NCBI RefSeq assembly: GCF_000174435.1
Contig: NZ_ACJN02000003.1
Coordinates: 636,263-700,262 of the forward strand
Length of the DNA: 64,000 bases
Reading direction: 5' to 3'
Source of the DNA: Desulfonatronospira thiodismutans ASO3-1
Lineage (GTDB): Bacteria; Desulfobacterota; Desulfovibrionia; Desulfovibrionales; Desulfonatronovibrionaceae
Positions within the stretch are counted from its first letter, which is position 1, and each line of letters starts with the position of its first letter. The translations under genes were made by a program, and so were the position numbers. Below the pieces are notes generated by a model, which saw only the letters and a program-made list of their open reading frames with translations, was not told the origin of the DNA and ran no database searches. Positions 1 to 64,000 of the stretch are shown here, one piece after another.

Positions 1-280
1 CCAGGGCAATGGCCGGGGCGGTGTTGCGCCCCTCGGGTTCAAGGAGGATGGATACATCCTCATGCCCCATAAGGCGCATCTGCTCTGCGGCCAGAAAACG
101 ATGTTCTTCGTTGCAGACCAGCAAAGGAGGTGCGCACTGCAGTCCGTCAAGTCGCCTTACAGACTGCTGCAGCATGCTGAGCTCCCCTCCGAAGGCCAGA
201 AACTGTTTGGGATAAAGCTTGCGGGACAATGGCCATAAACGTGTGCCGGACCCGCCGGCCAGAATAACCGGTAAAAACAT
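1..280 (-). CDS. manC: mannose-1-phosphate guanylyltransferase, 5' part (runs off the left edge)
   Basis: Only the first 93 codons are inside the window. They read as the N-terminus of a sugar-nucleotide pyrophosphorylase: residues 3-19 give [17 protein letters not shown], the nucleotide-binding signature of GDP-mannose pyrophosphorylases. [11 protein letters not shown] and [13 protein letters not shown] follow, both typical of the ManC/AlgA family. The family makes GDP-mannose from mannose-1-phosphate and GTP for surface polysaccharide. The ATG is preceded by a GGAGGGGG ribosome site. Whether the protein also carries the C-terminal phosphomannose isomerase domain of the bifunctional form cannot be seen. 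The nucleotide-sugar dehydrogenase gene at 61184 is too far away to be called a partner. Confidence 0.9.
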
Positions 281-360
281 GGCGTACCCCCTCCGGGAAT
301 TTCATTATAATTATGTTGAATCACCTTACTTTTATAAATGGCAACCAAAGTGATTTGTTA

Positions 361-1299
361 TCACTCTGTCTCATCTCTATTATGCCTTCCGGTCGTTAAA
401 TCCATCAGAATGAATACGGCGACCAAACCTGCCCCTGCTAGAAAGCAGACAAAATAAGGCCAGCCCTGGGCCAGGCTTTCAGGCAGGGCATAACCTGCAG
501 TGACAACCTTGTCTTCATTTATTTCCACCTGTTTCTGAAAAGGCCACAGTGCTGCCAGAGAACCAAACATCAGGCCGGCCAGGAAGGACATGGTGGTGGT
601 ATAATAATTCTTCAGCAGATAGTTTATCACCTTGGCCAGGCTGATGAGCCCAAACACGCATCCCATGCCTACCAAAGATATGATTTTCAGGTCCATACCT
701 GCCACAGCAGCCAGGATCTCAAAGTATACCCCCATGACCACCAGCATGAAAGAACCGCTGAATCCCGGCAGGAGCATGGTGGCCATGGCCACGGCCCCGC
801 CCAGGAAAAAACGCAGATCTCCAATGTTGCTAAAGCCCTGCATATCGCTCCATAGAGGCGAAAGCTGCGCCAGCAGAATCAATGTCCCTGCCAGGAAAAA
901 AACCAATACTTCCTTGAACCTGATCCTGCCTGCTCTTTTCAGGGGGTAGTAAATAGAAACCAGTACCAGGCCGAAAAAAAATGAAAAAACAAAACCCCGG
1001 TAATTCAAGACAGCAAAGTTTATCAGGGAAGCCGTGCTGAATATCGCCACCAGCACCCCTGCTCCAATGGGCACCACAAAATGCAGCTGCCAGGTCTGGA
1101 CGGCATATTCAAAGGCCCGGGCAAAGCGGCCCCTGACCACCAGGCGCATCAATCCTGCCAGTGTCCGATGATCTATATTGCCGGCAATACCTATCAGCCG
1201 GGTATATATTCCCAGAATAAGAGCAATGGTTCCACCGCTTAAGCCCGGTACAATGCTGGCAGCACCTATGCCAAAGCCCTTGAAAAACAGTTTCCACAT
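361..1299 (-). CDS. DUF368 family polytopic membrane protein
   Basis: The protein has about 312 residues with repeated hydrophobic segments. Its N-terminus, MWKLFFKGFGIGAASIVPG followed by LSGGTIALILGIY, is the DUF368 hallmark, and LPGFSGSFMLVVMGVYFEIL in the second half is the matching internal repeat. DUF368 members have been linked to recycling of undecaprenyl phosphate across the cytoplasmic membrane (PopT-type translocases). That role here is inferred from the family. The frame stays open upstream to a GTG at 1431, but those 44 residues are not membrane-like and do not fit the family, so the ATG at 1299 is preferred even though no strong ribosome site precedes it. Bases 1300-1569 upstream hold no gene I can recognise. 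Confidence 0.85.
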   Translation of the reverse strand: MWKLFFKGFGIGAASIVPGLSGGTIALILGIYTRLIGIAGNIDHRTLAGLMRLVVRGRFARAFEYAVQTWQLHFVVPIGAGVLVAIFSTASLINFAVLNYRGFVFSFFFGLVLVSIYYPLKRAGRIRFKEVLVFFLAGTLILLAQLSPLWSDMQGFSNIGDLRFFLGGAVAMATMLLPGFSGSFMLVVMGVYFEILAAVAGMDLKIISLVGMGCVFGLISLAKVINYLLKNYYTTTMSFLAGLMFGSLAALWPFQKQVEINEDKVVTAGYALPESLAQGWPYFVCFLAGAGLVAVFILMDLTTGRHNRDETE

Positions 1300-1569
1300 G
1301 GGAAGTTGAGAGTACCTGGTTGCTGGTTTTAATGAATTTCTGATACAATAAGGGCGTATACTGTCAAGACAGATGTATGACAGAGAACATGAAATTATTT
1401 GGGTTGCGGAAAAACGTCCATGGCTCGACACTGAACCATGACAGTAAAAAAGACCCTGTGCCCATCCAGTCTGAAAACAATGTCCGCCTGGGATTTAGTG
1501 TTTCACTGTAAAAAACTCAGCCCTTGTGCAGGAATCCTTCCTTTTTTTCCTGCCGGCAAGGACATAGCT

Positions 1570-2571
1570 TCAGACCTCCCTGAATCTCTCCAGAGTCTCT
1601 ATAAACTCGTCCTCGCATTCCAGGAAGACGTCCACCAGGGTGGGATCAAAATGCGAACCCTTGCCGTCTCTGATTATGGCCCGTGTCTTTTCATGGGAGA
1701 AGGCGTCCTTGTACACTCTTTTGGAGGCCAGTGCGTCATAGACGTCTGCTACAGCCAGGATCCTGGAGGCAAGGGGGATATCCTCTCCGGCAAGGCCGTC
1801 CGGATACCCTGATCCGTTCCATTTCTCATGGTGATACCTGGCGATATCCGCGGACATCCTCAGATAATTGGCTTTGGGATTCTGCTGGATGGTGCTTTTG
1901 AGGGTATCGTAGCCGATGGTGGTGTGGGTTTTCATGATCTCAAACTCTTCCTCGTCCAGTCTGCCTGGTTTGAGGAGGATATGGTCCGGTATGCCCACCT
2001 TGCCGATATCGTGCAGGGGACTGGTGGAGTAAATGTCGTCGATGAAACGCCGGTTTACGATATCCTGATACATGGAATTGCGCAGCAGAAACTCGGAAAC
2101 AATACGGCAGTAGCTCTGGATTCTTTCTAAGTGCAGCCCGGTCTCGGGATCCCTGGTCTCGGCAAGTTTGGCCATGGCGAATATGACTGTGTCCTTGCTC
2201 TGCAGACTGAAGATACGCTCGCTGGCTTTAAGTCTCACCAGCAGTTCAGACTTATCCACCGGCTTGGTAAGGTAGTCGTCCACTCCGGACTCGAATCCCC
2301 GGATCAGGTCGGTGGAATCATCCCTGGAAGTAATCATGATAATGTAGGTGTATTCATCCCCTTCAGAGGCCCTGACCCGGGAAATGAGCTCCAGTCCATC
2401 CATTACCGGCATGTTCCAGTCCGTGAGAATGATCCTGGGACGGTGCTCGTGCCAGAGCTTCAGGGCTTCCTTGCCGTCTGCCGCTGCAATGGGCTCATAC
2501 CCTGTGTTCCTGGCGTACAGGGAAAGGGTCTTGCGGCTTATCTTGTCGTCTTCAACAACCAGTACTTTCAT
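1570..2571 (-). CDS. response regulator with HD-GYP domain (c-di-GMP phosphodiesterase)
   Basis: Residues 1-120 form a receiver: MKVLVVEDD acidic pocket, phospho-acceptor Asp in ILTDWNMPVMDG, and the Lys in LTKPVD. Residues 140-333 form an HD-GYP domain with the metal-binding HDIGKVGIPD, HHEKWNGSG and the signature GYPDGL, all intact. It is therefore expected to hydrolyse c-di-GMP when the receiver is phosphorylated. The ATG at 2571 is chosen because AAAGGTCT lies just upstream. A TTG at 2598 in the same frame would add nine residues before the receiver. It is the last gene of a minus-strand signalling block and follows a large hybrid kinase by about 100 bp, so that kinase is a plausible partner (inference). 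Confidence 0.92.
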   Translation of the reverse strand: MKVLVVEDDKISRKTLSLYARNTGYEPIAAADGKEALKLWHEHRPRIILTDWNMPVMDGLELISRVRASEGDEYTYIIMITSRDDSTDLIRGFESGVDDYLTKPVDKSELLVRLKASERIFSLQSKDTVIFAMAKLAETRDPETGLHLERIQSYCRIVSEFLLRNSMYQDIVNRRFIDDIYSTSPLHDIGKVGIPDHILLKPGRLDEEEFEIMKTHTTIGYDTLKSTIQQNPKANYLRMSADIARYHHEKWNGSGYPDGLAGEDIPLASRILAVADVYDALASKRVYKDAFSHEKTRAIIRDGKGSHFDPTLVDVFLECEDEFIETLERFREV

Positions 2572-2668
2572 AAGACCTTTTGTATTTTTTGTATGCAAAC
2601 CTGTTAATCTCTGGTCATTAAGCCCGGGGGATCATCTGCCATGACCAGCTGAATGTAACGCCCCGGTC

Positions 2669-5600
2669 TTATTCCCCTGCCTGCAACTCAACTTCCTGTG
2701 TCTGGAAAAACGCCCTGGCTTCCGCCTCGAACCTCTGGGCCTCCCGTTGCAGAAGCTGCATCTCTTTATGTGCCTCCTGCCAGTTTTCCTGCCGGGAGCT
2801 GTGCATGATATTGGCGCAGTGCAGCCTTATCCTTTCCGCGCCAGTATACCCGGCCGAACCTTTGAGCTTGTGGGCCAGCCTGTCGGCATCACCTGCCTCG
2901 TGCCTGGCCAGGGCCGCCTGAATATGCTCCGGCTCCACCTGGAGGTCGCTCAAGAAGTCCTGCATTATTTCCGCAGCGATTTCCAGATCCTGTTCATACC
3001 TGTCCATAAAATCCCTGGTATTAAATACCTGGTACTCATCATGCCCTGGCGGCTGCCCGGAATCCTCTTCTGCCCCGGCCCTTTCATCCCGGCCTTTCCC
3101 GTCCTGCAGGTCAAAAAAGCCGGCCGGAAGGTGCTTCTTAAGCATTGCCAGCAGCTCAATCTTTTGCACCGGTTTGGCGATATAATCCGTCATGCCGGCA
3201 CTCAGGCATTTTTCCCTGTCGCTGGGCATGGCGTTGGCGGTCAGGGCGATTATGGGAATTCTGGGATTCCGGGATTCTGGAATTGAGGGATTTGGGGATT
3301 TAGGGATTTGGGAATTTAGGGATTCAGGGATTGAGGGATTTGGGGATTTAGGGATTTGGGAATTTAGGGATTCAGGGATTGAGGGATTTGGGGATTTAGG
3401 GATTTGGGGATTTAGGGATTCAGGGATTGAGGGATTTGGGGATTTAGGGATTTGGGGATTGGGGGATTCTAAGATTTCCTCTGCAACCTCCACTCCAAGA
3501 TCTTTGTCCTCTGTCCCCTGCTCCATGCTTCTTATCCGCCGCGTGGCTTCCAGTCCGTCCATGACCGGCATCTGGACATCCATGAGGACCAGGTCGAAAG
3601 AATCCTCCTGCATCTTTTCAAGGGCTTCCTGTCCGTTTTCAACAGAAACCAGGCCGCCTGCAGTGTCTTTGAGCATGATCTGCACAGATCTGCGGTTGAT
3701 ATGGTTGTCATCCACCAGAAGTATCCTTGGGCCTGCACCTGCAGCAGGCCCGGCCTGCACTTCATGCGCATTCTCCTGCCTGACTGGTGCGGCAGGCTGC
3801 AGTGGCCTTTTGTTATCCCCCTTGCGTCCATGCAGGCACGCCTTTATGCCTGCAAGAAGGTCCTCGCTGTTGACGGGCTTGGGCAGATATGAGTCAAACC
3901 CTTTCTGAAAAAACTCACCAGAACTTACCTGCCCCCAGAGCGAACTAACGGCAATAAGCCCCATACCCTTTTCCTGGTCCTGCTCCCTGATCCTGCTGGC
4001 CAGTTCGATACCGTCCATGCCCGGCATGGCATGATCAACAAGGGCAAAGTCAAAGCTTTTCCCCTGCTGGTGGTTCTGGTTCAAAATATCCAGGGCCTGA
4101 TATGCGTCTGCCGCACTCTCATGCTCCACCCCCCACTTCTCCAGGTATCCGGCCAGGATTTTACGGTTGATGGCATTATCATCCACTATCATGGCCCGCA
4201 TTCCGCTCAACTCACTGTCTTCAATGAACTCCGAAGCATCGTCTGCATAGCCTATATCCAGCTCGAAAAAGAAAGTCGAGCCCTCCCCCTCCCGGCTCAT
4301 GACCTGCAGATCGCCGCCCATGAGCCGGACAAGGCTCCTGCTGATGGCCAGTCCCAGGCCGGTCCCGCCGTGCCTGCGGGTGGAAGAGTAGTCCACCTGG
4401 GTAAAATGCTCGAAGATCTTCTCCTGCATGTGCACGGGGATGCCCACCCCTGTATCCTGCACCGATATTTTGAGCCGGGCCTTCTCCTCACCTGCTTCTG
4501 CAAGACTCACCTGCACCAGTATATAGCCCTTTTCGGTGAATTTGACGGCATTGCCCACTAAGTTATACAAGATCTGCCTGAGACGCAGATTGTCCCCCCG
4601 CACCCTTCTGGGAGCCTGCAGGTCGTAGTCCACCAGCAGTTCCACCTCTTTGCTTCTGGCCCTTTTGGTCAGAAGCAGCATGACCCTGGAAATTTCCCTT
4701 TCCAGGTCAAAATTCTGCCGGGTAAGCTCTAACCTGCCAGCCTCGATCCTTGAAAAATCAAGGATATCGTTTATGATGTTCAAAAGAGACTCCGAGGAAA
4801 TGGTGGCCATGTCCACGTATTCTCTCTGCTCCGGTCCCAGGCTGGTTTCTTCCAGCAGGCTCATCATGCTCACCACACCGTTTAAGGGCGTTCTTATTTC
4901 GTGGCTCATGTTGGCCAGAAAATCGCTTTTGGCCCTGGAGGCCTCCTCTGCTGCATCCCTGGCCCTGATGATCTCCTTTTCGTAATTTTTGCGCTGACTT
5001 ATATCGGAGTAAACCGCAAACCCTCCGGTAATGTTTCCATCCACCAGCACCGGACCGCCCTTAAGCAGGACTTCCCTTGGCTCGCCGTCCCTGGAATACC
5101 TGGTGCACTCCATCTCCACCTTTTCCCCTGCAAGTATCCTGTAGGCCCCGTAATGCGTCTCTTTTCCCTCAGGATCCACCACATCTATGATATTTCTGCC
5201 CCTGACCTCTTCCAGGTCATGCCCGAACATCTCGGTAAAACGCGTGTTGACGTTGAAAATTTTGAGGTCGGCGTCAAAATAGACCATTGCGTCGCTGGTG
5301 TTGGTAAAAAGAGACTCGAACTGGGCCTTCTGGGTCAGAAGCTTTTTTTCGGACCTTTTGCGCTGGGTAATATCCCTTAACTGCTCCACCACCAGGTGAA
5401 CACTGCCCTGGGAATCGAAGACCGGCTGGGAAATGCACTCCAGATACCTGTCATATTCCGGCAGGTATTTTTCTTTGAAGCCCTGCCTGCCGGTTCTGAC
5501 GGCCCGGGCCGAGGTACACGAACTGCAGGGCACTGACCTGCCGATGAGTTCGTAGCATTTTCTTCCTTTCACCTCCTCTGGCGTAAGACCCAGAAAATCA

Positions 5601-6157
5601 TACCCGGCCTGGTTGTACCTGATCATGGTATGATCCGGTTTTTGAATTCCTATGATGTCCGGGATGGAATCCAGTGTAGCTTCCAGCAGGGCCTTGGAGT
5701 TGGAAAGCTCTTCCTCGGCCTGCCTGCGCTTTTCCACTTCCAGGCAGGAGCGGCAGGCCCTGGCCAGCATTGCAGTCAGGGGCAGCAGTTCATTGATGAG
5801 AAATGGCTCGAAACTCCTGGATCGCGAAAGCACCAGGATACCAAAGTCCTGCAGCCTGAAAGCGTAATGAAAGCTGTCCTGTTCCTGCAGCAGCAACCAG
5901 TCCTGAAAGCCGTCTGTATCCGCTTCCCGGGCAAGCTGCTGCAGCATAGCGGCAAAATCCTCATTTCTGGACATGTACCTGGGCAGGCACAGTACTATGC
6001 CTTTGTCATCTGCGGTATTGACCACGGCTGCAGCAGTGCAGTCCAGCTTGCGCAGAAACTGCGGCATGCACTTCTTGAGAAGCTTCTCCAGGTCGAACTC
6101 GCCGCTGATGGAAAGGGCCAGTTCCAGCAACACGTCCTTGTAAAATTCATTCTGCAT
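2669..6157 (-). CDS. hybrid histidine kinase: PAS-PAS-HisKA-HATPase-REC-REC-Hpt, with a repeat expansion in REC2
   Basis: About 1162 residues, with no membrane segment seen. The order is an N-terminal GAF-like sensor (1-150), PAS with a Cys..CxxC motif ([10 protein letters not shown] then PCSSC), a second PAS, the H-box [15 protein letters not shown] (about 430), an ATPase domain ([29 protein letters not shown]), REC1 ([11 protein letters not shown]), REC2 ([13 protein letters not shown], about 860) and a C-terminal Hpt (AHKLKG, about 1095). Between the third helix and fourth strand of REC2 lies a run of about 70 residues of NPxIPxS-type repeats, encoded by the octamer array at 3254-3470. The ATG at 6157 has GGGAGATC upstream and overlaps the end of the FIST gene by 11 bp, so the two are probably translationally coupled. 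FIST sensors are often paired with such kinases. Confidence 0.93.
3254..3470. repeat. octamer minisatellite GGGATTYR inside a receiver-domain coding sequence
   Basis: About 27 tandem copies of an 8-bp word, mainly GGGATTTA, GGGATTCA, GGGATTGA and GGGATTTG on the plus strand. Six octamers make a 48-bp higher-order unit, which on the minus strand encodes the 16-residue unit [16 protein letters not shown]. That unit is repeated about four times with degenerate edges. The reading frame is at present open through the whole array. Because 8 is not a multiple of 3, only changes in blocks of three octamers keep the frame. Confidence 0.92.
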
Positions 6158-7277
6158 GGGGATCTCCCAGTATCCCGGCCACTGCTGTCTTGTTGTAGAA
6201 TTCCAGGTAGGCATCCCCGGTATTGGCTATCTCTCCGATGGTCAGGGCTCCAAAGGTGGTCAGTCCGCAATCAGCCGCCTGCAGCTCCTTTTTAAACTCC
6301 TCACCCATGAAAAGGACCCTGGAGATACAGTCCATAAACAGCATGCTGGCCTTGTTCGGGTCCCCATGGTAATTATTCAGGGCAATGTCCCTGGCCTGAA
6401 CCGCACCCTCAATAAGAGAGTCCATGTTTCCCCGCAGTATGTATACAAAGGAATTGACAGGCACCTCCCCAACGCAGACCAGTTCATCATTTTCGGTAAA
6501 AAGAGGGTCGCGCACGATCATTTCCGCGTCCAGCTTGACTATACCCAGGGGGTGGGCCTTGGCGATGTCGAAAAAGGGCTGTTCATCAAATGACAGGCCG
6601 GACTGTTCCTTTATGACACTTTGATACACCTGAAAGGCCGGTTCCCAGTTCAGGGAAATGACCCTGTTTTTTTCGGATTCAGTGACCTTCATGGTTTTGG
6701 TTATGGGGTGCCATCCATGAGCCACTCCTATGCCGCTGCGGACTTCTGATACCCCCACCACCGCACCGTCGCCCTTGAGGCCCAGGTTGGTGAAAAGGCA
6801 GGGCTTCTGCTCAAAACTCAATGATCCGGCTCCCCCGCCGATATAGTTGGGCATAAGACCCAGGTTGTTGAAAAGCCCGTCGATAAAGGCGCTGATTCTG
6901 GAACTCAGACCGTCCACAAACACGAAAAAGGTCCTGTCCTCCACGTCAACACCCGTCAGGGCCTCATCCACGGCGTCGTCCATAACCCTGTCGTCATCGC
7001 TTAGACCCGGCACATAGAGAGACACCGTATCGTAAAAAAGCCCGGCCACAATGGTGCCCTTCTCCAGGTTTTCCCCTTCAGCAATAATCTGCGGGAAAAT
7101 CCCCCCCAGCAGAGGCAGACCGCACTCTTGCAGGACCGGATCAACATTCTCCGGGGTAAAGCCATCGGCGTCACAGGCCAGGATGAGTATGGACTTCACC
7201 CGCCCGTGGTTCTGGACTTCCTGCAGCATGGACTGTAAAGACTCCACAGATCCTTTCCTGCAAACCCTGAGTATCAT
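6147..7277 (-). CDS. FIST domain sensory protein
   Basis: 376 residues. The N-terminal half matches FIST_N style (SILILACDADGFTPENVDPVL, then LPLLGGIFPQII, and FVDGLSSRISAFIDGLFNNL). The C-terminal half matches FIST_C (HPLGIVKLDAEMIVRDPL, VPVNSFVYILRGN, FMDCISRVLFMGEEFKKEL, FGALTIGEIANTGDAYLEFYNKTAV). FIST modules are ligand-sensing domains thought to bind small molecules such as amino acids, and they usually work with kinases. The start has a strong GGAGGT site. The 3' end overlaps the start of the downstream hybrid kinase by 11 bp, which supports a sensor-kinase pair. The ligand cannot be told from sequence. The promoter should lie in 7278-7470, but I see no clear boxes there. Confidence 0.9.
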   Translation of the reverse strand: MILRVCRKGSVESLQSMLQEVQNHGRVKSILILACDADGFTPENVDPVLQECGLPLLGGIFPQIIAEGENLEKGTIVAGLFYDTVSLYVPGLSDDDRVMDDAVDEALTGVDVEDRTFFVFVDGLSSRISAFIDGLFNNLGLMPNYIGGGAGSLSFEQKPCLFTNLGLKGDGAVVGVSEVRSGIGVAHGWHPITKTMKVTESEKNRVISLNWEPAFQVYQSVIKEQSGLSFDEQPFFDIAKAHPLGIVKLDAEMIVRDPLFTENDELVCVGEVPVNSFVYILRGNMDSLIEGAVQARDIALNNYHGDPNKASMLFMDCISRVLFMGEEFKKELQAADCGLTTFGALTIGEIANTGDAYLEFYNKTAVAGILGDPHAE

Positions 7278-7804
7278 ATTCTTACCTCCTTGCTTTGTGA
7301 CTTATTCCTTAAACCCTGTAATAAAAAAAGAAAAACTGGAACTACGATAAAAAAACGTAGCAGGCCAGGCGTAAAGGGCGCAAAAAGGAAGGGATCTCAT
7401 ACAACCACCCCCGGCCCCTCCTTGGCTAAGGAGGGGAGTTTACACCGTGCCCTTAATCTATACTGAGGAGCAGGTCCGGTTGAACTTTGCCATGCATCGC
7501 GCAAAGATAAATTTCTTACTTTGCGATCTTCGCGCCTTTGCGCGAGAAAAAAATGGGTTGCGGGCATAGCCCGCCTTAGTCCCTGTCAGCCCTTTTAAGG
7601 AAAGCTGAACAGATATCCTGCTTACATATATCTTTGCGGACAGTAGCTGTTTCAGCGCTTTGCATGTAGCATGGGGACTGGCTCTCCCCGCACTTATTTT
7701 TAAAATGCCGTCAATCATCCTTCAGAAAAATAAGTGCGGGGGTGCCTGTCCCCTGCTTTCCTTAACAGCGCTAAACAGATACTGCTGACAAAACCCTTTT
7801 GCAT
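7278..7804. other. 527-bp gene-free stretch with hairpins and an M-type element
   Basis: No convincing gene. From left to right it holds an A-rich leader upstream of the FIST gene; a perfect 9-bp stem CCCCTCCTT-GGCT-AAGGAGGGG at 7415-7436 without a T-run; a CTTTGCG/CTTCGCG-type short repeat near 7500-7545; a partial copy of element arm sequence at about 7580-7612 (CCTTTTAAGGAAAGC then AACAGATA); and the complete element M1 at 7643-7782. A small frame at 7458-7718 on the minus strand is translated element sequence and is not called. Confidence 0.7.
7643..7782. mobile_element. miniature inverted-repeat element M1 (shell type 1)
   Basis: 140 bp. The outer arms are GTAGCTGTTTCAGCGC on the left and, as reverse complement of the right end, GTATCTGTTTAGCGC. 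Inside lie the clamp words GGGGACTGGCTC (7673-7684) and GTGCCTGTCCCC (7742-7753), then a 16-bp stem CCCCGCACTTATTTTT (7686-7701) with its partner at 7726-7741. It is flanked by TGCGGACA on the left and TGCTGACA on the right, 7 of 8 identical, read as a decayed 8-bp target duplication. Its arms match those of M4 in the opposite orientation, and its core matches M2. Confidence 0.82.
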
Positions 7805-9235
7805 CTATTGGCACAGGGGCAGACGTACAGTAAGGGTGGTGCCGGACTCTACTGAAGTCTGCATGTCAATGTTTCCGTTCTGGGTCCTGGCTATAAGGGC
7901 CGCGGAGTAGGTACCCAGGCCTGTTCCGGATTTCTTGCCGTGGGTGCTTAGCTTGTCAAAAAAGACCTCCCTTATTTCCCTGGGCACTTCACCGTGATTG
8001 TGGATTGTTATAAGGCTTTCACCAGCCTGGTGCCGCATCTTGATGCTGACCTCTTTCCCCTGCGGGGATGCCTCCAGGGCATTTTTAATGAGGTTGGAAA
8101 ACATGGAGTAGCAAAGCATCTCTTCACCACAGACCATGAAGCTGAAATCATCCGGCACATCCATATCCTGATGCAGAAGTCTCACCTGAATGTTTTTTCC
8201 CCTGCTCAGGGGTTCCAGCTGTCTCAAGACCTGCCGCAGCACGCGGGTGAGATCCACTTTCCCGGGATCAAGCTGGTATGTCCCCTGCTCCATCTTGTAC
8301 AGGTCCAGGGACAGGTTTATCATGTTCAGCAGGGTATGCCCGGATTCTTTTATGTACTGCACCAGTTCCCGGCTTTCATCGTCCAGTGCGTCAGATTCCA
8401 GGAGCAGGTCCGGTATTGCTATAATGCCGTTTAAGGGTGTCTTCATGTCGTGCCTGGTGATGCGCTCAACGTCTTCACGCAGTTGATCCAGGTGCCAGCG
8501 CCAGGTGACATCCACGACGGCTGCGACCATCCAGCCTGAAGCCACCGGCTTGAGGTAAATCTCCCAGTTTTTGTCCCCGGAGGATATTTCCAGCCTGGAC
8601 TGCTCCCTGGCTTCAATCAAATCACCAGCATTGCCTTTACTTTTGATAACTTGGCGTACCTCAGGGGGGAAAAATCTGCCCTCCAGGGCCGCCCCCTGCC
8701 TGTATCCGGCCCTGCCTGCTTCCGGGTTGGCGATCTCCACCCTGTGATTTTCTGTGTCCAGAAGCATCACCGGAAAAGGCATGCCCCCAAGCATAACCTC
8801 CATGGTCCTGCGCTGCCGGTCCTTTGCTTTTTTCCTGCTGATCACCCTCAGACAGCGCTGCAGCACTTCCAGAAGCTCCGCCGGAGCCACAGGCTTGGAC
8901 ACAAATTCGTCCAGACGCAGGGCTATGGCCTTTTTCAGGTTGTCTATGTTGTCAAAGGAAGTGGAGAGTATGACCACCGCTTCCGGATCCTGCTCCCGGA
9001 TGGCTTCAGCCATTTCCAGGCCGTCCATGCGCGGCATTTCAATGTCGGTGATGACTATATCGGGATTGAAACGTGAAAATGCGTAAAGCCCTTCCTGGCC
9101 GTCCCTGGCCTGATGGACCTCTTTTACCCTGGGCCCAAGCATCTGGGTTAAAAACTCCAGAGTAAAACTTTCGTCCTCCACGCAAAGAACCGAGACATCT
9201 TTTAACTTCAGGTCTGCTTCCATGTCAGTAAACAT
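7805..9235 (-). CDS. response regulator-histidine kinase: REC-PAS-HisKA-HATPase
   Basis: 476 residues. The receiver occupies 1-140 (LCVEDE, phospho-Asp in [13 protein letters not shown] at about 61, FVSKPV). A short PAS-like region follows at about 150-250, then an H-box ITRHDMKTPLNGI (His near 263) and an ATPase domain (NLIKNALEASPQG, GTGLGTYSAALIA). There is no membrane segment and no output domain beyond the kinase. It probably acts as an intermediate that is itself controlled by phosphorylation from one of the neighbouring hybrid kinases. The ATG at 9235 has only a weak ribosome site, and a second ATG at 9223 is possible. Element M2 begins 17 bp upstream of the start, between this gene and the kinase before it, so M2 probably lies in its leader. 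Confidence 0.9.
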   Translation of the reverse strand: MFTDMEADLKLKDVSVLCVEDESFTLEFLTQMLGPRVKEVHQARDGQEGLYAFSRFNPDIVITDIEMPRMDGLEMAEAIREQDPEAVVILSTSFDNIDNLKKAIALRLDEFVSKPVAPAELLEVLQRCLRVISRKKAKDRQRRTMEVMLGGMPFPVMLLDTENHRVEIANPEAGRAGYRQGAALEGRFFPPEVRQVIKSKGNAGDLIEAREQSRLEISSGDKNWEIYLKPVASGWMVAAVVDVTWRWHLDQLREDVERITRHDMKTPLNGIIAIPDLLLESDALDDESRELVQYIKESGHTLLNMINLSLDLYKMEQGTYQLDPGKVDLTRVLRQVLRQLEPLSRGKNIQVRLLHQDMDVPDDFSFMVCGEEMLCYSMFSNLIKNALEASPQGKEVSIKMRHQAGESLITIHNHGEVPREIREVFFDKLSTHGKKSGTGLGTYSAALIARTQNGNIDMQTSVESGTTLTVRLPLCQ

Positions 9236-9251
9236 TGTACGCTCGCAATAA

Positions 9252-9403
9252 CACTCCAGCGAAACGTATAAAACTTTTCAACCTGTCTAAATCGGGGACA
9301 GGCACCCCCGCACTTATTTTTCTGAAGGATGGTTGACAGGTTTTAAAAATAAGTGCGGGGAGAGCCAGTCCCCGGAGGTGAATAAATAAGTTTCGCTGTA
9401 GTG
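9252..9403. mobile_element. miniature inverted-repeat element M2 (shell type 2)
   Basis: 152 bp. The left arm is CACTCCAGCGAAACGTATAA and the reverse complement of the right arm is CACTACAGCGAAACTTATTT. The flanking direct repeat is ATAA (9248-9251 and 9404-9407). Clamp words are GGGGACAGGCAC (9294-9305) and GAGCCAGTCCCC (9362-9373). The inner stem is CCCCGCACTTATTTTT with its partner. It ends 5 bp before the stop codon of the kinase at 9409 and lies in the leader of the kinase starting at 9235. Same length and shell as M3. Confidence 0.88.
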
Positions 9404-9408
9404 ATAAG

Positions 9409-12400
9409 TTAGTCCTGATTACCCTGGTCCCGGTATTCCAGGAGTTTATGCAGTTCCTGCAAAAGCTCTTCCCAGGCCCGGCTGACCCCTTCCAGGTCCT
9501 TTTCCCTGGCTGCCAGATCCAGCTCACTGGACTTTTGTGCCGCCCCGGCGACACACAGGGTGCCCAGGGCCCCTTTCAGCTTGTGCCCCAGGCTGGAGAC
9601 TGCATCCATGTCCTGCCTGTCCACGGCATCCTGGAGGTTCTCCCTGTATTGCTGCAGTTCTTCCTGCAAAAACCGCTGAAACATCCCGGACCAGAAATCC
9701 ACGTGCCCGGCATAGCGCTTATCCAGGTCTTCCCTGCTTATAAAATCCGGGACCATGTCCCTTTTTTTCGTTTCCGGCTCCTGAGTCCCGGACTGATCTC
9801 CCTGAAGAACCCCGCCGCCTCCCGGGACCGCCAGGCCGGATATCTCCTGCAGAAGCTTTGATGGATCCACAGGCTTGGAAACATACCCGTCCATGCCTTC
9901 TTCCAGAAACTTCTCCCTGTCTCCGGGCATGGCATAGGCTGTCAGGGCGATAATGGGAACCCTGGCCGAATCCCGGGACCCGACATCCGGCGTCCCACCT
10001 CTTGCCCCATGCTCCATGCCCCTTTCTCCAAGCCTTTCCCCCTCCATGCTCCTGATTCTCCTGGTGGCCTCCAGCCCGTCTATGCCGGGCATCTGGATGT
10101 CCATGAGAATCAGGTCGAATCTGCCCGGTTCAAAGGCACTTACTGCTTCTTCACCGTTGGAGGCGAACTGTACCCTGTGTCCCCTGCTTTCCAGGAGATA
10201 GCCCATGTATTCCCGGTTAAGCTCTACATCCTCCACCACCAGGATGGACAAAGGACTGGAAATACCAGCATCGGCGGCCCGGTCTTCCAGCTCTTTTGCC
10301 TTCTTGTCTTCCACACTGCTGATCCCCAGGGTCAGAGCAAACGAAAATACGCTTCCCCGGCCCGGCGTGCTTTGCACCTGGATCTCCCCGCCCATCATCT
10401 GAACCAGTCTCTGGGATATGGCCAGACCCAGTCCGCTTCCCTGATGCTTCTTGCCGTAGGTTATATCCGCCTGGGTAAAGCTGTCGAAAAGACTGGGCAA
10501 AAAATCCCCGGAAATCCCTTCACCGCTGTCCTCCACCTGAAACTCTACAGTTGCCTTGTGCTCGTCAATGTCCATGGCTTTGACCCGGATGAGCACATGC
10601 CCTGCCTGGGTGAACTTGACTGCATTGCTTACCAGGTTGCGCAGGACCTGCTCCAGGCGGTGGGCATCCCCGCGGACATACTCAGGAAGCCGGGAATCTG
10701 CATCCACCTTGAGCGCAATGCCCTGGTTCCGGGCCTGGATGGAATACAGGCCAAGCACCCGCCTGACTAAGGATCTCAGGGAAAAATCTTCGTGAACCAG
10801 GTCCAGCTTGCCCGCCTCTACCTTGGACAGGTCCAGGATATCGTTGATTATCTGCTCCAGGGACCTGGCCGACTCCAGGGTCATATCCACCAGGTCTTTA
10901 CGACTCTGGTCGGCACTTTCTGAGGCGAGCATATCCAGAGCACCGATTATGCCCGATATGGGGGTACGTATCTCGTGACTCATATTGGCCAGAAATTCGC
11001 TCTTGGCCATGCTGGCTTTCTCGGCCTGTTCCTTGGCCTGGTACAGTTCTATCTCCGCATTCTTGCGCTCGGTGATATCCTGGGCAGAACCCACGATATA
11101 GGAAATATCTCCGTTTTCAAAAACCGGGGTCAGGGTGGTGAACCAGACCCGCTCTCCCCCGGGAAGATCAAGGGTTTCCTCGTAGGAAATGGGAGCCCTG
11201 GCCTGCACGCATCGCTGATAATTCCTGGAAACCTGCCCCCCCAGGTCCCGGCCCAGGACATCCTGCGGGGTCCTGCCCTGAATGACTTCCATGGTCAGCC
11301 CGGTGAGCTGCTCATGAGTCAGGTTGTTGCGTATAAACCTGAAGCTTTCTTCCCCCAGTACCTGCACCAGGAAAAGTGCGTCGCTGGTACCATTGAAGAC
11401 TGTCTCGTATTCCCGGGACAGGGCCTTGAACTCGTTTTCAGCCTCCTTGATGCGGGTGATGTCCACTGCAATTCCGGTATACCGGATGATAACCCCCTGA
11501 GCATCCCGGACAGGAAAAGACCTGGCCCACACCCAGCGAATTTCCCCGTCAGGGCGGACAATGCGGTATTCCATATTAAAGGAGGCGTCTTCATCACCGG
11601 ATACTTCCCTGTCCAGCTCCCTCAGAACGGCAGATCTGTCATCCCCGTGCACCATATCCACAAAACAGTTGGGATCATGGTAGAGGTCCTGACGGCTCCT
11701 GCCGAAAACCTTTTCAAAGGAAGGACTGACGTAGAGCATCCGGCTGTTGTCTCCGGAGCGCAGCCAGAAGACTTCGCCCATGTTGTCCGCCATCTGGCGA
11801 AACATTTCCTCGCTCTTACTCAGGGCTTCTTCGGCCTTTTTCCTCTCGGTTATGTCCAGGGTAACCCCGAGAGTGCCCACCATGCGGCCTTTGTCATCGC
11901 AGTAGGGTTCAAAGTTAAGCAGGGCTGGAAAAATTTCCCCGGATTTTCTCACCAGCCTGGTCTCCACTGAAAAACCCTCCTGCTGCTCATAAAGCCGGGC
12001 AATGTATTCCGGGAACCTGCTTGACTCATCCTCAAGGTGCAGAACCCCCACATACCTGCCCATGATCTCATCCCTGGAATATCCGAATATCTTTTCCGCA
12101 CCCGGGCTGAACTCCTGGACCACGGACTGCATATCCGTCACCACCAGGCCCACGTTGCGGGCCGCCTTGAAGATGGCGCTTAGTTTCTCCTCGCTTTGTT
12201 GCAGCCTGGAGGCTGCCGCCCTGCTGCTGTATATGTACTTCATGAGCAGGGCGATTATAACGACCAGAACCGTTGTTATGCCCAGAAACAAAAAAAACTG
12301 CTGGGCTTTTTCAGCCTCGATCCTGGGGGTTACATCATGGATGATGGAGTAAAGGTAATTGCCTTCATCAGTTGAGTAAGGCCAGGAATAAACCTCCACG

Positions 12401-12747
12401 GACCTTTCTTCCCCGGTGGCAAGCTGGTGAGTAAACTGGAAATAGTTTCTGTCCTGAAGGGATGCCCGGCGCATTTCCTCCTGTACTTCACGGTGGGACA
12501 AAACGTTTATGTCCTGGATCTTCATGTCGCCAAGTTCCTGGGCGCTGTAGCCGTAGAAATCCAGCGCAGCCTGGTTGGCCCTTTTAATGTAGCCGGTGTC
12601 GCTGTCTATTACCAGCATGACTGAGCCGTGCTTTTCAAAGAGGTCTTCAAATCCCGGCAGGTGGTGTGAATCCGCGTAGATATGACCTGCACCGCAAGTC
12701 ATGAGCACAAGGAAAAAGATGGTTATTGCAGTGCAGGTCTTGAGCAT
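9409..12747 (-). CDS. membrane hybrid histidine kinase: signal peptide, PAS x4, HisKA-HATPase-REC-Hpt
   Basis: 1112 residues. An N-terminal hydrophobic segment (3-24, ending AGHIYA) and a second at about 146-168 (LGITTVLVVIIALLMKYIY) enclose a periplasmic PAS. Three cytoplasmic PAS domains follow (about 190-570, each closing with DITERK or DITRIK). Next are the H-box [15 protein letters not shown] (about 590), the ATPase domain (NLVSNAVKFTQAG, GSGLGLAIS), a receiver (LILMDIQMPGIDG, about 884) and Hpt (GHKLKGALGTL, about 1052). The receiver has an extra low-complexity stretch (GERLGERGMEHGARGG and on) between its third helix and the [12 protein letters not shown] strand, at the same place as in the kinases at 2669 and 15747. 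It starts 31 bp after the EAL-HDOD gene. Confidence 0.93.
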   Translation of the reverse strand: MLKTCTAITIFFLVLMTCGAGHIYADSHHLPGFEDLFEKHGSVMLVIDSDTGYIKRANQAALDFYGYSAQELGDMKIQDINVLSHREVQEEMRRASLQDRNYFQFTHQLATGEERSVEVYSWPYSTDEGNYLYSIIHDVTPRIEAEKAQQFFLFLGITTVLVVIIALLMKYIYSSRAAASRLQQSEEKLSAIFKAARNVGLVVTDMQSVVQEFSPGAEKIFGYSRDEIMGRYVGVLHLEDESSRFPEYIARLYEQQEGFSVETRLVRKSGEIFPALLNFEPYCDDKGRMVGTLGVTLDITERKKAEEALSKSEEMFRQMADNMGEVFWLRSGDNSRMLYVSPSFEKVFGRSRQDLYHDPNCFVDMVHGDDRSAVLRELDREVSGDEDASFNMEYRIVRPDGEIRWVWARSFPVRDAQGVIIRYTGIAVDITRIKEAENEFKALSREYETVFNGTSDALFLVQVLGEESFRFIRNNLTHEQLTGLTMEVIQGRTPQDVLGRDLGGQVSRNYQRCVQARAPISYEETLDLPGGERVWFTTLTPVFENGDISYIVGSAQDITERKNAEIELYQAKEQAEKASMAKSEFLANMSHEIRTPISGIIGALDMLASESADQSRKDLVDMTLESARSLEQIINDILDLSKVEAGKLDLVHEDFSLRSLVRRVLGLYSIQARNQGIALKVDADSRLPEYVRGDAHRLEQVLRNLVSNAVKFTQAGHVLIRVKAMDIDEHKATVEFQVEDSGEGISGDFLPSLFDSFTQADITYGKKHQGSGLGLAISQRLVQMMGGEIQVQSTPGRGSVFSFALTLGISSVEDKKAKELEDRAADAGISSPLSILVVEDVELNREYMGYLLESRGHRVQFASNGEEAVSAFEPGRFDLILMDIQMPGIDGLEATRRIRSMEGERLGERGMEHGARGGTPDVGSRDSARVPIIALTAYAMPGDREKFLEEGMDGYVSKPVDPSKLLQEISGLAVPGGGGVLQGDQSGTQEPETKKRDMVPDFISREDLDKRYAGHVDFWSGMFQRFLQEELQQYRENLQDAVDRQDMDAVSSLGHKLKGALGTLCVAGAAQKSSELDLAAREKDLEGVSRAWEELLQELHKLLEYRDQGNQD

Positions 12748-12778
12748 CAGGTGGTCTCAATAATTCCGGATCAGCGGA

Positions 12779-14014
12779 TCACAGGCTGTATTCAAAAAAG
12801 TCCCTGGCCCAGCCCATGGCCCAGGAATAGGACATGGCCACTTTCCTGGGGTGCAGGCCCAGTTGGGATATCAGGGCATCGACATTTTCCCAGTCACCTT
12901 TTTCAAAGGCTATGGCCAGGTAAAGCCAGGGAAGATAGAGGCTCTCCTCCCGGCACAGGGCCTTTTTCATGTCCTCGTCAATGGGCAGGTCCTGGACCAC
13001 GTTTTCCATGGGCATGTCGAACACAGCATCCAGAAGCGACAGAAGGCCCAGCATGAAAAGGGCATCGGGCTGGGGCCACTCATCTTTGGTGGGAAAAACC
13101 ACAAGCTCCAGAAACCTCCCCCTCAGGGCGGCGGCAAAGGGAAGTTCCGAGGGTTTGCTCTGGGGGGTGACGTCCCGCAGCAGGCACAGCTGCAGAAAAG
13201 TCCTCAGGTTTTTAAAACCCACATAGGTCAGTGCCCGCCGGATGGTCTTGATGGGGGTCAGCATGCCGAAGCTGGCGGAATTGACGTAGCGAAGCAGCCG
13301 GTAAGTCAGGGATACCTCCTTTTCCAGCAAAGAGGCCAGTTCATCCAGATCAGGCTCCTCCTGCTGCAGCACCTGGAAAATCTTGAGGCGCATGATCTGA
13401 TGCGTGGACAGGTTGGCTCCTTTAAGAGTCTCGGGCCTTTTAAAGAAATATCCCTGAAAATAACTGATATTTTTTTCCTGCAGCTTCTGGAAAGTTTCCA
13501 CGTCCTCTATGCGCTTGGCCATGACCGCAACATCGCTTGTGTCAATCTCCTGCAGTCCCTCGCCGGCCACCCCGGCATCCAGGATGAAAATATCCGCCAG
13601 GTCCATCCATCTGCTGATCTCCCCTGGCTTTCCGTCCACGGCGATACGGTATCCGTCTTTTTTGAGCTCGGCCAGGGCCTGCTCCAGCTCATGGCCACCC
13701 GGGGTATGGCCTGTGATTTTGACTATGGTATTCTGGGGGGGAAGGGCATAAGGGGCGTTGTGCACAATGGCCTCGTAGGAAAAGTTGACCATGATGAATT
13801 TCTCCCCCTTCATGTTCAAAAAAGGGGATACGTAGGAAGCCTGAATCACACTCAGGGTAGCGTCTTCCGGGTTGCTGAACACGGCCCCGGCGGACTCTTC
13901 ATCCGAACGGTAAAAGAGTTCATACCCCTGCAGTCTCTTTTTGGCATTGAACACCGGTTGCCTGCCCACAAAGAGAGGTTCAATATTCCATGGTGCCGGC
14001 TTTTCTTCTTGCAT
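12779..14014 (-). CDS. EAL-HDOD (YuxH-type) signalling protein with degenerate EAL domain
   Basis: 411 residues. The N-terminal 200 follow the EAL fold (FVGRQPVFNAKKRLQGYELF, ISRWMDLADIFILD, MAKRIEDVETFQKL, YFQGYFFKRPE). The signature Glu-Ala-Leu is replaced by ELF, and several metal ligands are missing, so c-di-GMP hydrolysis is unlikely. The C-terminal half is a HDOD domain (LASLLEKEVSLTYRLLRYVNSASFG, IKTIRRALTYVGFKNLRTF), as in proteins that connect signalling to gene expression or motility. AAAGGAAG precedes the ATG. It lies directly upstream of the membrane hybrid kinase and is probably co-transcribed with it, downstream of element M3. Confidence 0.9.
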   Translation of the reverse strand: MQEEKPAPWNIEPLFVGRQPVFNAKKRLQGYELFYRSDEESAGAVFSNPEDATLSVIQASYVSPFLNMKGEKFIMVNFSYEAIVHNAPYALPPQNTIVKITGHTPGGHELEQALAELKKDGYRIAVDGKPGEISRWMDLADIFILDAGVAGEGLQEIDTSDVAVMAKRIEDVETFQKLQEKNISYFQGYFFKRPETLKGANLSTHQIMRLKIFQVLQQEEPDLDELASLLEKEVSLTYRLLRYVNSASFGMLTPIKTIRRALTYVGFKNLRTFLQLCLLRDVTPQSKPSELPFAAALRGRFLELVVFPTKDEWPQPDALFMLGLLSLLDAVFDMPMENVVQDLPIDEDMKKALCREESLYLPWLYLAIAFEKGDWENVDALISQLGLHPRKVAMSYSWAMGWARDFFEYSL

Positions 14015-14080
14015 ATCTTCTTCCTTTTCAGGCAGTTATTTTTGCAGGCCAGGGTTTGGCATGTATTTTTCAGAGGTTAT

Positions 14081-14232
14081 CACTACAGCGAAACTTATAA
14101 AATATAAGATCGTATCTCAATTGGGGACAGGCACCCCGCACTTATTTTTATTAAATCATCTTGGTTTTATTGGAAAAAATAAGTGCGGGGAGAGCCAGTC
14201 CCCGGAGGTCAGCCATAAGTTTCGCTATAGTG
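14081..14232. mobile_element. miniature inverted-repeat element M3 (shell type 2)
   Basis: 152 bp. The left arm is CACTACAGCGAAACTTATAA and the reverse complement of the right arm is CACTATAGCGAAACTTATGG. The flanking direct repeat is TTAT (14077-14080 and 14233-14236). Clamp words are GGGGACAGGCAC (14123-14134) and GAGCCAGTCCCC (14192-14203), with the GCACTTATTTTT stem inside. It lies between the diguanylate cyclase stop (14243) and the EAL-HDOD start (14014). Confidence 0.88.
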
Positions 14233-14242
14233 TTATGTTGAA

Positions 14243-15520
14243 TTATTGTATTTCTCCGGCCCAGACAAATGACGGGCCTTTTGTCTTTTTGGCCTGGTAC
14301 ATGGCCTTGTCCGCTGTATTCACCAGGCGGTCCAGTGTATCGCCATGTTCCGGGAATGCCGCCAGTCCCGCACTAATGTTCATATTCACAGCCTTTCCAG
14401 CGCTGGTATCAAACTGCGGGTTCCACTTTTCCAGAATTTTGCCCGCTACTTCTTCTGCTTCCCTGGGGTTTTTCATCTGGGGCAGTATCACTGCGAACTC
14501 GTCCCCTCCAAGCCTGGCCGGAATATCGGATTCCCTTAGACAACTCTTGATGCGCCTGGCGGTTTCCACGAGGACCTCATCACCTGCTGCATGTCCCAGC
14601 CTGTCGTTTATCTCCTTGAACCCGTCAAGATCCAGGTAAAGCATGCCGACAAAATTGCCGTAACGCCTGGCCTGGGAAAGAACATGTTCCAGCCTGTCCA
14701 TGAACAGGTTCCTGTTGCCAAGTCCGGTCAGGGAATCGTACATGGCCATGTACTCGCATTTCTGCCTGCTTTTCTCCTGCTGGGTGATGTCCAGGGACAT
14801 GAGCACCACCCCGGCATGGCCCCCTGCTGAATCCTGCATGGGGTAGCCGTTGTTGTACCAGTACCTGCCGTCATTAAAACTCACCCGGCCGCTGGATGGC
14901 CGGCCGGAGACAAAAGTATCCTGGACAGGACAGTCCTGGCAGGGAGTATCAGCGCTGTGCAGTATTTCATGGCAGGTCCTGCCGGATATTTGTGCGAAAT
15001 CCTTACCTATATTATCCTGAGCAGCCCTGTTGGCCCAGAGAATATTGTATCCCTTGTCCATGTAAAGCATCATCTCCTGGATGCTGTCCAGGATCAAGTG
15101 CAAAGCCCTGCCCTGCTGCCGCAGTTCCTGCTGTGCCTGCCTGGCCTTGATGCGGGCCTTGATCATGGGCAGAAGCTCTTGGGGGTTGATGGGCTTGACA
15201 ATATAGTCGTCCGCCCCCCGGGCAAGGGTTTCAGCCATTTCACTCCTGGGAGCCCAGGCAGACATTATAAGCACACTTGGATCGTTAAACGCCGGCTCGG
15301 ACTTGATCCTGGAACACAGCTCCAGTCCTATTTCATCCGGGAGGTACACATCCAGCAGAATTATTTCAGGGCGTTCCCTGCCGACGATATCCATGGCCTG
15401 TTGCCCGGTATCGGCTTTAAATACCTGGTAACCAGCATTTTCCAGGTGAAATACGATAAAATCCAGGGTGCTGCGATCATCGTCAACAACAAGTATCCTG
15501 GCGGATTGAAAATTTTCCAT
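14243..15520 (-). CDS. response regulator diguanylate cyclase: REC-PAS-GGDEF
   Basis: About 425 residues. The receiver (ARILVVDDD, IILLDVYLPDEIG, YIVKPINP) spans 1-125. A PAS domain with a Cys..CxxC motif (GRTCHEIL, then PCQDC) spans about 140-250. The GGDEF domain follows with DSLTGLGNRNLF and an intact active site RLGGDEFAVILPQ. The inhibitory site is also kept: RESD lies five residues before GGDEF, so product inhibition by c-di-GMP is expected. The ATG at 15520 is chosen for its CAGGAAAT site, since the longer frame starts with TTG and lacks one. The 3' neighbour is element M3. Together with the HD-GYP protein at 1570 it could set c-di-GMP level under phosphorelay control. Confidence 0.92.
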   Translation of the reverse strand: MENFQSARILVVDDDRSTLDFIVFHLENAGYQVFKADTGQQAMDIVGRERPEIILLDVYLPDEIGLELCSRIKSEPAFNDPSVLIMSAWAPRSEMAETLARGADDYIVKPINPQELLPMIKARIKARQAQQELRQQGRALHLILDSIQEMMLYMDKGYNILWANRAAQDNIGKDFAQISGRTCHEILHSADTPCQDCPVQDTFVSGRPSSGRVSFNDGRYWYNNGYPMQDSAGGHAGVVLMSLDITQQEKSRQKCEYMAMYDSLTGLGNRNLFMDRLEHVLSQARRYGNFVGMLYLDLDGFKEINDRLGHAAGDEVLVETARRIKSCLRESDIPARLGGDEFAVILPQMKNPREAEEVAGKILEKWNPQFDTSAGKAVNMNISAGLAAFPEHGDTLDRLVNTADKAMYQAKKTKGPSFVWAGEIQ

Positions 15521-15746
15521 ATTGATTTCCTGATTCAACAGTTAGTTGAAAAAAATAAAGAAAGGGTATGTTCTTTATGAAAAGCGCTTACTGGTAAATG
15601 ATTGCAAAAATAATTGCCATGCTCTGGGAAAATCCTGCGCTTCCCGGTATGCCGATAGTTAAGCATGTATTAGTGTCGATACAGTGTTATTTCGTACCTG
15701 ATATTTCCGTGAGGTCAATAATAAATATCAAAGGCCTGACATGCAG

Positions 15747-18700
15747 TCATAACTCCTGCTTAAGCCTTTCCAGTTCCGCCTTGAGGGCCTCCAGCTCCAG
15801 GCGGACCATTTCTGTGTCGCTTTTTCTGGCGGCATGATCCAGGGCCTCCGCCCTCTGCCTGGCGGCCTCGGCGCACAGGGTGCCCAGGGCCCCCTTGAAC
15901 TTGTGAGCCAGCCGGGCCAGGCCCTGCATGTCCCCGGACCCGCTTTGGTCCTCCAGTTCCTGCATATACCCCGGCATTTCCTCCTGCATGAAGCGCTGGA
16001 ACATGCCGGCCCAGAGTTCCCTGTCCCCGGCAAAACGCAGTTCAAGGTCTTTTGTACTGATGACTTCTGCACCGCTGCAGGCAAAATCCTGCTCCTGCAC
16101 CTGGTAGCTCTGTGCTTCCCGGCCGGATTCATCCCTTACTGATACAAGGCTCTCTATTTCCCGGAAAAGATCCTCCGGGTCTACGGGCTTGGAAACATAT
16201 CCGTCCATGCCGGACTGCAGAAACTCTTGTCTTTCTTCAGGCATGGCATAGGCGGTCAAAGCAATAATGGGGACCCTGCCCGAATCCCGCGGTCCCACAT
16301 CAGATGTCCGCCCACTGGACTCTTCCTTCTCCCTGATCCTCCTGGCGGTCTCCAGTCCATCTATGTCGGGCATCTGTATATCCATGAGCACCAGGTCGAA
16401 CTGTCCAGGCACAAACGCCTGCACCGCTTCCAGCCCGTTCCCGGCTATAACGGCCTGGTGTCCCTTCTGTTTCAGGACAAAACGGATGTAGTCCTGGTTG
16501 AGCTTCACGTCTTCCGCCACCAGGATCTTCAACTGCCTGGAAAAGGAGACGGCTGATTGAGTGTCAGAGCGCTTTTCCCCTGCAGTATGCTCCGCGGGTA
16601 TGGCAAAAGGCAGGCTGAAGGAAAAGATGCTGCCGGCCCCGGGGATGCTCTGAGCCTGAATATCTCCGCCCATCATCTGCACCAGCCTGTTGGATATGGC
16701 CAGTCCCAGCCCTGTTCCCTGGTGCTTTTTGCCGTAGGTGCTGTCCGCCTGGGTGAAGCTGTCGAACAGGCGGGGCAGAAAATCTTCCTTTATGCCCACC
16801 CCGGTGTCCTCAACCTCAAAATTTAGACGGGCCTTTCCGGATGCGGCCTGCACAGGCCTGACCCTGAGAATGACCCGGCCCTGGGAGGTGAACTTGACGG
16901 CATTGCTCACCAGGTTGCGCAGCACCTGCTCCAGGCGGTACTGATCCCCGCACAGTCTCCGGGGGATGCCCGGTGCCGTATCCAGTTGCAGCTCTATATT
17001 TTTTTCCCCGGCCTGGATGGAATAAAGGTCCATGACCCTTTTGAAAAGAGACTGCGGATCAAATTCCTGGTGCTCGATTTCCAACTTGCCCGCCTCTACC
17101 TTGGACAGATCCAGAATATCGTTTATGATCTGCTGCAGGGACCTGGCCGATTCCAGGGTCATTTTCATAAGTCTTCTGGATTCTTCATCGTCGGTCCTGG
17201 CAGAGACCATCTCCAGTGCCCCCATGATCCCGGCCATGGGGGTGCGGATCTCGTGACTCATATTGGCCAGGAATTCGCTCTTGGCCTTGCTGGCCGCCTC
17301 GGCCTGCTCCTTGGCTACTATAAGCTCAATCTCGTCTTTTTTACGTTGAGTTATATCCCTTAGCTGCTCAATAATATATAGTATCTCTCCCTGCTCATTG
17401 AATATGGGATTGCTGCGGCAATCCATGTAGACATCCAATTCCGGGACGTATTTTTCCACCTGCTGCAGGGTTCCTGTATTGAGGGCCTCCCTGGTTGCGC
17501 ACACCTCGCACTCCCTGTCCCGGCCTATGAGTTCAAAACATTTCCTGCCCGCCACCTGCTCCGGGGACTTGTTCAGGGCCTGGTACCCGGCCTGGTTGTA
17601 GCGTTTTATACTGTGATCCGGGTACTGGATGGCCAGGATATCCGGAATGCCGTTTATTATACCCTCCAGGAGCTGGTTCTGCTTTGTCAGTTCTCTCTCG
17701 GCCTGCTTACGCCCGCTGATATCCGAATATATGGAGTATCCACCCACAATTTCACCGGCCACATATACAGGACCGCCCTTGATGAGAACATCCAGAGGCT
17801 GTCCGTCCCTGCAGTAGCGCACGGTCTCTTTTTCCACGTTTTCTCCCTCCAGTACGCTGGAGGAAATATAATCGTCAGCCAGGCGCTCAGGATCCACCAC
17901 CCGGTTTACCTGCTTTCCCCGGATCTCTTCCAGGGTATAGCCGAACATGGCAGTAAAGCGGCTGTTTATATTGAAGATCAGGTGCGAGGTGTCGAAAAAG
18001 ACCATGGCGTCTTTGGTATTTTCAAAGATGGACTCAAAGTGCGACCTGCGGACTTCGGCCTCACGAGTCGCCTGCCGGCGCTGGCTTACATCCATAAACA
18101 CCGTGGCAAACCTGTTCAGGCCGACCTTGTAGGCATTTATAAGAAATGACCTGCCCAGGGACTCTACTTCTTCTTCGAAGCTTACTGACCTGCCGCCAAG
18201 GACCACCCGGGCATATGTATCCAGAAAAGGCGGGTCCTGCTGCCTGCCGAACACCTGGCCGGCTGTCCGGCCTGTGACCTGGGAGGCCTTGAGCCCGGTA
18301 TGCCTTTCAAATCCCTGGTTTACATCTAAGTACCTGTAATCCACCGGGTTACCGTGCTTATCCAAAACCAGTTCATGCAGGGCGATTCCCATGGGGGCAT
18401 TCTCCGCAAGGAGACGGAATTTATCCTCGCTTTCAGCCAGTGAATCCTGCAGACGTCTCTGGTCGGTTATATCATCGGCCGAGCAGACCACGTATTTTAC
18501 TCGGCCATCGCGGTCCAGGCCCGGGGATTTTTTAATGGACAGAAGACGCAGTTCTCCAGAGGCATCGGGCACCCACTCTTCTGTCTGCAGGGATTCCCCG
18601 GTTTCAAAGACCTCCCTGTTGCCGGGCCGGCAAACTTCCACCACGTCAACAGGAAAAAGGTCGTACAGACTGGCATATGAGACTTCCTGCACCTGCATGC

Positions 18701-18848
18701 CCAGAAAATCCGCATGGGCCTTGTTCACCGCCCCATAAGTATATTCATTGACCAGGTACCAGACCTGGGTGGCAATGTTGTCCAGAAGAATCCTCTGGCT
18801 TGCCTCGCTGCGGCGAAGCTCATCCTCCGGCTTGTTTCTGTCTTTCAT
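15747..18848 (-). CDS. soluble hybrid histidine kinase: PAS x4, HisKA-HATPase-REC-Hpt
   Basis: 1033 residues without a membrane segment. Four PAS domains fill the first 500 residues. The last carries the same Cys..CxxC motif (GRKCFELIGR, then ECEVC) as the kinase at 2669. The H-box is [15 protein letters not shown] (about 531), followed by NLVSNAVKFTSQG and GTGLGLAIS, a receiver (LVLMDIQMPDIDG, about 822) and a C-terminal Hpt (AHKFKGALGTL, about 982). Its C-terminal half is a close paralogue of the kinase at 9409. The receiver loop after RRIRE carries a short insertion (SSGRTSDVGPRDSGR). AAGGG lies upstream of the ATG, and a composite repeat-hairpin sits 19 bp further up (18867-18927), so it is probably in the leader or promoter. 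Confidence 0.93.
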   Translation of the reverse strand: MKDRNKPEDELRRSEASQRILLDNIATQVWYLVNEYTYGAVNKAHADFLGMQVQEVSYASLYDLFPVDVVEVCRPGNREVFETGESLQTEEWVPDASGELRLLSIKKSPGLDRDGRVKYVVCSADDITDQRRLQDSLAESEDKFRLLAENAPMGIALHELVLDKHGNPVDYRYLDVNQGFERHTGLKASQVTGRTAGQVFGRQQDPPFLDTYARVVLGGRSVSFEEEVESLGRSFLINAYKVGLNRFATVFMDVSQRRQATREAEVRRSHFESIFENTKDAMVFFDTSHLIFNINSRFTAMFGYTLEEIRGKQVNRVVDPERLADDYISSSVLEGENVEKETVRYCRDGQPLDVLIKGGPVYVAGEIVGGYSIYSDISGRKQAERELTKQNQLLEGIINGIPDILAIQYPDHSIKRYNQAGYQALNKSPEQVAGRKCFELIGRDRECEVCATREALNTGTLQQVEKYVPELDVYMDCRSNPIFNEQGEILYIIEQLRDITQRKKDEIELIVAKEQAEAASKAKSEFLANMSHEIRTPMAGIMGALEMVSARTDDEESRRLMKMTLESARSLQQIINDILDLSKVEAGKLEIEHQEFDPQSLFKRVMDLYSIQAGEKNIELQLDTAPGIPRRLCGDQYRLEQVLRNLVSNAVKFTSQGRVILRVRPVQAASGKARLNFEVEDTGVGIKEDFLPRLFDSFTQADSTYGKKHQGTGLGLAISNRLVQMMGGDIQAQSIPGAGSIFSFSLPFAIPAEHTAGEKRSDTQSAVSFSRQLKILVAEDVKLNQDYIRFVLKQKGHQAVIAGNGLEAVQAFVPGQFDLVLMDIQMPDIDGLETARRIREKEESSGRTSDVGPRDSGRVPIIALTAYAMPEERQEFLQSGMDGYVSKPVDPEDLFREIESLVSVRDESGREAQSYQVQEQDFACSGAEVISTKDLELRFAGDRELWAGMFQRFMQEEMPGYMQELEDQSGSGDMQGLARLAHKFKGALGTLCAEAARQRAEALDHAARKSDTEMVRLELEALKAELERLKQEL

Positions 18849-18866
18849 AAAGGGTCCCTTATAAGA

Positions 18867-18927
18867 TGTGACTGCAGAAAGTCACTTTTGCAGTCACAGA
18901 CGTCAGAGATCAGACGTCAGATGTCAG
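18867..18927 (-). repeat. composite repeat copy A: TCTGACRTC words plus GACTGCA hairpin
   Basis: Read on the minus strand it is a run of CTGACATCTG/ACGTCTGATC words followed by the perfect 10-bp stem TGTGACTGCA ... TGCAGTCACA (18867-18898). It aligns along its length with copy B at 25049-25108 in the opposite orientation. It lies just upstream of the kinase start at 18848. Confidence 0.75.
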
Positions 18928-19116
18928 TAAAATCAAATATTTATATAGATTATTGATTTCTGAATTATTCATTTTCTCGACTTTTTGCAGCTGCACCTTA
19001 TAATCATCAAGAATCTCTTGATCCAGGTCACTTGGAAGATCCTTTAGTTCAAAATAAAACGATATTATCCTTCTCCTGATTTCTTTTTCTTTATCTATCC
19101 TGAGATGCCTCGTAAA
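18910..19116 (-). pseudogene. possible coding remnant, unrecognised
   Basis: On the minus strand this 207-bp stretch stays open for 68 codons and has a protein-like, charged composition (RIDKEKEIRRRIISFYFELK, then DLPSDLDQEILDDYKVQLQK). There is no start codon near its beginning, a stop lies just upstream of the frame, and it ends inside the composite repeat. I do not recognise the family. It may be the decayed 3' end of a gene, or a chance frame in A+T-rich intergenic DNA. The rest of 18928-19221 shows nothing else. Confidence 0.25.
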
Positions 19117-19221
19117 TCAACAGTTGCTTACCCAGTCACGCTTCAGGTGAAGACAGACCTGGCCCTTGCCGCAGCTTTTTTGGGCTTGATTTCGGCGCAA
19201 AAATCTGAATATATCCAGGGC

Positions 19222-19983
19222 ATGGGTAAGCATATGGTCATACCTGCCCACGGCGGATTCAAAAAGCTGCGCAGCTTCGCGGTATCTCTAACTGTGCATG
19301 ATGGTACGGTAATTTTCTGTGGCAGGTTTATCCGCAAGACATCCAGGACCAGGGACCAGATGGAGCAGGCCGCCAGAAGCACTGTACAGAATATCGTGGA
19401 GGGATCACTGGCCTCGGGCACCTCAAAAAAGTCTGAACTGAAGCTGACCAATGTGGCCCGGGCCAGCCTGGGAGAGCTGATCCAGGACTACGAAGACTAT
19501 CTGCGCCAGAACAGCCTGCTCATATGGGACAAGGATTCCAGGATAGTCCTGGCCATGCGCCGTCGCCTGGCCGGTAAACTCCCGCCCCCGCAAAACGCTC
19601 CACCCCCGGACAAAGACCCGCACCAGGAGCAGCAGGTTCTGGATGAGCCCCTGCTGGCTGCCCTGACAGCCATGCGCATAAAGCCAGCCGAGACCTGCGC
19701 CAACATCATGCTCTGTCTGGCCCACCAGGCCAGTTTTCTGCTGGGCAGGCAGCTTAAGCGCCTGGAAAAGGATTTTCTGGAAAAAGGCGGCTTCACCGAG
19801 CGCATGTATCAAGCCCGGACCAGGTCCAGGCAGGGAGGAGTCCGGGAGCCTGCAGCGCCCTGGAATCCGGAAGCGAGGGCTCTGGGCATGTCGGATACGT
19901 CGGACCTGTCGGACACGTCGGACCTGTCAGACCTGTCAGACCTGTCAGACCTGTCGGACCAATCCGACACCCCGCCCTTCTAA
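19222..19983 (+). CDS. four-helix-bundle protein (23S rRNA intervening-sequence-like family, suffix type)
   Basis: About 253 residues from the ATG at 19222. The core (PAHGGFKKLRSFAVSLTVHD, then RTRDQMEQAARSTVQNIVEG, SGTSKKSELKLTNVARASLG and ELIQDYEDYLRQ) matches the four-helix-bundle family first known from proteins encoded in 23S rRNA intervening sequences. The exact function is unknown. The frame opens further up at 19105, but those residues do not match the family, so a start at 19222 or 19234 is preferred. The last 30 or so residues, SDTSDLSDTSDLSDLSDLSD and on, are encoded by the 9-bp repeat array at 19890-19969 and are probably acquired. Its stop overlaps the stop of the convergent kinase gene by two bases. 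Confidence 0.75.
   Translation: MGKHMVIPAHGGFKKLRSFAVSLTVHDGTVIFCGRFIRKTSRTRDQMEQAARSTVQNIVEGSLASGTSKKSELKLTNVARASLGELIQDYEDYLRQNSLLIWDKDSRIVLAMRRRLAGKLPPPQNAPPPDKDPHQEQQVLDEPLLAALTAMRIKPAETCANIMLCLAHQASFLLGRQLKRLEKDFLEKGGFTERMYQARTRSRQGGVREPAAPWNPEARALGMSDTSDLSDTSDLSDLSDLSDLSDQSDTPPF
19890..19969. repeat. 9-bp tandem repeat array T1 (TCNGACCTG) in coding sequence
   Basis: About nine copies of GTCGGACCT/GTCAGACCT in tandem, encoding Ser-Asp-Leu tripeptides at the C-terminus of the four-helix-bundle protein. The same words occur at 45951-46004 and 55446-55508. Units such as GTCGGAC and its reverse complement GTCCGAC allow short hairpins. The array sits at the junction of two convergent genes. 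Confidence 0.9.
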
Positions 19984-22277
19984 CCCTCCTGAAGAAGCGA
20001 ACGTATGAGCCTGGAAAACTCCCCCATGCTGAACGGCTTCTGCATGAGGGCATCAACCTGAAGAGCTGATTTCTCCGGGGTGTCTGCCCCGGCGTGCCCG
20101 GTACACATGATCACAGGCAGGCCCGGCCGGAGTTCCTTGACCTTCCGGGCCAGTTCCTGGCCGGAGGTTCCGGGCATACTCAGGTCCGTCACCAGCAGAT
20201 CATAATCTTCCGGCTGCTCCTTGAACACTTCCCAGGCCCGATCTCCGCTGGAAAAACCGCAGACCATGTATCCCAGGCTTTCCAGAGCACGCACTCCCCA
20301 ATTGACTATTTCCTCCTGGTCGTCCACGAAAAGGATACTGCCCCTGCCCCGGACCACTTCCCCGGAAGGCTCCCTGCCTTTGTCCGATTCTGCCGGTATA
20401 CCCTGCTCAACCGGCACTGCAGGTATATACACCCTGAAAAGACTGCCCTGTCCAGGAGTACTGTACACCATCACCCGCCCGGCAAGTTCCTGTAAAATGC
20501 CGTGGACCACGGACAGGCCAAGCCCAGTGCCCTTGCCCCTGGGCTTGGTGGAAAAAAAAGGATCAAAAATTCGCTCCTGCATTTCCGGCTCGATTCCGCA
20601 ACCTGTATCCTGTATCTCCAGCAGCAGGTATCTGCCCCGGGGCAGATCATGGCCTGCTTCCTGGCAGGTGGCGTCCAGGTCTGCGCCTTTTAGGCCAACA
20701 TCTATGTTGCCTCCCCGAGGCATGGCCTGCAGGGCGTTGGTGCACAGGTTCATGACTATCTGGTGTATCCACACCGGATCAGCCACCACCATGGGGGGAT
20801 CATCCCCAATATCCACATTCAGCTGGATGTTTACTGGCACGGTTGCACCCAGAAGCTTCATGGCCTCCTTTAGAACCGGCTTGACCTGCATGGGGGCCTT
20901 GGTGGTTTCTTTCTGACCGCTGAAGGTCAAAATCTGCTGCACCAGGTCCCTGGCCCTCTGTACAGTGCGCAGGGAACTCTGCAGATACTCCCTGGGCCTG
21001 CCTTCATCGGACATATTCATCAGTGCCAGTTCGGTAAAGCCCTGGATCCCCATGAGGGAATTGTTGAAATCATGGGCTATCCCTCCGGCCAGAGTACCTA
21101 TGGCCTCCATCTTCTGGGCCTGTTGCAGCTGCTTCTGCAGATTCTGCCTTTCAGTGATATCCCGGATCATGAGTACATAATTTACTATCTCCCCGGTCTT
21201 CTTGTTTTTTACCGGAGATACAGACACCTCCACCTCCCGGACATAACCGGACTTGTCCCTGAGATTGACCTGCTCCCTCCACGGCCGCTTCCAGCCGTCA
21301 TCATCCGCTACTCCATTATTTTTCAGGCTTATCCCGGGGATCAGTTCCCTGAGCTTGGGAATCAGCTCACTGGCCCTGAATCCGCTTGTTTCATCGAAAA
21401 AAGGATTGACGTAGACAACATTGAGGCGGCTGTCAGTGAGAACTATACCCTCGCCGCTCTGCTCCAGAGCTTCGGCCTGCATGGAGGTCTGCTCCAGAAG
21501 TTCCATAAGCTTGTCTTCCACTCGCTTCTGCTGGGTGACATCCTGCAGGACTCCACTGACTATGCCCGCCTTTGACAGGGAGTCCTTCTGACCGCTGATC
21601 CTCAAAAACCGCTCCTCCCTATCCCTTCGCCTGAAGCAGAAGTCCCCGGAAAACCACTCCTTTGGAGCCAGAGAACTTACTTTCTTCTCAAGCTGCTGCA
21701 TATGCCCGGGCTCCAGGTGAGTGTGCAGGATATAGTTGTCCAGGGGTTCATGTCCACGGGGATATCCCAGTATTTCGTACACGGACTGGGAATAAAAAAA
21801 ACCGCCAGTTAAAGAATTGTACTCCCAGTATCCAAGCCCGGACTTGGATGCTGTGCTGCAGATATGCAGCTGACACCCGGAGGCATGGGCATTTTTGCTG
21901 ACCAGAAAGCTCAAGCGGGCTGGTAGTGTCTGGTGATTCAAGGGCTTGAAAATGATGTCATCGACACCGGTCCTGGCTGCTTTTTTAACGTCTCTTTGTC
22001 CCAGGTCATCCACCCCGGCCAGCAGAACAACCCTGGTCTCCCTTTTCCATTTATCATCGCAGATTAAACCGGCCAGTTCCAGGCCGGACATCCATTCCAT
22101 GGACTGCTCAGCAAGCACGAGATCAAAGGGCGTCTCCCGGAAAACACGCACTGCCTCTTCTCCGGAGTGAACCTCCTGCACCCGGCTTTTGACAAAGCCT
22201 GCATCTTCAAGGGCCTGCAGCACCTTTTCCCGGTCCAGGGTCTCAAGGCCCACAAGCAGGATTGAATGATCCTGCAT
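19980..22277 (-). CDS. hybrid histidine kinase: pseudo-receiver-PAS-PAS-HisKA-HATPase-REC
   Basis: About 765 residues. The first 125 have a receiver fold, but the phospho-acceptor Asp is replaced by Glu (LVLAEQSMEWMSG, near residue 55) and the acidic pair is lost (LVGLETLD), so this domain is a pseudo-receiver. Two PAS domains follow (about 135-385), then an H-box of the DFNNSL type (LAGGIAHDFNNSLMGI, about 400), an ATPase domain (NLCTNALQAMPRG, GKGTGLGLSVVHGIL) and an intact C-terminal receiver (LLVTDLSMPGTSG, about 695). The ATG at 22277 is chosen for GAGGTG upstream. An earlier ATG at 22346 would overlap the preceding gene. It closes the chemosensory cluster, 25 bp after a single-domain regulator that may be its partner. 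Confidence 0.9.
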   Translation of the reverse strand: MQDHSILLVGLETLDREKVLQALEDAGFVKSRVQEVHSGEEAVRVFRETPFDLVLAEQSMEWMSGLELAGLICDDKWKRETRVVLLAGVDDLGQRDVKKAARTGVDDIIFKPLNHQTLPARLSFLVSKNAHASGCQLHICSTASKSGLGYWEYNSLTGGFFYSQSVYEILGYPRGHEPLDNYILHTHLEPGHMQQLEKKVSSLAPKEWFSGDFCFRRRDREERFLRISGQKDSLSKAGIVSGVLQDVTQQKRVEDKLMELLEQTSMQAEALEQSGEGIVLTDSRLNVVYVNPFFDETSGFRASELIPKLRELIPGISLKNNGVADDDGWKRPWREQVNLRDKSGYVREVEVSVSPVKNKKTGEIVNYVLMIRDITERQNLQKQLQQAQKMEAIGTLAGGIAHDFNNSLMGIQGFTELALMNMSDEGRPREYLQSSLRTVQRARDLVQQILTFSGQKETTKAPMQVKPVLKEAMKLLGATVPVNIQLNVDIGDDPPMVVADPVWIHQIVMNLCTNALQAMPRGGNIDVGLKGADLDATCQEAGHDLPRGRYLLLEIQDTGCGIEPEMQERIFDPFFSTKPRGKGTGLGLSVVHGILQELAGRVMVYSTPGQGSLFRVYIPAVPVEQGIPAESDKGREPSGEVVRGRGSILFVDDQEEIVNWGVRALESLGYMVCGFSSGDRAWEVFKEQPEDYDLLVTDLSMPGTSGQELARKVKELRPGLPVIMCTGHAGADTPEKSALQVDALMQKPFSMGEFSRLIRSLLQEG

Positions 22278-22302
22278 AATCACCTCGTACTTGTATAATT
22301 TT

Positions 22303-22710
22303 TTACTTGGCCCTGGATGCGAAGCCCAGTTTTTCCATTTCTTCATACAGCTTTTGGGCCTGGACCGGCTTTATCAGGTATGAACTGGCCCCGCCCGCGT
22401 AAAAGGCCTGTACTACATTGCGCGGATCATCCAGGGCGCTGACCATGATCACCTTGGCCTCGCCGAAGCCCATAATCCCCCTGGAACTTTCAAATTCCCT
22501 GATCTGCTGCAGTGCATCCTGTCCATCTAAAGAGGGCATCATGATGTCCAGGAGTACAAGATCATATGGTCTGCTCTCCTCCCAGGCCATATTGAAAGAA
22601 TCCACTGCTTCCTGGCCGTTGGTGGCCTCGTCACAGTCTCCGTAGGCCTGCAGCATTTTAATCAGGCTCTTCCTGGTGATAAAATCGTCATCCACGATAA
22701 GTATTCGCAT
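22303..22710 (-). CDS. single-domain response regulator (REC)
   Basis: 135 residues forming only a receiver: MRILIVDDDFITRKSLIKML, phospho-Asp in LVLLDIMMPSLDG, Thr-equivalent Ser in VMVSALDD and Lys in YLIKPVQ. An extra stretch REFESSRGIMGFGEAK lies between helix 3 and strand 4, as in other Desulfovibrio-type regulators. AAGGATG precedes the ATG. It lies between cheB and the hybrid kinase, 25 bp before the latter, so it may relay phosphate between that kinase and the Che system (inference). The 237 bp upstream contain an 11-base poly-C run and GTATG-type repeats but no gene. Confidence 0.9.
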   Translation of the reverse strand: MRILIVDDDFITRKSLIKMLQAYGDCDEATNGQEAVDSFNMAWEESRPYDLVLLDIMMPSLDGQDALQQIREFESSRGIMGFGEAKVIMVSALDDPRNVVQAFYAGGASSYLIKPVQAQKLYEEMEKLGFASRAK

Positions 22711-22824
22711 AACATCATCCTTGCTTGCTGTTAGACTTCAGGCGCTTAGCACAAGTTTCAAACAAACATGCTGGCAACTTTTTCTGATATCCTGCCCATC
22801 TGGACAGAATTACAGACAAGACGT

Positions 22825-22907
22825 CCCCCCCCCCCTCCCTCAGGAAGAAAGTATGGGGAAAGATATTTTGACTCCCATACTCCAATACGCCCTTACTTCC
22901 ATACTTC
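22825..22907. repeat. poly-C tract and GTATG-word short repeats
   Basis: Eleven C residues in a row (22825-22835) are followed at 22851-22907 by scattered words of the type GGAGTATGG/GGAAGTAAGG on the minus strand. The homopolymer lies about 115 bp upstream of the REC gene start at 22710, between it and cheB. It is outside any reading frame I can support. Confidence 0.7.
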
Positions 22908-22947
22908 TTAAAAAAACTGACCACAATGACGCCTGTTCCGCGTCCCT

Positions 22948-24030
22948 TTACTTCAACGCCTTAAGCACCTGCGGGGCCATCTTCTCCAGAGGCAGCTCCT
23001 TATCTACAGCCCCCAGCTTTCTGGCTTCCTGGGGCATGCCGTAGACCACGCAACTGGCTTCGCTCTGCCCCAGGGTAAAAGCACCGGCATCGTGCAACTC
23101 CTTCATCCCGCTGGCCCCGTCCGAACCCATCCCGGTCATGATCACTCCCACTGCGTTTTTCCCAGCATATCTGGCGGCAGAGCGGAAAAGCACGTCCACC
23201 GAAGGCCTGTGTCTGGAGACCAGAGGGCCGTCCTTAATCTGGACATAGTATCTGGCTCCGCTGCGCTTTAAAAGCAGATGTCTGTTGCCCTGGGCTATGA
23301 GCGCCCTGCCCCGAAGCACCGGGTCACTGTCCGCGGCCTCCTTGACGTTTATGACGCATGAAGAGTCCAGCCTCTGGGCAAAGGCCCGGGTGAAATGCTC
23401 GGGCATATGCTGCACCACGACAATGCCTGGGCAGTCCAGGGGCATGGATTCCAGAAAAACCCTCAAGGCTTCGGTCCCTCCGGTAGATGCCCCGACCACC
23501 ACCACTCTGTCCGTAGTCTGAAACATCTCCCTGCCCCTGGCCGGACCGGGGATAACCGCATCAGCGTTCAGCCTGGGTTCTATTTGCCTGGGCTTTTCCG
23601 GAAGCCTGCTGCGCTTAGCAGACAGATCCGCCTGAAAGGCCGCCTTGACCGCATCCACTATGCGCACCCTGGATTCTTCAAAAAACTTCTTGGTACCCAG
23701 CCTGGGCTTGGTGATTATCTCCGTGGCACCGGCATCCATGGCCTGCAGGCTCAGTTCGGAATTTTTCTCCGTCAGGGAAGAGCAGATAATCACCGGCATG
23801 GGGTGCTGGGCCATGATCTTGCGCAGAAAAGTAAGCCCGTCCATGCGGGGCATTTCGATATCCAGGGTGATGACATCCGGGACGTCCGCCTCCATCTTCT
23901 TGGCGGCAACAAAAGGATCAGAGGCGGTACCCATTACCTGGATTTCCGGGTCCGATTCCAGGATATCAGCCAGGGTCTGCCGCACCAGAGCGGAGTCGTC
24001 CACGATCATAACCCGGATTTTTCTGTTCAT
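22948..24030 (-). CDS. cheB: protein-glutamate methylesterase/deamidase CheB
   Basis: 360 residues. Receiver at 1-120 ([43 protein letters not shown]), a linker, then the methylesterase domain at about 170-355. The catalytic triad is visible: Ser in [13 protein letters not shown], His in [10 protein letters not shown] and Asp in [12 protein letters not shown]. It removes methyl groups from chemoreceptor glutamates when phosphorylated by CheA. GGGAA lies before the ATG. It is immediately downstream of cheR, the usual adaptation pair of a chemosensory operon. Confidence 0.96.
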
Positions 24031-24088
24031 TGTTTCCCGCTTGGAAATAACTGTTATTTTATGTAACTGTTCACCATGATAACTGGTT

Positions 24089-24955
24089 TCATATTTTTCT
24101 GTACACTGTGGGCCTGGTTTGTTTCAGGGGAAGATCCATGCCGTTCAGGGTTTCCGAGTGTCCTATGAACAGATAGCCTCCAGGCTCCAGAAATTTGCAG
24201 AGCTTCCGGAATAGGGCCTCCTGCACCGGCCGCTCAAAATATATTATCACGTTGCGGCAGAATATGATGTCCATCTTCTCCCGGAAGGATATATCCTGGA
24301 GAAGATTCATCTCCCTGAAGGCTACTCTTTTTCTGAGTTCCGGCACAATACGTATGAGCTGCCTGTTGCGGTCCCTGCTGCGCAGGAGATATTTCTTCCT
24401 GAGCACGGGTGGAATGGCTTCAGCATCTTTTACCGGATATACCGCCCTTTCGGCCTCCTTGAGCACCTGCCTGGAGATGTCCGTGGCCAGAATATTATAG
24501 TCAAAAACTGGATGCTCAATTCCGAATTCGTTAAGGACCATAGCCAGAGTATAAGGCTCCTTTCCGTTGGAACATCCGGCGCACCAGGCCATGATCCGTC
24601 CACCCTCTGGATACCTTTCCATCCACTCCGGCAGCAACTCTTTATACAGAATATCAAAATGATGCTCTTCCCGGAAAAAATCCGTCTTGTTGGTGGTCAC
24701 TGCGTCCACCAGGTGCGGCATCTCCAGTTCCAGTCCCTTCAGGCTGAACAGATAATCCCGGTACTCCTCAAAGTTGGTCATATTCAAACTGCGCAGTCTC
24801 TTACTGAGTCTGGACTCCAGCATGGTCTTTTTGGAAGGGGGCATCTTGATCCCGAACTCGGTCTGGATAAAATGCCCCAGTTTCTTGAACTCCTGGACTG
24901 TCATGGGCCTGGGCAACGACCACTGCCCGTTTTTCAGATTGTCATTGTGGTTCAT
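24089..24955 (-). CDS. cheR: chemoreceptor methyltransferase CheR
   Basis: About 288 residues. The N-terminal helical domain ([33 protein letters not shown]) is followed by the SAM-binding domain: [20 protein letters not shown] is the CheR nucleotide motif, then [14 protein letters not shown] and [18 protein letters not shown], ending [13 protein letters not shown]. It transfers methyl groups from SAM to receptor glutamates. The ATG at 24955 is taken because CCGGAAAAG precedes it and the family start fits. The longer frame from 25021 adds residues that do not look conserved. It lies between cheW and cheB. Confidence 0.95.
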
Positions 24956-25048
24956 GACTTTTCCGGTTTCAGATTGAAAGATGCACCTGCAAAAAATTGG
25001 AAGAAGGGTTTTAGCCTTCAAAGTTAACTTTGTAACTTGTTGATTTTT

Positions 25049-25108
25049 CTGACATCTGTCCTCTGATATCTGTCCTCTTGGGACTGCAAAAAGACTTTTT
25101 GCAGTCCC
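25049..25108 (+). repeat. composite repeat copy B: TCTGACATC words plus 14-bp hairpin
   Basis: CTGACATCTG and CTCTGATATC words run into a perfect 29-nt palindrome GGGACTGCAAAAAG-A-CTTTTTGCAGTCCC (25080-25108). It is homologous to copy A at 18867-18927 in inverted orientation. It fills most of the gap between cheW and cheR and could weaken read-through or stabilise one side of the transcript (inference). Confidence 0.8.
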
Positions 25109-25154
25109 GTCTTGTAAACCCCCTTTCAGAAAACCACCCCAATCAATATATGGC

Positions 25155-25676
25155 TCAGCCTGTACCTGAGGCCACGCTTTCAGCTGATACCTGATCAGAC
25201 TTTTCGGTTATGGAGCTAAGCTCCTCAACGCTGAATACAGACTGGATATCCAGGATGATAACAAACTTGTCCTCCAGCTTGCCTATTCCGCGAATAAACT
25301 GGGTGTCTATCTTGCTGCCCAGCCTGGGAGCCTTTTCAATCTGCTCCGGGGGGATATCCAGCACTTCCTGCACCCCGTCCACCAGGGCCCCCATGATGCT
25401 GGATTCCTCATGGATGGACAGCTCCACGATAATGATGCAGGTGTCCACGGTCTTTTCCCCCTGCCCCAGGCCGAACTTGACCCGCAGGTCCACCACTGGG
25501 ACTGCATGGCCGCGGACATTTATCACCCCCAGCATATAGTCTTCAGTCCTGGGAACCTTGGTGATACTGGTATATTCCAGGACCTCACGCACTGAATCTA
25601 TATTCAGCCCGAACAGGTCCTGATCCAGATAAAATGTAAGGTAGGTGTTGCTTAGACCAGCTTTTGCATTGTCCAT
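25155..25676 (-). CDS. cheW: chemotaxis coupling protein CheW
   Basis: 173 residues that fit CheW throughout: YLTFYLDQDLFGLNIDSVRE, VLEYTSITKVPRTEDYMLGV, INVRGHAVPVVDLRVKFGLG, then IMGALVDGVQEVLDIPPEQI and GKLEDKFVIILDIQSVFSVE. It links receptors to CheA at the inner face of the membrane. The start has a good AAGGAG site. The C-terminal 20 residues (SVSAESVASGTG-like) are a loose tail. It lies between the MCP gene and cheR, with hairpin sequences in both flanking gaps, so its output may be set separately from its neighbours. Confidence 0.95.
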   Translation of the reverse strand: MDNAKAGLSNTYLTFYLDQDLFGLNIDSVREVLEYTSITKVPRTEDYMLGVINVRGHAVPVVDLRVKFGLGQGEKTVDTCIIIVELSIHEESSIMGALVDGVQEVLDIPPEQIEKAPRLGSKIDTQFIRGIGKLEDKFVIILDIQSVFSVEELSSITEKSDQVSAESVASGTG

Positions 25677-25700
25677 AAAATTGCTCCTTGTCTTGAGTGC

Positions 25701-25776
25701 TGATGATCAACAGCCCTTTTCTGCTTCCCGCCGGGATCACCGGCCTCCTGAACAGATCACTGGCTGTTGACCATCA
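25701..25776 (-). repeat. intergenic inverted repeat between MCP and cheW
   Basis: Arms TGATGATCAACAGCC (25701-25715) and GGCTGTTGACCATCA (25762-25776) pair at 14 of 15 positions around a 46-nt loop. The word CTTGAGTGC occurs as a direct repeat on both outer sides. No T-run follows, so it is not called a terminator. Confidence 0.6.
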
Positions 25777-25796
25777 ACTTATCACTTGAGTGCAGC

Positions 25797-27875
25797 CTAG
25801 TATTTTTCAAACTCCTGGTCCTCGGCATCCTCGGCCCCCATGTCCAGGGACAGCCGTTTTTTGGAACGCCCGCCTTGCTGTTCTTTGTTCTGGCCAAGCT
25901 GCATCCTGCTTTTCCGGACGTCCTGCTTAGCCCCGCCCTGCTGCGCGGTATACTTTGCAGTCCTCAGGGCTTCTTGCCGGCCGCTTCCATGTTCATCCAC
26001 CCTGAAGAATCCAATGATGCTCTGAAGCTGCTGGGCCTGGCTGGACAATTCCTCGGCAGTGGAAGAAAGCTCCTCTGAAGAGGAGGCATTCTGCTGCACC
26101 ACCTGGTCCAGCTGCTGGATGGCCTTGTTTATTTGTTCCGCACCTGAAGTCTGTTCCTTGGAGGATGCACTTATCTCCTGCACCAGATCCGCTGTCTTCT
26201 GGATATCCGGAACCATTTTCTTAAGCATTTCACCGGCTTTTTCAGCCACCTGAACACTGGAAGCAGACAGTCCACTGATCTCGTTGGCCGCCTGACCGCT
26301 TCTTTCGGCCAGCTTGCGCACTTCAGCCGCCACCACTGCAAAGCCCTTGCCTGCCTCGCCGGCCCGGGCCGCTTCAATAGCGGCGTTCAGGGCCAACAGA
26401 TTGGTCTGCCGGGCGATCTCCTCGATGATGCTGATCTTTTCGGCAATATCGCGCATGGCCTGTACTGTATCCTGCACCTGCTGTCCACCATCTTCTGCAT
26501 CCCTGGCCGCCTGCAGGGCTATCTTTTCAGTTTGAGCGGCATTGTCCGCATTCTGCTGGATGTTGGAGCCCATCTGTTCCATGTTGGAGGAAACCTCTTC
26601 CAGGTTGGAAGCCTGTTCCGTGGCTCCCTGGGACATCTCTTCGGAAGAGGAGCTCATCTCCTCGCTGCCGGCGGCCACGTTGTCCGCGGAAGTCTTTACT
26701 TCCTGCACCACTTCCTTGAGCTTTTCCTGCATACGTCGCATGGAGTCGGCCAGCATGCCGATCTCGTCCTTCTGGTGCACATCCAGATCCTTAGTCATAT
26801 CTCCTTTGGCCATCTGCTCGGAAAAGGCCACGCCTTTGGCCACCGGCCCGGTTATGGCTTTAGTCAGCAGAGTGCCCAGGGCAACGGCCAGAACGACCCC
26901 GATACCCATCCCGGCCAGGGCAATAGTAACCGCGTTGGCTGCGTCGTTTTCAGCTGCTTCGACTGCTTCTCCAGAGACATTTTCGTTGATGTAAATCACC
27001 TGATCCAGAATATCCATGACCGCATTTTGTCTCTCAACCGAGTCCACCATGGCCAGTTCATTCATTTCCGCATAAAGCTCGTCTGCATACTCTGCAATCT
27101 GGATCAACTCCTCAAAGTATTCAAAAGTCTGCTGGGCTGCCGGCACCATCTGGTCTGCATATATGTCAATGGCTGCCTGCTCGTTACCAGCCTGCACTTC
27201 TTCCCGGATATCTTCAACACTGGCGTGAAATGCATTGTGATAAGGCGTAATATCTCTTAACAGCTGGGTAATTTCCGGGTTGTCAATGCGAAAATCAGCC
27301 ATCCAGCGTCCAAAGGCACAGGCCGTGGCGTCTTCACCGCCTTCGAAATCAACTCCTGTAAGCAGATACCGGCCAATATTATCCATAAGTGCATAATGAT
27401 CCCCTTCAAAATCCTGGAGCCGCCCCACGAACTGGTTGGTGTTCAGGATACCTATATCGTCCAGTTCTCTGGACATGTCCAGAAACTCATTGTTCACTTC
27501 GGCCCATCTCTGAAGTTGCGGATCAAAGTCCCGCCATATAGCTGCTTCCTGTTCTGTCTGGGGCAGAGGTTCAAAAACCTCCAAAGCTCGCTGATAAGCA
27601 CTTCTGGCCTCCTGGATGTTTTCATACTGGGCTTGTCTCTCATCCATGGAAATATTCGGATTTAAAAGGGTCCTGAAGGCTACACTGAAAGTCTCGAACT
27701 CCTTTTCCACCTGGCGCAGGCTGTCGATACTGGGCAGGCGCACCTGGCCGATCTCCTCTACATGCCCTCCGAGATTGTTGGCTCCCCGCCAGCCGAAAAA
27801 ACCCACCACAAGGACTATCAGGGCCACCAGGCCGAAGCCGCCCATCAATTTTACTCCCAACCTCAAGTTTTTCAT
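25797..27875 (-). CDS. methyl-accepting chemotaxis protein with CZB-like periplasmic motif
   Basis: 692 residues. TM1 at about 10-30 ([18 protein letters not shown]) and TM2 at about 318-340 ([20 protein letters not shown]) enclose a helical periplasmic sensor. Within it, [16 protein letters not shown] and HNAFH match the zinc-binding His..Cys..His pattern of CZB domains. After a HAMP region the signalling hairpin has the canonical tip [20 protein letters not shown] plus [20 protein letters not shown]. The tail is long and charged, with no CheR-tethering pentapeptide seen. GGAGGA precedes the ATG. It lies between cheA and cheW and is the obvious cognate receptor of this system. Confidence 0.95.
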
Positions 27876-27999
27876 GCCTGTCCTCCTGCAATTCCTTTTT
27901 TCCCTGCAATAAAGCCAGGGAATGTTTTAACTGAAACCAAAACCTGTTTTACAAACTGTGTGTAAAATATTGTTAAACTGTTCCCGGCAGTACCCGCGT

Positions 28000-30093
28000 T
28001 TAACCAGCAGCCATCTCCCCCAGCCGGGATACATCAAGGATCAGGGCGATGGACCCGTCCCCCAGGATGGTGGCTCCGGAAACTTCCCGGATATGCTGAT
28101 AAACCCGGCTCAGGTTCTTGATTACTGTCTGCTGCTGTCCCAGAACCTCATCCACCACCAAGCCCATGAGCTTTTCCCCGGTGTCCACCACAACCACCTG
28201 CTCGATACTGCCGGCCTCGCCCTGTACCTCAAAAAATTTCCTGAGGCTTATGTATGGAATCAGCTGATCCCTCAGGCGGACAAAGTCCCAATTTGCTTCT
28301 CCCCTTTGAGCATTCCCTTCAAGCTCTATGCATTCGCCCACTACGCTCAGAGGGATAATGAAGTGCTGCTCCCCCACCCTGACCTGCAGCCCGTCTATAA
28401 TGGCCAGAGTCAGGGGCAGGCTGATCCTTATTGTGCTGCCCTCCCCGGGAATGCTTTCCGCATCAACAGACCCGCGCAGGGCGGAAATATTCTTCCTGAC
28501 CACGTCCATGCCCACCCCCCGGCCGGAGATATCGCTTATCTCTGTGGAGGTGGAAAACCCCGGCTGAAAAATGAGATTTAAAAGCTCTCTCTGGCCGAGT
28601 TCGTCACCTTGGGAGATAATGCCTTTTTCCAGGGCCTTGGCTTTTATTCTTTCCGAATCCATTCCCCGCCCGTCGTCACTTATGGTAAGAATTACATTCC
28701 CTCCGGACTGGGCTGCGGAAAAAGTGATTGTCCCCTGCCTGGGTTTACCCAGCTTCGCCCGTTCCTCCGGGGACTCTATGCCGTGGTCGATGCTGTTGCG
28801 CAGAAGATGCACCAGGGGGTCGTTGATGCGCTCTATGACCGTCTTGTCCAGTTCTGTGTCCGCTCCTTCCGTGACCAGCTCGATCTCCTTGCCCTTCTGG
28901 GAGCAAAGATCCCGGACCACCCTGCGGAACTTACCGAAACTGGAACCGATGGGCAGCATGCGGATACCCAGGGTGTTGTCTCTGAGCTCGTCCGAGAGGC
29001 GCTCGATTTCTTCGGCAATGGACCGCAGGGCCATGTTGCCGTCATCCCCCACCATCCTGGAGAGCTTGGACTGGGCTATGACCAGCTCTCCCACCAGATT
29101 TACCAGTTCATCCAGCTTTAAGGCGGGCACCCTTACACTGGATGCAGACACGTCTTTACTGCAGTCCTCCTGTACTCTGCGCATGGTCTGTTGCTCGGCC
29201 AGGGCAGATTCAACCTGAGTCCGGCTCACGAGCCCTGCCTGCACCAGAAGTTCGCCTACCCGTTTCTGGGAGCCAAGGGCGGCTTCAAGATCCTGCCGGC
29301 TCAAGTCACCACGTTCTGTAAGAATCTCTCCCAGCTTGCGGTAACCTTCCTCCTGCCCGTAACCAGATACATGATCGACAATCTGGATACTCAGCTCGCT
29401 GTCCTCTTCCACAAAGATAAACACATCATGGATGGCGTTCTTGCCCTGGGTGGTAATGAGAATAACATCCCACCAGACAAAGCATTTTTCCGGATCCAGC
29501 TTCTCCAGGGCAGGAATATCCTCGCTGTGGGCAATCACGTAGGCCTGCCCCAGCTCCCGCAGCTCGTCCAGAAGCATCATGGGGTCCGTGCCCATGGCAA
29601 GAATATTTTGATCCGGCTTGAAGCGGATGCGGTAGGCAAGGTTCTCCCGGGAGGTCTGAGATTGTTTCTCCTGCTTTGGAGATTCCCCGGCTTCCTGTTT
29701 TTTCACGGGCAAAAGCTCGCGCACCGACTCCAGGATTTCCTGAACTCCCTGAGAATCTTTGGCTGCAGAGTCCTGCAGCATGAGCTGTATCTGATCCTTG
29801 GCCCGGAAGGTCAGGTCCAGCAGTTCTTTGCTTACCGCCATTTCACCGCAGCGCACCAGTTCAAATGCGTTTTCCACTTCGTGGGTGAAATCAGCGACTT
29901 CCTCGAAACCGAACATGGAGCCGGAGCCCTTGATGGTGTGCAGGGCCCTGAAAACCCGGTTTATAAGCTCCGGCTCACTTGGGGCGTTGTCCAGTTCCAG
30001 AAGCGCAGCCTCAAGCTCGGGCAAAAGATCCCCGGCTTCTTCAAGAAAAGCCTGCTGCATCTGTTCTTTGTCGGACATCATCTGAGAATTCAT
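28000..30093 (-). CDS. cheA: chemotaxis histidine kinase CheA with an extra MshEN-like tandem motif
   Basis: 697 residues. P1 Hpt (RALHTIKGSGSMFGF, His near 52), a P2-like region (about 150-250), then a tandem of two 24-residue motifs at about 255-310 (KLGEILTERGDLSRQDLEAA and RVGELLVQAGLVSRTQVESA) resembling MshEN c-di-GMP-binding repeats. P3 dimerisation follows (LKLDELVNLVGELVIAQSKL), then the P4 ATPase (HLLRNSIDHGIESPEER, DDGRGMD, FSTSTEISDISGRGVGMDVV) and P5 CheW-like domain. The protein phosphorylates CheY and CheB. AGGAAG precedes the ATG. It starts 9 bp after cheY. Confidence 0.95.
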   Translation of the reverse strand: MNSQMMSDKEQMQQAFLEEAGDLLPELEAALLELDNAPSEPELINRVFRALHTIKGSGSMFGFEEVADFTHEVENAFELVRCGEMAVSKELLDLTFRAKDQIQLMLQDSAAKDSQGVQEILESVRELLPVKKQEAGESPKQEKQSQTSRENLAYRIRFKPDQNILAMGTDPMMLLDELRELGQAYVIAHSEDIPALEKLDPEKCFVWWDVILITTQGKNAIHDVFIFVEEDSELSIQIVDHVSGYGQEEGYRKLGEILTERGDLSRQDLEAALGSQKRVGELLVQAGLVSRTQVESALAEQQTMRRVQEDCSKDVSASSVRVPALKLDELVNLVGELVIAQSKLSRMVGDDGNMALRSIAEEIERLSDELRDNTLGIRMLPIGSSFGKFRRVVRDLCSQKGKEIELVTEGADTELDKTVIERINDPLVHLLRNSIDHGIESPEERAKLGKPRQGTITFSAAQSGGNVILTISDDGRGMDSERIKAKALEKGIISQGDELGQRELLNLIFQPGFSTSTEISDISGRGVGMDVVRKNISALRGSVDAESIPGEGSTIRISLPLTLAIIDGLQVRVGEQHFIIPLSVVGECIELEGNAQRGEANWDFVRLRDQLIPYISLRKFFEVQGEAGSIEQVVVVDTGEKLMGLVVDEVLGQQQTVIKNLSRVYQHIREVSGATILGDGSIALILDVSRLGEMAAG

Positions 30094-30102
30094 GGCTTCT
30101 TC

Positions 30103-30465
30103 CTATTTGAGCAGTTTCTGGACTACGGACAGAATCTGCGGGGGCTTGAAAGGCTTTACTATCCACCCGGATGCTCCGGCTTTTTTGCCTTCCTGCTTTT
30201 TCTCGTCCTGGGATTCCGTGGTGAGCATGACTATGGGGATAAACTTGTACCCCGAGGTGGCCCGGACATTTTTAATGAGCTCAATACCGTCCATGTTGGG
30301 CATGTTCAGGTCCGTGATGATCATGTCCACCTGCCCCTGAAGCTTTTGCAAGGCGTCCTTGCCGTCCGCGGCCTCCACCACAGAATACCCGGCATCCTTG
30401 AGGGTAAAGCTGACCATCTGGCGTACGCTGGATGAATCATCCACCGTCATTATCGTCTTACCCAT
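30103..30465 (-). CDS. cheY: chemotaxis response regulator CheY
   Basis: 120 residues, a single receiver with all CheY features: IMTVDDSSSVRQMVSFTL, phospho-Asp in MIITDLNMPNMDG, Thr in VMLTTES, Lys in WIVKPF. KDAGYSVVEAADGKDAL is typical of CheY encoded beside CheA. GGAGGT precedes the ATG, which overlaps the end of the STAS gene by 8 bp, and cheA starts 9 bp downstream, so STAS-cheY-cheA form one translated unit. Whether it acts on flagellar motors, pili or another output is not shown. No flagellar or pilus gene is in the window. Confidence 0.95.
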   Translation of the reverse strand: MGKTIMTVDDSSSVRQMVSFTLKDAGYSVVEAADGKDALQKLQGQVDMIITDLNMPNMDGIELIKNVRATSGYKFIPIVMLTTESQDEKKQEGKKAGASGWIVKPFKPPQILSVVQKLLK

Positions 30466-30796
30466 TTACGCCTACCTCCTTGAACAGACATTCTTCCCGG
30501 CCGAAGAGGCATACCTGGCCGAAACCTCCTGATTTCCAGGTCTCCATGACAGGCTCCGAAGGAAGCCCGGACAGCCTGATGCATTTTTCCCTGGCTGCAA
30601 AAGACTGGTGGGCGGCGCAGATAATCTGCATCAGGGATATGTCCGACTTCTCCACCTCCGATAGATCCAGAGCCAGGCTCTGGGCGGTTTCCAGGGCCTG
30701 GGAAAAAAGCTGCAGAACTTCTGTGGCATTCTGCACACTGCAGTCGCCTGTCAGCTTCAAAATCTGAATGTCATTTTGTTGCATGCTGTTATTCAT
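30458..30796 (-). CDS. STAS domain protein of the chemosensory operon
   Basis: 112 residues with a STAS fold (IQILKLTGDCSVQNATEVLQ, LALDLSEVEKSDISLMQIIC). In classical anti-sigma antagonists the segment reads Asp-Ser-Ser-Gly, with the first Ser phosphorylated. Here it is Asp-Ile-Ser-Leu, so the phosphorylation site is probably lost. Such STAS proteins occur in several non-flagellar chemosensory operons, often with a scaffold role. GGAGGT precedes the ATG, and the 3' end overlaps cheY. The partner could be the MCP-like protein directly upstream (inference). Confidence 0.85.
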   Translation of the reverse strand: MNNSMQQNDIQILKLTGDCSVQNATEVLQLFSQALETAQSLALDLSEVEKSDISLMQIICAAHQSFAAREKCIRLSGLPSEPVMETWKSGGFGQVCLFGREECLFKEVGVNG

Positions 30797-30805
30797 GGGA
30801 CCTCC

Positions 30806-32668
30806 TTAAAAAAGCTCCACATTATCTCCAAATTCGTCTTCACCTTCCGTGTCTGTAAACAGTTCCGGCTCATGAGCCTCTGCAGCCTCCTGGCCATGGC
30901 CCTGTTCTTCCTGGCCCTGCCCGGTAAAATCCCTGTATACGCTGCGCTCGGACTCCATGGTGTAGCGATGCAGTATATTGCTCAGACGCTGGGAATACCT
31001 TTCACCGGATTCAACAGGCGGCACGTGCTCCTGGATCTGCTGCTCAACTTCCTGCAGGTCTTTTATGATGCCGCTTATTTCCTCCTGGACTTCGAACTGC
31101 ATATCCAGCTTTTTCTGAATTTTTGTAGACAATTTGAGCAGCTTTGACGTCTCTTCTCGAAGATTCCGGTTAAGGGCCGTCACCTCGGTATTTACTCCGG
31201 ACATGCGGTTGACTACCTGTCCCAGGATGCTGCAGAGCCTGGCCTCATTTTGTGATCCGGCCCTGGCCTTTTCTGCATGGGAGCTGAAGTCCCCGGCTAC
31301 AGACAGAATCTCTTCCAGCACCCCGGAAACCGAGGCCACCACATTCTTGGTATCCCCCGAGAGCCTGTGGATGGCTCCGGCCAGAACCCCCAGGGGCTTG
31401 CCCCCCTCCCCGGTATGGGCTGATTTGACGCTGGCATTCAGGGCGATAAGTGCTATTTCTTCTCCAATATCCTCCAGCGTATCCATAAGACTCTGCATGC
31501 CTTCCAGATCAGAGGACATGGACTCTAGACGTCTGATTACGTCTTCGAAGTCTGAGGTGGATTTCTCAAGCACCGGAATCAGACTGGATGCATCCTGTTC
31601 CAGTCCGGCCAGCACCCCCTGGCCGCTGCCGGAATCCAGGCCGGTAAATCCCTGCATGTCCGCTTCCTGTTCCTGGACATAGTCACCTATGCCGCCCAGG
31701 CTCTGCCTTATACTGTCCATGGCCTTTCCCAGGCCGCTCCGGGTGGATTCCATCTGGCGGGACTGCAGGGAGCATACATCTCCCAGCCACCTTATCATGT
31801 CCTGAACCTGGTCTTCCTCCCTCTGCTCCCCCTGGAAAACATCCCGGGCCTCGTCCAGGCTCTGATAGACGTGTTCCACCTGCTGCCGGGTAATGTCGTG
31901 AAATTGTACCGAGGAAATTATCTCCCCCACCATCTCTTTTATGCTTTCCGCCCTGCCGGCGATGGAGCCTGAGAGCCTCTCGGAGGATTTCTGCATTTCC
32001 TGAAGCTGCCTGCTTTTTTCGTGAACACCCTCCAGCAGAGGCGTAATCTCCCTGGAATGCAGGTTATGCGCTGAATTCACGCTGACCTGCAGACTCTGCA
32101 CCTCGTTTTGCAGTCCCCGGATCCTTTCCGTGGCATCCCTGGAATACTCTTCAGTCTTGTAACCCAGGTTCTCCACCTCCTGGGCCAGGGTGACGAAATG
32201 CCTGCCCTGCTCTCCCATCCGGGCGCTTTCGATCCTGATGGACATGGCCAGCACCCTTAAGTGTTTGAGCATGGGCCGGAAATGCTGCATCTCCTTGTGC
32301 AGTTTTCCCACAGCCACCCCCAGATCGCTGCACCTGTTCATGGTCTTTTCCAGGTTCGTATCTTCAGACTGTCCCTGGATCTCTTTTAGTGAACTGTCTA
32401 ACTCTTCCATGGCCTCTTTTAAGGCGCTTCCCGAGGCCTTCTCCCCGAGTTCCAGAGCTGTCGCCGAAAGGTCCCTGGACCTGTAGTACAGGTCCTGCAC
32501 TCCCTGGCCTATCTCCAGGAACTCGTTCTCCCTGCCGGCTATCACCCGGCTCAGTTCACTGCTGATCCTGCTCAGCCTGTCAAGCCACTGCCATACTGGA
32601 TAGTCGTTGAAAGCCTGCGTCATACTGTTTTCCGGCTGAAATTCCTGCTCTGTCATTATACTTTGCAT
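30806..32668 (-). CDS. soluble coiled-coil MCP-like protein with two degenerate signalling tips
   Basis: 620 residues, no membrane segment, almost all predicted helix. Two stretches resemble the MCP hairpin tip: LRVLAMSIRIESARMGEQGR (then HFVTLAQEVENLGYKTEEYS) at about 145-190, and EEIALIALNASVKSAHTGEG (then KPLGVLAGAIHRLSGDTKNV) at about 410-450. Neither has the exact CheA-contact sequence of the true receptor at 25797, so signalling by this protein may be modified. SSVQFHDITRQQVEHV is typical of cytosolic MCP-like proteins of this group. The acidic tail ends GDNVELF. It is the first gene after a sigma-54-type promoter candidate at 32728 and sits upstream of STAS-cheY-cheA. Confidence 0.8.
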   Translation of the reverse strand: MQSIMTEQEFQPENSMTQAFNDYPVWQWLDRLSRISSELSRVIAGRENEFLEIGQGVQDLYYRSRDLSATALELGEKASGSALKEAMEELDSSLKEIQGQSEDTNLEKTMNRCSDLGVAVGKLHKEMQHFRPMLKHLRVLAMSIRIESARMGEQGRHFVTLAQEVENLGYKTEEYSRDATERIRGLQNEVQSLQVSVNSAHNLHSREITPLLEGVHEKSRQLQEMQKSSERLSGSIAGRAESIKEMVGEIISSVQFHDITRQQVEHVYQSLDEARDVFQGEQREEDQVQDMIRWLGDVCSLQSRQMESTRSGLGKAMDSIRQSLGGIGDYVQEQEADMQGFTGLDSGSGQGVLAGLEQDASSLIPVLEKSTSDFEDVIRRLESMSSDLEGMQSLMDTLEDIGEEIALIALNASVKSAHTGEGGKPLGVLAGAIHRLSGDTKNVVASVSGVLEEILSVAGDFSSHAEKARAGSQNEARLCSILGQVVNRMSGVNTEVTALNRNLREETSKLLKLSTKIQKKLDMQFEVQEEISGIIKDLQEVEQQIQEHVPPVESGERYSQRLSNILHRYTMESERSVYRDFTGQGQEEQGHGQEAAEAHEPELFTDTEGEDEFGDNVELF

Positions 32669-32727
32669 GTGTAGGATCCTTAGATTACGCCAGAAAGATC
32701 TGCGCCGAAGCTTACTGGGTTTTCTTA

Positions 32728-32743
32728 TTCAACACCTGTGCCA
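32728..32743 (-). promoter_or_regulatory. candidate sigma-54 promoter for the chemosensory operon
   Basis: Minus-strand sequence TGGCACAGGTGTTGAA. It keeps the -24 GG and has GA in place of the -12 GC at the correct 10-nt spacing, so it is a near match to TGGCAC-N5-TTGC. It lies 60 bp upstream of the MCP-like start and directly downstream of an NtrC-family activator gene. The one mismatch at the invariant C lowers confidence. Confidence 0.4.
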
Positions 32744-32876
32744 GAACCCCTGAAAGACAAATATTACTAAATTTCAATATGTTATCTCATCAAATAATTT
32801 TAAGAAGAATAAAAAAGGCGGGGTTTTTCAAATAAAATTTGAACATTTTCAACTTTGATTTGAACAGCGAAGCAGA

Positions 32877-34283
32877 TCATCTGAGTTTGTACTTGTTTAT
32901 GAGGCTGTATACCCTGGACTGGGTGAGATTGGCCAGACGGGCCATTTCCTTGATCCGCCCACCGGTATGGGCGTACAGATCATGAAAATACCTTTCTTCA
33001 GCGGCTTCGACCACCTGGGTTTTAAAGGTTTTCCATTCCGGGATATCGCTTTGTCCCAAGGGAGAAAAATCGGAGCTTAAAACGCCTTTGTCCTCCTGCT
33101 GTCCGGACAGGGAGTCCTTGAGCAGGGATACCCGCAGGTGCAAAGGAAGGTGCCTGCGGTGCAGCATGGGCTCATCCTGGGCGGCGGCTGCGGCCTGTTC
33201 CAGAGCGTTTTTCAGCTCGCGCACATTTCCGGGCCATTCATAGGCGGAGAAGATCTCCAGCACTTCCGGATACATTTCCTTGGGCGATGCCTTCAGCTGG
33301 CCTGCTGTTTCTTCAAGAAAATGGGTGCAGAGTTCCGGAATATCCTCCCTTCGTTCGCGCAGAGGGGGCAAAGTACACTTTTGCATCCTGATCCTGTACA
33401 GTAGGTCCTGGCGGAACTCGCCTCTTTGGGCCATGGCCTCCAGGTCCCTGTTGGTGGCGCACACCAGCCTGAAATCACTGTATACTTCCCTGGATGCCCC
33501 CACAGGCCTGAACTTTTTTTCCTCCAGAACCCGCAGAAACTTTTTCTGCATATCCAGGTCCAGCTCGCCGATTTCGTCAAGAAAAAGGGTGCCTTTGTTG
33601 CTCAGGGCCACCAGGCCGCTGAAATTGTCGCTGGCCCCGGTAAAAGCACCGCGAACATGCCCGAACAGGGTGCTCTCCATCACCCCCCTGGAAAGGGCCG
33701 AGCAGTCCACTACCACAAAATCATGCCCTGCCCTGGGGCTGTTGTCATGTACGGCTTTGGCAAAGAGTTCCTTGCCGGTGCCGGTCTCGCCGAAGATAAG
33801 CAGGCTGTTGCCCGTAGCCGCCGCCTGACTCAGATCCTGCAGACATCTGACCAGGGCCGAACAGCTGCCCACTATACCGGATCGTTTGATAAGCCCCTCC
33901 CTGGACCTTCTAAGCCGGGCTTCCCTGTACTCCAGGGCCCGGACCAGGGTCAGGGTGACTTCTGCAATGGAGGCGGGTTTTTCCAGGAAGTCAAAGGCGC
34001 CCTTGTTCAGGGCCAGTTCAGCTCCGGCAGGATCTCCTTTTCCGGTGATGATTATCACTTCTGGGAAGGACATAAGTTCCTGAAACCAGGTCAGGGCATC
34101 AAGGCCGTGTCCATCCGGCAGGCTCAAATCCAGGAACACGGCTTCACAGTTGAAGGAACCGGCTGTATCCATGGCTATTTGCAGCGTACCGGCACTGCGG
34201 GCTTCATGTCCCGCGCTCTTTACTGCACCTGCAAGGACCTGGCGGACATCGGGATCATCGTCTATTATCAAAACATTAGCCAT
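32877..34283 (-). CDS. NtrC-family sigma-54-dependent response regulator
   Basis: 468 residues. Receiver 1-120 (VLIIDDDPDVRQVL, VFLDLSLPDGHG, FLEKPASIAE). The central AAA+ domain at about 140-370 has Walker A GETGTGKELFA, the sigma-54 contact loop GAFTGA, Walker B TLFLDEIGEL and the arginine-finger region FRQDLLYRI. The C-terminal Fis-type helix-turn-helix is GRIKEMARLANLTQSRVYSL. It activates sigma-54 promoters when phosphorylated. It heads the chemosensory cluster, and a sigma-54-like site lies just after it, so it may drive that operon. The start shows only a weak ribosome site. No kinase gene is adjacent upstream. Confidence 0.94.
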   Translation of the reverse strand: MANVLIIDDDPDVRQVLAGAVKSAGHEARSAGTLQIAMDTAGSFNCEAVFLDLSLPDGHGLDALTWFQELMSFPEVIIITGKGDPAGAELALNKGAFDFLEKPASIAEVTLTLVRALEYREARLRRSREGLIKRSGIVGSCSALVRCLQDLSQAAATGNSLLIFGETGTGKELFAKAVHDNSPRAGHDFVVVDCSALSRGVMESTLFGHVRGAFTGASDNFSGLVALSNKGTLFLDEIGELDLDMQKKFLRVLEEKKFRPVGASREVYSDFRLVCATNRDLEAMAQRGEFRQDLLYRIRMQKCTLPPLRERREDIPELCTHFLEETAGQLKASPKEMYPEVLEIFSAYEWPGNVRELKNALEQAAAAAQDEPMLHRRHLPLHLRVSLLKDSLSGQQEDKGVLSSDFSPLGQSDIPEWKTFKTQVVEAAEERYFHDLYAHTGGRIKEMARLANLTQSRVYSLINKYKLR

Positions 34284-34331
34284 AGGGATTTAGACTAATA
34301 ACACTTAAGATCAATAGCAAGAGGTTTATGC

Positions 34332-34375
34332 GCACAACCGGCCGGCATTATTCAGGCATCTGCCACCGGTTGTGC
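34332..34375. terminator. hairpin between the cytochrome gene and the NtrC-type gene
   Basis: A perfect 10-bp stem GCACAACCGG (34332-34341) pairs with CCGGTTGTGC (34366-34375), and an inner GGCA/TGCC pair extends it. It lies 70-110 bp downstream of the cytochrome stop on the minus strand. There is no clear T-run, so it may be a terminator of the non-canonical sort or a transcript-stabilising hairpin. Confidence 0.4.
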
Positions 34376-34442
34376 TCTTAAGGCGGGAAGAATTCAGATA
34401 GGATTTGCTCAGGTTGAAAAAACAGTTCTGCCAGAAGCTGCA

Positions 34443-34877
34443 TCAGGGCTGATGACACCCTATACAGGATGTAGGGGCATTTTCCTCGTCCCTGTGACAC
34501 CAGTCCATGCACATCTCGTGATAAGCATCCTCGAAATAAAAGATATCTCCCTGCATGCGGGTGCCGGCCATGATGACATCTTCCACCGGTTCGTTTTCAT
34601 ACATGTCATGGCATCCGGATTCCATGCAGCCCATATGGGTGTCGCCGGTATGGTGGCAGTACTCGCAGTCGTAATCAAAATGCACATCATGGGAAAAGGG
34701 CACCGGCGCAAGCCTCTTCTCTCCATACTTTTCCTCGTACTCCACAGGAGGATAGAGCATCATATCCTCGGGATAATAACCCTCGTGCTGATAGGTCAGC
34801 CCTGCGTACAGGGTGGGCAGGGCCAGAAACCCCAGCACAAAAATAATTAAAACTCCGACAACCAAAGACCTCTTCAT
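34443..34877 (-). CDS. membrane-anchored class III (cytochrome c3-type) multiheme cytochrome
   Basis: About 144 residues. An N-terminal hydrophobic segment (KRSLVVGVLIIFVLGFLALP) acts as signal or anchor, placing the rest in the periplasm. Four c-type heme motifs are visible: CEYCH, CMESGCH (CX4CH), CMDWCH (CX3CH) and CIGCH, with the usual extra His ligands (FSHDVHF, HTGDTH). The family shuttles electrons between hydrogenases or formate dehydrogenases and membrane complexes. The CX3CH motif is unusual. The ATG at 34877 has a perfect GGAGGT, and the longer frame adds only nine residues across it. A promoter and a palindromic operator candidate lie directly upstream, so expression is probably switched. 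Confidence 0.92.
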   Translation of the reverse strand: MKRSLVVGVLIIFVLGFLALPTLYAGLTYQHEGYYPEDMMLYPPVEYEEKYGEKRLAPVPFSHDVHFDYDCEYCHHTGDTHMGCMESGCHDMYENEPVEDVIMAGTRMQGDIFYFEDAYHEMCMDWCHRDEENAPTSCIGCHQP

Positions 34878-34898
34878 CACCGCTACCTCCTTGACTTT

Positions 34899-34926
34899 AG
34901 ACATTGTTACGTAAAGAACAATGTCT
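34899..34926. promoter_or_regulatory. palindromic operator candidate at the cytochrome start
   Basis: AGACATTGTT and AACAATGTCT form a perfect 10-bp inverted repeat around an 8-bp spacer, extendable by two more pairs. It lies 22 bp upstream of the cytochrome ATG and just downstream of the -10 candidate, the usual place for a repressor site. It could also fold as an mRNA hairpin before the ribosome site. Confidence 0.5.
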
Positions 34927-34928
34927 AA

Positions 34929-34958
34929 TAACTAAGTCAAGAACACTTGAAATGTCAA
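34929..34958 (-). promoter_or_regulatory. candidate housekeeping promoter of the cytochrome gene
   Basis: On the minus strand TTGACA (34958-34953) and TAGTTA (34934-34929) are separated by 18 bp. The spacer contains a second small palindrome, TCAAG-AACA-CTTGA (34937-34950). This fits a sigma-70 type promoter whose start point falls in the adjacent palindrome at 34899-34926. Confidence 0.45.
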
Positions 34959-35076
34959 ACAAATCTATTGTTTTTCCTGCCCCCGGAAAACAAGAAAAAA
35001 ACAGCAGGGACAGACCCTGTGTCTCGCCTGGCATCCCCGCACATCACAAGAAAAGGGCTTTGAAACACAGTGGGCA

Positions 35077-36915
35077 TCATATAATCCTGTAAAGCGGCCC
35101 GCCCCGGGCTCCCAGTTCATCCACCCTTTTCTCCACCTGGGGATCCGGCTCCAGCACCGGGGGATGATAAGTCTTCAGCCTGGCGTCAATAACAATGCCC
35201 TTTTCAGCGCCCCAGTGCTTGCAGTGTACAAAAGCCCCCATTCCGTAAGTGTCCGTGGCCGGGTCCGAACGGGTGAAAACCGCCCACAGGAAATTGTCCC
35301 AGCACCGGGTGACAAAGTCGCTGTCGTCCACAACCACCACCAGGGGGAACTCCTGCATCCCCGGGGCATTGTTCAGCCTTTCCCCCAGCTTTTCCACTTC
35401 CGGGTCATGAGTATCGCGTTCCTGGGTGCTCCGGGGACCCTGCACAGCCATAATACCCGGGGCCATGAAGCGCGGGCGCGAAAATTCACCCAGGGGCAGA
35501 TCCCGGGGAAGCTTCATGCCCAGTCTTCTTTTGACCTCGCCGGCAGCGGCCATGATGAGTTTGGAGCCCTGGTTCAGGCTTATGCCGGAGTAATCCAGGG
35601 TATCCATGGTGGTCCTGGTGATGAAATGCAGGTCCCGGGCAAAATCCATGCGCTGCAGCACATGCTGCAGAAAGCGCGGAATATGCCTGGCCGACAGTCC
35701 AGGATCATCCTCTAAGGCCGCGATGACCAGGTACTTGGCCAGGGAGGTCTGGCTCTGTCCCAGAAGATTCATGGCATTGGTCAATAGCTCCTGGGGCTGT
35801 CTCTGCCGGGCGAAGGGCACGTAGCTTTCCCGTCCCACAGCCAGGAGCAGGGGGTGAACCCCTGCAGCGTCTACTGCATGTACCTCGCGCACCCCGCTGA
35901 AGACCGTGGGTATGAGCTGGGCTGTAAGTTCATGAATAAGATCACCGAAGACTGTATCTTCCTGGGGCGGGCGGCCTACAGTGGTAAAGGGCCAAACCGC
36001 GTCCACCCGGTGGTGCACCTTTTCCACCCTGAGCACGGGAAAATCGTGGCGCAGGCTGTAATAGCCCAGGTGATCCCCGAATGGACCTTCAGGCAGTTCC
36101 CTGCCGGGGACAATGCGGCCCGAAATACAGAAATCGGCTTCAGCGGGCATGGGCAGACCGTTGGCGGCCTGGACCATCTTTATTCTGTGCCCGCCCAGGG
36201 ACCCGGCAAAGACCACTTCCGGGACGTTTTCCGGCAGGGGCATGACCGCGGCCAGGGTCATGGCCGGGGGGCCGCCCACAAAGACATTGACCCTGAGAGG
36301 CTCGCCCGCCTCCAGGGCCAGCTTGTGATGATACCCGATGCCCCTGTGGATCTGGTAGTGCAGCCCCACCTCCCTGTTGGTCCTGAAATCGTTGCCTGTC
36401 AGCTGTACCCGGTACATGCCCAGGTTGGACTGCATGATCCCGGGCCTGGCGGGATTCTCGGAATACACCTGGGGCAGGGTGACGTAGGCCCCGCCATCCA
36501 TGGGCCAGGATACCAGCTGAGGCAGGCGCTCGATGGTGGTTTCACCTCTGGAAATGGGTCCCTGGGAAACGCGTTTGGGCATTGTCCTGGCCAGCATGGG
36601 CAGAACATCCAGGTATTTCCAGGGGGCCTTGAAAAATAGCAGGGGATCGATTTTGAGCTTGAAAAGCCGGTCCAGGGTGTCCAGGGTGTCCCGGAAAATG
36701 TAGCGTGCCCGCTGCATGGTACCGAAGACATTTCCGGCCATGGGAAAAGTGGTGTTCTTGACATTGGTGAAAAGCAGGGCCGGGCCTTTATTCTGAAAAA
36801 CCCGGCGCTGGATGGCACCTGCCTCCAGGTAGGGATCTACTTCCGTGCTGATGCGTACCAGGTCTCCCCTGGCCTCCAGGTCCTCCAGACAATGGCGCAT
36901 GTTTGTATAACCCAA
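35077..36915 (-). CDS. UbiD-family decarboxylase (prenylated-FMN dependent)
   Basis: 612 residues, full length for the family. Typical blocks are PALLFTNVKNTTFPMAGNVF, MQSNLGMYRVQLTGND, GLHYQIHRGIGYHH, and the active-site segment with acid and Arg residues ISGRIVPGRELPEGPFGDHL. UbiD enzymes remove a carboxyl group from unsaturated or aromatic acids using prenylated FMN made by UbiX. In bacteria using futalosine-derived menaquinone a UbiD-like enzyme is needed, which is a reasonable but unproven role here. No ubiX is adjacent. The start is a TTG six bases after AGGAG. An ATG five codons later lacks such a site. Confidence 0.9.
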   Translation of the reverse strand: MGYTNMRHCLEDLEARGDLVRISTEVDPYLEAGAIQRRVFQNKGPALLFTNVKNTTFPMAGNVFGTMQRARYIFRDTLDTLDRLFKLKIDPLLFFKAPWKYLDVLPMLARTMPKRVSQGPISRGETTIERLPQLVSWPMDGGAYVTLPQVYSENPARPGIMQSNLGMYRVQLTGNDFRTNREVGLHYQIHRGIGYHHKLALEAGEPLRVNVFVGGPPAMTLAAVMPLPENVPEVVFAGSLGGHRIKMVQAANGLPMPAEADFCISGRIVPGRELPEGPFGDHLGYYSLRHDFPVLRVEKVHHRVDAVWPFTTVGRPPQEDTVFGDLIHELTAQLIPTVFSGVREVHAVDAAGVHPLLLAVGRESYVPFARQRQPQELLTNAMNLLGQSQTSLAKYLVIAALEDDPGLSARHIPRFLQHVLQRMDFARDLHFITRTTMDTLDYSGISLNQGSKLIMAAAGEVKRRLGMKLPRDLPLGEFSRPRFMAPGIMAVQGPRSTQERDTHDPEVEKLGERLNNAPGMQEFPLVVVVDDSDFVTRCWDNFLWAVFTRSDPATDTYGMGAFVHCKHWGAEKGIVIDARLKTYHPPVLEPDPQVEKRVDELGARGGPLYRII

Positions 36916-37095
36916 GTTAAACTCCTGTTGTTGACGTGAACCATTCCTGGGCAGCTGATACCAGGGTGTGCCCGGGTATTTTAAAGCCTGCTGATTTCAA
37001 AACAAAATCCTGTTGAATCTTGAATCAATGAGCGCTAAAGGTCAAGGTCGGATCAATTGAGCAGCAAAGGACTGCAGAACTAAGGACAAAAAATT

Positions 37096-37542
37096 ATGAA
37101 CCAGGATATGCAGACGTCCCGTCACCATTCCCGTGGAGCATACCCTTCCCTGCCCCGGGTGGCGGTGGGTGCGGTGGTCAGGCTTGAAGGCAGTTTTCTG
37201 CTGGTGCAGAGGGCCAATCCCCCGGCTCAGGGCCAGTGGTCCATCCCGGGAGGCAAGATAAGGCTGGGGGAGAGCATGCAGCAGGCTGCAGAACGCGAGG
37301 TGCTGGAGGAGACCGGGCTGACGGTGCGGGCAGGCCTGCCGGTACTTACCTTTGATCTCATCCATCGTGATAAAGCAGGCAACATCCTCTTTCACTACGT
37401 TATTGTGGACCTGTGGGCCGAATATGTTAAGGGCCGTATCCGGGCCGGAGCGGATGCAGCCAGGGCTGCCTGGATCGCCCCGGAAAACTTTCCAGACTTC
37501 AACCTGAGCCCCACCACCCTGGATCTTTTAAACTCGCTTTAG
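37096..37542 (+). CDS. Nudix hydrolase
   Basis: 148 residues. The Nudix box GGKIRLGESMQQAAEREVLE followed by ETGL matches GX5EX7REUXEEXGU exactly, with Arg and the paired Glu residues in place. Flanking blocks (VAVGAVVRLEGSFLLVQRAN, GQWSIPGG) resemble ADP-ribose pyrophosphatase or MutT-like members, but the substrate cannot be told. AAGGA precedes the ATG. It is divergent from the UbiD-like gene and its stop lies 2 bp from the stop of the convergent fxsA-like gene. Confidence 0.9.
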   Translation: MNQDMQTSRHHSRGAYPSLPRVAVGAVVRLEGSFLLVQRANPPAQGQWSIPGGKIRLGESMQQAAEREVLEETGLTVRAGLPVLTFDLIHRDKAGNILFHYVIVDLWAEYVKGRIRAGADAARAAWIAPENFPDFNLSPTTLDLLNSL

Positions 37543-37544
37543 CC

Positions 37545-37940
37545 TCACCACCTGCGGATGACGTGCACATTGCCCTGCCGCATCCACAGATCGATTTTCT
37601 TCACCAGCCAGACCCTGATAATCTTCCTGGTCTGGGGAATAAGTACCAGAAGCCCCATGAGATCGGTAATAAACCCCGGAGTCAGAAAGACCAGGCCTGC
37701 TGCGAATATGAGAAACGCATCCAGGATGTCGTGAGTGGGGGGAATCCCCTGCTGCAGGTTGGTGCGCAGCCTGAACATGGTGTAGGCCCCCTGCATCTTG
37801 GCCAGGAAGGCCCCCACAAAGGCTGTGGCTACAACCAGAGCTATGGTCCACAAGGCCCCTATGTGCGAGCCGATCTTGATCAGTACGTAGATCTCCACAA
37901 TGGGCAGAATTACAAACGCGGCGAAAATTTTTAAAAACAT
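37545..37940 (-). CDS. fxsA: FxsA family membrane protein
   Basis: About 131 residues with three or four hydrophobic segments (FAAFVILPIVEIYVLIKIG, LWTIALVVATAFVGAFLA, LIFAAGLVFLTPGFITDLMG). The motif FLTPGFITDLMGLLVLIP is the FxsA hallmark. FxsA is known for suppressing F-plasmid exclusion of phage T7 when overproduced. Its normal cellular role is unclear. The ATG at 37940 starts the family-conserved part. Upstream residues in the same frame are not conserved and have no ribosome site. It is convergent with the Nudix gene. Confidence 0.88.
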   Translation of the reverse strand: MFLKIFAAFVILPIVEIYVLIKIGSHIGALWTIALVVATAFVGAFLAKMQGAYTMFRLRTNLQQGIPPTHDILDAFLIFAAGLVFLTPGFITDLMGLLVLIPQTRKIIRVWLVKKIDLWMRQGNVHVIRRW

Positions 37941-38039
37941 AATTTTTCTCTGGGCTGATTTACCCTGCCTGTGCCGGTGGTCCCGGCTGTTTGTCTGTAA
38001 GCATTCAGGGGGTGCCGGAATCACGCCTCTGGCTTGACT

Positions 38040-38137
38040 GGGGACAGTCCCCGCGACCCCTTTCCTGCACAATACAAAAAGTACAAACGCTAAGTTGTGT
38101 GAACCAGCAAAGATATTACTTAGCGGGGACAGTCCCC
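38040..38137. repeat. paired 13-bp palindromes GGGGACAGTCCCC
   Basis: Two perfect copies of GGGGAC-A-GTCCCC (38040-38052 and 38125-38137) lie 72 bp apart, with an inner CGCTAAG/CTTAGCG inverted repeat. The word resembles a fusion of the clamp halves found in M1-M4. It fills much of the gap between the fxsA-like start and the MATE stop. No gene is seen in 37941-38154. Confidence 0.7.
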
Positions 38138-38154
38138 AGGCCTAGTGCCAGGAA

Positions 38155-39534
38155 CTACCACTGAGGACCCCCTGAATGCTTACGTTTGCCTTTTTTCTGG
38201 GCGAAATTCGCCCAGTTGGTGAACTGGTAAAGATACAGCATTATCCCGGCCTGAAAAACCATGGAAATAAACATGGCCATCCATACCCCTGTGGCCTCCT
38301 GGATGACCAGGTGCCCCAGAATATAGGCCAGGGGGATCCTGATAAGCCAGGAAGCGGCTCCCATGCCGAACATCTGGTAAAGCGTGGCCCCGGCTCCGGT
38401 CAGGGCTCCGCCCAGGACCATGGCCACCAGTAGAAAGGGAATGGCCGCCATGTTGTACTGGAGATAATTAACAGCCTCCCGGCTCACTTCAGGATCCGGG
38501 GCCACAAACCCGGCCACCGGTTCAATCACCTGCCACATGGCAATGGTCAGAAGGCTGACCGAGACCAGGGCCACCAGCATCACCTGGTAACCGATCTTTT
38601 TGGCCCCCTGTACGTCCCCCCTTCCCAGGCAGTTGCCCACCAGAATGGAAGCGGTGAAATTAAAGGCCACTCCGGGCAGAAAAAGAAGCGACTCCACCCG
38701 CAGCCCCGCGCTCATGCCGGCCAGGGCCACTACGCTGCCCACGGGAAGGGCTGCGGTAATGGCAAAAAGCACCAGGTAGGCCGAGTGCCACACCACCTGA
38801 ACCAGGCCTGCGGGCCAGGCCACTTTGAACAGGTAGGGCCAGGCCCTTTTGATCCAGCGCCAGGGGGCAAAGCTTGCGCGCTTCAAAAATCCCTGGCGGT
38901 AAAGGATAAACAGGTTGAAGAGCACCCCGCAGAGTACAGCGCCGAAAGTGGTCCAGGCCAGCCCCTTGTAGCCGAGCATGGGAAAACCCCACCAGCCCAG
39001 GCCCAGGGCAAAGTCCCCGAAGGTGTTCACCACGGTCACGATCATCATGGAATACAAAGGAATCATGACCTTCTGCTGCGCCCTGAACATGGCGTTGCAG
39101 ATGATGAGCAGGTAATACCCGGGCAGAATATACAAAAAAACCTGCAGGATATACCCGGCCACGGGCAGGACCTCGTCGGAAAGCTGCAAAAGGTCCAGCA
39201 GGACATCTTTCAACAGAAGCCCGGCCGCCAGAAAAACAAATCCCAGGCAGACACCGATCTCCAGGCCCAGCCCGATGTATCTCTTCACCCGGAGCATGAG
39301 CCCCGCCCCCCAGGACTGGCTTATGGCGGCCACGCTGCCGTTGGCCAGGGCTATGGCCACCACCAGGAAAAAGAAAAGGGCCTGGGTGATCATGCCCATA
39401 CTGGCCTGAACTTCGCGCCCCAGGCGTCCTGCCACCCACACGTCCACAAATCCTATGAGGAAGTGAAAGAACATCATGAGCAGCTGCGGCCAGGCCAGGG
39501 TCCAGATGGTTCTGTATGAGCCTTTTTCAGGCAT
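38155..39534 (-). CDS. MATE family multidrug/cation efflux protein
   Basis: 459 residues with about 12 hydrophobic segments. Family blocks include TLAWPQLLMMFFHFLIGFVD, VWVAGRLGREVQASMGMITQ, the mid-repeat start AWPYLFKVAWPAGLVQVVWH and GMSAGLRVESLLFLPGVAFN. MATE transporters export drugs or metabolites using Na+ or H+ gradients. The substrate is unknown. The ATG at 39534 gives the expected start before TM1, with only a weak ribosome site. It is flanked upstream by palindrome P1 and downstream by the GGGGACAGTCCCC pair, so it is likely transcribed on its own. Confidence 0.92.
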   Translation of the reverse strand: MPEKGSYRTIWTLAWPQLLMMFFHFLIGFVDVWVAGRLGREVQASMGMITQALFFFLVVAIALANGSVAAISQSWGAGLMLRVKRYIGLGLEIGVCLGFVFLAAGLLLKDVLLDLLQLSDEVLPVAGYILQVFLYILPGYYLLIICNAMFRAQQKVMIPLYSMMIVTVVNTFGDFALGLGWWGFPMLGYKGLAWTTFGAVLCGVLFNLFILYRQGFLKRASFAPWRWIKRAWPYLFKVAWPAGLVQVVWHSAYLVLFAITAALPVGSVVALAGMSAGLRVESLLFLPGVAFNFTASILVGNCLGRGDVQGAKKIGYQVMLVALVSVSLLTIAMWQVIEPVAGFVAPDPEVSREAVNYLQYNMAAIPFLLVAMVLGGALTGAGATLYQMFGMGAASWLIRIPLAYILGHLVIQEATGVWMAMFISMVFQAGIMLYLYQFTNWANFAQKKGKRKHSGGPQW

Positions 39535-39579
39535 TAAGACCCGAGTCCAGAATTTTGCATTTCATGTAACATATTGATG

Positions 39580-39839
39580 ACCTGAATCCGTGAAATATAC
39601 TTTTTTCGACATATATCCTTGCAGGCTCCGGGGTTTGGCAAAATGGCCGCAAACTGTCTGAGCGACTTAGGCAGACTTAATCAAAATCCTTTAATTATCT
39701 GATTTAACTTGTATAAGCATTTTGAAGTTCATGCATCATGTTAGATCGGGCAAGGCCTGGATTTTGATTTAGTCTGCCTTGGAGTGAGTTTTTGCGGCCT
39801 TTTTGACAAATTCCGGAGCCTGCTTTCACGGATTCAGGT
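39580..39839. repeat. long imperfect palindrome P1 (about 260 bp)
   Basis: The left arm starts ACCTGAATCCGTGAAA and continues through GCAGGCTCCGGGGTTTGGCA, GGCCGCAAA and GGCAGACTTAATCAAAATCC. The right arm, as reverse complement, gives ACCTGAATCCGTGAAA, GCAGGCTCCGGAATTTGTCA, GGCCGCAAA and GGCAGACTAAATCAAAATCC. The left arm has about 27 extra bases. It fills most of the 350-bp gap between the rhomboid stop and the MATE start. No gene is seen in it. Confidence 0.8.
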
Positions 39840-39884
39840 TGATGAGTTAAAAAGCCCTGGCCTGCCCCTGGAATGCGGTACTTA

Positions 39885-40802
39885 TCAAAAAAGCACATCC
39901 ATAAGACCCTCTCCCCACAGGGCCATGAGCCAGCTTTCCACCACCAGGAGCCCGGCGGTGATTCCGAAAAGAAAATCCACCCGCTGCAGGCTTTCCTGCA
40001 TGTCCACCGCCCTGAGGGTCAGGATGCCCAGCCCGAAACCTGCAGCCAGGCCGAAGAGGTGCGCCCCCACGTCGGTATTCTCACCCCCCACACCCAGCAT
40101 GGCCAGCAGGGCCAGACCCAGGACAAAGGCATTGCCCATGGACAGCCTGGAAAATTTTACAGAGTGTATGGACATGATGCCCACCGCTGCAAACACGGCC
40201 GTGGAAAAACCGATGCTGTTGTGGGCCGGAGACATGACTATGGCGTTTATATAATTGCCCAGGGCCCCGGCAGCCAGGATGGTCAGCCAGCCCAGGCCCA
40301 GGCCCAGGCGGGAGCATACCGCCACCACAAAAGGAGCCCCTATGATAACATTGCCCAGGACATGGGCCGGGTCCCCGTGCAGGGTCAGAGCGGTGATGGT
40401 CCGCCACCATTCCCCGCCTGTAATTATCTTTGAAGCATTGGCGCTGCCCTGTTCCAGCCAGGGCAGAAACTGCCATTCGGACTGCCCCAGCCCTTCGTAG
40501 ACCACGGTAAAAAAAAGAAGCAAAAGAGACAGGACAAAAAGGGAGCTGACAGCATTCTGCTGCCTGGGAGCCTGGTCCGGCTCGTACTTCTCCAGCTCCA
40601 CTTCCTCTTCTTCGTAGCGACGCACTTCCTCCACGGCCCGGGGTGCCTGGGAAGCCGGAACCATAATACGCCCATGCTCCCAGTGATAATCCACGCCCAT
40701 GGCAATGAGCACCAGCTCCCACTCCTTTTTCTTGCTCCCATCCCCCCTGTACAGCCCCAGAAGGTCCAGCTCCTTTATCAGATCCCTGTAGTTTTCAGAC
40801 AT
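39885..40802 (-). CDS. rhomboid family intramembrane serine protease
   Basis: 305 residues. A cytoplasmic N-terminal part (1-105, acidic) precedes six or more membrane segments. Rhomboid features are seen in order: HGDPAHVLGNVIIG (L1/TM2 His and Asn), catalytic Ser in NSIGFSTAVFAAVG (GxS motif) and catalytic His in VGAHLFGLAAGFGLG. Rhomboids cleave membrane proteins within the bilayer. The substrate here is unknown. The gene stands alone between palindromes P1 and P2, each about 260 bp. This could insulate its transcription or mark a mobile unit (inference). Confidence 0.9.
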   Translation of the reverse strand: MSENYRDLIKELDLLGLYRGDGSKKKEWELVLIAMGVDYHWEHGRIMVPASQAPRAVEEVRRYEEEEVELEKYEPDQAPRQQNAVSSLFVLSLLLLFFTVVYEGLGQSEWQFLPWLEQGSANASKIITGGEWWRTITALTLHGDPAHVLGNVIIGAPFVVAVCSRLGLGLGWLTILAAGALGNYINAIVMSPAHNSIGFSTAVFAAVGIMSIHSVKFSRLSMGNAFVLGLALLAMLGVGGENTDVGAHLFGLAAGFGLGILTLRAVDMQESLQRVDFLFGITAGLLVVESWLMALWGEGLMDVLF

Positions 40803-40885
40803 TCATGTATTTCCGGGGCATATCTGGTTGCGGCCTTTTTGATTATCCTGCGGTAACTATTCAGCACCTGCGAACGAAAAGTCAG

Positions 40886-41148
40886 GGTCCGGGGGTTCGG
40901 CAAACAGGGTCCCGCACTTACTTTTTCTATGTCTGACCAATTTTCAAATCAAGACTTGCCAAAAAGTAAGTGCGGGATCTGAACGACGCGTAGTCACGCC
41001 TGTGGCGTGATTAATCAAAACCGTAAAACACCGAACCTGATTCAAAGCATGTTACAGGAAATATCCTGGTTATCAAACCCGTGTATAGGTTTTGATTTAC
41101 GCTTCCTTGGAGCGAGTTTTTACGTCCTGTTTGCCGAATTTCCGGACC
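40886..41148. repeat. long imperfect palindrome P2 with a nested hairpin
   Basis: The left end GGTCCGGGGGTTCGGCAAACAG pairs with the right end, whose reverse complement reads GGTCCGGAAATTCGGCAAACAG; inner ATCAAAACC words also pair. The left arm is interrupted at about 40908-40978 by a separate hairpin: stem CCCGCACTTACTTTTT (40911-40926) with AAAAAGTAAGTGCGGG (40961-40976). The stem resembles the inner stem of M1-M3 (GCACTTATTTTT). It fills the gap between selB and the rhomboid gene. Confidence 0.78.
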
Positions 41149-41172
41149 ATGTGGAATAGTAACGCAGAATAT

Positions 41173-43080
41173 TTACGATCTCTTGCGCAGCTTGCGCTTG
41201 TCCCCCACCCTCATGGTCAGCTTTTCCTTGTCCATGAATTCCATAAGGGGTATAGCGAACTTGCGCGAAAGCCCGGTAATCTCCTTGAATTCCACCGGTC
41301 CCATTTCCTCGTTTTTCTCCAGGTAATCCTTGACCTTGTCCTTTAGTTCCTGAACCGCCCCGGCTGAAAAATAAAAATCCTCGTTTATCTTCACCAGTTC
41401 CTTTTCATCCTGCAAAAGCCTGAGCACAGGGCCTGCTTCCTTCATCTCCAGACCCAGTTCTTCCAGGAGCTTTTTCACAGTGGGGGGCTGAATCCCGGCC
41501 TGTCTGTAGGTCCGGGTAATCTTTTCCCGCAGCTTCTCCTGGTCCGCGGCCAGGGAGACCTTGTGCTGGGGCAGGCGGTAATACTCCTGTTCGGAAACTA
41601 TCTTTTCGGCCCGCACCAGGCGCTCCAGGACAAAAAAGAACAGCTTTTCCGGGATATCCCTGGCCCATTTCCCGGCCAACTCCCCCCTGGACACGCCCTG
41701 GCGCATGGGAAATCTGCGGTGCAGTTCCTGAAGCTCTGCCAGCATGCTTTCTTCCAGCCTTTTTACCACCTCCCCGGCCACGTAGATGCGGCTTTCCTTG
41801 TCCACCAGAAATACTTCCTGCCGCCCCCCCATGAGCTGCAGCTTTTTCTGCAGCTCCTTGCTTTCCAGGTCTGTCAGGATCACCAGCTGGGCCAGGGAAA
41901 GACCTTTGCTTCCGGCAATCTCCAGCTGCACCTGGATAAGCTCTTCGGCCCTGGCCCGGGCCAGTCTTTCCAGAGTCTGTACCTGGCTGGAAAACCTTTT
42001 TACCTTGCCCGCCAGTGGATTTATTATCCCGGCCCCGGCAATGGTCCGCAGGGGGGAGTATGAGCGGATGACGCAGCGATCTCCGTAAACACCGGCCATG
42101 GGGTCCTCGAAACGCACCTGGCAGACGCACCTTTCCCCGGGCTCCAGCTTGTCCCGGTCCAGGAGATAGATCCTGGCCAGGACTTCCTTGGCCCCGTGAT
42201 GAAAATGCACCTGGGTGCGGTGCTTCAAGGGCCTGGGGGCGGATTCTAAGTGGGTAAGCTCCAGGTCCCAGGCCCTGGAGGGAAAAAGGGTGCCTGGTTT
42301 GCCCAGAACAAAACCGCGTTCCAGGTCCTCCACCTCCAGCCCGTGCAGATTGACCGCGGTGCGCATCCCGGCCTGGCTCTCCTGGGTCTGCTCCCCGTGC
42401 ACCTGCAGGGAGCGAACCTTGGAGGTTATCTCCTGAGGATAAATCATGACCTCTTCCCCAACCTTTATCCGTCCGGAGACCGTGGTCCCGGTAATAACCG
42501 TGCCATGTCCGCGCATGGTGAAAATCCTGTCCATGGGCAGACGGAAAAGATCCGAGCGGCGATGCGGCTTGAACTCCCCGGCCATCTGCCGGATATGCCC
42601 CAGAAGCTCCTGGATGCCTTGGCCGGTATGCGCAGAAACCGGGACCACAGGAGCATCCTTTAGAAAAGTGTCCTGCAGGTAGTCGGACACATCCTCCTGC
42701 ACCAGCTCCAGCCACTCGGGATCAGCCATGTCGGTCTTGGTCAGGGCCACCAGTCCGGTCTCCACCCCCAGCAGGGTGCATACATCCAGATGCTCCCGTG
42801 TCTGGGGCATGACCCCTTCGTCCGCCGCGATTACCAGCAAAACAAAATCTATGCCCGAGGCCCCGGAAACCATGTTCTTGACAAAACGCTCATGCCCGGG
42901 GACATCGATTATCCCCAGGCGCATTCCCGGCTCCAGGTCCATGAAGGCAAAACCCAGCTCAATGGTAATGCCGCGTTTTTTTTCCTCCACCAGCCGGTCG
43001 CATTCCATGCCGGACAGGGCCTTGATAAGAGTGGTCTTGCCGTGATCTATATGCCCGGCAGTCCCCATTATGACAGGCAT
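41173..43080 (-). CDS. selB: selenocysteine-specific translation factor SelB
   Basis: 635 residues. The GTPase domain has GTAGHIDHGKTTLI, the G2 region KKRGITIELGFAFMDL, DVPGHERFVKNM and TKTD. Elongation-factor beta-barrel domains follow, and the C-terminal 250 residues form winged helices (RQAGIQPPTVKKLLEELGLE, EFKEITGLSRKFAIPLMEFM) that bind the SECIS hairpin. It brings Sec-tRNA to UGA codons. AGGAG precedes the ATG. The order selA, M18 aminopeptidase, selB on one strand suggests a common unit. No tRNA-Sec or selenoprotein gene is recognised in the window. Confidence 0.96.
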   Translation of the reverse strand: MPVIMGTAGHIDHGKTTLIKALSGMECDRLVEEKKRGITIELGFAFMDLEPGMRLGIIDVPGHERFVKNMVSGASGIDFVLLVIAADEGVMPQTREHLDVCTLLGVETGLVALTKTDMADPEWLELVQEDVSDYLQDTFLKDAPVVPVSAHTGQGIQELLGHIRQMAGEFKPHRRSDLFRLPMDRIFTMRGHGTVITGTTVSGRIKVGEEVMIYPQEITSKVRSLQVHGEQTQESQAGMRTAVNLHGLEVEDLERGFVLGKPGTLFPSRAWDLELTHLESAPRPLKHRTQVHFHHGAKEVLARIYLLDRDKLEPGERCVCQVRFEDPMAGVYGDRCVIRSYSPLRTIAGAGIINPLAGKVKRFSSQVQTLERLARARAEELIQVQLEIAGSKGLSLAQLVILTDLESKELQKKLQLMGGRQEVFLVDKESRIYVAGEVVKRLEESMLAELQELHRRFPMRQGVSRGELAGKWARDIPEKLFFFVLERLVRAEKIVSEQEYYRLPQHKVSLAADQEKLREKITRTYRQAGIQPPTVKKLLEELGLEMKEAGPVLRLLQDEKELVKINEDFYFSAGAVQELKDKVKDYLEKNEEMGPVEFKEITGLSRKFAIPLMEFMDKEKLTMRVGDKRKLRKRS

Positions 43081-43103
43081 TTTAACTCCTGTAAGAGGTT
43101 GGT

Positions 43104-44486
43104 TTAGTTGTTCCCGGCCTTGAAAAACTCCGAATAGGCCAGATAAGCCGCGTAGACATCGGCCTTGCTCACGATCTCAAAAGGGCTGTGCATCCCCAGA
43201 ACCCCTGGGCCGAAATCTATAATATCCATGCCGTATACCGCCAGGAACTTGGCCACTGTGCCGCCTCCGCCCAGGTCCACCTTGCCGGTTTCAGCCATCT
43301 GCCAGGGTACGCCTGCCCTGTTGAGAATTGCCCGCAGCCAGCCGATGTATTCGGCGTGGGCATCATTGGCTCCCACCTTGCCCCTGTGTCCGGTGAATTT
43401 ACAAAAGACAGGACCGTGGCCTATGAGGGAGGCATTAAGCTTTTCATGCACATCCTGGTAATCCGGATCCATGGCCGCGTGCACATCAGCGGATACGGCC
43501 CGGGTGGCGGAATACATGGTCCTGGGACGGGTCGCAGGCTCCCAGTTCTCCAGAAGTTCTTCCAGGCAGTACTGCATGAACAGGGACCTGGCGCTGCTGG
43601 AGCCTTCGGAGCCGATCTCCTCCTTGTCCCAGAAAATGGCCACCCGGGTATACTGGGGCTCACCCTTCTGCAAAAAGGCCTCCATGCCGGTGAAGACGCA
43701 TACCCGGTCATCATGACCATATCCGCCGATAAGCCCCTGGTCCAGGCCTACGAACCTGGCCGGGCCTGCCGGAACCGCCTGCAGTTCTGCACTGTAGAGA
43801 TCCTCCTCCACAATACCGAACTTCTGGTTCAAAAGGTGCAGGACGTTTTTCTTGACCGCCTTTTTTTCCCCCTCTTCCCCGGAGTCTTTTGTGTCCCGGG
43901 AATAAGGCATATGACCTAGGACGACGTTCAGCTTCTCGGCCTCAAAGGCCTGGGACAGCTTCTTTTCAATCTGCTTCTGGGCCAGATGCGGCAGCAGGTC
44001 GGACACGGTGAACACCGGATCACTTTCTTTCTCGCCGATGTTTACGTCTATCCTGGTGCCGTCGGTCTTGATTATCACCCCGTGCAGGGCCAGGGGCCTG
44101 GCCAGCCACTGGTGCTTGCGAATGCCTCCGTAGTAATGGGTCTTGGCCAGGCTCACCTGGCACTCCTCGTAAACCGGTCTCTGCTTGAGATCCAGGCGCG
44201 GGGTATCAGCATGCGCCCCCAGCAGGCGCACTCCCTGGGCCAGGGGCTTTTTTCCCTTCCAGGCCAGAAAGATACTCTTGCCCTTGTGCACCTTGAAAAC
44301 CTTATCCGAACTCCAGTCCTCTGAAAAACCGCTTTCCACGGCTCTGGAGCGCACCCACTCCACGGTTTCGCGCTCTGTCTTGCACCGGCTGAGAAACTCC
44401 ACGTACCTGCGGGCCATTTTATCCATGGCCCCCCTGTGCTTCTTGCTCTTGTATACTTCCCAGCAGTTCCTGGTCTTGAACTCCAT
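43104..44486 (-). CDS. M18 family aminopeptidase
   Basis: 460 residues. Metal-binding and catalytic blocks of the M18 family are visible: LLGAHADTPRLDLKQRP, LIGGYGHDDRVCVFTGMEAF, IFWDKEEIGSEGSSSARS, SADVHAAMDPDYQDVHE and FGPGVLGMHSPFEIVSKADV. M18 enzymes are two-zinc cytosolic aminopeptidases that release N-terminal, often acidic or hydrophobic, residues. AGGGGA precedes the ATG. The gene lies between selA and selB with short gaps (23 and 36 bp). A functional link to selenoprotein synthesis is not obvious and may be simple co-transcription. Confidence 0.93.
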   Translation of the reverse strand: MEFKTRNCWEVYKSKKHRGAMDKMARRYVEFLSRCKTERETVEWVRSRAVESGFSEDWSSDKVFKVHKGKSIFLAWKGKKPLAQGVRLLGAHADTPRLDLKQRPVYEECQVSLAKTHYYGGIRKHQWLARPLALHGVIIKTDGTRIDVNIGEKESDPVFTVSDLLPHLAQKQIEKKLSQAFEAEKLNVVLGHMPYSRDTKDSGEEGEKKAVKKNVLHLLNQKFGIVEEDLYSAELQAVPAGPARFVGLDQGLIGGYGHDDRVCVFTGMEAFLQKGEPQYTRVAIFWDKEEIGSEGSSSARSLFMQYCLEELLENWEPATRPRTMYSATRAVSADVHAAMDPDYQDVHEKLNASLIGHGPVFCKFTGHRGKVGANDAHAEYIGWLRAILNRAGVPWQMAETGKVDLGGGGTVAKFLAVYGMDIIDFGPGVLGMHSPFEIVSKADVYAAYLAYSEFFKAGNN

Positions 44487-44522
44487 ATATTCCCCTGTAT
44501 TATCAGTTAATTGTCTTTACTC

Positions 44523-45920
44523 TCAAAGGATATCCTTGAGCACCGAAACCACCATCCCCATTTCAGAATCGTCAATGGTTCTGGGATCCAGGCAGAAAAA
44601 ATCTTCTTCAACCCGCCCCACCAGAGGTGGGTCGGTATTTAAAAGCCTGTTTCTCATGTCCTGGCAGCTCAATCCGGCAATCTTGATGCCCACAAGTGTT
44701 GTGGGCAGATCCTGCTCCGGAAAGGCCCCGCCGCCCACTCTTGACTGGGCCGGAAAAACTGCAAGTTCCATGTCCGCCTTGATATTTCTTCGGATGCGGT
44801 TTTTAAGCCTGCGGGCCTTTTGCAGCAGATCCTTTTCCCCGGCGGTTATCATGCGCAGGGTGGGGATTTTGCTTCTAGCCAGCTCCGGGTCCAAATACAT
44901 CCTGAGAGTAGACTCCAGGGCGGCCAGGGTCATCTTGTCTATGCGCAGGGCCCGGTTCATGGGATTTTTCTTTATAGGATCTATATATTTTTTTTCCCCC
45001 AGGATAATTCCGGCCTGGGGGCCGCCCAGAAGCTTATCCCCGCTGAAGGAGACCACCGAGACCCCGTCGCGGATTACCTGCTGCACAGTGGGCTCAGGCA
45101 TGAAGTTATAACCGTGGGCCTGAAAGTCAAAAAAATTGCCGCTGCCCATATCCTCTATGACCGGCAGATCATGCTCCCGGCCCAGCTGAACCAGCTCTTT
45201 GAGGGGGACTTCCTTGTAGAACCCGATAATGCGGTAATTGGAGGTGTGCACTTTCATGAGCGCCCCAGTGTCCGGGCCAATTGCCTGGCGGTAGTCCTTT
45301 AAGTGAGTACGGTTGGTGGCCCCCACCTCCCTTAAATGCGCGCCGGACTTGGCCATGACCTCCGGGATACGAAATGACCCGCCTATCTCCACCAGCTGGC
45401 TCCTGGAGACCACTACTTCCCTGCCCCTGGCCAGGGTGTCCAGCACCAGCAGGACTGCGGCAGCGTTGTTGTTCACCACCAGGCCGGCCTCGGCCCCGGA
45501 AATACGGCAGAGCAGGTCTTCCACGTGGGAATAGCGACTGCCTCTCTGGCCTGTATCTAAGGAAAATTCCAGGTTGGAATAGTGCCTGCATGCCTCGCTC
45601 ACGGAGGCAGCAGCCTCGTGGGTGAGAATGGAGCGGCCCAGGTTGGTATGGATAACCACCCCGGTGGCGTTTATGACCCGCCGGAAATGCGGCCTGGAAT
45701 GCGCCCTGAGGTAAGCCAGCAGCCTGGGCTGCAGTACACTGGCTTCCAGGTCGCTCTCCCGGGCTATGACCCCGGAGCGGATCTCCTCGCGGCACAGGTC
45801 CAGAAAGTCATTTACCAGGTCCCGGAGCATATTCCGGGGCAGTCCTGCCAGATCAGGGTCCTGGACCGCTCCGGCCAGGACCGAGTCCACCGAAGGCAGA
45901 CTGCGATAAAGCTTAGACAA
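44523..45920 (-). CDS. selA: L-seryl-tRNA(Sec) selenium transferase SelA
   Basis: 465 residues, family length. The PLP Lys lies in VSFSGDKLLGGPQAGIILG. Other blocks are INATGVVIHTNLGRSIL, YSNLEFSLDTGQRGSRYSHV, GLVVNNNAAAVLLVL and VIEDMGSGNFFDF. It converts seryl-tRNA(Sec) to selenocysteinyl-tRNA(Sec) with selenophosphate. The start is TTG, seven bases after a perfect AGGAGG, giving MSKLYRSLPSVDSVL. No ATG gives a better start. A 9-bp repeat array (T2) lies 30 bp upstream, between selA and folC, so transcription may begin within or before that array. Confidence 0.95.
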   Translation of the reverse strand: MSKLYRSLPSVDSVLAGAVQDPDLAGLPRNMLRDLVNDFLDLCREEIRSGVIARESDLEASVLQPRLLAYLRAHSRPHFRRVINATGVVIHTNLGRSILTHEAAASVSEACRHYSNLEFSLDTGQRGSRYSHVEDLLCRISGAEAGLVVNNNAAAVLLVLDTLARGREVVVSRSQLVEIGGSFRIPEVMAKSGAHLREVGATNRTHLKDYRQAIGPDTGALMKVHTSNYRIIGFYKEVPLKELVQLGREHDLPVIEDMGSGNFFDFQAHGYNFMPEPTVQQVIRDGVSVVSFSGDKLLGGPQAGIILGEKKYIDPIKKNPMNRALRIDKMTLAALESTLRMYLDPELARSKIPTLRMITAGEKDLLQKARRLKNRIRRNIKADMELAVFPAQSRVGGGAFPEQDLPTTLVGIKIAGLSCQDMRNRLLNTDPPLVGRVEEDFFCLDPRTIDDSEMGMVVSVLKDIL

Positions 45921-45950
45921 GTTTTCCTCCTGTAATTGCAGTAGTACTTC

Positions 45951-46004
45951 GTGTCTGACAGGTCGGACGTGTCTGACCTGTCTGACCTGTCAGACCTGTC
46001 AGAA
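45951..46004. repeat. 9-bp tandem repeat array T2 (TCNGACCTG)
   Basis: About six units of GTCTGACCT/GTCAGACCT with the inverted word CTGACAGGTCGGACGTG at the left side. The array supplies the folC stop codon: the minus-strand TGA at 45999-46001 comes from a TCAGA repeat word. Related to T1 and T3. Confidence 0.85.
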
Positions 46005-47285
46005 CAGTGCGATCCCTTTCTTTTTCATCCACTCCGGAAAAAGCCTGTACACATGTCCCAGCAGGTACAAAGAGCCGCACACCAGCACCGGGTCGTCCCC
46101 CGGAGCAAGGCCCTTCAAGAACCCCTCCAGATCATCCAGGGGCTTTGCCCCGTCACCCATCATGCTCAAAAGCTCCTGCCTGTCCATGCTCCTGGGACCA
46201 GAACCCATGTCCGGCACCAGCACCCTGGCCGGGTAAAAGCGCCTGAGCATCTGCAGCATGGGCTCTATCTCCTTGTCGCTCAGACAGGTAAAAACAATAT
46301 GACCGGGTCTTATGGCCAGGCCCCCAAGAAAGGAATGCACCCGGTCCATGGCACCGGGATTGTGCGCCCCGTCCAGAATAATCAGTGGGTCCCTGCTTAC
46401 CACGTGCATCCTTCCCGGCAGAAATGTATCCTGCAGGGCCTGCAGGCACTTCTGCGGATCCATCTTCAGGTCAAACCTTCTTGAGAGTATCCGCCAGGCC
46501 ACAAGAGCGGTCTCTGCATTCTGCAGCTGGTAATCCCCATGGATACCCGGCACGTCCGTGCCCACAAAAAAATCCGGCTCCCCGGTAAAATAAGTACCTG
46601 CATCTTTTTGTACAAAAAAGTCCTGCACCCGGTAAAGGCTGCTTCCGACCCCGGAGGCTGTACTCTGCACAGTTTCCGCTGCCTGAGGATAATTCTGCCG
46701 GGCCAGGACCACCGTGGAGTCCGCACGCACGGCCATGGCCTTGTCCCGGGCTATCTCTTCAATGGTCTCTCCCAGAATGCTGGTATGGTCCATGTCTATG
46801 CAGGTATAGACCTGCAGTCCTGCTTCCAGGGTGGTGGTGGCGTCATACCTGCCTCCCAGGCCGGCCTCCATGACACCAAGGTCCACCCCGGCGTCACGGA
46901 ACATGAGCACCGCCGCCAGGGTCAAAAACTCAAAATACGTTAGTTCCAGATCTCCGCAGGACCCATCCAACAGGTTGGCCGCCTTGAGCCAGGCCTTGTC
47001 CGGTAGCTTTTTACCGTTTACCAGTGCCCTCTCCTTGACGCTTACCAGGTGCGGAGAAGTAAAGATGCCTGTTTTAAGTCCATGCATCCGGGCCAGGCTT
47101 TCCAGGTAGGAAGCGGTGGATCCTTTGCCGTTGGTGCCTATGATCTGTACCAGGTATGGCTCCCCCGGCCTGAAATCCACCCTTTGCAGGGCCTTTTGCA
47201 TCCTTTCCAGGCCAAGCTCCATGCGAAAAAGCCCCAGGTGATCCAGATATTCCTGCAACACACTAAAATCATTAAATTTATACAT
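45999..47285 (-). CDS. folC: folylpolyglutamate synthase / dihydrofolate synthase
   Basis: 428 residues. The ATP loop is VQIIGTNGKGSTASYLESLA. Further Mur-ligase type blocks are TSPHLVSVKERALVNG, GVMEAGLGGRYDATTTLEAG, DMDHTSILGETIEEIARDKA, LPGRMHVVSRDPLIILDGAH and NPGAM. It adds glutamate residues to folates and may also make dihydrofolate. The ribosome site at the ATG is weak. The last codons and stop run into repeat array T2, which suggests that the 3' end was reshaped by the repeat. It is divergent from the malic enzyme gene, and the 195-bp gap carries both promoters. Confidence 0.94.
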   Translation of the reverse strand: MYKFNDFSVLQEYLDHLGLFRMELGLERMQKALQRVDFRPGEPYLVQIIGTNGKGSTASYLESLARMHGLKTGIFTSPHLVSVKERALVNGKKLPDKAWLKAANLLDGSCGDLELTYFEFLTLAAVLMFRDAGVDLGVMEAGLGGRYDATTTLEAGLQVYTCIDMDHTSILGETIEEIARDKAMAVRADSTVVLARQNYPQAAETVQSTASGVGSSLYRVQDFFVQKDAGTYFTGEPDFFVGTDVPGIHGDYQLQNAETALVAWRILSRRFDLKMDPQKCLQALQDTFLPGRMHVVSRDPLIILDGAHNPGAMDRVHSFLGGLAIRPGHIVFTCLSDKEIEPMLQMLRRFYPARVLVPDMGSGPRSMDRQELLSMMGDGAKPLDDLEGFLKGLAPGDDPVLVCGSLYLLGHVYRLFPEWMKKKGIALF

Positions 47286-47424
47286 TTTGGCTTAAATATC
47301 TGCTTGATAAGAAAAAATAATTGGCATAGAATAATCAGTTTGTGGCCGAAACCAGTAAGACTGCTGAATACGAAACATAATATTTGTCAACATCAAAACC
47401 ATGCCGGCGGAAATCAAAAAAATT

Positions 47425-47441
47425 TTACAGGCTGCCTGTAA
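47425..47441. promoter_or_regulatory. 17-bp palindrome upstream of malic enzyme
   Basis: TTACAGGC-T-GCCTGTAA, perfect 8-bp arms, 40 bp upstream of the malic enzyme ATG. This is an operator candidate. No matching regulator can be named, and it could be chance in A+T-rich DNA. Confidence 0.35.
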
Positions 47442-47480
47442 TAATACTTTCACCTTCCACTGGTCAAAAAAGGTAAAATA

Positions 47481-48800
<1,320 letters not shown>

Positions 48801-48824
48801 CCTTATAACAAGATTAATACCTCC

Positions 48825-49178
48825 ATGCACGAAATGTCCATAGCCCAGAACCTGATCCGCATAGTGGAGCAGGAAATGGCTCAAAACGACGCCCGCAGGC
48901 TTTTGCGGGTAAAAATATCCTACGGACGCATCTCGGCCATTGTTCCCGAGGCCCTGCAGACCGCCTTTCAGGCCCTGACCAGTCAGACTCCTCTGGAGGG
49001 AGCTGTCCTGGAAACCAGGGAAGTGCCCCTGAAAGTCCGCTGCCGGGAATGCGCAGCCGAGTTTTCTCCTCAGGACCGGGATATGCTTATCATGACCTGC
49101 ACCAGCTGCGGAGCCGAATTCGGGCATGAAGTCATCTCCGGCAAGGAGCTTCTGGTTGAGGAAATGGAAGTTGAATAA
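48825..49178 (+). CDS. hypA: hydrogenase nickel incorporation protein HypA
   Basis: 117 residues starting MHEMSIAQNLIRIVEQ, where the His at position 2 is the conserved nickel ligand. The zinc ribbon is CRECAAEF ... CTSCGAEFGHEVISGKELL. HypA delivers nickel with HypB to [NiFe] hydrogenase precursors. The ribosome site is weak, but the start is fixed by the MHEMS motif. hypB follows 19 bp downstream. The remaining hyp genes (CDEF) and hydrogenase subunits are not in the window. Confidence 0.96.
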   Translation: MHEMSIAQNLIRIVEQEMAQNDARRLLRVKISYGRISAIVPEALQTAFQALTSQTPLEGAVLETREVPLKVRCRECAAEFSPQDRDMLIMTCTSCGAEFGHEVISGKELLVEEMEVE

Positions 49179-49197
49179 TCAAAACCGGGGAAAATAA

Positions 49198-49860
49198 ATG
49201 CAGATAAAAGTACTGCGCAATATACTGGAGGCCAACGACCGCATTTCAGACCAGCTGCGGGAAATGTTCAGGCAAAAGGGCATCCTGGTCATCAATCTCA
49301 TGAGTTCACCCGGTGCCGGCAAGACCTCCCTGCTGGAAAAGACCCTGGACCAGTTAAGAGACGAGTTCAGCATGGCGGTTATAGAGGGTGATCTTCAGAC
49401 CAGCAACGATGCCGAAAGAATAGCCGCCACCGGGGCCCAGGTGCTGCAGATCAACACCGAGGGCGGCTGCCACTTAGACAGTTCCATGGTCCAGGAGGCC
49501 GCAGGTAAAATGGACCTGGACCAGACCGACATCCTGTTTGTGGAAAACGTGGGCAACCTGGTCTGCCCGGCTGAATTTTCCGTGGGCGAGGATTTCAAGG
49601 TGACCATCCTTAGCGTGGTGGAAGGCGATGACAAACCGGAAAAGTATCCCCTCATCTTCGCCGAATCCAGGGTGCTGCTTCTAAACAAGACCGACCTGCT
49701 GCCTTACGTGGATTTTGACATGGACAAGGCTTCGGGGTTTGCCAGAAACATAAATAAAAACATAGAAATTTTCCCCCTCTCGGCCAGAACCGGGGAAGGA
49801 CTTGAGCCCTGGCACGAATGGCTTAGAAAAGAGGTGCACAGGAAAAAAAAGGGCAACTAA
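49198..49860 (+). CDS. hypB: hydrogenase maturation GTPase HypB
   Basis: 220 residues. GTPase motifs: Walker A SSPGAGKTSLLEKTL, switch region EGDLQTSNDAERIAATGAQV, the metal-site segment INTEGGCHLDSSMV, DILFVENVGNLVCPAEFSVG and NKTDLLPYV. An N-terminal His-rich nickel-storage tail, present in some HypB, is missing here. It works with HypA in nickel insertion. GGGGA precedes the ATG. It is followed by the Mrp ATPase gene after 48 bp. Confidence 0.96.
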   Translation: MQIKVLRNILEANDRISDQLREMFRQKGILVINLMSSPGAGKTSLLEKTLDQLRDEFSMAVIEGDLQTSNDAERIAATGAQVLQINTEGGCHLDSSMVQEAAGKMDLDQTDILFVENVGNLVCPAEFSVGEDFKVTILSVVEGDDKPEKYPLIFAESRVLLLNKTDLLPYVDFDMDKASGFARNINKNIEIFPLSARTGEGLEPWHEWLRKEVHRKKKGN

Positions 49861-49908
49861 AACCCATAAAAATATCCGCCCCAAAAGGGGCATTCCACGG
49901 AGGATAAT

Positions 49909-50790
49909 ATGAAGGACCTGAAAATGGCGCCCACATGTCCCGGCGCTCAAGATAAGCAGAAAGAAAAACAGGACAAAGATGCCAAACTGCGCAGCCGCAT
50001 GGACAGGATCAGTAAAAAACTGGTGGTCATGAGCGGCAAGGGCGGCGTGGGCAAAAGTACAGTAGCCGCCAATATGGCCGTGGGGCTTAGCCTGCAGGGC
50101 TACCGGGTGGGTCTTCTGGACCTGGATGTACACGGACCGAGCATCCCCAGGCTGTTAAGCCTCACCGGGGAGAAGCCCCACATGGACAAGGATTTCATGG
50201 AACCCGTCCCCTGGAGCAGGAACCTGTGGGTCATGTCCCTGGGCTTTTTACTGCCCAGCAACCAGGATGCGGTCATCTGGCGCGGTCCGGTCAAGATGGG
50301 CCTTATCCGGCAGTTTCTGCAGGACGTGGCCTGGGGTGAGCTGGACTATCTCGTAGTGGACTGCCCTCCCGGAACCGGGGACGAGCCCATGACCGTTCTG
50401 CAGCTTCTGGGAGAAGGAACCGGGGCGGTCATCGTCACCACCCCCCAGGCGGTGGCCGTGGACGACGTTCGCCGCTCAGTAAGCTTCTGCCGGGACATGG
50501 ATACTCCTGTTGCCGGCATAGTGGAAAACATGAGCGGATACGTATGCCACAGCTGCAACGAACACCTGGATATCTTCACCTCAGGGGGAGGCGAGAGCCT
50601 GGCCCGGGAAATGAATGTCCCCTTCCTGGGACGCATCCCCATAGACCCGGAAATAGTTCGTTCCGGAGACGAAGGCTATATTTACGTCAAGACCCACCCC
50701 CAGAGTCCGGCGGCCCTGATCATCAGTTCCATGCTTGAAAGTGTGACAGCTGACAACAGAAAAGACGCAGAAGCAACGGAGGCCATATGA
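49909..50790 (+). CDS. Mrp/NBP35 family P-loop ATPase (iron-sulfur carrier)
   Basis: 293 residues. The deviant Walker A is VVMSGKGGVGKSTVAANMAV. GLLDLDVHGPSIPRLL, VVDCPPGTGDEPMTV, and the C-terminal CxxC pair (YVCHSCNEHLDIF) that holds a bridging [4Fe-4S] cluster are all present. Members assemble or carry Fe-S clusters to target apoproteins. The N-terminal 40 residues are hydrophilic with one Cys (APTCPGAQDK), as in the NBP35-like type of sulfate reducers. GGAGG precedes the ATG. Position after hypB suggests a role in maturation of metalloenzymes (inference). Confidence 0.94.
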   Translation: MKDLKMAPTCPGAQDKQKEKQDKDAKLRSRMDRISKKLVVMSGKGGVGKSTVAANMAVGLSLQGYRVGLLDLDVHGPSIPRLLSLTGEKPHMDKDFMEPVPWSRNLWVMSLGFLLPSNQDAVIWRGPVKMGLIRQFLQDVAWGELDYLVVDCPPGTGDEPMTVLQLLGEGTGAVIVTTPQAVAVDDVRRSVSFCRDMDTPVAGIVENMSGYVCHSCNEHLDIFTSGGGESLAREMNVPFLGRIPIDPEIVRSGDEGYIYVKTHPQSPAALIISSMLESVTADNRKDAEATEAI

Positions 50791-51455
50791 CAGATCCCGG
50801 CAACAGGAAGGGATTTCTGGACAGGCTCATGAGCGAGGCGGACGAAACCGCCCATCCCCTGCTGCAAAAGATCCAGGAATACCAGAAAATGATCCTCACG
50901 GTGGTTGTGGCCGTGGTAATAGGTGCGGCCTCCTATTCCGGGTACACCTTTTTTACCGAGAGGGCCCAGCAACAGGCCCAGGAAGAAATGAATGAAATAC
51001 TGGCCATGCAGGACCAGGAGGAAAGAATACAGGCCCTGGAGAAATTTCTGGAGGACGCACCCGGTGCCATGCAGGGGGGGGCTCTATTCGAGCTTACCCG
51101 TATCTACATGGACACGGGCAAATACCAGGAGGCCGCCGATGCCTTCAGCCGCCTGGAGAAAAAGGACGATTCCCTTCAGCCCCTGGCCCTTCTGGGCCGG
51201 GCCAAGGCTTATGAACTCATGCAGGACTATGCCAGGGCTCTGGAGATCCTGCAGGAGGCCGGGGACGAGTTTCCCAGGGAGTTTATAAACCAGTACCACA
51301 CCCAGAAGGCCTTTGTGGCTGAACAGGCAGGGGATTATCAGCAGGCCCTGGAGTCATACCAGAGCCTTAAAGAGCTGGCCCACGGAGCAGATGATGGATT
51401 TATCCGCTACAAGATAGACAGCTTGCGTAAAAAGACAGAACAACAAGGGAGCTAA
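50787..51455 (+). CDS. membrane-anchored TPR protein (YfgM-like)
   Basis: 222 residues. One membrane segment at about 35-55 (MILTVVVAVVIGAASYSGYT) follows a 34-residue cytoplasmic tail. The rest is a helical periplasmic part with tetratricopeptide-like repeats (ALFELTRIYMDTGKYQEAAD, then LGRAKAYELMQDYARALEIL, and FVAEQAGDYQQALESYQSLK). The layout resembles YfgM/BamD-like ancillary TPR proteins that act in periplasmic chaperone networks, but no specific role can be read. Its ATG overlaps the stop of the Mrp gene (ATGA), so translation is coupled. iorA starts 5 bp after its stop. Confidence 0.82.
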   Translation: MTDPGNRKGFLDRLMSEADETAHPLLQKIQEYQKMILTVVVAVVIGAASYSGYTFFTERAQQQAQEEMNEILAMQDQEERIQALEKFLEDAPGAMQGGALFELTRIYMDTGKYQEAADAFSRLEKKDDSLQPLALLGRAKAYELMQDYARALEILQEAGDEFPREFINQYHTQKAFVAEQAGDYQQALESYQSLKELAHGADDGFIRYKIDSLRKKTEQQGS

Positions 51456-51460
51456 GACTG

Positions 51461-53293
51461 ATGAATCTTTTAGATCCAAAATCCGGGGCCAGGGAGTTGC
51501 TCCTGGGCAACGAGGCCATCGTCCGCGGTGCATTAGAAGCCGGAGTGGGATTTATTTCCTGCTACCCGGGCACCCCTTCCTCGGAAGTTCCGGACACCTT
51601 TTTCCGCCTTTCAGACAGAGGAGATTATTACTTTGAGTACTCCATCAACGAGAAAGTGGCCATGGAGGTCGCCGGAGGTGCTGCCCTGGGAGGCGTCCCC
51701 ACCCTGGTGACCATGAAGCATGTAGGCGTCAACGTTGCTGCAGACCCCTTGATGACCCTGGCCTACATCGGCACTCCAGGGGGCTTAGTCATCCTGTGCG
51801 CCGATGATCCAGGGTGTCATTCCAGCCAGAACGAACAGGACAACCGCTATTATGTGCGCCTGGCCGGTCTGCCCTGCTTTGAGCCGGCCACTGCCCAGGA
51901 ATGCAAGGACATGACCCGGGAGGCCTTTGAGCTTTCAGTTAGATGGCAGCAGCCCATCATGCTGCGCACCACCACCAGGATCAACCACATGCGCGGTCCC
52001 GTGACCTTCGGAGAACTTCCGCCGGCAAAAATCAGCGGAGAGTTCGTCAAGAACCCCCAGCGTTTCGTATCGGTCCCGGCAGTGGGCAGGGCCAGGCACA
52101 AGGCCCTTCTAACCAACCTGGAAAAAATACGCCCGGAGATAAATTCCTCCCCCTGGAACCGTGTTTACGGCCAGGGCAATGACGGGGTCATAGTTTCCGG
52201 GGTCAGCAGGGCCTATCTCTCGGACGTACTAAAGCTTTACCCGGACCTGAAGGTAAAAGTCCTGGAACTGGGTCTGGGATATCCTTTCCCGCAGGACCTG
52301 GTTGCGGATTTTGTGCAAAGCGTGGACAGGGTCCTGGTCCTGGAAGAACTGGAACCCATCCTGGAAAACGAGGTCCGGCTGGTCTGCCAGAAACGCGGAC
52401 TGAGCACCCATGTTCAGGGCAAGGACCAGGATCTGCCCCTGTTTGATGAATACTCCACCTCCGGGGTCACTGCCGCCCTGCACCGCTTCCTGGGGCGCGA
52501 TGTGCCGGACCAGCAAATATGCAGCATTGAGCAGGAAAAACTGCCCGCCCGGCCGCCCAATCTGTGCGCCGGCTGCTCGCACCGCTCGGTATATGTCCGG
52601 GTGCGCAAAATTTTCGGTGATGACGCTGTATACTCCTCGGATATCGGCTGTTATACTCTGGGCATGCTCCCGCCCCTGAAGGCCGCGGATTTTCTTTTGT
52701 GCATGGGCTCGTCGGTATCCTCTGGATGCGGCATGTCCAGGGCCGTAAAAAATCCGGTGGTGGCCTTCATCGGCGACTCCACCTTCTTTCATTCCGGAAT
52801 TACCGGCCTGGCCAACGCGGTCTACAACCAGCACGATCTTCTGCTGGTTATCCTGGACAACAGGACCACGGCCATGACCGGGCACCAGCCCCATCCGGGA
52901 GTGGACCAGTCCCTGTACAACAAAAAGCCCGGACACCTGGACATTGAACCATTAGTCAAGGCCTGCGGAGTGGAACAGGTGAAAAAGGTCAAGGCCCTGA
53001 ACCAGAAAGCCCTGGACCAGGCCTTAAACGAGATGAAGGACGCCCCGGGTGTCCGGGTGCTCATTGCTGAAGAGCCCTGCCCCCTGTACGCCCGCAGGGT
53101 ACTGGGACAGAAAAGGACCCAGAAGGCAAAGGTGGCTGTATCCGACGAATCCAGCCTTGAATGCCTGCACACCCTGGCCTGCCCCGCCTTTTACCTGGAA
53201 GGAGAAGAGGTCCGCATAAGTCCTGTACACTGTGCCGGCTGCATGGTCTGTGTCCAGCTCAGCAGCAGTATCAAACCCGAGAGCAGGAGTTAA
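51461..53293 (+). CDS. iorA: indolepyruvate:ferredoxin oxidoreductase, alpha subunit, with reduced Fe-S region
   Basis: 610 residues. Pyrimidine-binding part (LLGNEAIVRGALEAGVGFIS, CYPGTPSSEVPDTFF) and TPP-binding part (CAGCSHRSVYVRV, AFIGDSTFFHSGITGLANAV, ILDNRTTAMTGHQPHPG) are complete. The enzyme decarboxylates aryl-pyruvates to aryl-acetyl-CoA and reduces ferredoxin. At the C-terminus, where the family carries two 4Fe-4S motifs, only CLHTLACP and HCAGCMVCVQLSSSIKPE remain. The final Cys-Pro is missing, so at most one full cluster seems possible. iorB follows after 3 bp. GGGAG precedes the ATG. Confidence 0.95.
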   Translation: MNLLDPKSGARELLLGNEAIVRGALEAGVGFISCYPGTPSSEVPDTFFRLSDRGDYYFEYSINEKVAMEVAGGAALGGVPTLVTMKHVGVNVAADPLMTLAYIGTPGGLVILCADDPGCHSSQNEQDNRYYVRLAGLPCFEPATAQECKDMTREAFELSVRWQQPIMLRTTTRINHMRGPVTFGELPPAKISGEFVKNPQRFVSVPAVGRARHKALLTNLEKIRPEINSSPWNRVYGQGNDGVIVSGVSRAYLSDVLKLYPDLKVKVLELGLGYPFPQDLVADFVQSVDRVLVLEELEPILENEVRLVCQKRGLSTHVQGKDQDLPLFDEYSTSGVTAALHRFLGRDVPDQQICSIEQEKLPARPPNLCAGCSHRSVYVRVRKIFGDDAVYSSDIGCYTLGMLPPLKAADFLLCMGSSVSSGCGMSRAVKNPVVAFIGDSTFFHSGITGLANAVYNQHDLLLVILDNRTTAMTGHQPHPGVDQSLYNKKPGHLDIEPLVKACGVEQVKKVKALNQKALDQALNEMKDAPGVRVLIAEEPCPLYARRVLGQKRTQKAKVAVSDESSLECLHTLACPAFYLEGEEVRISPVHCAGCMVCVQLSSSIKPESRS

Positions 53294-53296
53294 ACC

Positions 53297-53893
53297 ATGA
53301 AACCCTTACGCATCTTTTTTTCCGGTGTAGGCGGCCAGGGCACCCTGACAGCCACCAGGCTCCTGGCGGAAACCGCCCTGGAAAACGGTATGGAAGTAAC
53401 CGCCGGTGAAATCCACGGCATGGCCCAGCGAGGCGGAGTAGTACACTCCTTTGTGCTGGTGGGTGGTTATATGAGCCCCAAAATATCTCATGCAGAGGCG
53501 GACATCCTTCTTGGGTTCGAGCCCCTGGAGACTCTGCGGGCTCTGCCCTTTCTGCGGCCCGGCGGGCTGGCCCTAAGCAGCGATACCCCCATCCCGCCTT
53601 TGTCCGTTTCCATGGGAAAGGAACAATATCCGGATATTGACTACATCCGGGAAAATGTCGCCGGATGCGCCGGAAAATCATACTTTGTCCCCTGTACCGA
53701 ACTGGCCGGCCAGGCAGGCAATGTTCAGACCGCCAACACGGTACTTCTGGGGGCCTTTTTTGCAGGCGGATTTTTTGAGCTGGACTTGGACGTCTTTTTG
53801 AAGGGTATCCAGAAAAGACTTCCTCCAAAACTGGTGGATGCAAACCTCAAGGCCGCCAGGCTGGGCGCTGAGTTTATCTCTTCGGCAAATTAA
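53297..53893 (+). CDS. iorB: indolepyruvate:ferredoxin oxidoreductase, beta subunit
   Basis: 198 residues of the gamma-type oxidoreductase fold: IFFSGVGGQGTLTATRLLAE, GEIHGMAQRGGVVHSFVLVG, HAEADILLGFEPLETLRALP and NTVLLGAFFAGGFFELDL. It pairs with IorA to form the 2-oxoacid:ferredoxin oxidoreductase used in amino acid catabolism or, in reverse, synthesis. AGGAG precedes the ATG. The stop lies 11 bp before the GAF/sigma-54 activator, suggesting that regulator and enzyme genes are one transcript. Confidence 0.95.
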   Translation: MKPLRIFFSGVGGQGTLTATRLLAETALENGMEVTAGEIHGMAQRGGVVHSFVLVGGYMSPKISHAEADILLGFEPLETLRALPFLRPGGLALSSDTPIPPLSVSMGKEQYPDIDYIRENVAGCAGKSYFVPCTELAGQAGNVQTANTVLLGAFFAGGFFELDLDVFLKGIQKRLPPKLVDANLKAARLGAEFISSAN

Positions 53894-53904
53894 CCGTAAC
53901 GCTT

Positions 53905-55437
<1,533 letters not shown>

Positions 55438-55445
55438 GTCCGGGA

Positions 55446-55508
55446 TGTCGGACCTGTCGGAGCTCTCTGACCTGTCGGACCCGTCCGACCCGTCTGACAG
55501 GTCCGACA
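55446..55508. repeat. 9-bp tandem repeat array T3 (TCNGACCTG)
   Basis: About seven degenerate units (GTCGGACCT, CTCTGACCT, GTCCGACCC, GTCTGACAG) between the convergent stops of the sigma-54 activator (55437) and icd (55516). The right half is inverted relative to the left, so the whole can fold. It is a candidate two-way terminator. Related to T1 and T2. Confidence 0.85.
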
Positions 55509-55515
55509 TACCACC

Positions 55516-56664
55516 CTACAGGTTCTCGCCAATGAGCTCCCCGAACTCTTTGCAGCCCACGGTCACGGCGTCCGGGATCTGTCGGGCCAGGTCCTGGGTA
55601 ACCCTCTTGCTGGAGACCACCTTTTCAATGGAGGCGTGGATAAGATCCGAGGCCTTTTCCCAGCCGGCATGCTCCAGGAGCATGGCCCCGCTGAGGATCA
55701 GGCTGCCCGGGTTGACCACGTCCTTGCCGGCATAGGAGGGCACAGTGCCGTGGGTGGCCTCGAAAAAGGCCAGCCTGTCGCTCATGTTCACCCCGGGAGC
55801 CAGGCCCAGTCCGCCCACCTGAGCGGCCAGGGCATCCGATAGATAGTCCCCGTTCAAGTTGGTGGTGGCTATGACACTGTAGAGATCCGGCTTCAGGAGC
55901 ACCTGCTGAAACATGGCATCGGCTATGCGGTCCTTGATGACCAGCCCGGTTTTGCCCTGACCTGCCTCGTCCTCGGTGATGGTCCTGTCGGCGTACTCCT
56001 CCCGGGCCAGTTCATAGCCCCAGGCCCTGAAGGCTCCTTCGGTGTACTTCATGATATTGCCCTTGTGCACTAAGGTCACGCTGGGCCTTTTCTTGTACAG
56101 GGCATAATCTATGGCCTTGCGCACCAAGCGCTTGCTGCCCTTCTCGGAAATGGGCTTGATGCCTATGCCGGACCCGGGCGCTATATCCGCCTTCATTTCA
56201 TCGCGCAGGAAAGAGGCCACTTTTTCCGCTTCCGGGCTGCCTGCAGCCCACTCGATGCCGGCGTAGACGTCTTCGGTATTCTCCCTGAAGACCACCATAT
56301 CCACCAGTTCAGGTCTTTTGAGAGGAGACATTATACCCTGGAAGTACCTCACCGGCCTGATACAGGCATACAGGTCCAGAACCTGGCGCAGGGTGACGTT
56401 GAGGCTGCGAAAACCCCCGCCCACAGGGGTGGCCAGGGGGCCCTTAATGGCCAGTTCAGCTTCCCTTAGGGTATCCAAGGTTCTGGCGGGCAGATACTCT
56501 CCTGTCTCTTTATAGGCTTTTTCCCCGGCCAGAAGCTCCACCCATTCCAGGCTGTGCTGGCCGCTGTAAGCCTTATCCAGGGCCTTGTCCAGTACCGGCC
56601 TGGTTGCCTGCCACACTTCGGGTCCTATACCGTCTCCCTCGATAAAATATGCAGTCTTGCGCAC
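55516..56664 (-). CDS. icd: isocitrate dehydrogenase
   Basis: 382 residues, homodimeric bacterial type. Substrate site: [20 protein letters not shown] plus IRPVRYF. Metal site: [20 protein letters not shown] plus [14 protein letters not shown]. Cofactor loop: [20 protein letters not shown]. The usual Lys-Tyr NADP pair is Ser-Tyr here, so cofactor choice is uncertain. It makes 2-oxoglutarate from isocitrate. The start is GTG, with GGAG 8 bp upstream. A 48-bp gap separates it from aroC, which may be co-transcribed. The stop lies 8 bp from repeat array T3. Confidence 0.94.
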
Positions 56665-56712
56665 TGATAAACTCCGTTTGCTGTCTGGGTTAGTTATTGA
56701 GGTAGTTTCTTA

Positions 56713-57780
56713 TCATCTATTCTCTGTCGTCTTTACAGCCCTCTGCAAAAGCACCATGTCCGCCAGCACCAGCATAACCATGGACTTGAGCACCGGCACA
56801 ATGCGCGGGATGGCGCTTATATCATGGCGTCCGCCGATATTTACCCGTGTTTGAGTACCCTGTCTGGTCATGGTTTTCTGGGTTATGGCTATGGATGGAA
56901 TGGGCTTTACCCCTGCCCGAACCACTAAGGGCTGGCCGGAAGTTATGCCTGCCAGCACTCCGCCGGCATGGTTAGACAAAAATCCATCAGGTCCCATCTG
57001 GTCATTGTTTTCACTGCCGCGCATCCTGGATGCGGCAAAGCCGGCCCCAATCTCCACACCCTTGACCGCCCCCACTCCCATGAGGGCGTAGGCCAGCCTG
57101 GCATCCAGCTTGTCGAATACCGGTTCTCCAAGTCCGGCAGGGACATTTTCAGCCCGGATCTCCACAATGCCTCCCAGGCTGTCCCCCTGGGATTTGACCT
57201 CCTGGACCAGTTCTTCCCAGATAGAGACCACCTCCGGATCCGGAGAGAAAAAGGGCCGCTTTTGGGCACCAGCCATGTCCTGCACCCGGGCCTGTATGCC
57301 TCCGAGTTCCGCAGTGTATGCCAGGACCCGGATGCCCAGGGTCCTTAGAAACTCCTGGGCCACGGCCCCGGCGGCCACCCGGGATACAGTCTCTCTTCCC
57401 GAGGACCTGCCCCCGCCACGGTAATCCCTGATGCCGTACTTGGCCTCGTAGGTGATGTCACCGTGCCCGGGACGATAAATATCCTTGATGCCTGAATAAT
57501 CACGGGAGCGCTGGTCCTGGTTGGCAATATGAAAACCAATGGCGGTGCCGGTGGTGCGGCCCTCAAAAACCCCTGAGAGGATCTGGACCAGGTCCGCCTC
57601 CTTTCTTCTGGTGGAGGCTGCTCCCTGCCCGGGCTTTCTTTTGTCCAGCTCCCTCTGGATAATGTCCTCACTAAGAGCAATTCCCGGGGGACAACCCTGG
57701 ATAATCCCTCCCAGTCCGGGGCCGTGAGACTCGCCGTAAGTTGTCACCCGGAAAAGGCTCCCGAAAGAGTCCTTACTCAT
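56713..57780 (-). CDS. aroC: chorismate synthase
   Basis: 355 residues. Signatures: GSLFRVTTYGESHGPGLGGI, RPGHGDITYEAKYGIRDYRG, GGRSSGRETVSRVAAGAVAQ and the C-terminal RMRGSENNDQMG ... HAGGVLAGITSGQPLVVRAG. It makes chorismate from EPSP with reduced FMN, the last step of the shared aromatic pathway. The ribosome site at 57780 is weak, but the start MSKDSFGSLFRV fits the family. The PCC-domain gene ends 12 bp upstream, so the two are probably in one transcript. Confidence 0.97.
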   Translation of the reverse strand: MSKDSFGSLFRVTTYGESHGPGLGGIIQGCPPGIALSEDIIQRELDKRKPGQGAASTRRKEADLVQILSGVFEGRTTGTAIGFHIANQDQRSRDYSGIKDIYRPGHGDITYEAKYGIRDYRGGGRSSGRETVSRVAAGAVAQEFLRTLGIRVLAYTAELGGIQARVQDMAGAQKRPFFSPDPEVVSIWEELVQEVKSQGDSLGGIVEIRAENVPAGLGEPVFDKLDARLAYALMGVGAVKGVEIGAGFAASRMRGSENNDQMGPDGFLSNHAGGVLAGITSGQPLVVRAGVKPIPSIAITQKTMTRQGTQTRVNIGGRHDISAIPRIVPVLKSMVMLVLADMVLLQRAVKTTENR

Positions 57781-57792
57781 GGATCTTTGCGC

Positions 57793-58215
57793 TTAGTCGA
57801 ATTTCATGAGGTTCAGGCCCACATCATCGTCAAAACGCCTCTCAATGCTGCCCTGGGCCTGATCAATGACCACCTCGCAGGTACCGCTTATAAGGGCCCG
57901 GTTCAGGTGCCCCCCGAAAGCCCGGCATTCCTTGTCCGACACCGTGGCGTGCACGTGCAGGTAGACCTGGCCCTCCTTGGTGGTGACATTGCCGGCCAGG
58001 GCGGTGATTTCAAAGTCGCCCTTGAGTTCGGTGGACTGGTAAGTCTTGCTTGCGGTTTCAAAAAGTCCCAGCTTGATCTCCCCGGCCGCCCCGATACCGC
58101 TTATAGAGCCCAGGGTTATGCCTTGCTCCCTGCAAAAAGAGGCCAGAACCTCCAGCACTTCCTCTCCCCTGTCAATGCGGATGAACCATTTCTCACCGGC
58201 CTGTCTGTATTGCAT
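57793..58215 (-). CDS. PCC/PPC (DUF296) domain protein
   Basis: 140 residues of a single PCC domain: YRQAGEKWFIRIDRGEEVLE, ITLGSISGIGAAGEIKLGLF, LHVHATVSDKECRAFGGHLN and CEVVIDQ. The His residues in LHVHA and GGH form the metal site of this family. PCC domains occur in plant AT-hook proteins and as stand-alone bacterial trimers, and the bacterial function is not known. The ATG at 58215 is preferred over 58242 because GGAGGT stands nine bases before it. It lies between the Hpt gene and aroC. Confidence 0.88.
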   Translation of the reverse strand: MQYRQAGEKWFIRIDRGEEVLEVLASFCREQGITLGSISGIGAAGEIKLGLFETASKTYQSTELKGDFEITALAGNVTTKEGQVYLHVHATVSDKECRAFGGHLNRALISGTCEVVIDQAQGSIERRFDDDVGLNLMKFD

Positions 58216-58232
58216 TAAATGCACCTCCTTTT

Positions 58233-58601
58233 TTATCTCCACAGTTCCCTGCTGGTTATCAATTGTTCTACCTTTTGCGCTTCCTGGGTCAATTCCGCCA
58301 CAACCCTTTCCATGGTCTGCAGGTCTTTGTCTTTGCCTGCTTTTTCCAGGCAGTAAGACATTTCTCTAAGCCTTGTCAGGCCTATTGAGGAACAGCCTCC
58401 CTTGAGGCCGTGGGCATTGCCGGCGACCTTATCGAAATCCCTGTTGTCCACTCCCTCCTGTATCCGGGGCAGATACATGGGAAGACTTTCCGATACAAAG
58501 ACATCTGCAAGCTCTTGCAGAAAGTCCAGGCTGTCCATACATCTCTCCAGGGCTTCCTGCTGATCGAACCTGGGCAGATTTTCGAAATCCCGGCAACTCA
58601 T
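58233..58601 (-). CDS. stand-alone Hpt phosphotransfer protein
   Basis: 122 residues in an all-helical Hpt domain. The phospho-acceptor motif is NAHGLKGGCSSIGLTRLREM (His-x-x-Lys-Gly), preceded by SLDFLQELADVFVSESLPMY. It would pass phosphate between hybrid kinases and response regulators. The three Hpt-ended kinases at 2669, 9409 and 15747 have their own Hpt, but the kinase at 19980 ends in a receiver and lacks one, so it is a possible partner (inference). AGGAGGG precedes the ATG. Bases 58602-58771 upstream hold a GAGCCC/GGGCTC inverted repeat and no gene. Confidence 0.9.
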   Translation of the reverse strand: MSCRDFENLPRFDQQEALERCMDSLDFLQELADVFVSESLPMYLPRIQEGVDNRDFDKVAGNAHGLKGGCSSIGLTRLREMSYCLEKAGKDKDLQTMERVVAELTQEAQKVEQLITSRELWR

Positions 58602-58771
58602 AATCCCTCCTGCGCAGCAATCTGCGTGCGTATCTTTTCAGCGCTTCAAAGGATGCCTGCATTGTTGTAGATCCAGGAGCCCACCCTATAGTCTTGCAAC
58701 CCCGGGCTCAAGGCCGGTTTTTTTCCTGGTGCAGTCAGCGCTCTAAACCATCCCCGCAGGCCGCAGGGGGG

Positions 58772-59203
58772 TCAGTGAACTTCTTTTGTATCCACTGGAC
58801 AGGTGGAATCCCGCAGATCCGCCAGGGTGATACTGTGCAGTCTTGAAGAAACAGCTGCGTTGATGTCGTTCCAGACCATCCTGGTTTTGCAGTACATATG
58901 CTTTTCACAATGCTCCGGCTCCCCCAGGCAGGGGCACAATTCAATCCTGCCCTGCACAGCTTCCAGTATGGCACCCATGGTGATTTTCTCCGGCGGCACC
59001 GCCAGGACGTAACCTCCTCCAGGCCCCCTCAAGCCATCCACAAGGCCGGCCTTGCGCAACAGACGTACAATCTTCTCCAGGTACTTCTCTGAAATCCCCT
59101 GCCTCTGGGCTATGGTCTTGATGCGGATGGGACCGGTCTCATTGTGCTCGGCCATGTCCAGCATAAGCCTCGTACCATAACGGATGGTTGTGGATAGCTT
59201 CAT
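58772..59203 (-). CDS. Rrf2 family transcriptional regulator
   Basis: 143 residues. The winged helix-turn-helix is TTIRYGTRLMLDMAEHN ... IKTIAQRQGISEKYLEKIVR, followed by the wing GLVDGLRGPGGGYVLA. The Cys cluster CPCLGEPEHCEKHMYC in the middle matches the Fe-S ligand region of IscR/NsrR-type members, so it may sense iron-sulfur status, nitric oxide or redox. No isc or suf genes are adjacent, so the regulon is unknown. A weak inverted repeat upstream (59243-59261) could be its own operator. Confidence 0.92.
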   Translation of the reverse strand: MKLSTTIRYGTRLMLDMAEHNETGPIRIKTIAQRQGISEKYLEKIVRLLRKAGLVDGLRGPGGGYVLAVPPEKITMGAILEAVQGRIELCPCLGEPEHCEKHMYCKTRMVWNDINAAVSSRLHSITLADLRDSTCPVDTKEVH

Positions 59204-59242
59204 AACAGCACCCCTTTTTTAATTGGTCTGAAAATTCAATTC

Positions 59243-59261
59243 ATACCCTGAGAGTAGGTAT
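59243..59261. promoter_or_regulatory. weak inverted repeat upstream of the Rrf2 gene
   Basis: ATACC-N9-GGTAT, about 40 bp upstream of the Rrf2 start. The position fits an autoregulatory operator, but the arms are only 5 bp and the match may be chance. Confidence 0.25.
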
Positions 59262-59436
59262 CTGGTTATAATAAACCTCAAAAGTTGTCCAGAAATTTTT
59301 TTCACTATGATTTAAGTATCTATTAATAAGGGAGTGCTGAATAACTGTCGGAAAAGGCACTCAGAAAAATCTTGGTCCTGCTGCCGCATAGATACAGCTG
59401 GGTCCTGCAGGGACACACTGGTCCAGCGGCATATTT

Positions 59437-60588
59437 TCAAGTGTTGCTACTGGAATCATAATCCAGGCTTGCACATATCGCAGTATATATTCTGGCGGCG
59501 CTGGTCACCTCGGCCAGGCTGGTATGCTCATCCGGGGTATGAGCGGTCTCCAGCGAACCCGGGCCAAGGATCACAGGCCTGGATCCGGCCTCGTAGAAAA
59601 GGTTGCCGTCGGACTGGGAGCGGAAGATATTCTCATAGTAGGGAATACCCAGGTAATCGTACACAAAGCGCAGTTGTCCGGCCATATAATGGTCGCTGCC
59701 CAGGTCGTAACCGGGATATGACGACTCGAACCCCACTTCCAGGTTCAAATCGGCTATGAAATCATGGGCCTCCATGGCCCTCTGCCGGATGAGGCTCTTT
59801 AGCTTCTTCAGGTCCATCCCCGGCTGCAGATGCAGATCAATCCAGGTCTCGCACCTGTCCGGCACTACAAAACCCGCCCTGGACGAACTCATCTCCCGGA
59901 TGGAATATACCAGGTCCGAACTTCCCTGCTGGAAGAGCTCGTGCCTGCCCAGATGCAGAAGGATCTTGAGCATGGACTCCACTGCGTTATGGCCCAGCTC
60001 CGGCAGAGATGAATGACTCTTGCGGCCGGTGGTCTCCAGGCAGGCCTCCAGGTAACCGTAATGGGAATAACAGGCTGCCAGACTGGTGGGCTCGCCAATG
60101 ATTACCCAGGGAGGGCGTCTATTCTCAAGGAAAACCTCACTGCCGTCGCCGCTTTCCTCTTCACCCACAACAAGGGCAAGTCCCACCGGAGGGCGCTCAG
60201 CGGGTTCAAAGGCCCTGGCTAAGGCCATCCAGGTTTCCACCATGGCTGCACAACCGCCCTTCATATCCGCGCTGCCAAGCCCCCTTACAATGCCGCCCTG
60301 CTCATAAGGTCCCTCCTCGTCAAAATCCCAGTCCGCCACGGTATCCACGTGCCCCACCAGGTAAACCTGCGGATCCTTTGGTCCCATGGTAAGAAGCAGA
60401 TTAAAGCGGTCCTCTTCCACTTCCTGGCGGGTCACCTCAAAACCTTCTTTTTTAAGCCAGTCCTCGATATAGACCTGGACATCCTTCTCCTTGCCCGATG
60501 GAGAATATATATCAATCATATCCACCAGCAACGACAAAAGCCGCTGGGGATCGATCTCCCTTACAGCCTTTTCAATTCTATCATGCAT
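59437..60588 (-). CDS. M20 family metallopeptidase / deacylase
   Basis: 383 residues. The metal-binding blocks of M20 enzymes are in order: VYLVGHVDTVADWDFDEEGP, RGLGSADMKGGCAAMVETWM, VVGEEESGDGSEVF, IIGEPTSLAACYSHYGYLEA and near the end GPGSLETAHTPDEHTSLAEV. The family includes ArgE, DapE and various peptidases. The substrate cannot be settled from sequence. The start overlaps the end of the GNAT gene by 8 bp, so the pair is translationally coupled. The 233-bp gap to the Rrf2 gene carries no recognised gene. Confidence 0.92.
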   Translation of the reverse strand: MHDRIEKAVREIDPQRLLSLLVDMIDIYSPSGKEKDVQVYIEDWLKKEGFEVTRQEVEEDRFNLLLTMGPKDPQVYLVGHVDTVADWDFDEEGPYEQGGIVRGLGSADMKGGCAAMVETWMALARAFEPAERPPVGLALVVGEEESGDGSEVFLENRRPPWVIIGEPTSLAACYSHYGYLEACLETTGRKSHSSLPELGHNAVESMLKILLHLGRHELFQQGSSDLVYSIREMSSSRAGFVVPDRCETWIDLHLQPGMDLKKLKSLIRQRAMEAHDFIADLNLEVGFESSYPGYDLGSDHYMAGQLRFVYDYLGIPYYENIFRSQSDGNLFYEAGSRPVILGPGSLETAHTPDEHTSLAEVTSAARIYTAICASLDYDSSSNT

Positions 60589-61162
60589 AACCGGTTCTCT
60601 TGGGGGTTTTCTTTTTCTGGACTATAGACTTCCTGCCGCTCTTGGGCCTTTTTTTCTTGCCACCCTTGGCCTTGGACTTGCGGCTCAGATTCATGCTCAA
60701 AAAAACATGCTCCTTCATGTCGTCAAAGCCCTGTTTCTGAAAAAAACGGATGGCGGAAACATTGTCCCCGGCTGTATCCACTATGACCATGCGCACGCCC
60801 ATCTGCTCCATGCGCCTGACCACCTCCTTGAACAGGCGGTTGCCCACCCCTGCATGCTGCAGGTTCTTGCGCACCCCCAGCCAGGTCAGGTAGCCGTACT
60901 TCCAGGCCGATCTGGGCTTTTCCACAGTAGTGGCCAGGGCAAAGCCGACGATATGATCATCAAGTTCGGCCACAAGGCACAACTCGTTGTCAGAACTGTA
61001 CAGGTTTATTATCTCGTATTCGTCCCATGTACGGTAAAGGCTGGTTGAAAACTCAGCCGTAAAAACCTCCTCTCCGATATGATATACAGGGGCCAGGTCA
61101 TCAATGCCCATCTCCCTGATACGAATTTTTGGAGCTTTTATCTCATCATCCGACGTTTCCAT
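60581..61162 (-). CDS. GNAT family N-acetyltransferase with basic tail
   Basis: 193 residues. The acetyl-CoA binding segment is YLTWLGVRKNLQHAGVGNRL (R/Q-x-x-G-x-G/A), with IRIREMGIDDLAPVYHIGEE at the N-terminus and FFQKQGF late in the fold. The last 35 residues (RKSKAKGGKKKRPKSGRKSI and on) are strongly basic, which suggests binding to nucleic acid or ribosome. The acceptor is not known. GGAGGAGG precedes the ATG. Its 3' end overlaps the M20 gene, and this pairing suggests a linked acylation/deacylation role (inference). Confidence 0.88.
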   Translation of the reverse strand: METSDDEIKAPKIRIREMGIDDLAPVYHIGEEVFTAEFSTSLYRTWDEYEIINLYSSDNELCLVAELDDHIVGFALATTVEKPRSAWKYGYLTWLGVRKNLQHAGVGNRLFKEVVRRMEQMGVRMVIVDTAGDNVSAIRFFQKQGFDDMKEHVFLSMNLSRKSKAKGGKKKRPKSGRKSIVQKKKTPKRTGYA

Positions 61163-61183
61163 TTCCTCCTCCGGTTAAAAGTT

Positions 61184-62485
61184 TCAGGCTCTAAAGACCC
61201 TGCCTGTCAAATCAGCAAAAAAGCCCCTGGTGTCAAGAACCGGAACTCCCAGATCTGCAGGGTCCAGATTCTGGTACTCTTTATGCGCGGTGCACAGAAT
61301 AACCAGGTCATATTCCCCGGAAACCTGCTCTGACCTGCGCCCTGCATAATGGGCATACTCTCTGGAAGGCTTGATTACCGGTACATACGGATCGTTGTAA
61401 GAAACATCCGCTCCTTTTTGCTCCAGCAGATGCATTATCTTGTAAGTAGGGGATTCCCGGTCGTCATCCACGTCCGGCTTGTAGGCCAGCCCCAGCAGAA
61501 GTATTCTGGCCTGCTTCAGGGCCCTGCCGAAATCGTTTAACACCTCCATGGCCCGCTGCACAACGTAATACGGCATGGAAGTGTTCACCTCTCCTGCCAG
61601 TTCGATAAAACGCGTGGCTACATCATATTCCCTGGCCTTCCATGTGAGATAGAATGGATCAATGGGGATGCAGTGCCCTCCCAGGCCCGGTCCCGGATAA
61701 AAGGGCATATACCCGAATGGCTTGGTGGAAGCTGCCCGGATCACTTCGAATATATCTATGTCCATTTTCATGAAGGCTGTTTTCATCTCGTTCACCAGGG
61801 CAATATTCACGCTCCTGAAAATATTCTCCATGAGCTTGACCGCTTCTGCGGCCCTGGTGGAAGAAACCGGCACCAACTGGTCAATGACCCGGCCGTACAG
61901 GGCCATTGCCACCTCCAGGCACTCAGGGGTTACGCCCCCGCAGACCTTGGGAATGCTCCTGGTATTGAAAGCCGGATTGCCCGGGTCTTCTCGCTCCGGA
62001 GAATATACCAGGAATACATCCCGGCCGGTCTTGAATCCCGCCGCCTCGATACGCGGCCTTAGTTCTTCATCAGTAGTGCCGGGATATGTGGTGGACTCCA
62101 GGGAGACCACTTGCCCGGGTCGCATAGCCGGAAGCACTTCTTCCAGGGAGTTTACAACAAAGGACAGGTCCGGCTCGCGGTGCCTGTCCAGGGGGGTGGG
62201 CACACAAAGAATCAGGGCGTCTGCCTCACCGGCCCGGCTAAAATCAGTGGTGGCCTGGAATCGCCCCTGCTGCACTCCCTCCTGCAAAGGCTCTGAAGGA
62301 ATATGCCTGATAAAGCTTTCCCCCTTCATGAGCCTGTTCACTTTATGCGGATCAATATCCAGCCCCAGTACGCTGTATCCCACTGCCAGGTAGCGCAGGG
62401 CCAGGGGCAGTCCCACATAGCCCAGTCCGATTATTCCTATCCTGGCTTCACCTGAATCAAGCTTATGAACCAAGGTATCCTTCAT
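61184..62485 (-). CDS. nucleotide-sugar 6-dehydrogenase (UDP-GlcNAc dehydrogenase type)
   Basis: About 433 residues. The NAD fold starts IGIIGLGYVGLPLALRYLAV, followed by CVPTPLDRHREPDLSFVVNS, SLESTTYPGTTDEELRPRIE, ENIFRSVNIALVNEMK and the catalytic Cys in PGPGLGGHCIPIDPFYLTW. Late blocks ILLLGLAYKPDVDDDRESPT fit the family. It oxidises the C6 hydroxyl of a UDP-HexNAc to the uronic acid for surface polysaccharide. The ATG at 62485 has AGGGGG upstream. A frame extension to 62506 adds seven residues with no better site. It fits with the GDP-mannose gene at the left edge as a surface-sugar function. Confidence 0.92.
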   Translation of the reverse strand: MKDTLVHKLDSGEARIGIIGLGYVGLPLALRYLAVGYSVLGLDIDPHKVNRLMKGESFIRHIPSEPLQEGVQQGRFQATTDFSRAGEADALILCVPTPLDRHREPDLSFVVNSLEEVLPAMRPGQVVSLESTTYPGTTDEELRPRIEAAGFKTGRDVFLVYSPEREDPGNPAFNTRSIPKVCGGVTPECLEVAMALYGRVIDQLVPVSSTRAAEAVKLMENIFRSVNIALVNEMKTAFMKMDIDIFEVIRAASTKPFGYMPFYPGPGLGGHCIPIDPFYLTWKAREYDVATRFIELAGEVNTSMPYYVVQRAMEVLNDFGRALKQARILLLGLAYKPDVDDDRESPTYKIMHLLEQKGADVSYNDPYVPVIKPSREYAHYAGRRSEQVSGEYDLVILCTAHKEYQNLDPADLGVPVLDTRGFFADLTGRVFRA

Positions 62486-62651
62486 ACCGCCCCCTGTAGT
62501 CCGCAAAGTTGAAGGTGAACGAAAAAATCAAGGGCAGCAGGAAGATACTGCCCGACATCAGGAGAAGCTACTTAACATGAAGAAGACCAATGCAAAAGAA
62601 AAAAATAACGAGCACCCGGCCCGACTTTGCCTACCCCTGTAAGACCTGGCG

Positions 62652-62692
62652 AAAAAAGATACGCCTGCAAAAAGACTTTCTACAGGCGTATC
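62652..62692 (-). terminator. rho-independent terminator of mucR
   Basis: On the minus strand a perfect 10-bp stem GATACGCCTG ... CAGGCGTATC with a 15-nt loop is followed by TTTTTT, 31 bp after the mucR-like stop. The loop contains the words AGTCTTTTTGCAG, similar to the hairpins at 18867 and 25080. Confidence 0.88.
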
Positions 62693-62722
62693 AAAGCATG
62701 CATTTGAGCATAAGATTTTGCT

Positions 62723-63133
62723 TTATCTTCCAGGCATCTTGATTTCCCTCTTTTTCCAGAGTTCCATCTCCTGCATTTTTTTTCGCCTTTCCCTGGCCAG
62801 GGATTTGGCCACCAGGGACTGATTCTTTTTATAACCCCATTTCTCCTTGTACTCTTCAGGGGTCATGTCGTGCTTGGCAAGATGCTTCTTGGTGATAACC
62901 TTGAAAGACTTGCCGCACTCTAAGCAGATAATACTCTTCTCCCGGATGGCCTTCTTGGGATCCACTGCTGGATGCTGTTCTTCGCTTACCTGTTCTTCAG
63001 CAGCACCCTGAGAAGCCTTTTGTATCCCTTCAGATAATGACTTGATCATAGAGTTGATCTCTTCTTCAGTCATGTTCCGCACACTGGCCTGGGCTTTAAC
63101 TATCTCCAGGGCCTGTTTCACATGGTCTTCCAT
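62723..63133 (-). CDS. MucR/Ros family zinc-finger transcriptional regulator
   Basis: 136 residues. The prokaryotic zinc finger is CLECGKSFKVITKKHLAKHD, followed by MTPEEYKEKWGYKKNQSLVA, the conserved Ros/MucR tail. The N-terminal 60 residues (MEDHVKQALEIVKAQA, MTEEEINSMIKSLSEGIQKA) are the oligomerisation part. Members silence A+T-rich promoters of exopolysaccharide and other surface genes, though direct targets here are unknown. GGAGGG precedes the ATG. A clear terminator follows its stop. The nucleotide-sugar dehydrogenase downstream may be one of its targets (inference). Confidence 0.93.
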   Translation of the reverse strand: MEDHVKQALEIVKAQASVRNMTEEEINSMIKSLSEGIQKASQGAAEEQVSEEQHPAVDPKKAIREKSIICLECGKSFKVITKKHLAKHDMTPEEYKEKWGYKKNQSLVAKSLARERRKKMQEMELWKKREIKMPGR

Positions 63134-63687
63134 CTTATTCCCTCCTTGCTGATATCAATATTTTTTCAGTTTATTCTGGAGTAAAAATATATAATAACCA
63201 TCCAGAACTTCAACACATCGTGTCTTTGCTACCAGATCTGACTAAAAACATCAACCCGTCCAGCAATGCTTTGCTGCAAAAAAAACAATCTATTACAATT
63301 TTATATTTCATGCGCAATCAAAAAACAACCCCCATTCACCGGTATCTGTTTAGCGCTTTTAAGGAAAGCAGGGGACAGGCACTCCGGGACCCACTTGAGC
63401 ATCATTTTGTGCTTAAAATATCTCATTTTTTGGGACAAGTGGGTCCCGGAAGAGCCAGTCCCCATGCCACATGCAAAGCGCTAAACAGATACATTCACCG
63501 CAAGACTGCTCTGGAAAAATAACGCACTGAAATAACCCCTGAATCAGGGTTTAACAGATACTGCCGGATTATTAGCACACGGACATAATTATGCGGATTA
63601 TTGAGTTACGACACCTGTGCCGGAAAAAGGACTTCAGTCTAATGGGAAAAGGCACTGGAAGGAAAAAAGACAGGTCAAAATAAATGG
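63134..63687. other. 554-bp gene-free stretch with element M4
   Basis: A+T-rich leader upstream of mucR (63134-63333), then element M4 with its 8-bp target duplication (63334-63500), then about 190 bp without recognised features up to the stop of the small membrane protein gene. Small frames crossing M4 are translated element sequence. One repeats the peptide GRASPHATCKAL also found across M1. Confidence 0.75.
63342..63492. mobile_element. miniature inverted-repeat element M4 (shell type 1) with 8-bp target duplication
   Basis: 151 bp. Perfect 18-bp terminal inverted repeats GTATCTGTTTAGCGCTTT (63342-63359) and AAAGCGCTAAACAGATAC (63475-63492). The element is flanked by a perfect 8-bp direct repeat ATTCACCG (63334-63341 and 63493-63500). 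Clamp words GGGGACAGGCAC (63371-63382) and GAGCCAGTCCCC (63452-63463) surround a 14-bp perfect stem CCGGGACCCACTTG (63384-63397 with 63436-63449), different from the stem in M1-M3. No transposase gene lies inside or nearby. Confidence 0.92.
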
Positions 63688-63960
63688 TCAGGCATAGGGG
63701 TTATTCTTCAGATCGGTCAGGGTCTCCCTGTATCTTTGCAGTCTGTCCTTTAATTCTTTTTGATCCTGACTGTCTAAGGACTGAAAATAACCAGGGCTGT
63801 TGTACTTTTCCTCAAGTCTTTGGACTTCTTGTTCAAAATAGCTGATATCTTTTCTGTATCTCAGCTTTTTTTTGATATTAAAGTATATCCCGCTTAAGTA
63901 ATAGACAACAAAAAAGGTGATAATCAAAACTATTGAAATATAAAACAGGTAGGTCAGCAT
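63688..63960 (-). CDS. small single-pass membrane protein, unknown function
   Basis: 90 residues. A hydrophobic N-terminal segment (LTYLFYISIVLIITFFVVYY) is followed by a basic stop-transfer part (KKKLRYRKD) and a charged helical region with coiled-coil spacing (YFEQEVQRLEEKYNSPGYFQ, then QDQKELKDRLQRYRETLTDL). The family is not recognised. The pattern of one membrane helix plus a coiled coil resembles small membrane scaffold proteins. The ribosome site is weak (AGAG). The gene stands alone at the right edge, and sequence upstream of 63960 is cut by the window after 40 bp. Confidence 0.6.
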   Translation of the reverse strand: MLTYLFYISIVLIITFFVVYYLSGIYFNIKKKLRYRKDISYFEQEVQRLEEKYNSPGYFQSLDSQDQKELKDRLQRYRETLTDLKNNPYA

Positions 63961-64000
63961 AGAGAACTCTGAACGCGGGCCGTGCTTAGTGATTACGGGT

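Follow-up and report, generated by a model that had tools for sequence, protein, structure and literature searches.

An MshEN-type motif pair between the P2 and P3 domains of CheA: a candidate c-di-GMP module with a one-residue spacer

A CheA histidine kinase encoded by Desulfonatronospira thiodismutans ASO3-1 carries two adjacent 24-residue motifs of the MshEN type between its P2-type and P3 domains. We propose that these residues (aa 253-301) form an MshEN N-terminal subdomain with a shortened spacer, which binds c-di-GMP and alters CheA signalling, a reading to which we assign a probability of about 0.52. The motifs are present, they are conserved among relatives, and positions I-17 and II-2 (motif number, then position within the motif) change together. 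Binding of c-di-GMP by this CheA is, as judged from its sequence, a little on the probable side of even, and we infer that c-di-GMP may control the kinase, whether positively or negatively.

The analysed window is a 64,000-nucleotide stretch of the genome, in which cheA occupies positions 28000..30093 of the minus strand and encodes 697 amino acids (open reading frame, with the Pfam domains Hpt, H-kinase_dim, HATPase_c and CheW). The domain order is P1-P2-(MshEN-type pair)-P3-P4-P5. P1, P3, P4 and P5 are all present by Pfam: P1 (Hpt, aa 11-110; 29764..30063, minus strand; PF01627, 5.9e-18), the P3 dimerisation domain (aa 318-374; 28972..29142, minus strand; PF02895, 1.1e-12), the P4 ATPase (aa 425-562; 28408..28821, minus strand; PF02518, 1.1e-18) and the CheW-like P5 (aa 568-691; 28021..28392, minus strand; PF01584, 4e-28). 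A ferredoxin-like P2-type domain (~aa 152-241; 29371..29640, minus strand) is predicted from the AF2 model, which has the order beta-alpha-beta-beta-alpha-beta, and from a structure search in which Thermotoga CheA P2 (1u0s) was matched with Z 7.1, rmsd 3.5 and 77 aligned residues, tied with many other structures at Z ~7. That search used a model of P2 plus the motif pair and covered the P2 part only. A paralogous CheA of the same genome (G000:C3:90528-92531) is 55% identical to the window CheA in the P1-P2 region and has a long Pro/Glu/Lys-rich linker at the place of the motifs. As this paralogue and the comparison across CheAs show, the module is a discrete insert that replaces a flexible P2-P3 linker.

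The sequence-only reading had described two Gln-ended 24-residue motifs between P2-like and P3 domains, separated by a single residue, and was correct in both coordinates and wording. Motif I (KLGEILTERGDLSRQDLEAALGSQ; aa 253-276; 29266..29337, minus strand) starts with Lys and ends with Q276, motif II (RVGELLVQAGLVSRTQVESALAEQ; aa 278-301; 29191..29262, minus strand) ends with Q301, and the spacer between them is K277 (29263..29265, minus strand), in place of the five residues that are canonical and found in MshE. Both motifs have the 24-residue pattern R/K-h-G...G...h...h..Q, and both look like a canonical motif I, not like a I-II pair. Against the NCBIfam profile NF053729 ('c-di-GMP_motif', cut-off 38 bits), the whole protein scores just under the cut-off (37.8 bits, E = 1.2e-9), the isolated segment scores 48.2 bits (6.9e-13), and a scan of the genome gives 48.3 bits for CheA, above the cut-off with two stretches summed; the best stretch (aa 278-303) corresponds to motif II and the second to motif I. 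The same profile matches all 45 sampled relatives (best 7.2e-21). In phmmer searches of PDB sequences with CheA, the best matches are the PilF GSPII domains (1.3e-9) and MshE (2.4e-5), and a profile of the 45 relatives matches PilF at 4.4e-21 and PilB, MshE and isolated PilF domains at ~1e-7 to 1e-5. At the level of sequence there is good support for a kinship of the CheA segment with the N-terminal subdomain of MshEN, the part that binds c-di-GMP. The earlier claim of an MshEN pattern stands in its profile and sequence matches, its contact residues and its co-change, but not in its spacer, which at one residue is unlike that of any characterised binder known to us. Because the one-residue spacer is shared by this CheA and all aligned relatives, we file the module as a short-spacer variant and not as a canonical MshEN member.

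An HMM search with the MshEN profile had been suggested as a check, and its outcome depends on the profile: NF053729 matches, whereas a profile search with Pfam PF05157, which bears the name MshEN, gave no match in CheA. The genome also encodes a genuine MshEN protein, whose motif pair lies at G000:C3:257826-257984; there PF05157 matches directly after the pair, at 257988-258236. Because its match falls just downstream of the motif pair, PF05157 describes the C-terminal subdomain, and its missing match in CheA thus refutes nothing; it was dropped as a test of the MshEN claim. The C-terminal subdomain itself appears to be missing from CheA. Annotation by PF05157 alone overlooks motif-only proteins such as the window CheA. 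That the resemblance is one of chance or of low-complexity helices, with no common descent, we regard as highly improbable: short amphipathic motifs are easily matched, and the silence of PF05157 could be read in the same way, but the E-values reach 1e-9 and better, the motifs are conserved across phyla, and in bona fide proteins of the genome PF05157 matches a part that follows the motif pair.

Relatives were collected with a query alignment that spanned P2 and the motif pair, run against 297 genomes of the phylum, and by scanning named genomes and further classes; together these searches gave ~200 distinct segments. The named records belong to Desulfobacterota, Geobacterales and relatives, several Nitrospirae MAGs and one Spirochaetales MAG; in the named-genome scan, whose records include Geomonas, Geotalea and Citrifermentans, the closest is a Desulfonatronospira MAG. 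Judged from these records, the motif module is no peculiarity of this genome. In every alignable CheA of the family (~200 distinct segments), the module lies between P2 and P3 with a spacer of exactly one residue. This spacer was found wherever it was read among the first 110 loci (54 by pattern, Geobacter types by alignment); of 113 further loci, 112 have it too, the remaining one being unparsed. Other CheA classes of the phylum have the same motif pair between P2 and P3, where the spacer measures 1, 2, 5, 6 or 7 residues; the loci with varied spacers are L152, L154, L158, L159, L161, L163-L169, L171, L185, L187 and L191. The classes with Pro at II-1 and a spacer of 7 are similar to PilF GSPII-C, a proven binder. 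The spacer of GSPII-C, read from an alignment of its sequence, is also 7, yet this domain binds, so spacer length can vary in a known binder. To our knowledge, no characterised c-di-GMP binder has a spacer shorter than five.

In the MshE complex as described by Wang et al. 2016 (PMC5013675), Arg at position 1 of each motif stacks, Leu at position 2 joins the Leu cluster (positions 17 and 21) of the other motif, the amide of Gly at position 3 binds guanine in each motif, and Gln at position 24 contacts ribose and phosphate. Across 199 distinct CheA segments, Gly at position 3 is invariant in both motifs, as is Gln 24 of motif II (199/199), and Gln 24 of motif I is present in 133/199; R/K occupies I-1 in 188/199 and II-1 in 157/199. 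All six key positions are kept in 116 of the 199, the window CheA included. The first Gln is absent from 66/199 relatives (a third), and Pro occurs at II-1 in 26/199, which suggests that some members are non-binders or have another role for the module; in some its part may be purely structural. CheAs of the Desulfomicrobium type (L010-L015, L090 and L097) retain the module, but R/K at I-1 has given way to Leu, the Gly of I-10 to Asn and the Gln of I-24 to Arg, and II-1 is Pro.

The PilF GSPII domains indicate how much of this variation binding can tolerate. The sequence-only reading was right that Lys replaces Arg at the start of CheA motif I, but counting this as a weak point does not hold up: GSPII-B has Lys and Leu at position 1 of its motifs, binds c-di-GMP at 6 nM, and has a higher affinity with Lys than with Arg at I-1 (PMC11731258). 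By analogy, Lys or Leu at position 1 is harmless. Pro at II-1, as found in GSPII-C, is likewise compatible with binding (PMC11731258; PMC12002112). In GSPII-A, re-created binding required Gln at both motif ends together with Arg at II-1, and high affinity required Gly at II-3 (PMC12002112). An engineered 57-residue N-subdomain of GSPII-A bound c-di-GMP on its own at 0.7 uM, so the C-terminal subdomain is dispensable for binding (PMC12002112). The window CheA has the residues on which binding by GSPII-A depended and, by that result, would need no C-terminal subdomain.

The same conservation bears on a different possibility, which we consider a real one although short of even odds: that the module is of MshEN descent but has lost nucleotide binding, and serves as a compact structural spacer or as a surface for docking, on which the geometry of P2 and P3 or the contacts in the array depend. 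Such a role is consistent with a one-residue spacer that is invariant in aligned relatives even where contact residues are lost (Desulfomicrobium type), with A at II-20 and E at II-23, which are invariant in the 199 segments and are not known nucleotide contacts, and with the precedent of PilF GSPII-A, where binding has been lost among close relatives (PMC12002112). It accounts less readily for the invariance, in all 199 sequences, of the guanine-contacting glycines and of Gln 24 in motif II, and for co-change that is strongest at the guanine-stacking cluster, though this cluster is a packing contact too.

The co-changing pair I-17/II-2 corresponds to Leu25 and Leu39 of MshE, which together with Leu29 are described as stacking guanine 1 (PMC5013675). 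It shows the strongest covariation among 1035 pairs in 115 sequences, and in 199 sequences it ranks second, behind II-2/II-6 within one helix. The symmetric cross pair, I-2/II-17, has no strong co-change, and both of its positions vary little. On a tree built from P3-P5 with the module left out, Met at I-17 and Phe at II-2 changed on the same branch in 6/12 cases (late placement) or 5/12 (early placement), which puts the pair first among 2898 feature pairs whichever placement is used. The probabilities computed with all branches treated as equal (1.5e-7 and 7e-6) are a guide only, the rank against other pairs being the better control, and a stricter, tree-based independent-pairs test gave 3.7 agreeing and 0 opposing pairs (p = 0.125), with too few switches. 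The count was not blind, as the Met/Phe pattern had been spotted by eye in Geobacter rows beforehand. Because the top co-changing pair is the cross-motif guanine-stacking pair of MshE, hairpin packing as in MshEN is probably retained, either within one chain or between the chains of a dimer.

In the AF2 monomer model the module consists of four short helices, and the chain turns between the hairpins (mean pLDDT ~84). Helix 2 stops at aa 274, which places Q276 in a loop; this differs from what is expected for MshE. Helix 4 runs on, with moderate to low confidence, to aa 318, the start of P3. The 70-residue model, a short helical query run without a control, found no MshEN among its Foldseek matches in the PDB, and MshEN was likewise absent from the list returned by VIA-align. 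Because a one-residue spacer seems too short for pairing within a chain, c-di-GMP might be bound only across the CheA dimer, by hairpin I of one chain and hairpin II of the other. We consider this unlikely. CheA dimerises through P3, directly behind the module, the likeness of both motifs to motif I suits such an arrangement, and the I-17/II-2 co-change cannot separate cis from trans; against it stand the turn between hairpins in the monomer model and the lack of any sign of hairpin exchange.

The genes around cheA are those of a chemosensory cluster. A CheY-type receiver lies directly upstream (30103..30465, minus strand; PF00072) and is conserved beside cheA, followed outwards by a STAS protein (30458..30796, minus strand; PF13466) and a chemoreceptor with an MCP signalling domain (30806..32668, minus strand; PF00015). 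The STAS gene lies between receptor and cheY, and has the same position in many relatives. On the other side, a second chemoreceptor (4HB-CZB-HAMP-MCP; 25797..27875, minus strand) is accompanied by cheW (25155-25676), cheR (24089-25021) and cheB (22948-24030), all on the minus strand. Because the gene order MCP-STAS-CheY-CheA, then CheR-CheB, is conserved in relatives, the output is likely an ordinary chemosensory pathway.

The window also encodes candidate enzymes of c-di-GMP turnover. The GGDEF cyclase noted earlier is borne out by Pfam as a REC-PAS-GGDEF diguanylate cyclase candidate (14243..15538, minus strand; PF00990, 3.8e-48), and the HD-GYP protein, a c-di-GMP phosphodiesterase candidate (open reading frame at 1570..2598, minus strand), is recognisable by its HHEKWNGSGYP motif. 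An EAL-HDOD gene (12779-14014) lies ~9 kb from cheB in the window, and in operons of Geomonas and Citrifermentans a gene of this kind comes after cheB (L073, L094, L119, L133 and L140). GGDEF proteins are encoded in 40 of 40 tested genomes with this CheA; this co-occurrence, run as a possible refutation, did not refute our reading, and it barely discriminates, GGDEF proteins being near-universal in the group.

The connection between P2 and P3 of CheA leaves P1 and P2 free to travel from the kinase core to CheY and back. In the mechanism that we propose, the two helical hairpins would pack on each other as in MshE, in the place that a flexible P2-P3 linker has in other CheAs. Binding of c-di-GMP would then fix, shift, stiffen or turn this connection and the helix leading into P3, which could change the access of P1/P2 to the P4 kinase core or alter the CheA dimer or array, such that CheY phosphorylation would go down or up as c-di-GMP increases.

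Most known routes from c-di-GMP to chemotaxis run via adaptors, receptors or the motor. MapZ/YcgR-type PilZ adaptors and PilZ chemoreceptors such as Cbp1 (PMC6454048) provide c-di-GMP input to chemotaxis, as proposed here, but do so through a separate adaptor or receptor and not through CheA itself. In common with the N-terminal subdomain of Vibrio cholerae MshE (PDB 5HTL), the CheA segment has two 24-residue motifs, Gly at position 3, hydrophobic residues at 17 and 21, Gln at 24 and a cross-motif contact pair, which CheA retains by co-change; unlike MshE, it has a spacer of one residue instead of five and lacks the C-terminal subdomain, and it lies inside a histidine kinase, whereas the MshE module lies at the start of an ATPase. 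Many CheA relatives share Lys at I-1 with PilF GSPII-B or Pro at II-1 with GSPII-C, but the GSPII domains have spacers of 5 and 7, an ATPase context and measured binding. The idea of an MshEN-CheA combination is already known since Wang et al. 2016, where one clause records that MshEN occurs with CheA and CheX (PMC5013675). The fusions named there resemble the window CheA in joining MshEN-type motifs to CheA, and that clause is itself silent on spacer, P2-P3 position and conservation (PMC5013675). In open-access papers, we found no experiments on the binding of c-di-GMP by CheA. As far as we have seen, there is also no earlier description of a one-residue spacer throughout the family, of spacer lengths that differ from one CheA class to the next, or of the co-change.

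We advance more tentatively the broader proposition that a widespread CheA family, spanning several phyla, consists of direct c-di-GMP receptors that gate the kinase itself and that pair their motifs over a one-residue spacer, within a chain or across the dimer, in a geometry for which no structure has been solved. The module lies in the kinase of a widespread CheA family and can be expressed as a 70-residue piece, which makes direct control of CheA by c-di-GMP readily testable; it is also relevant to how much deformation of the MshEN motif (spacers of 1, 2, 5, 6 and 7) is compatible with binding. If the proposal is true, c-di-GMP would gate the chemotaxis kinase itself, not an adaptor, a receptor or the motor.
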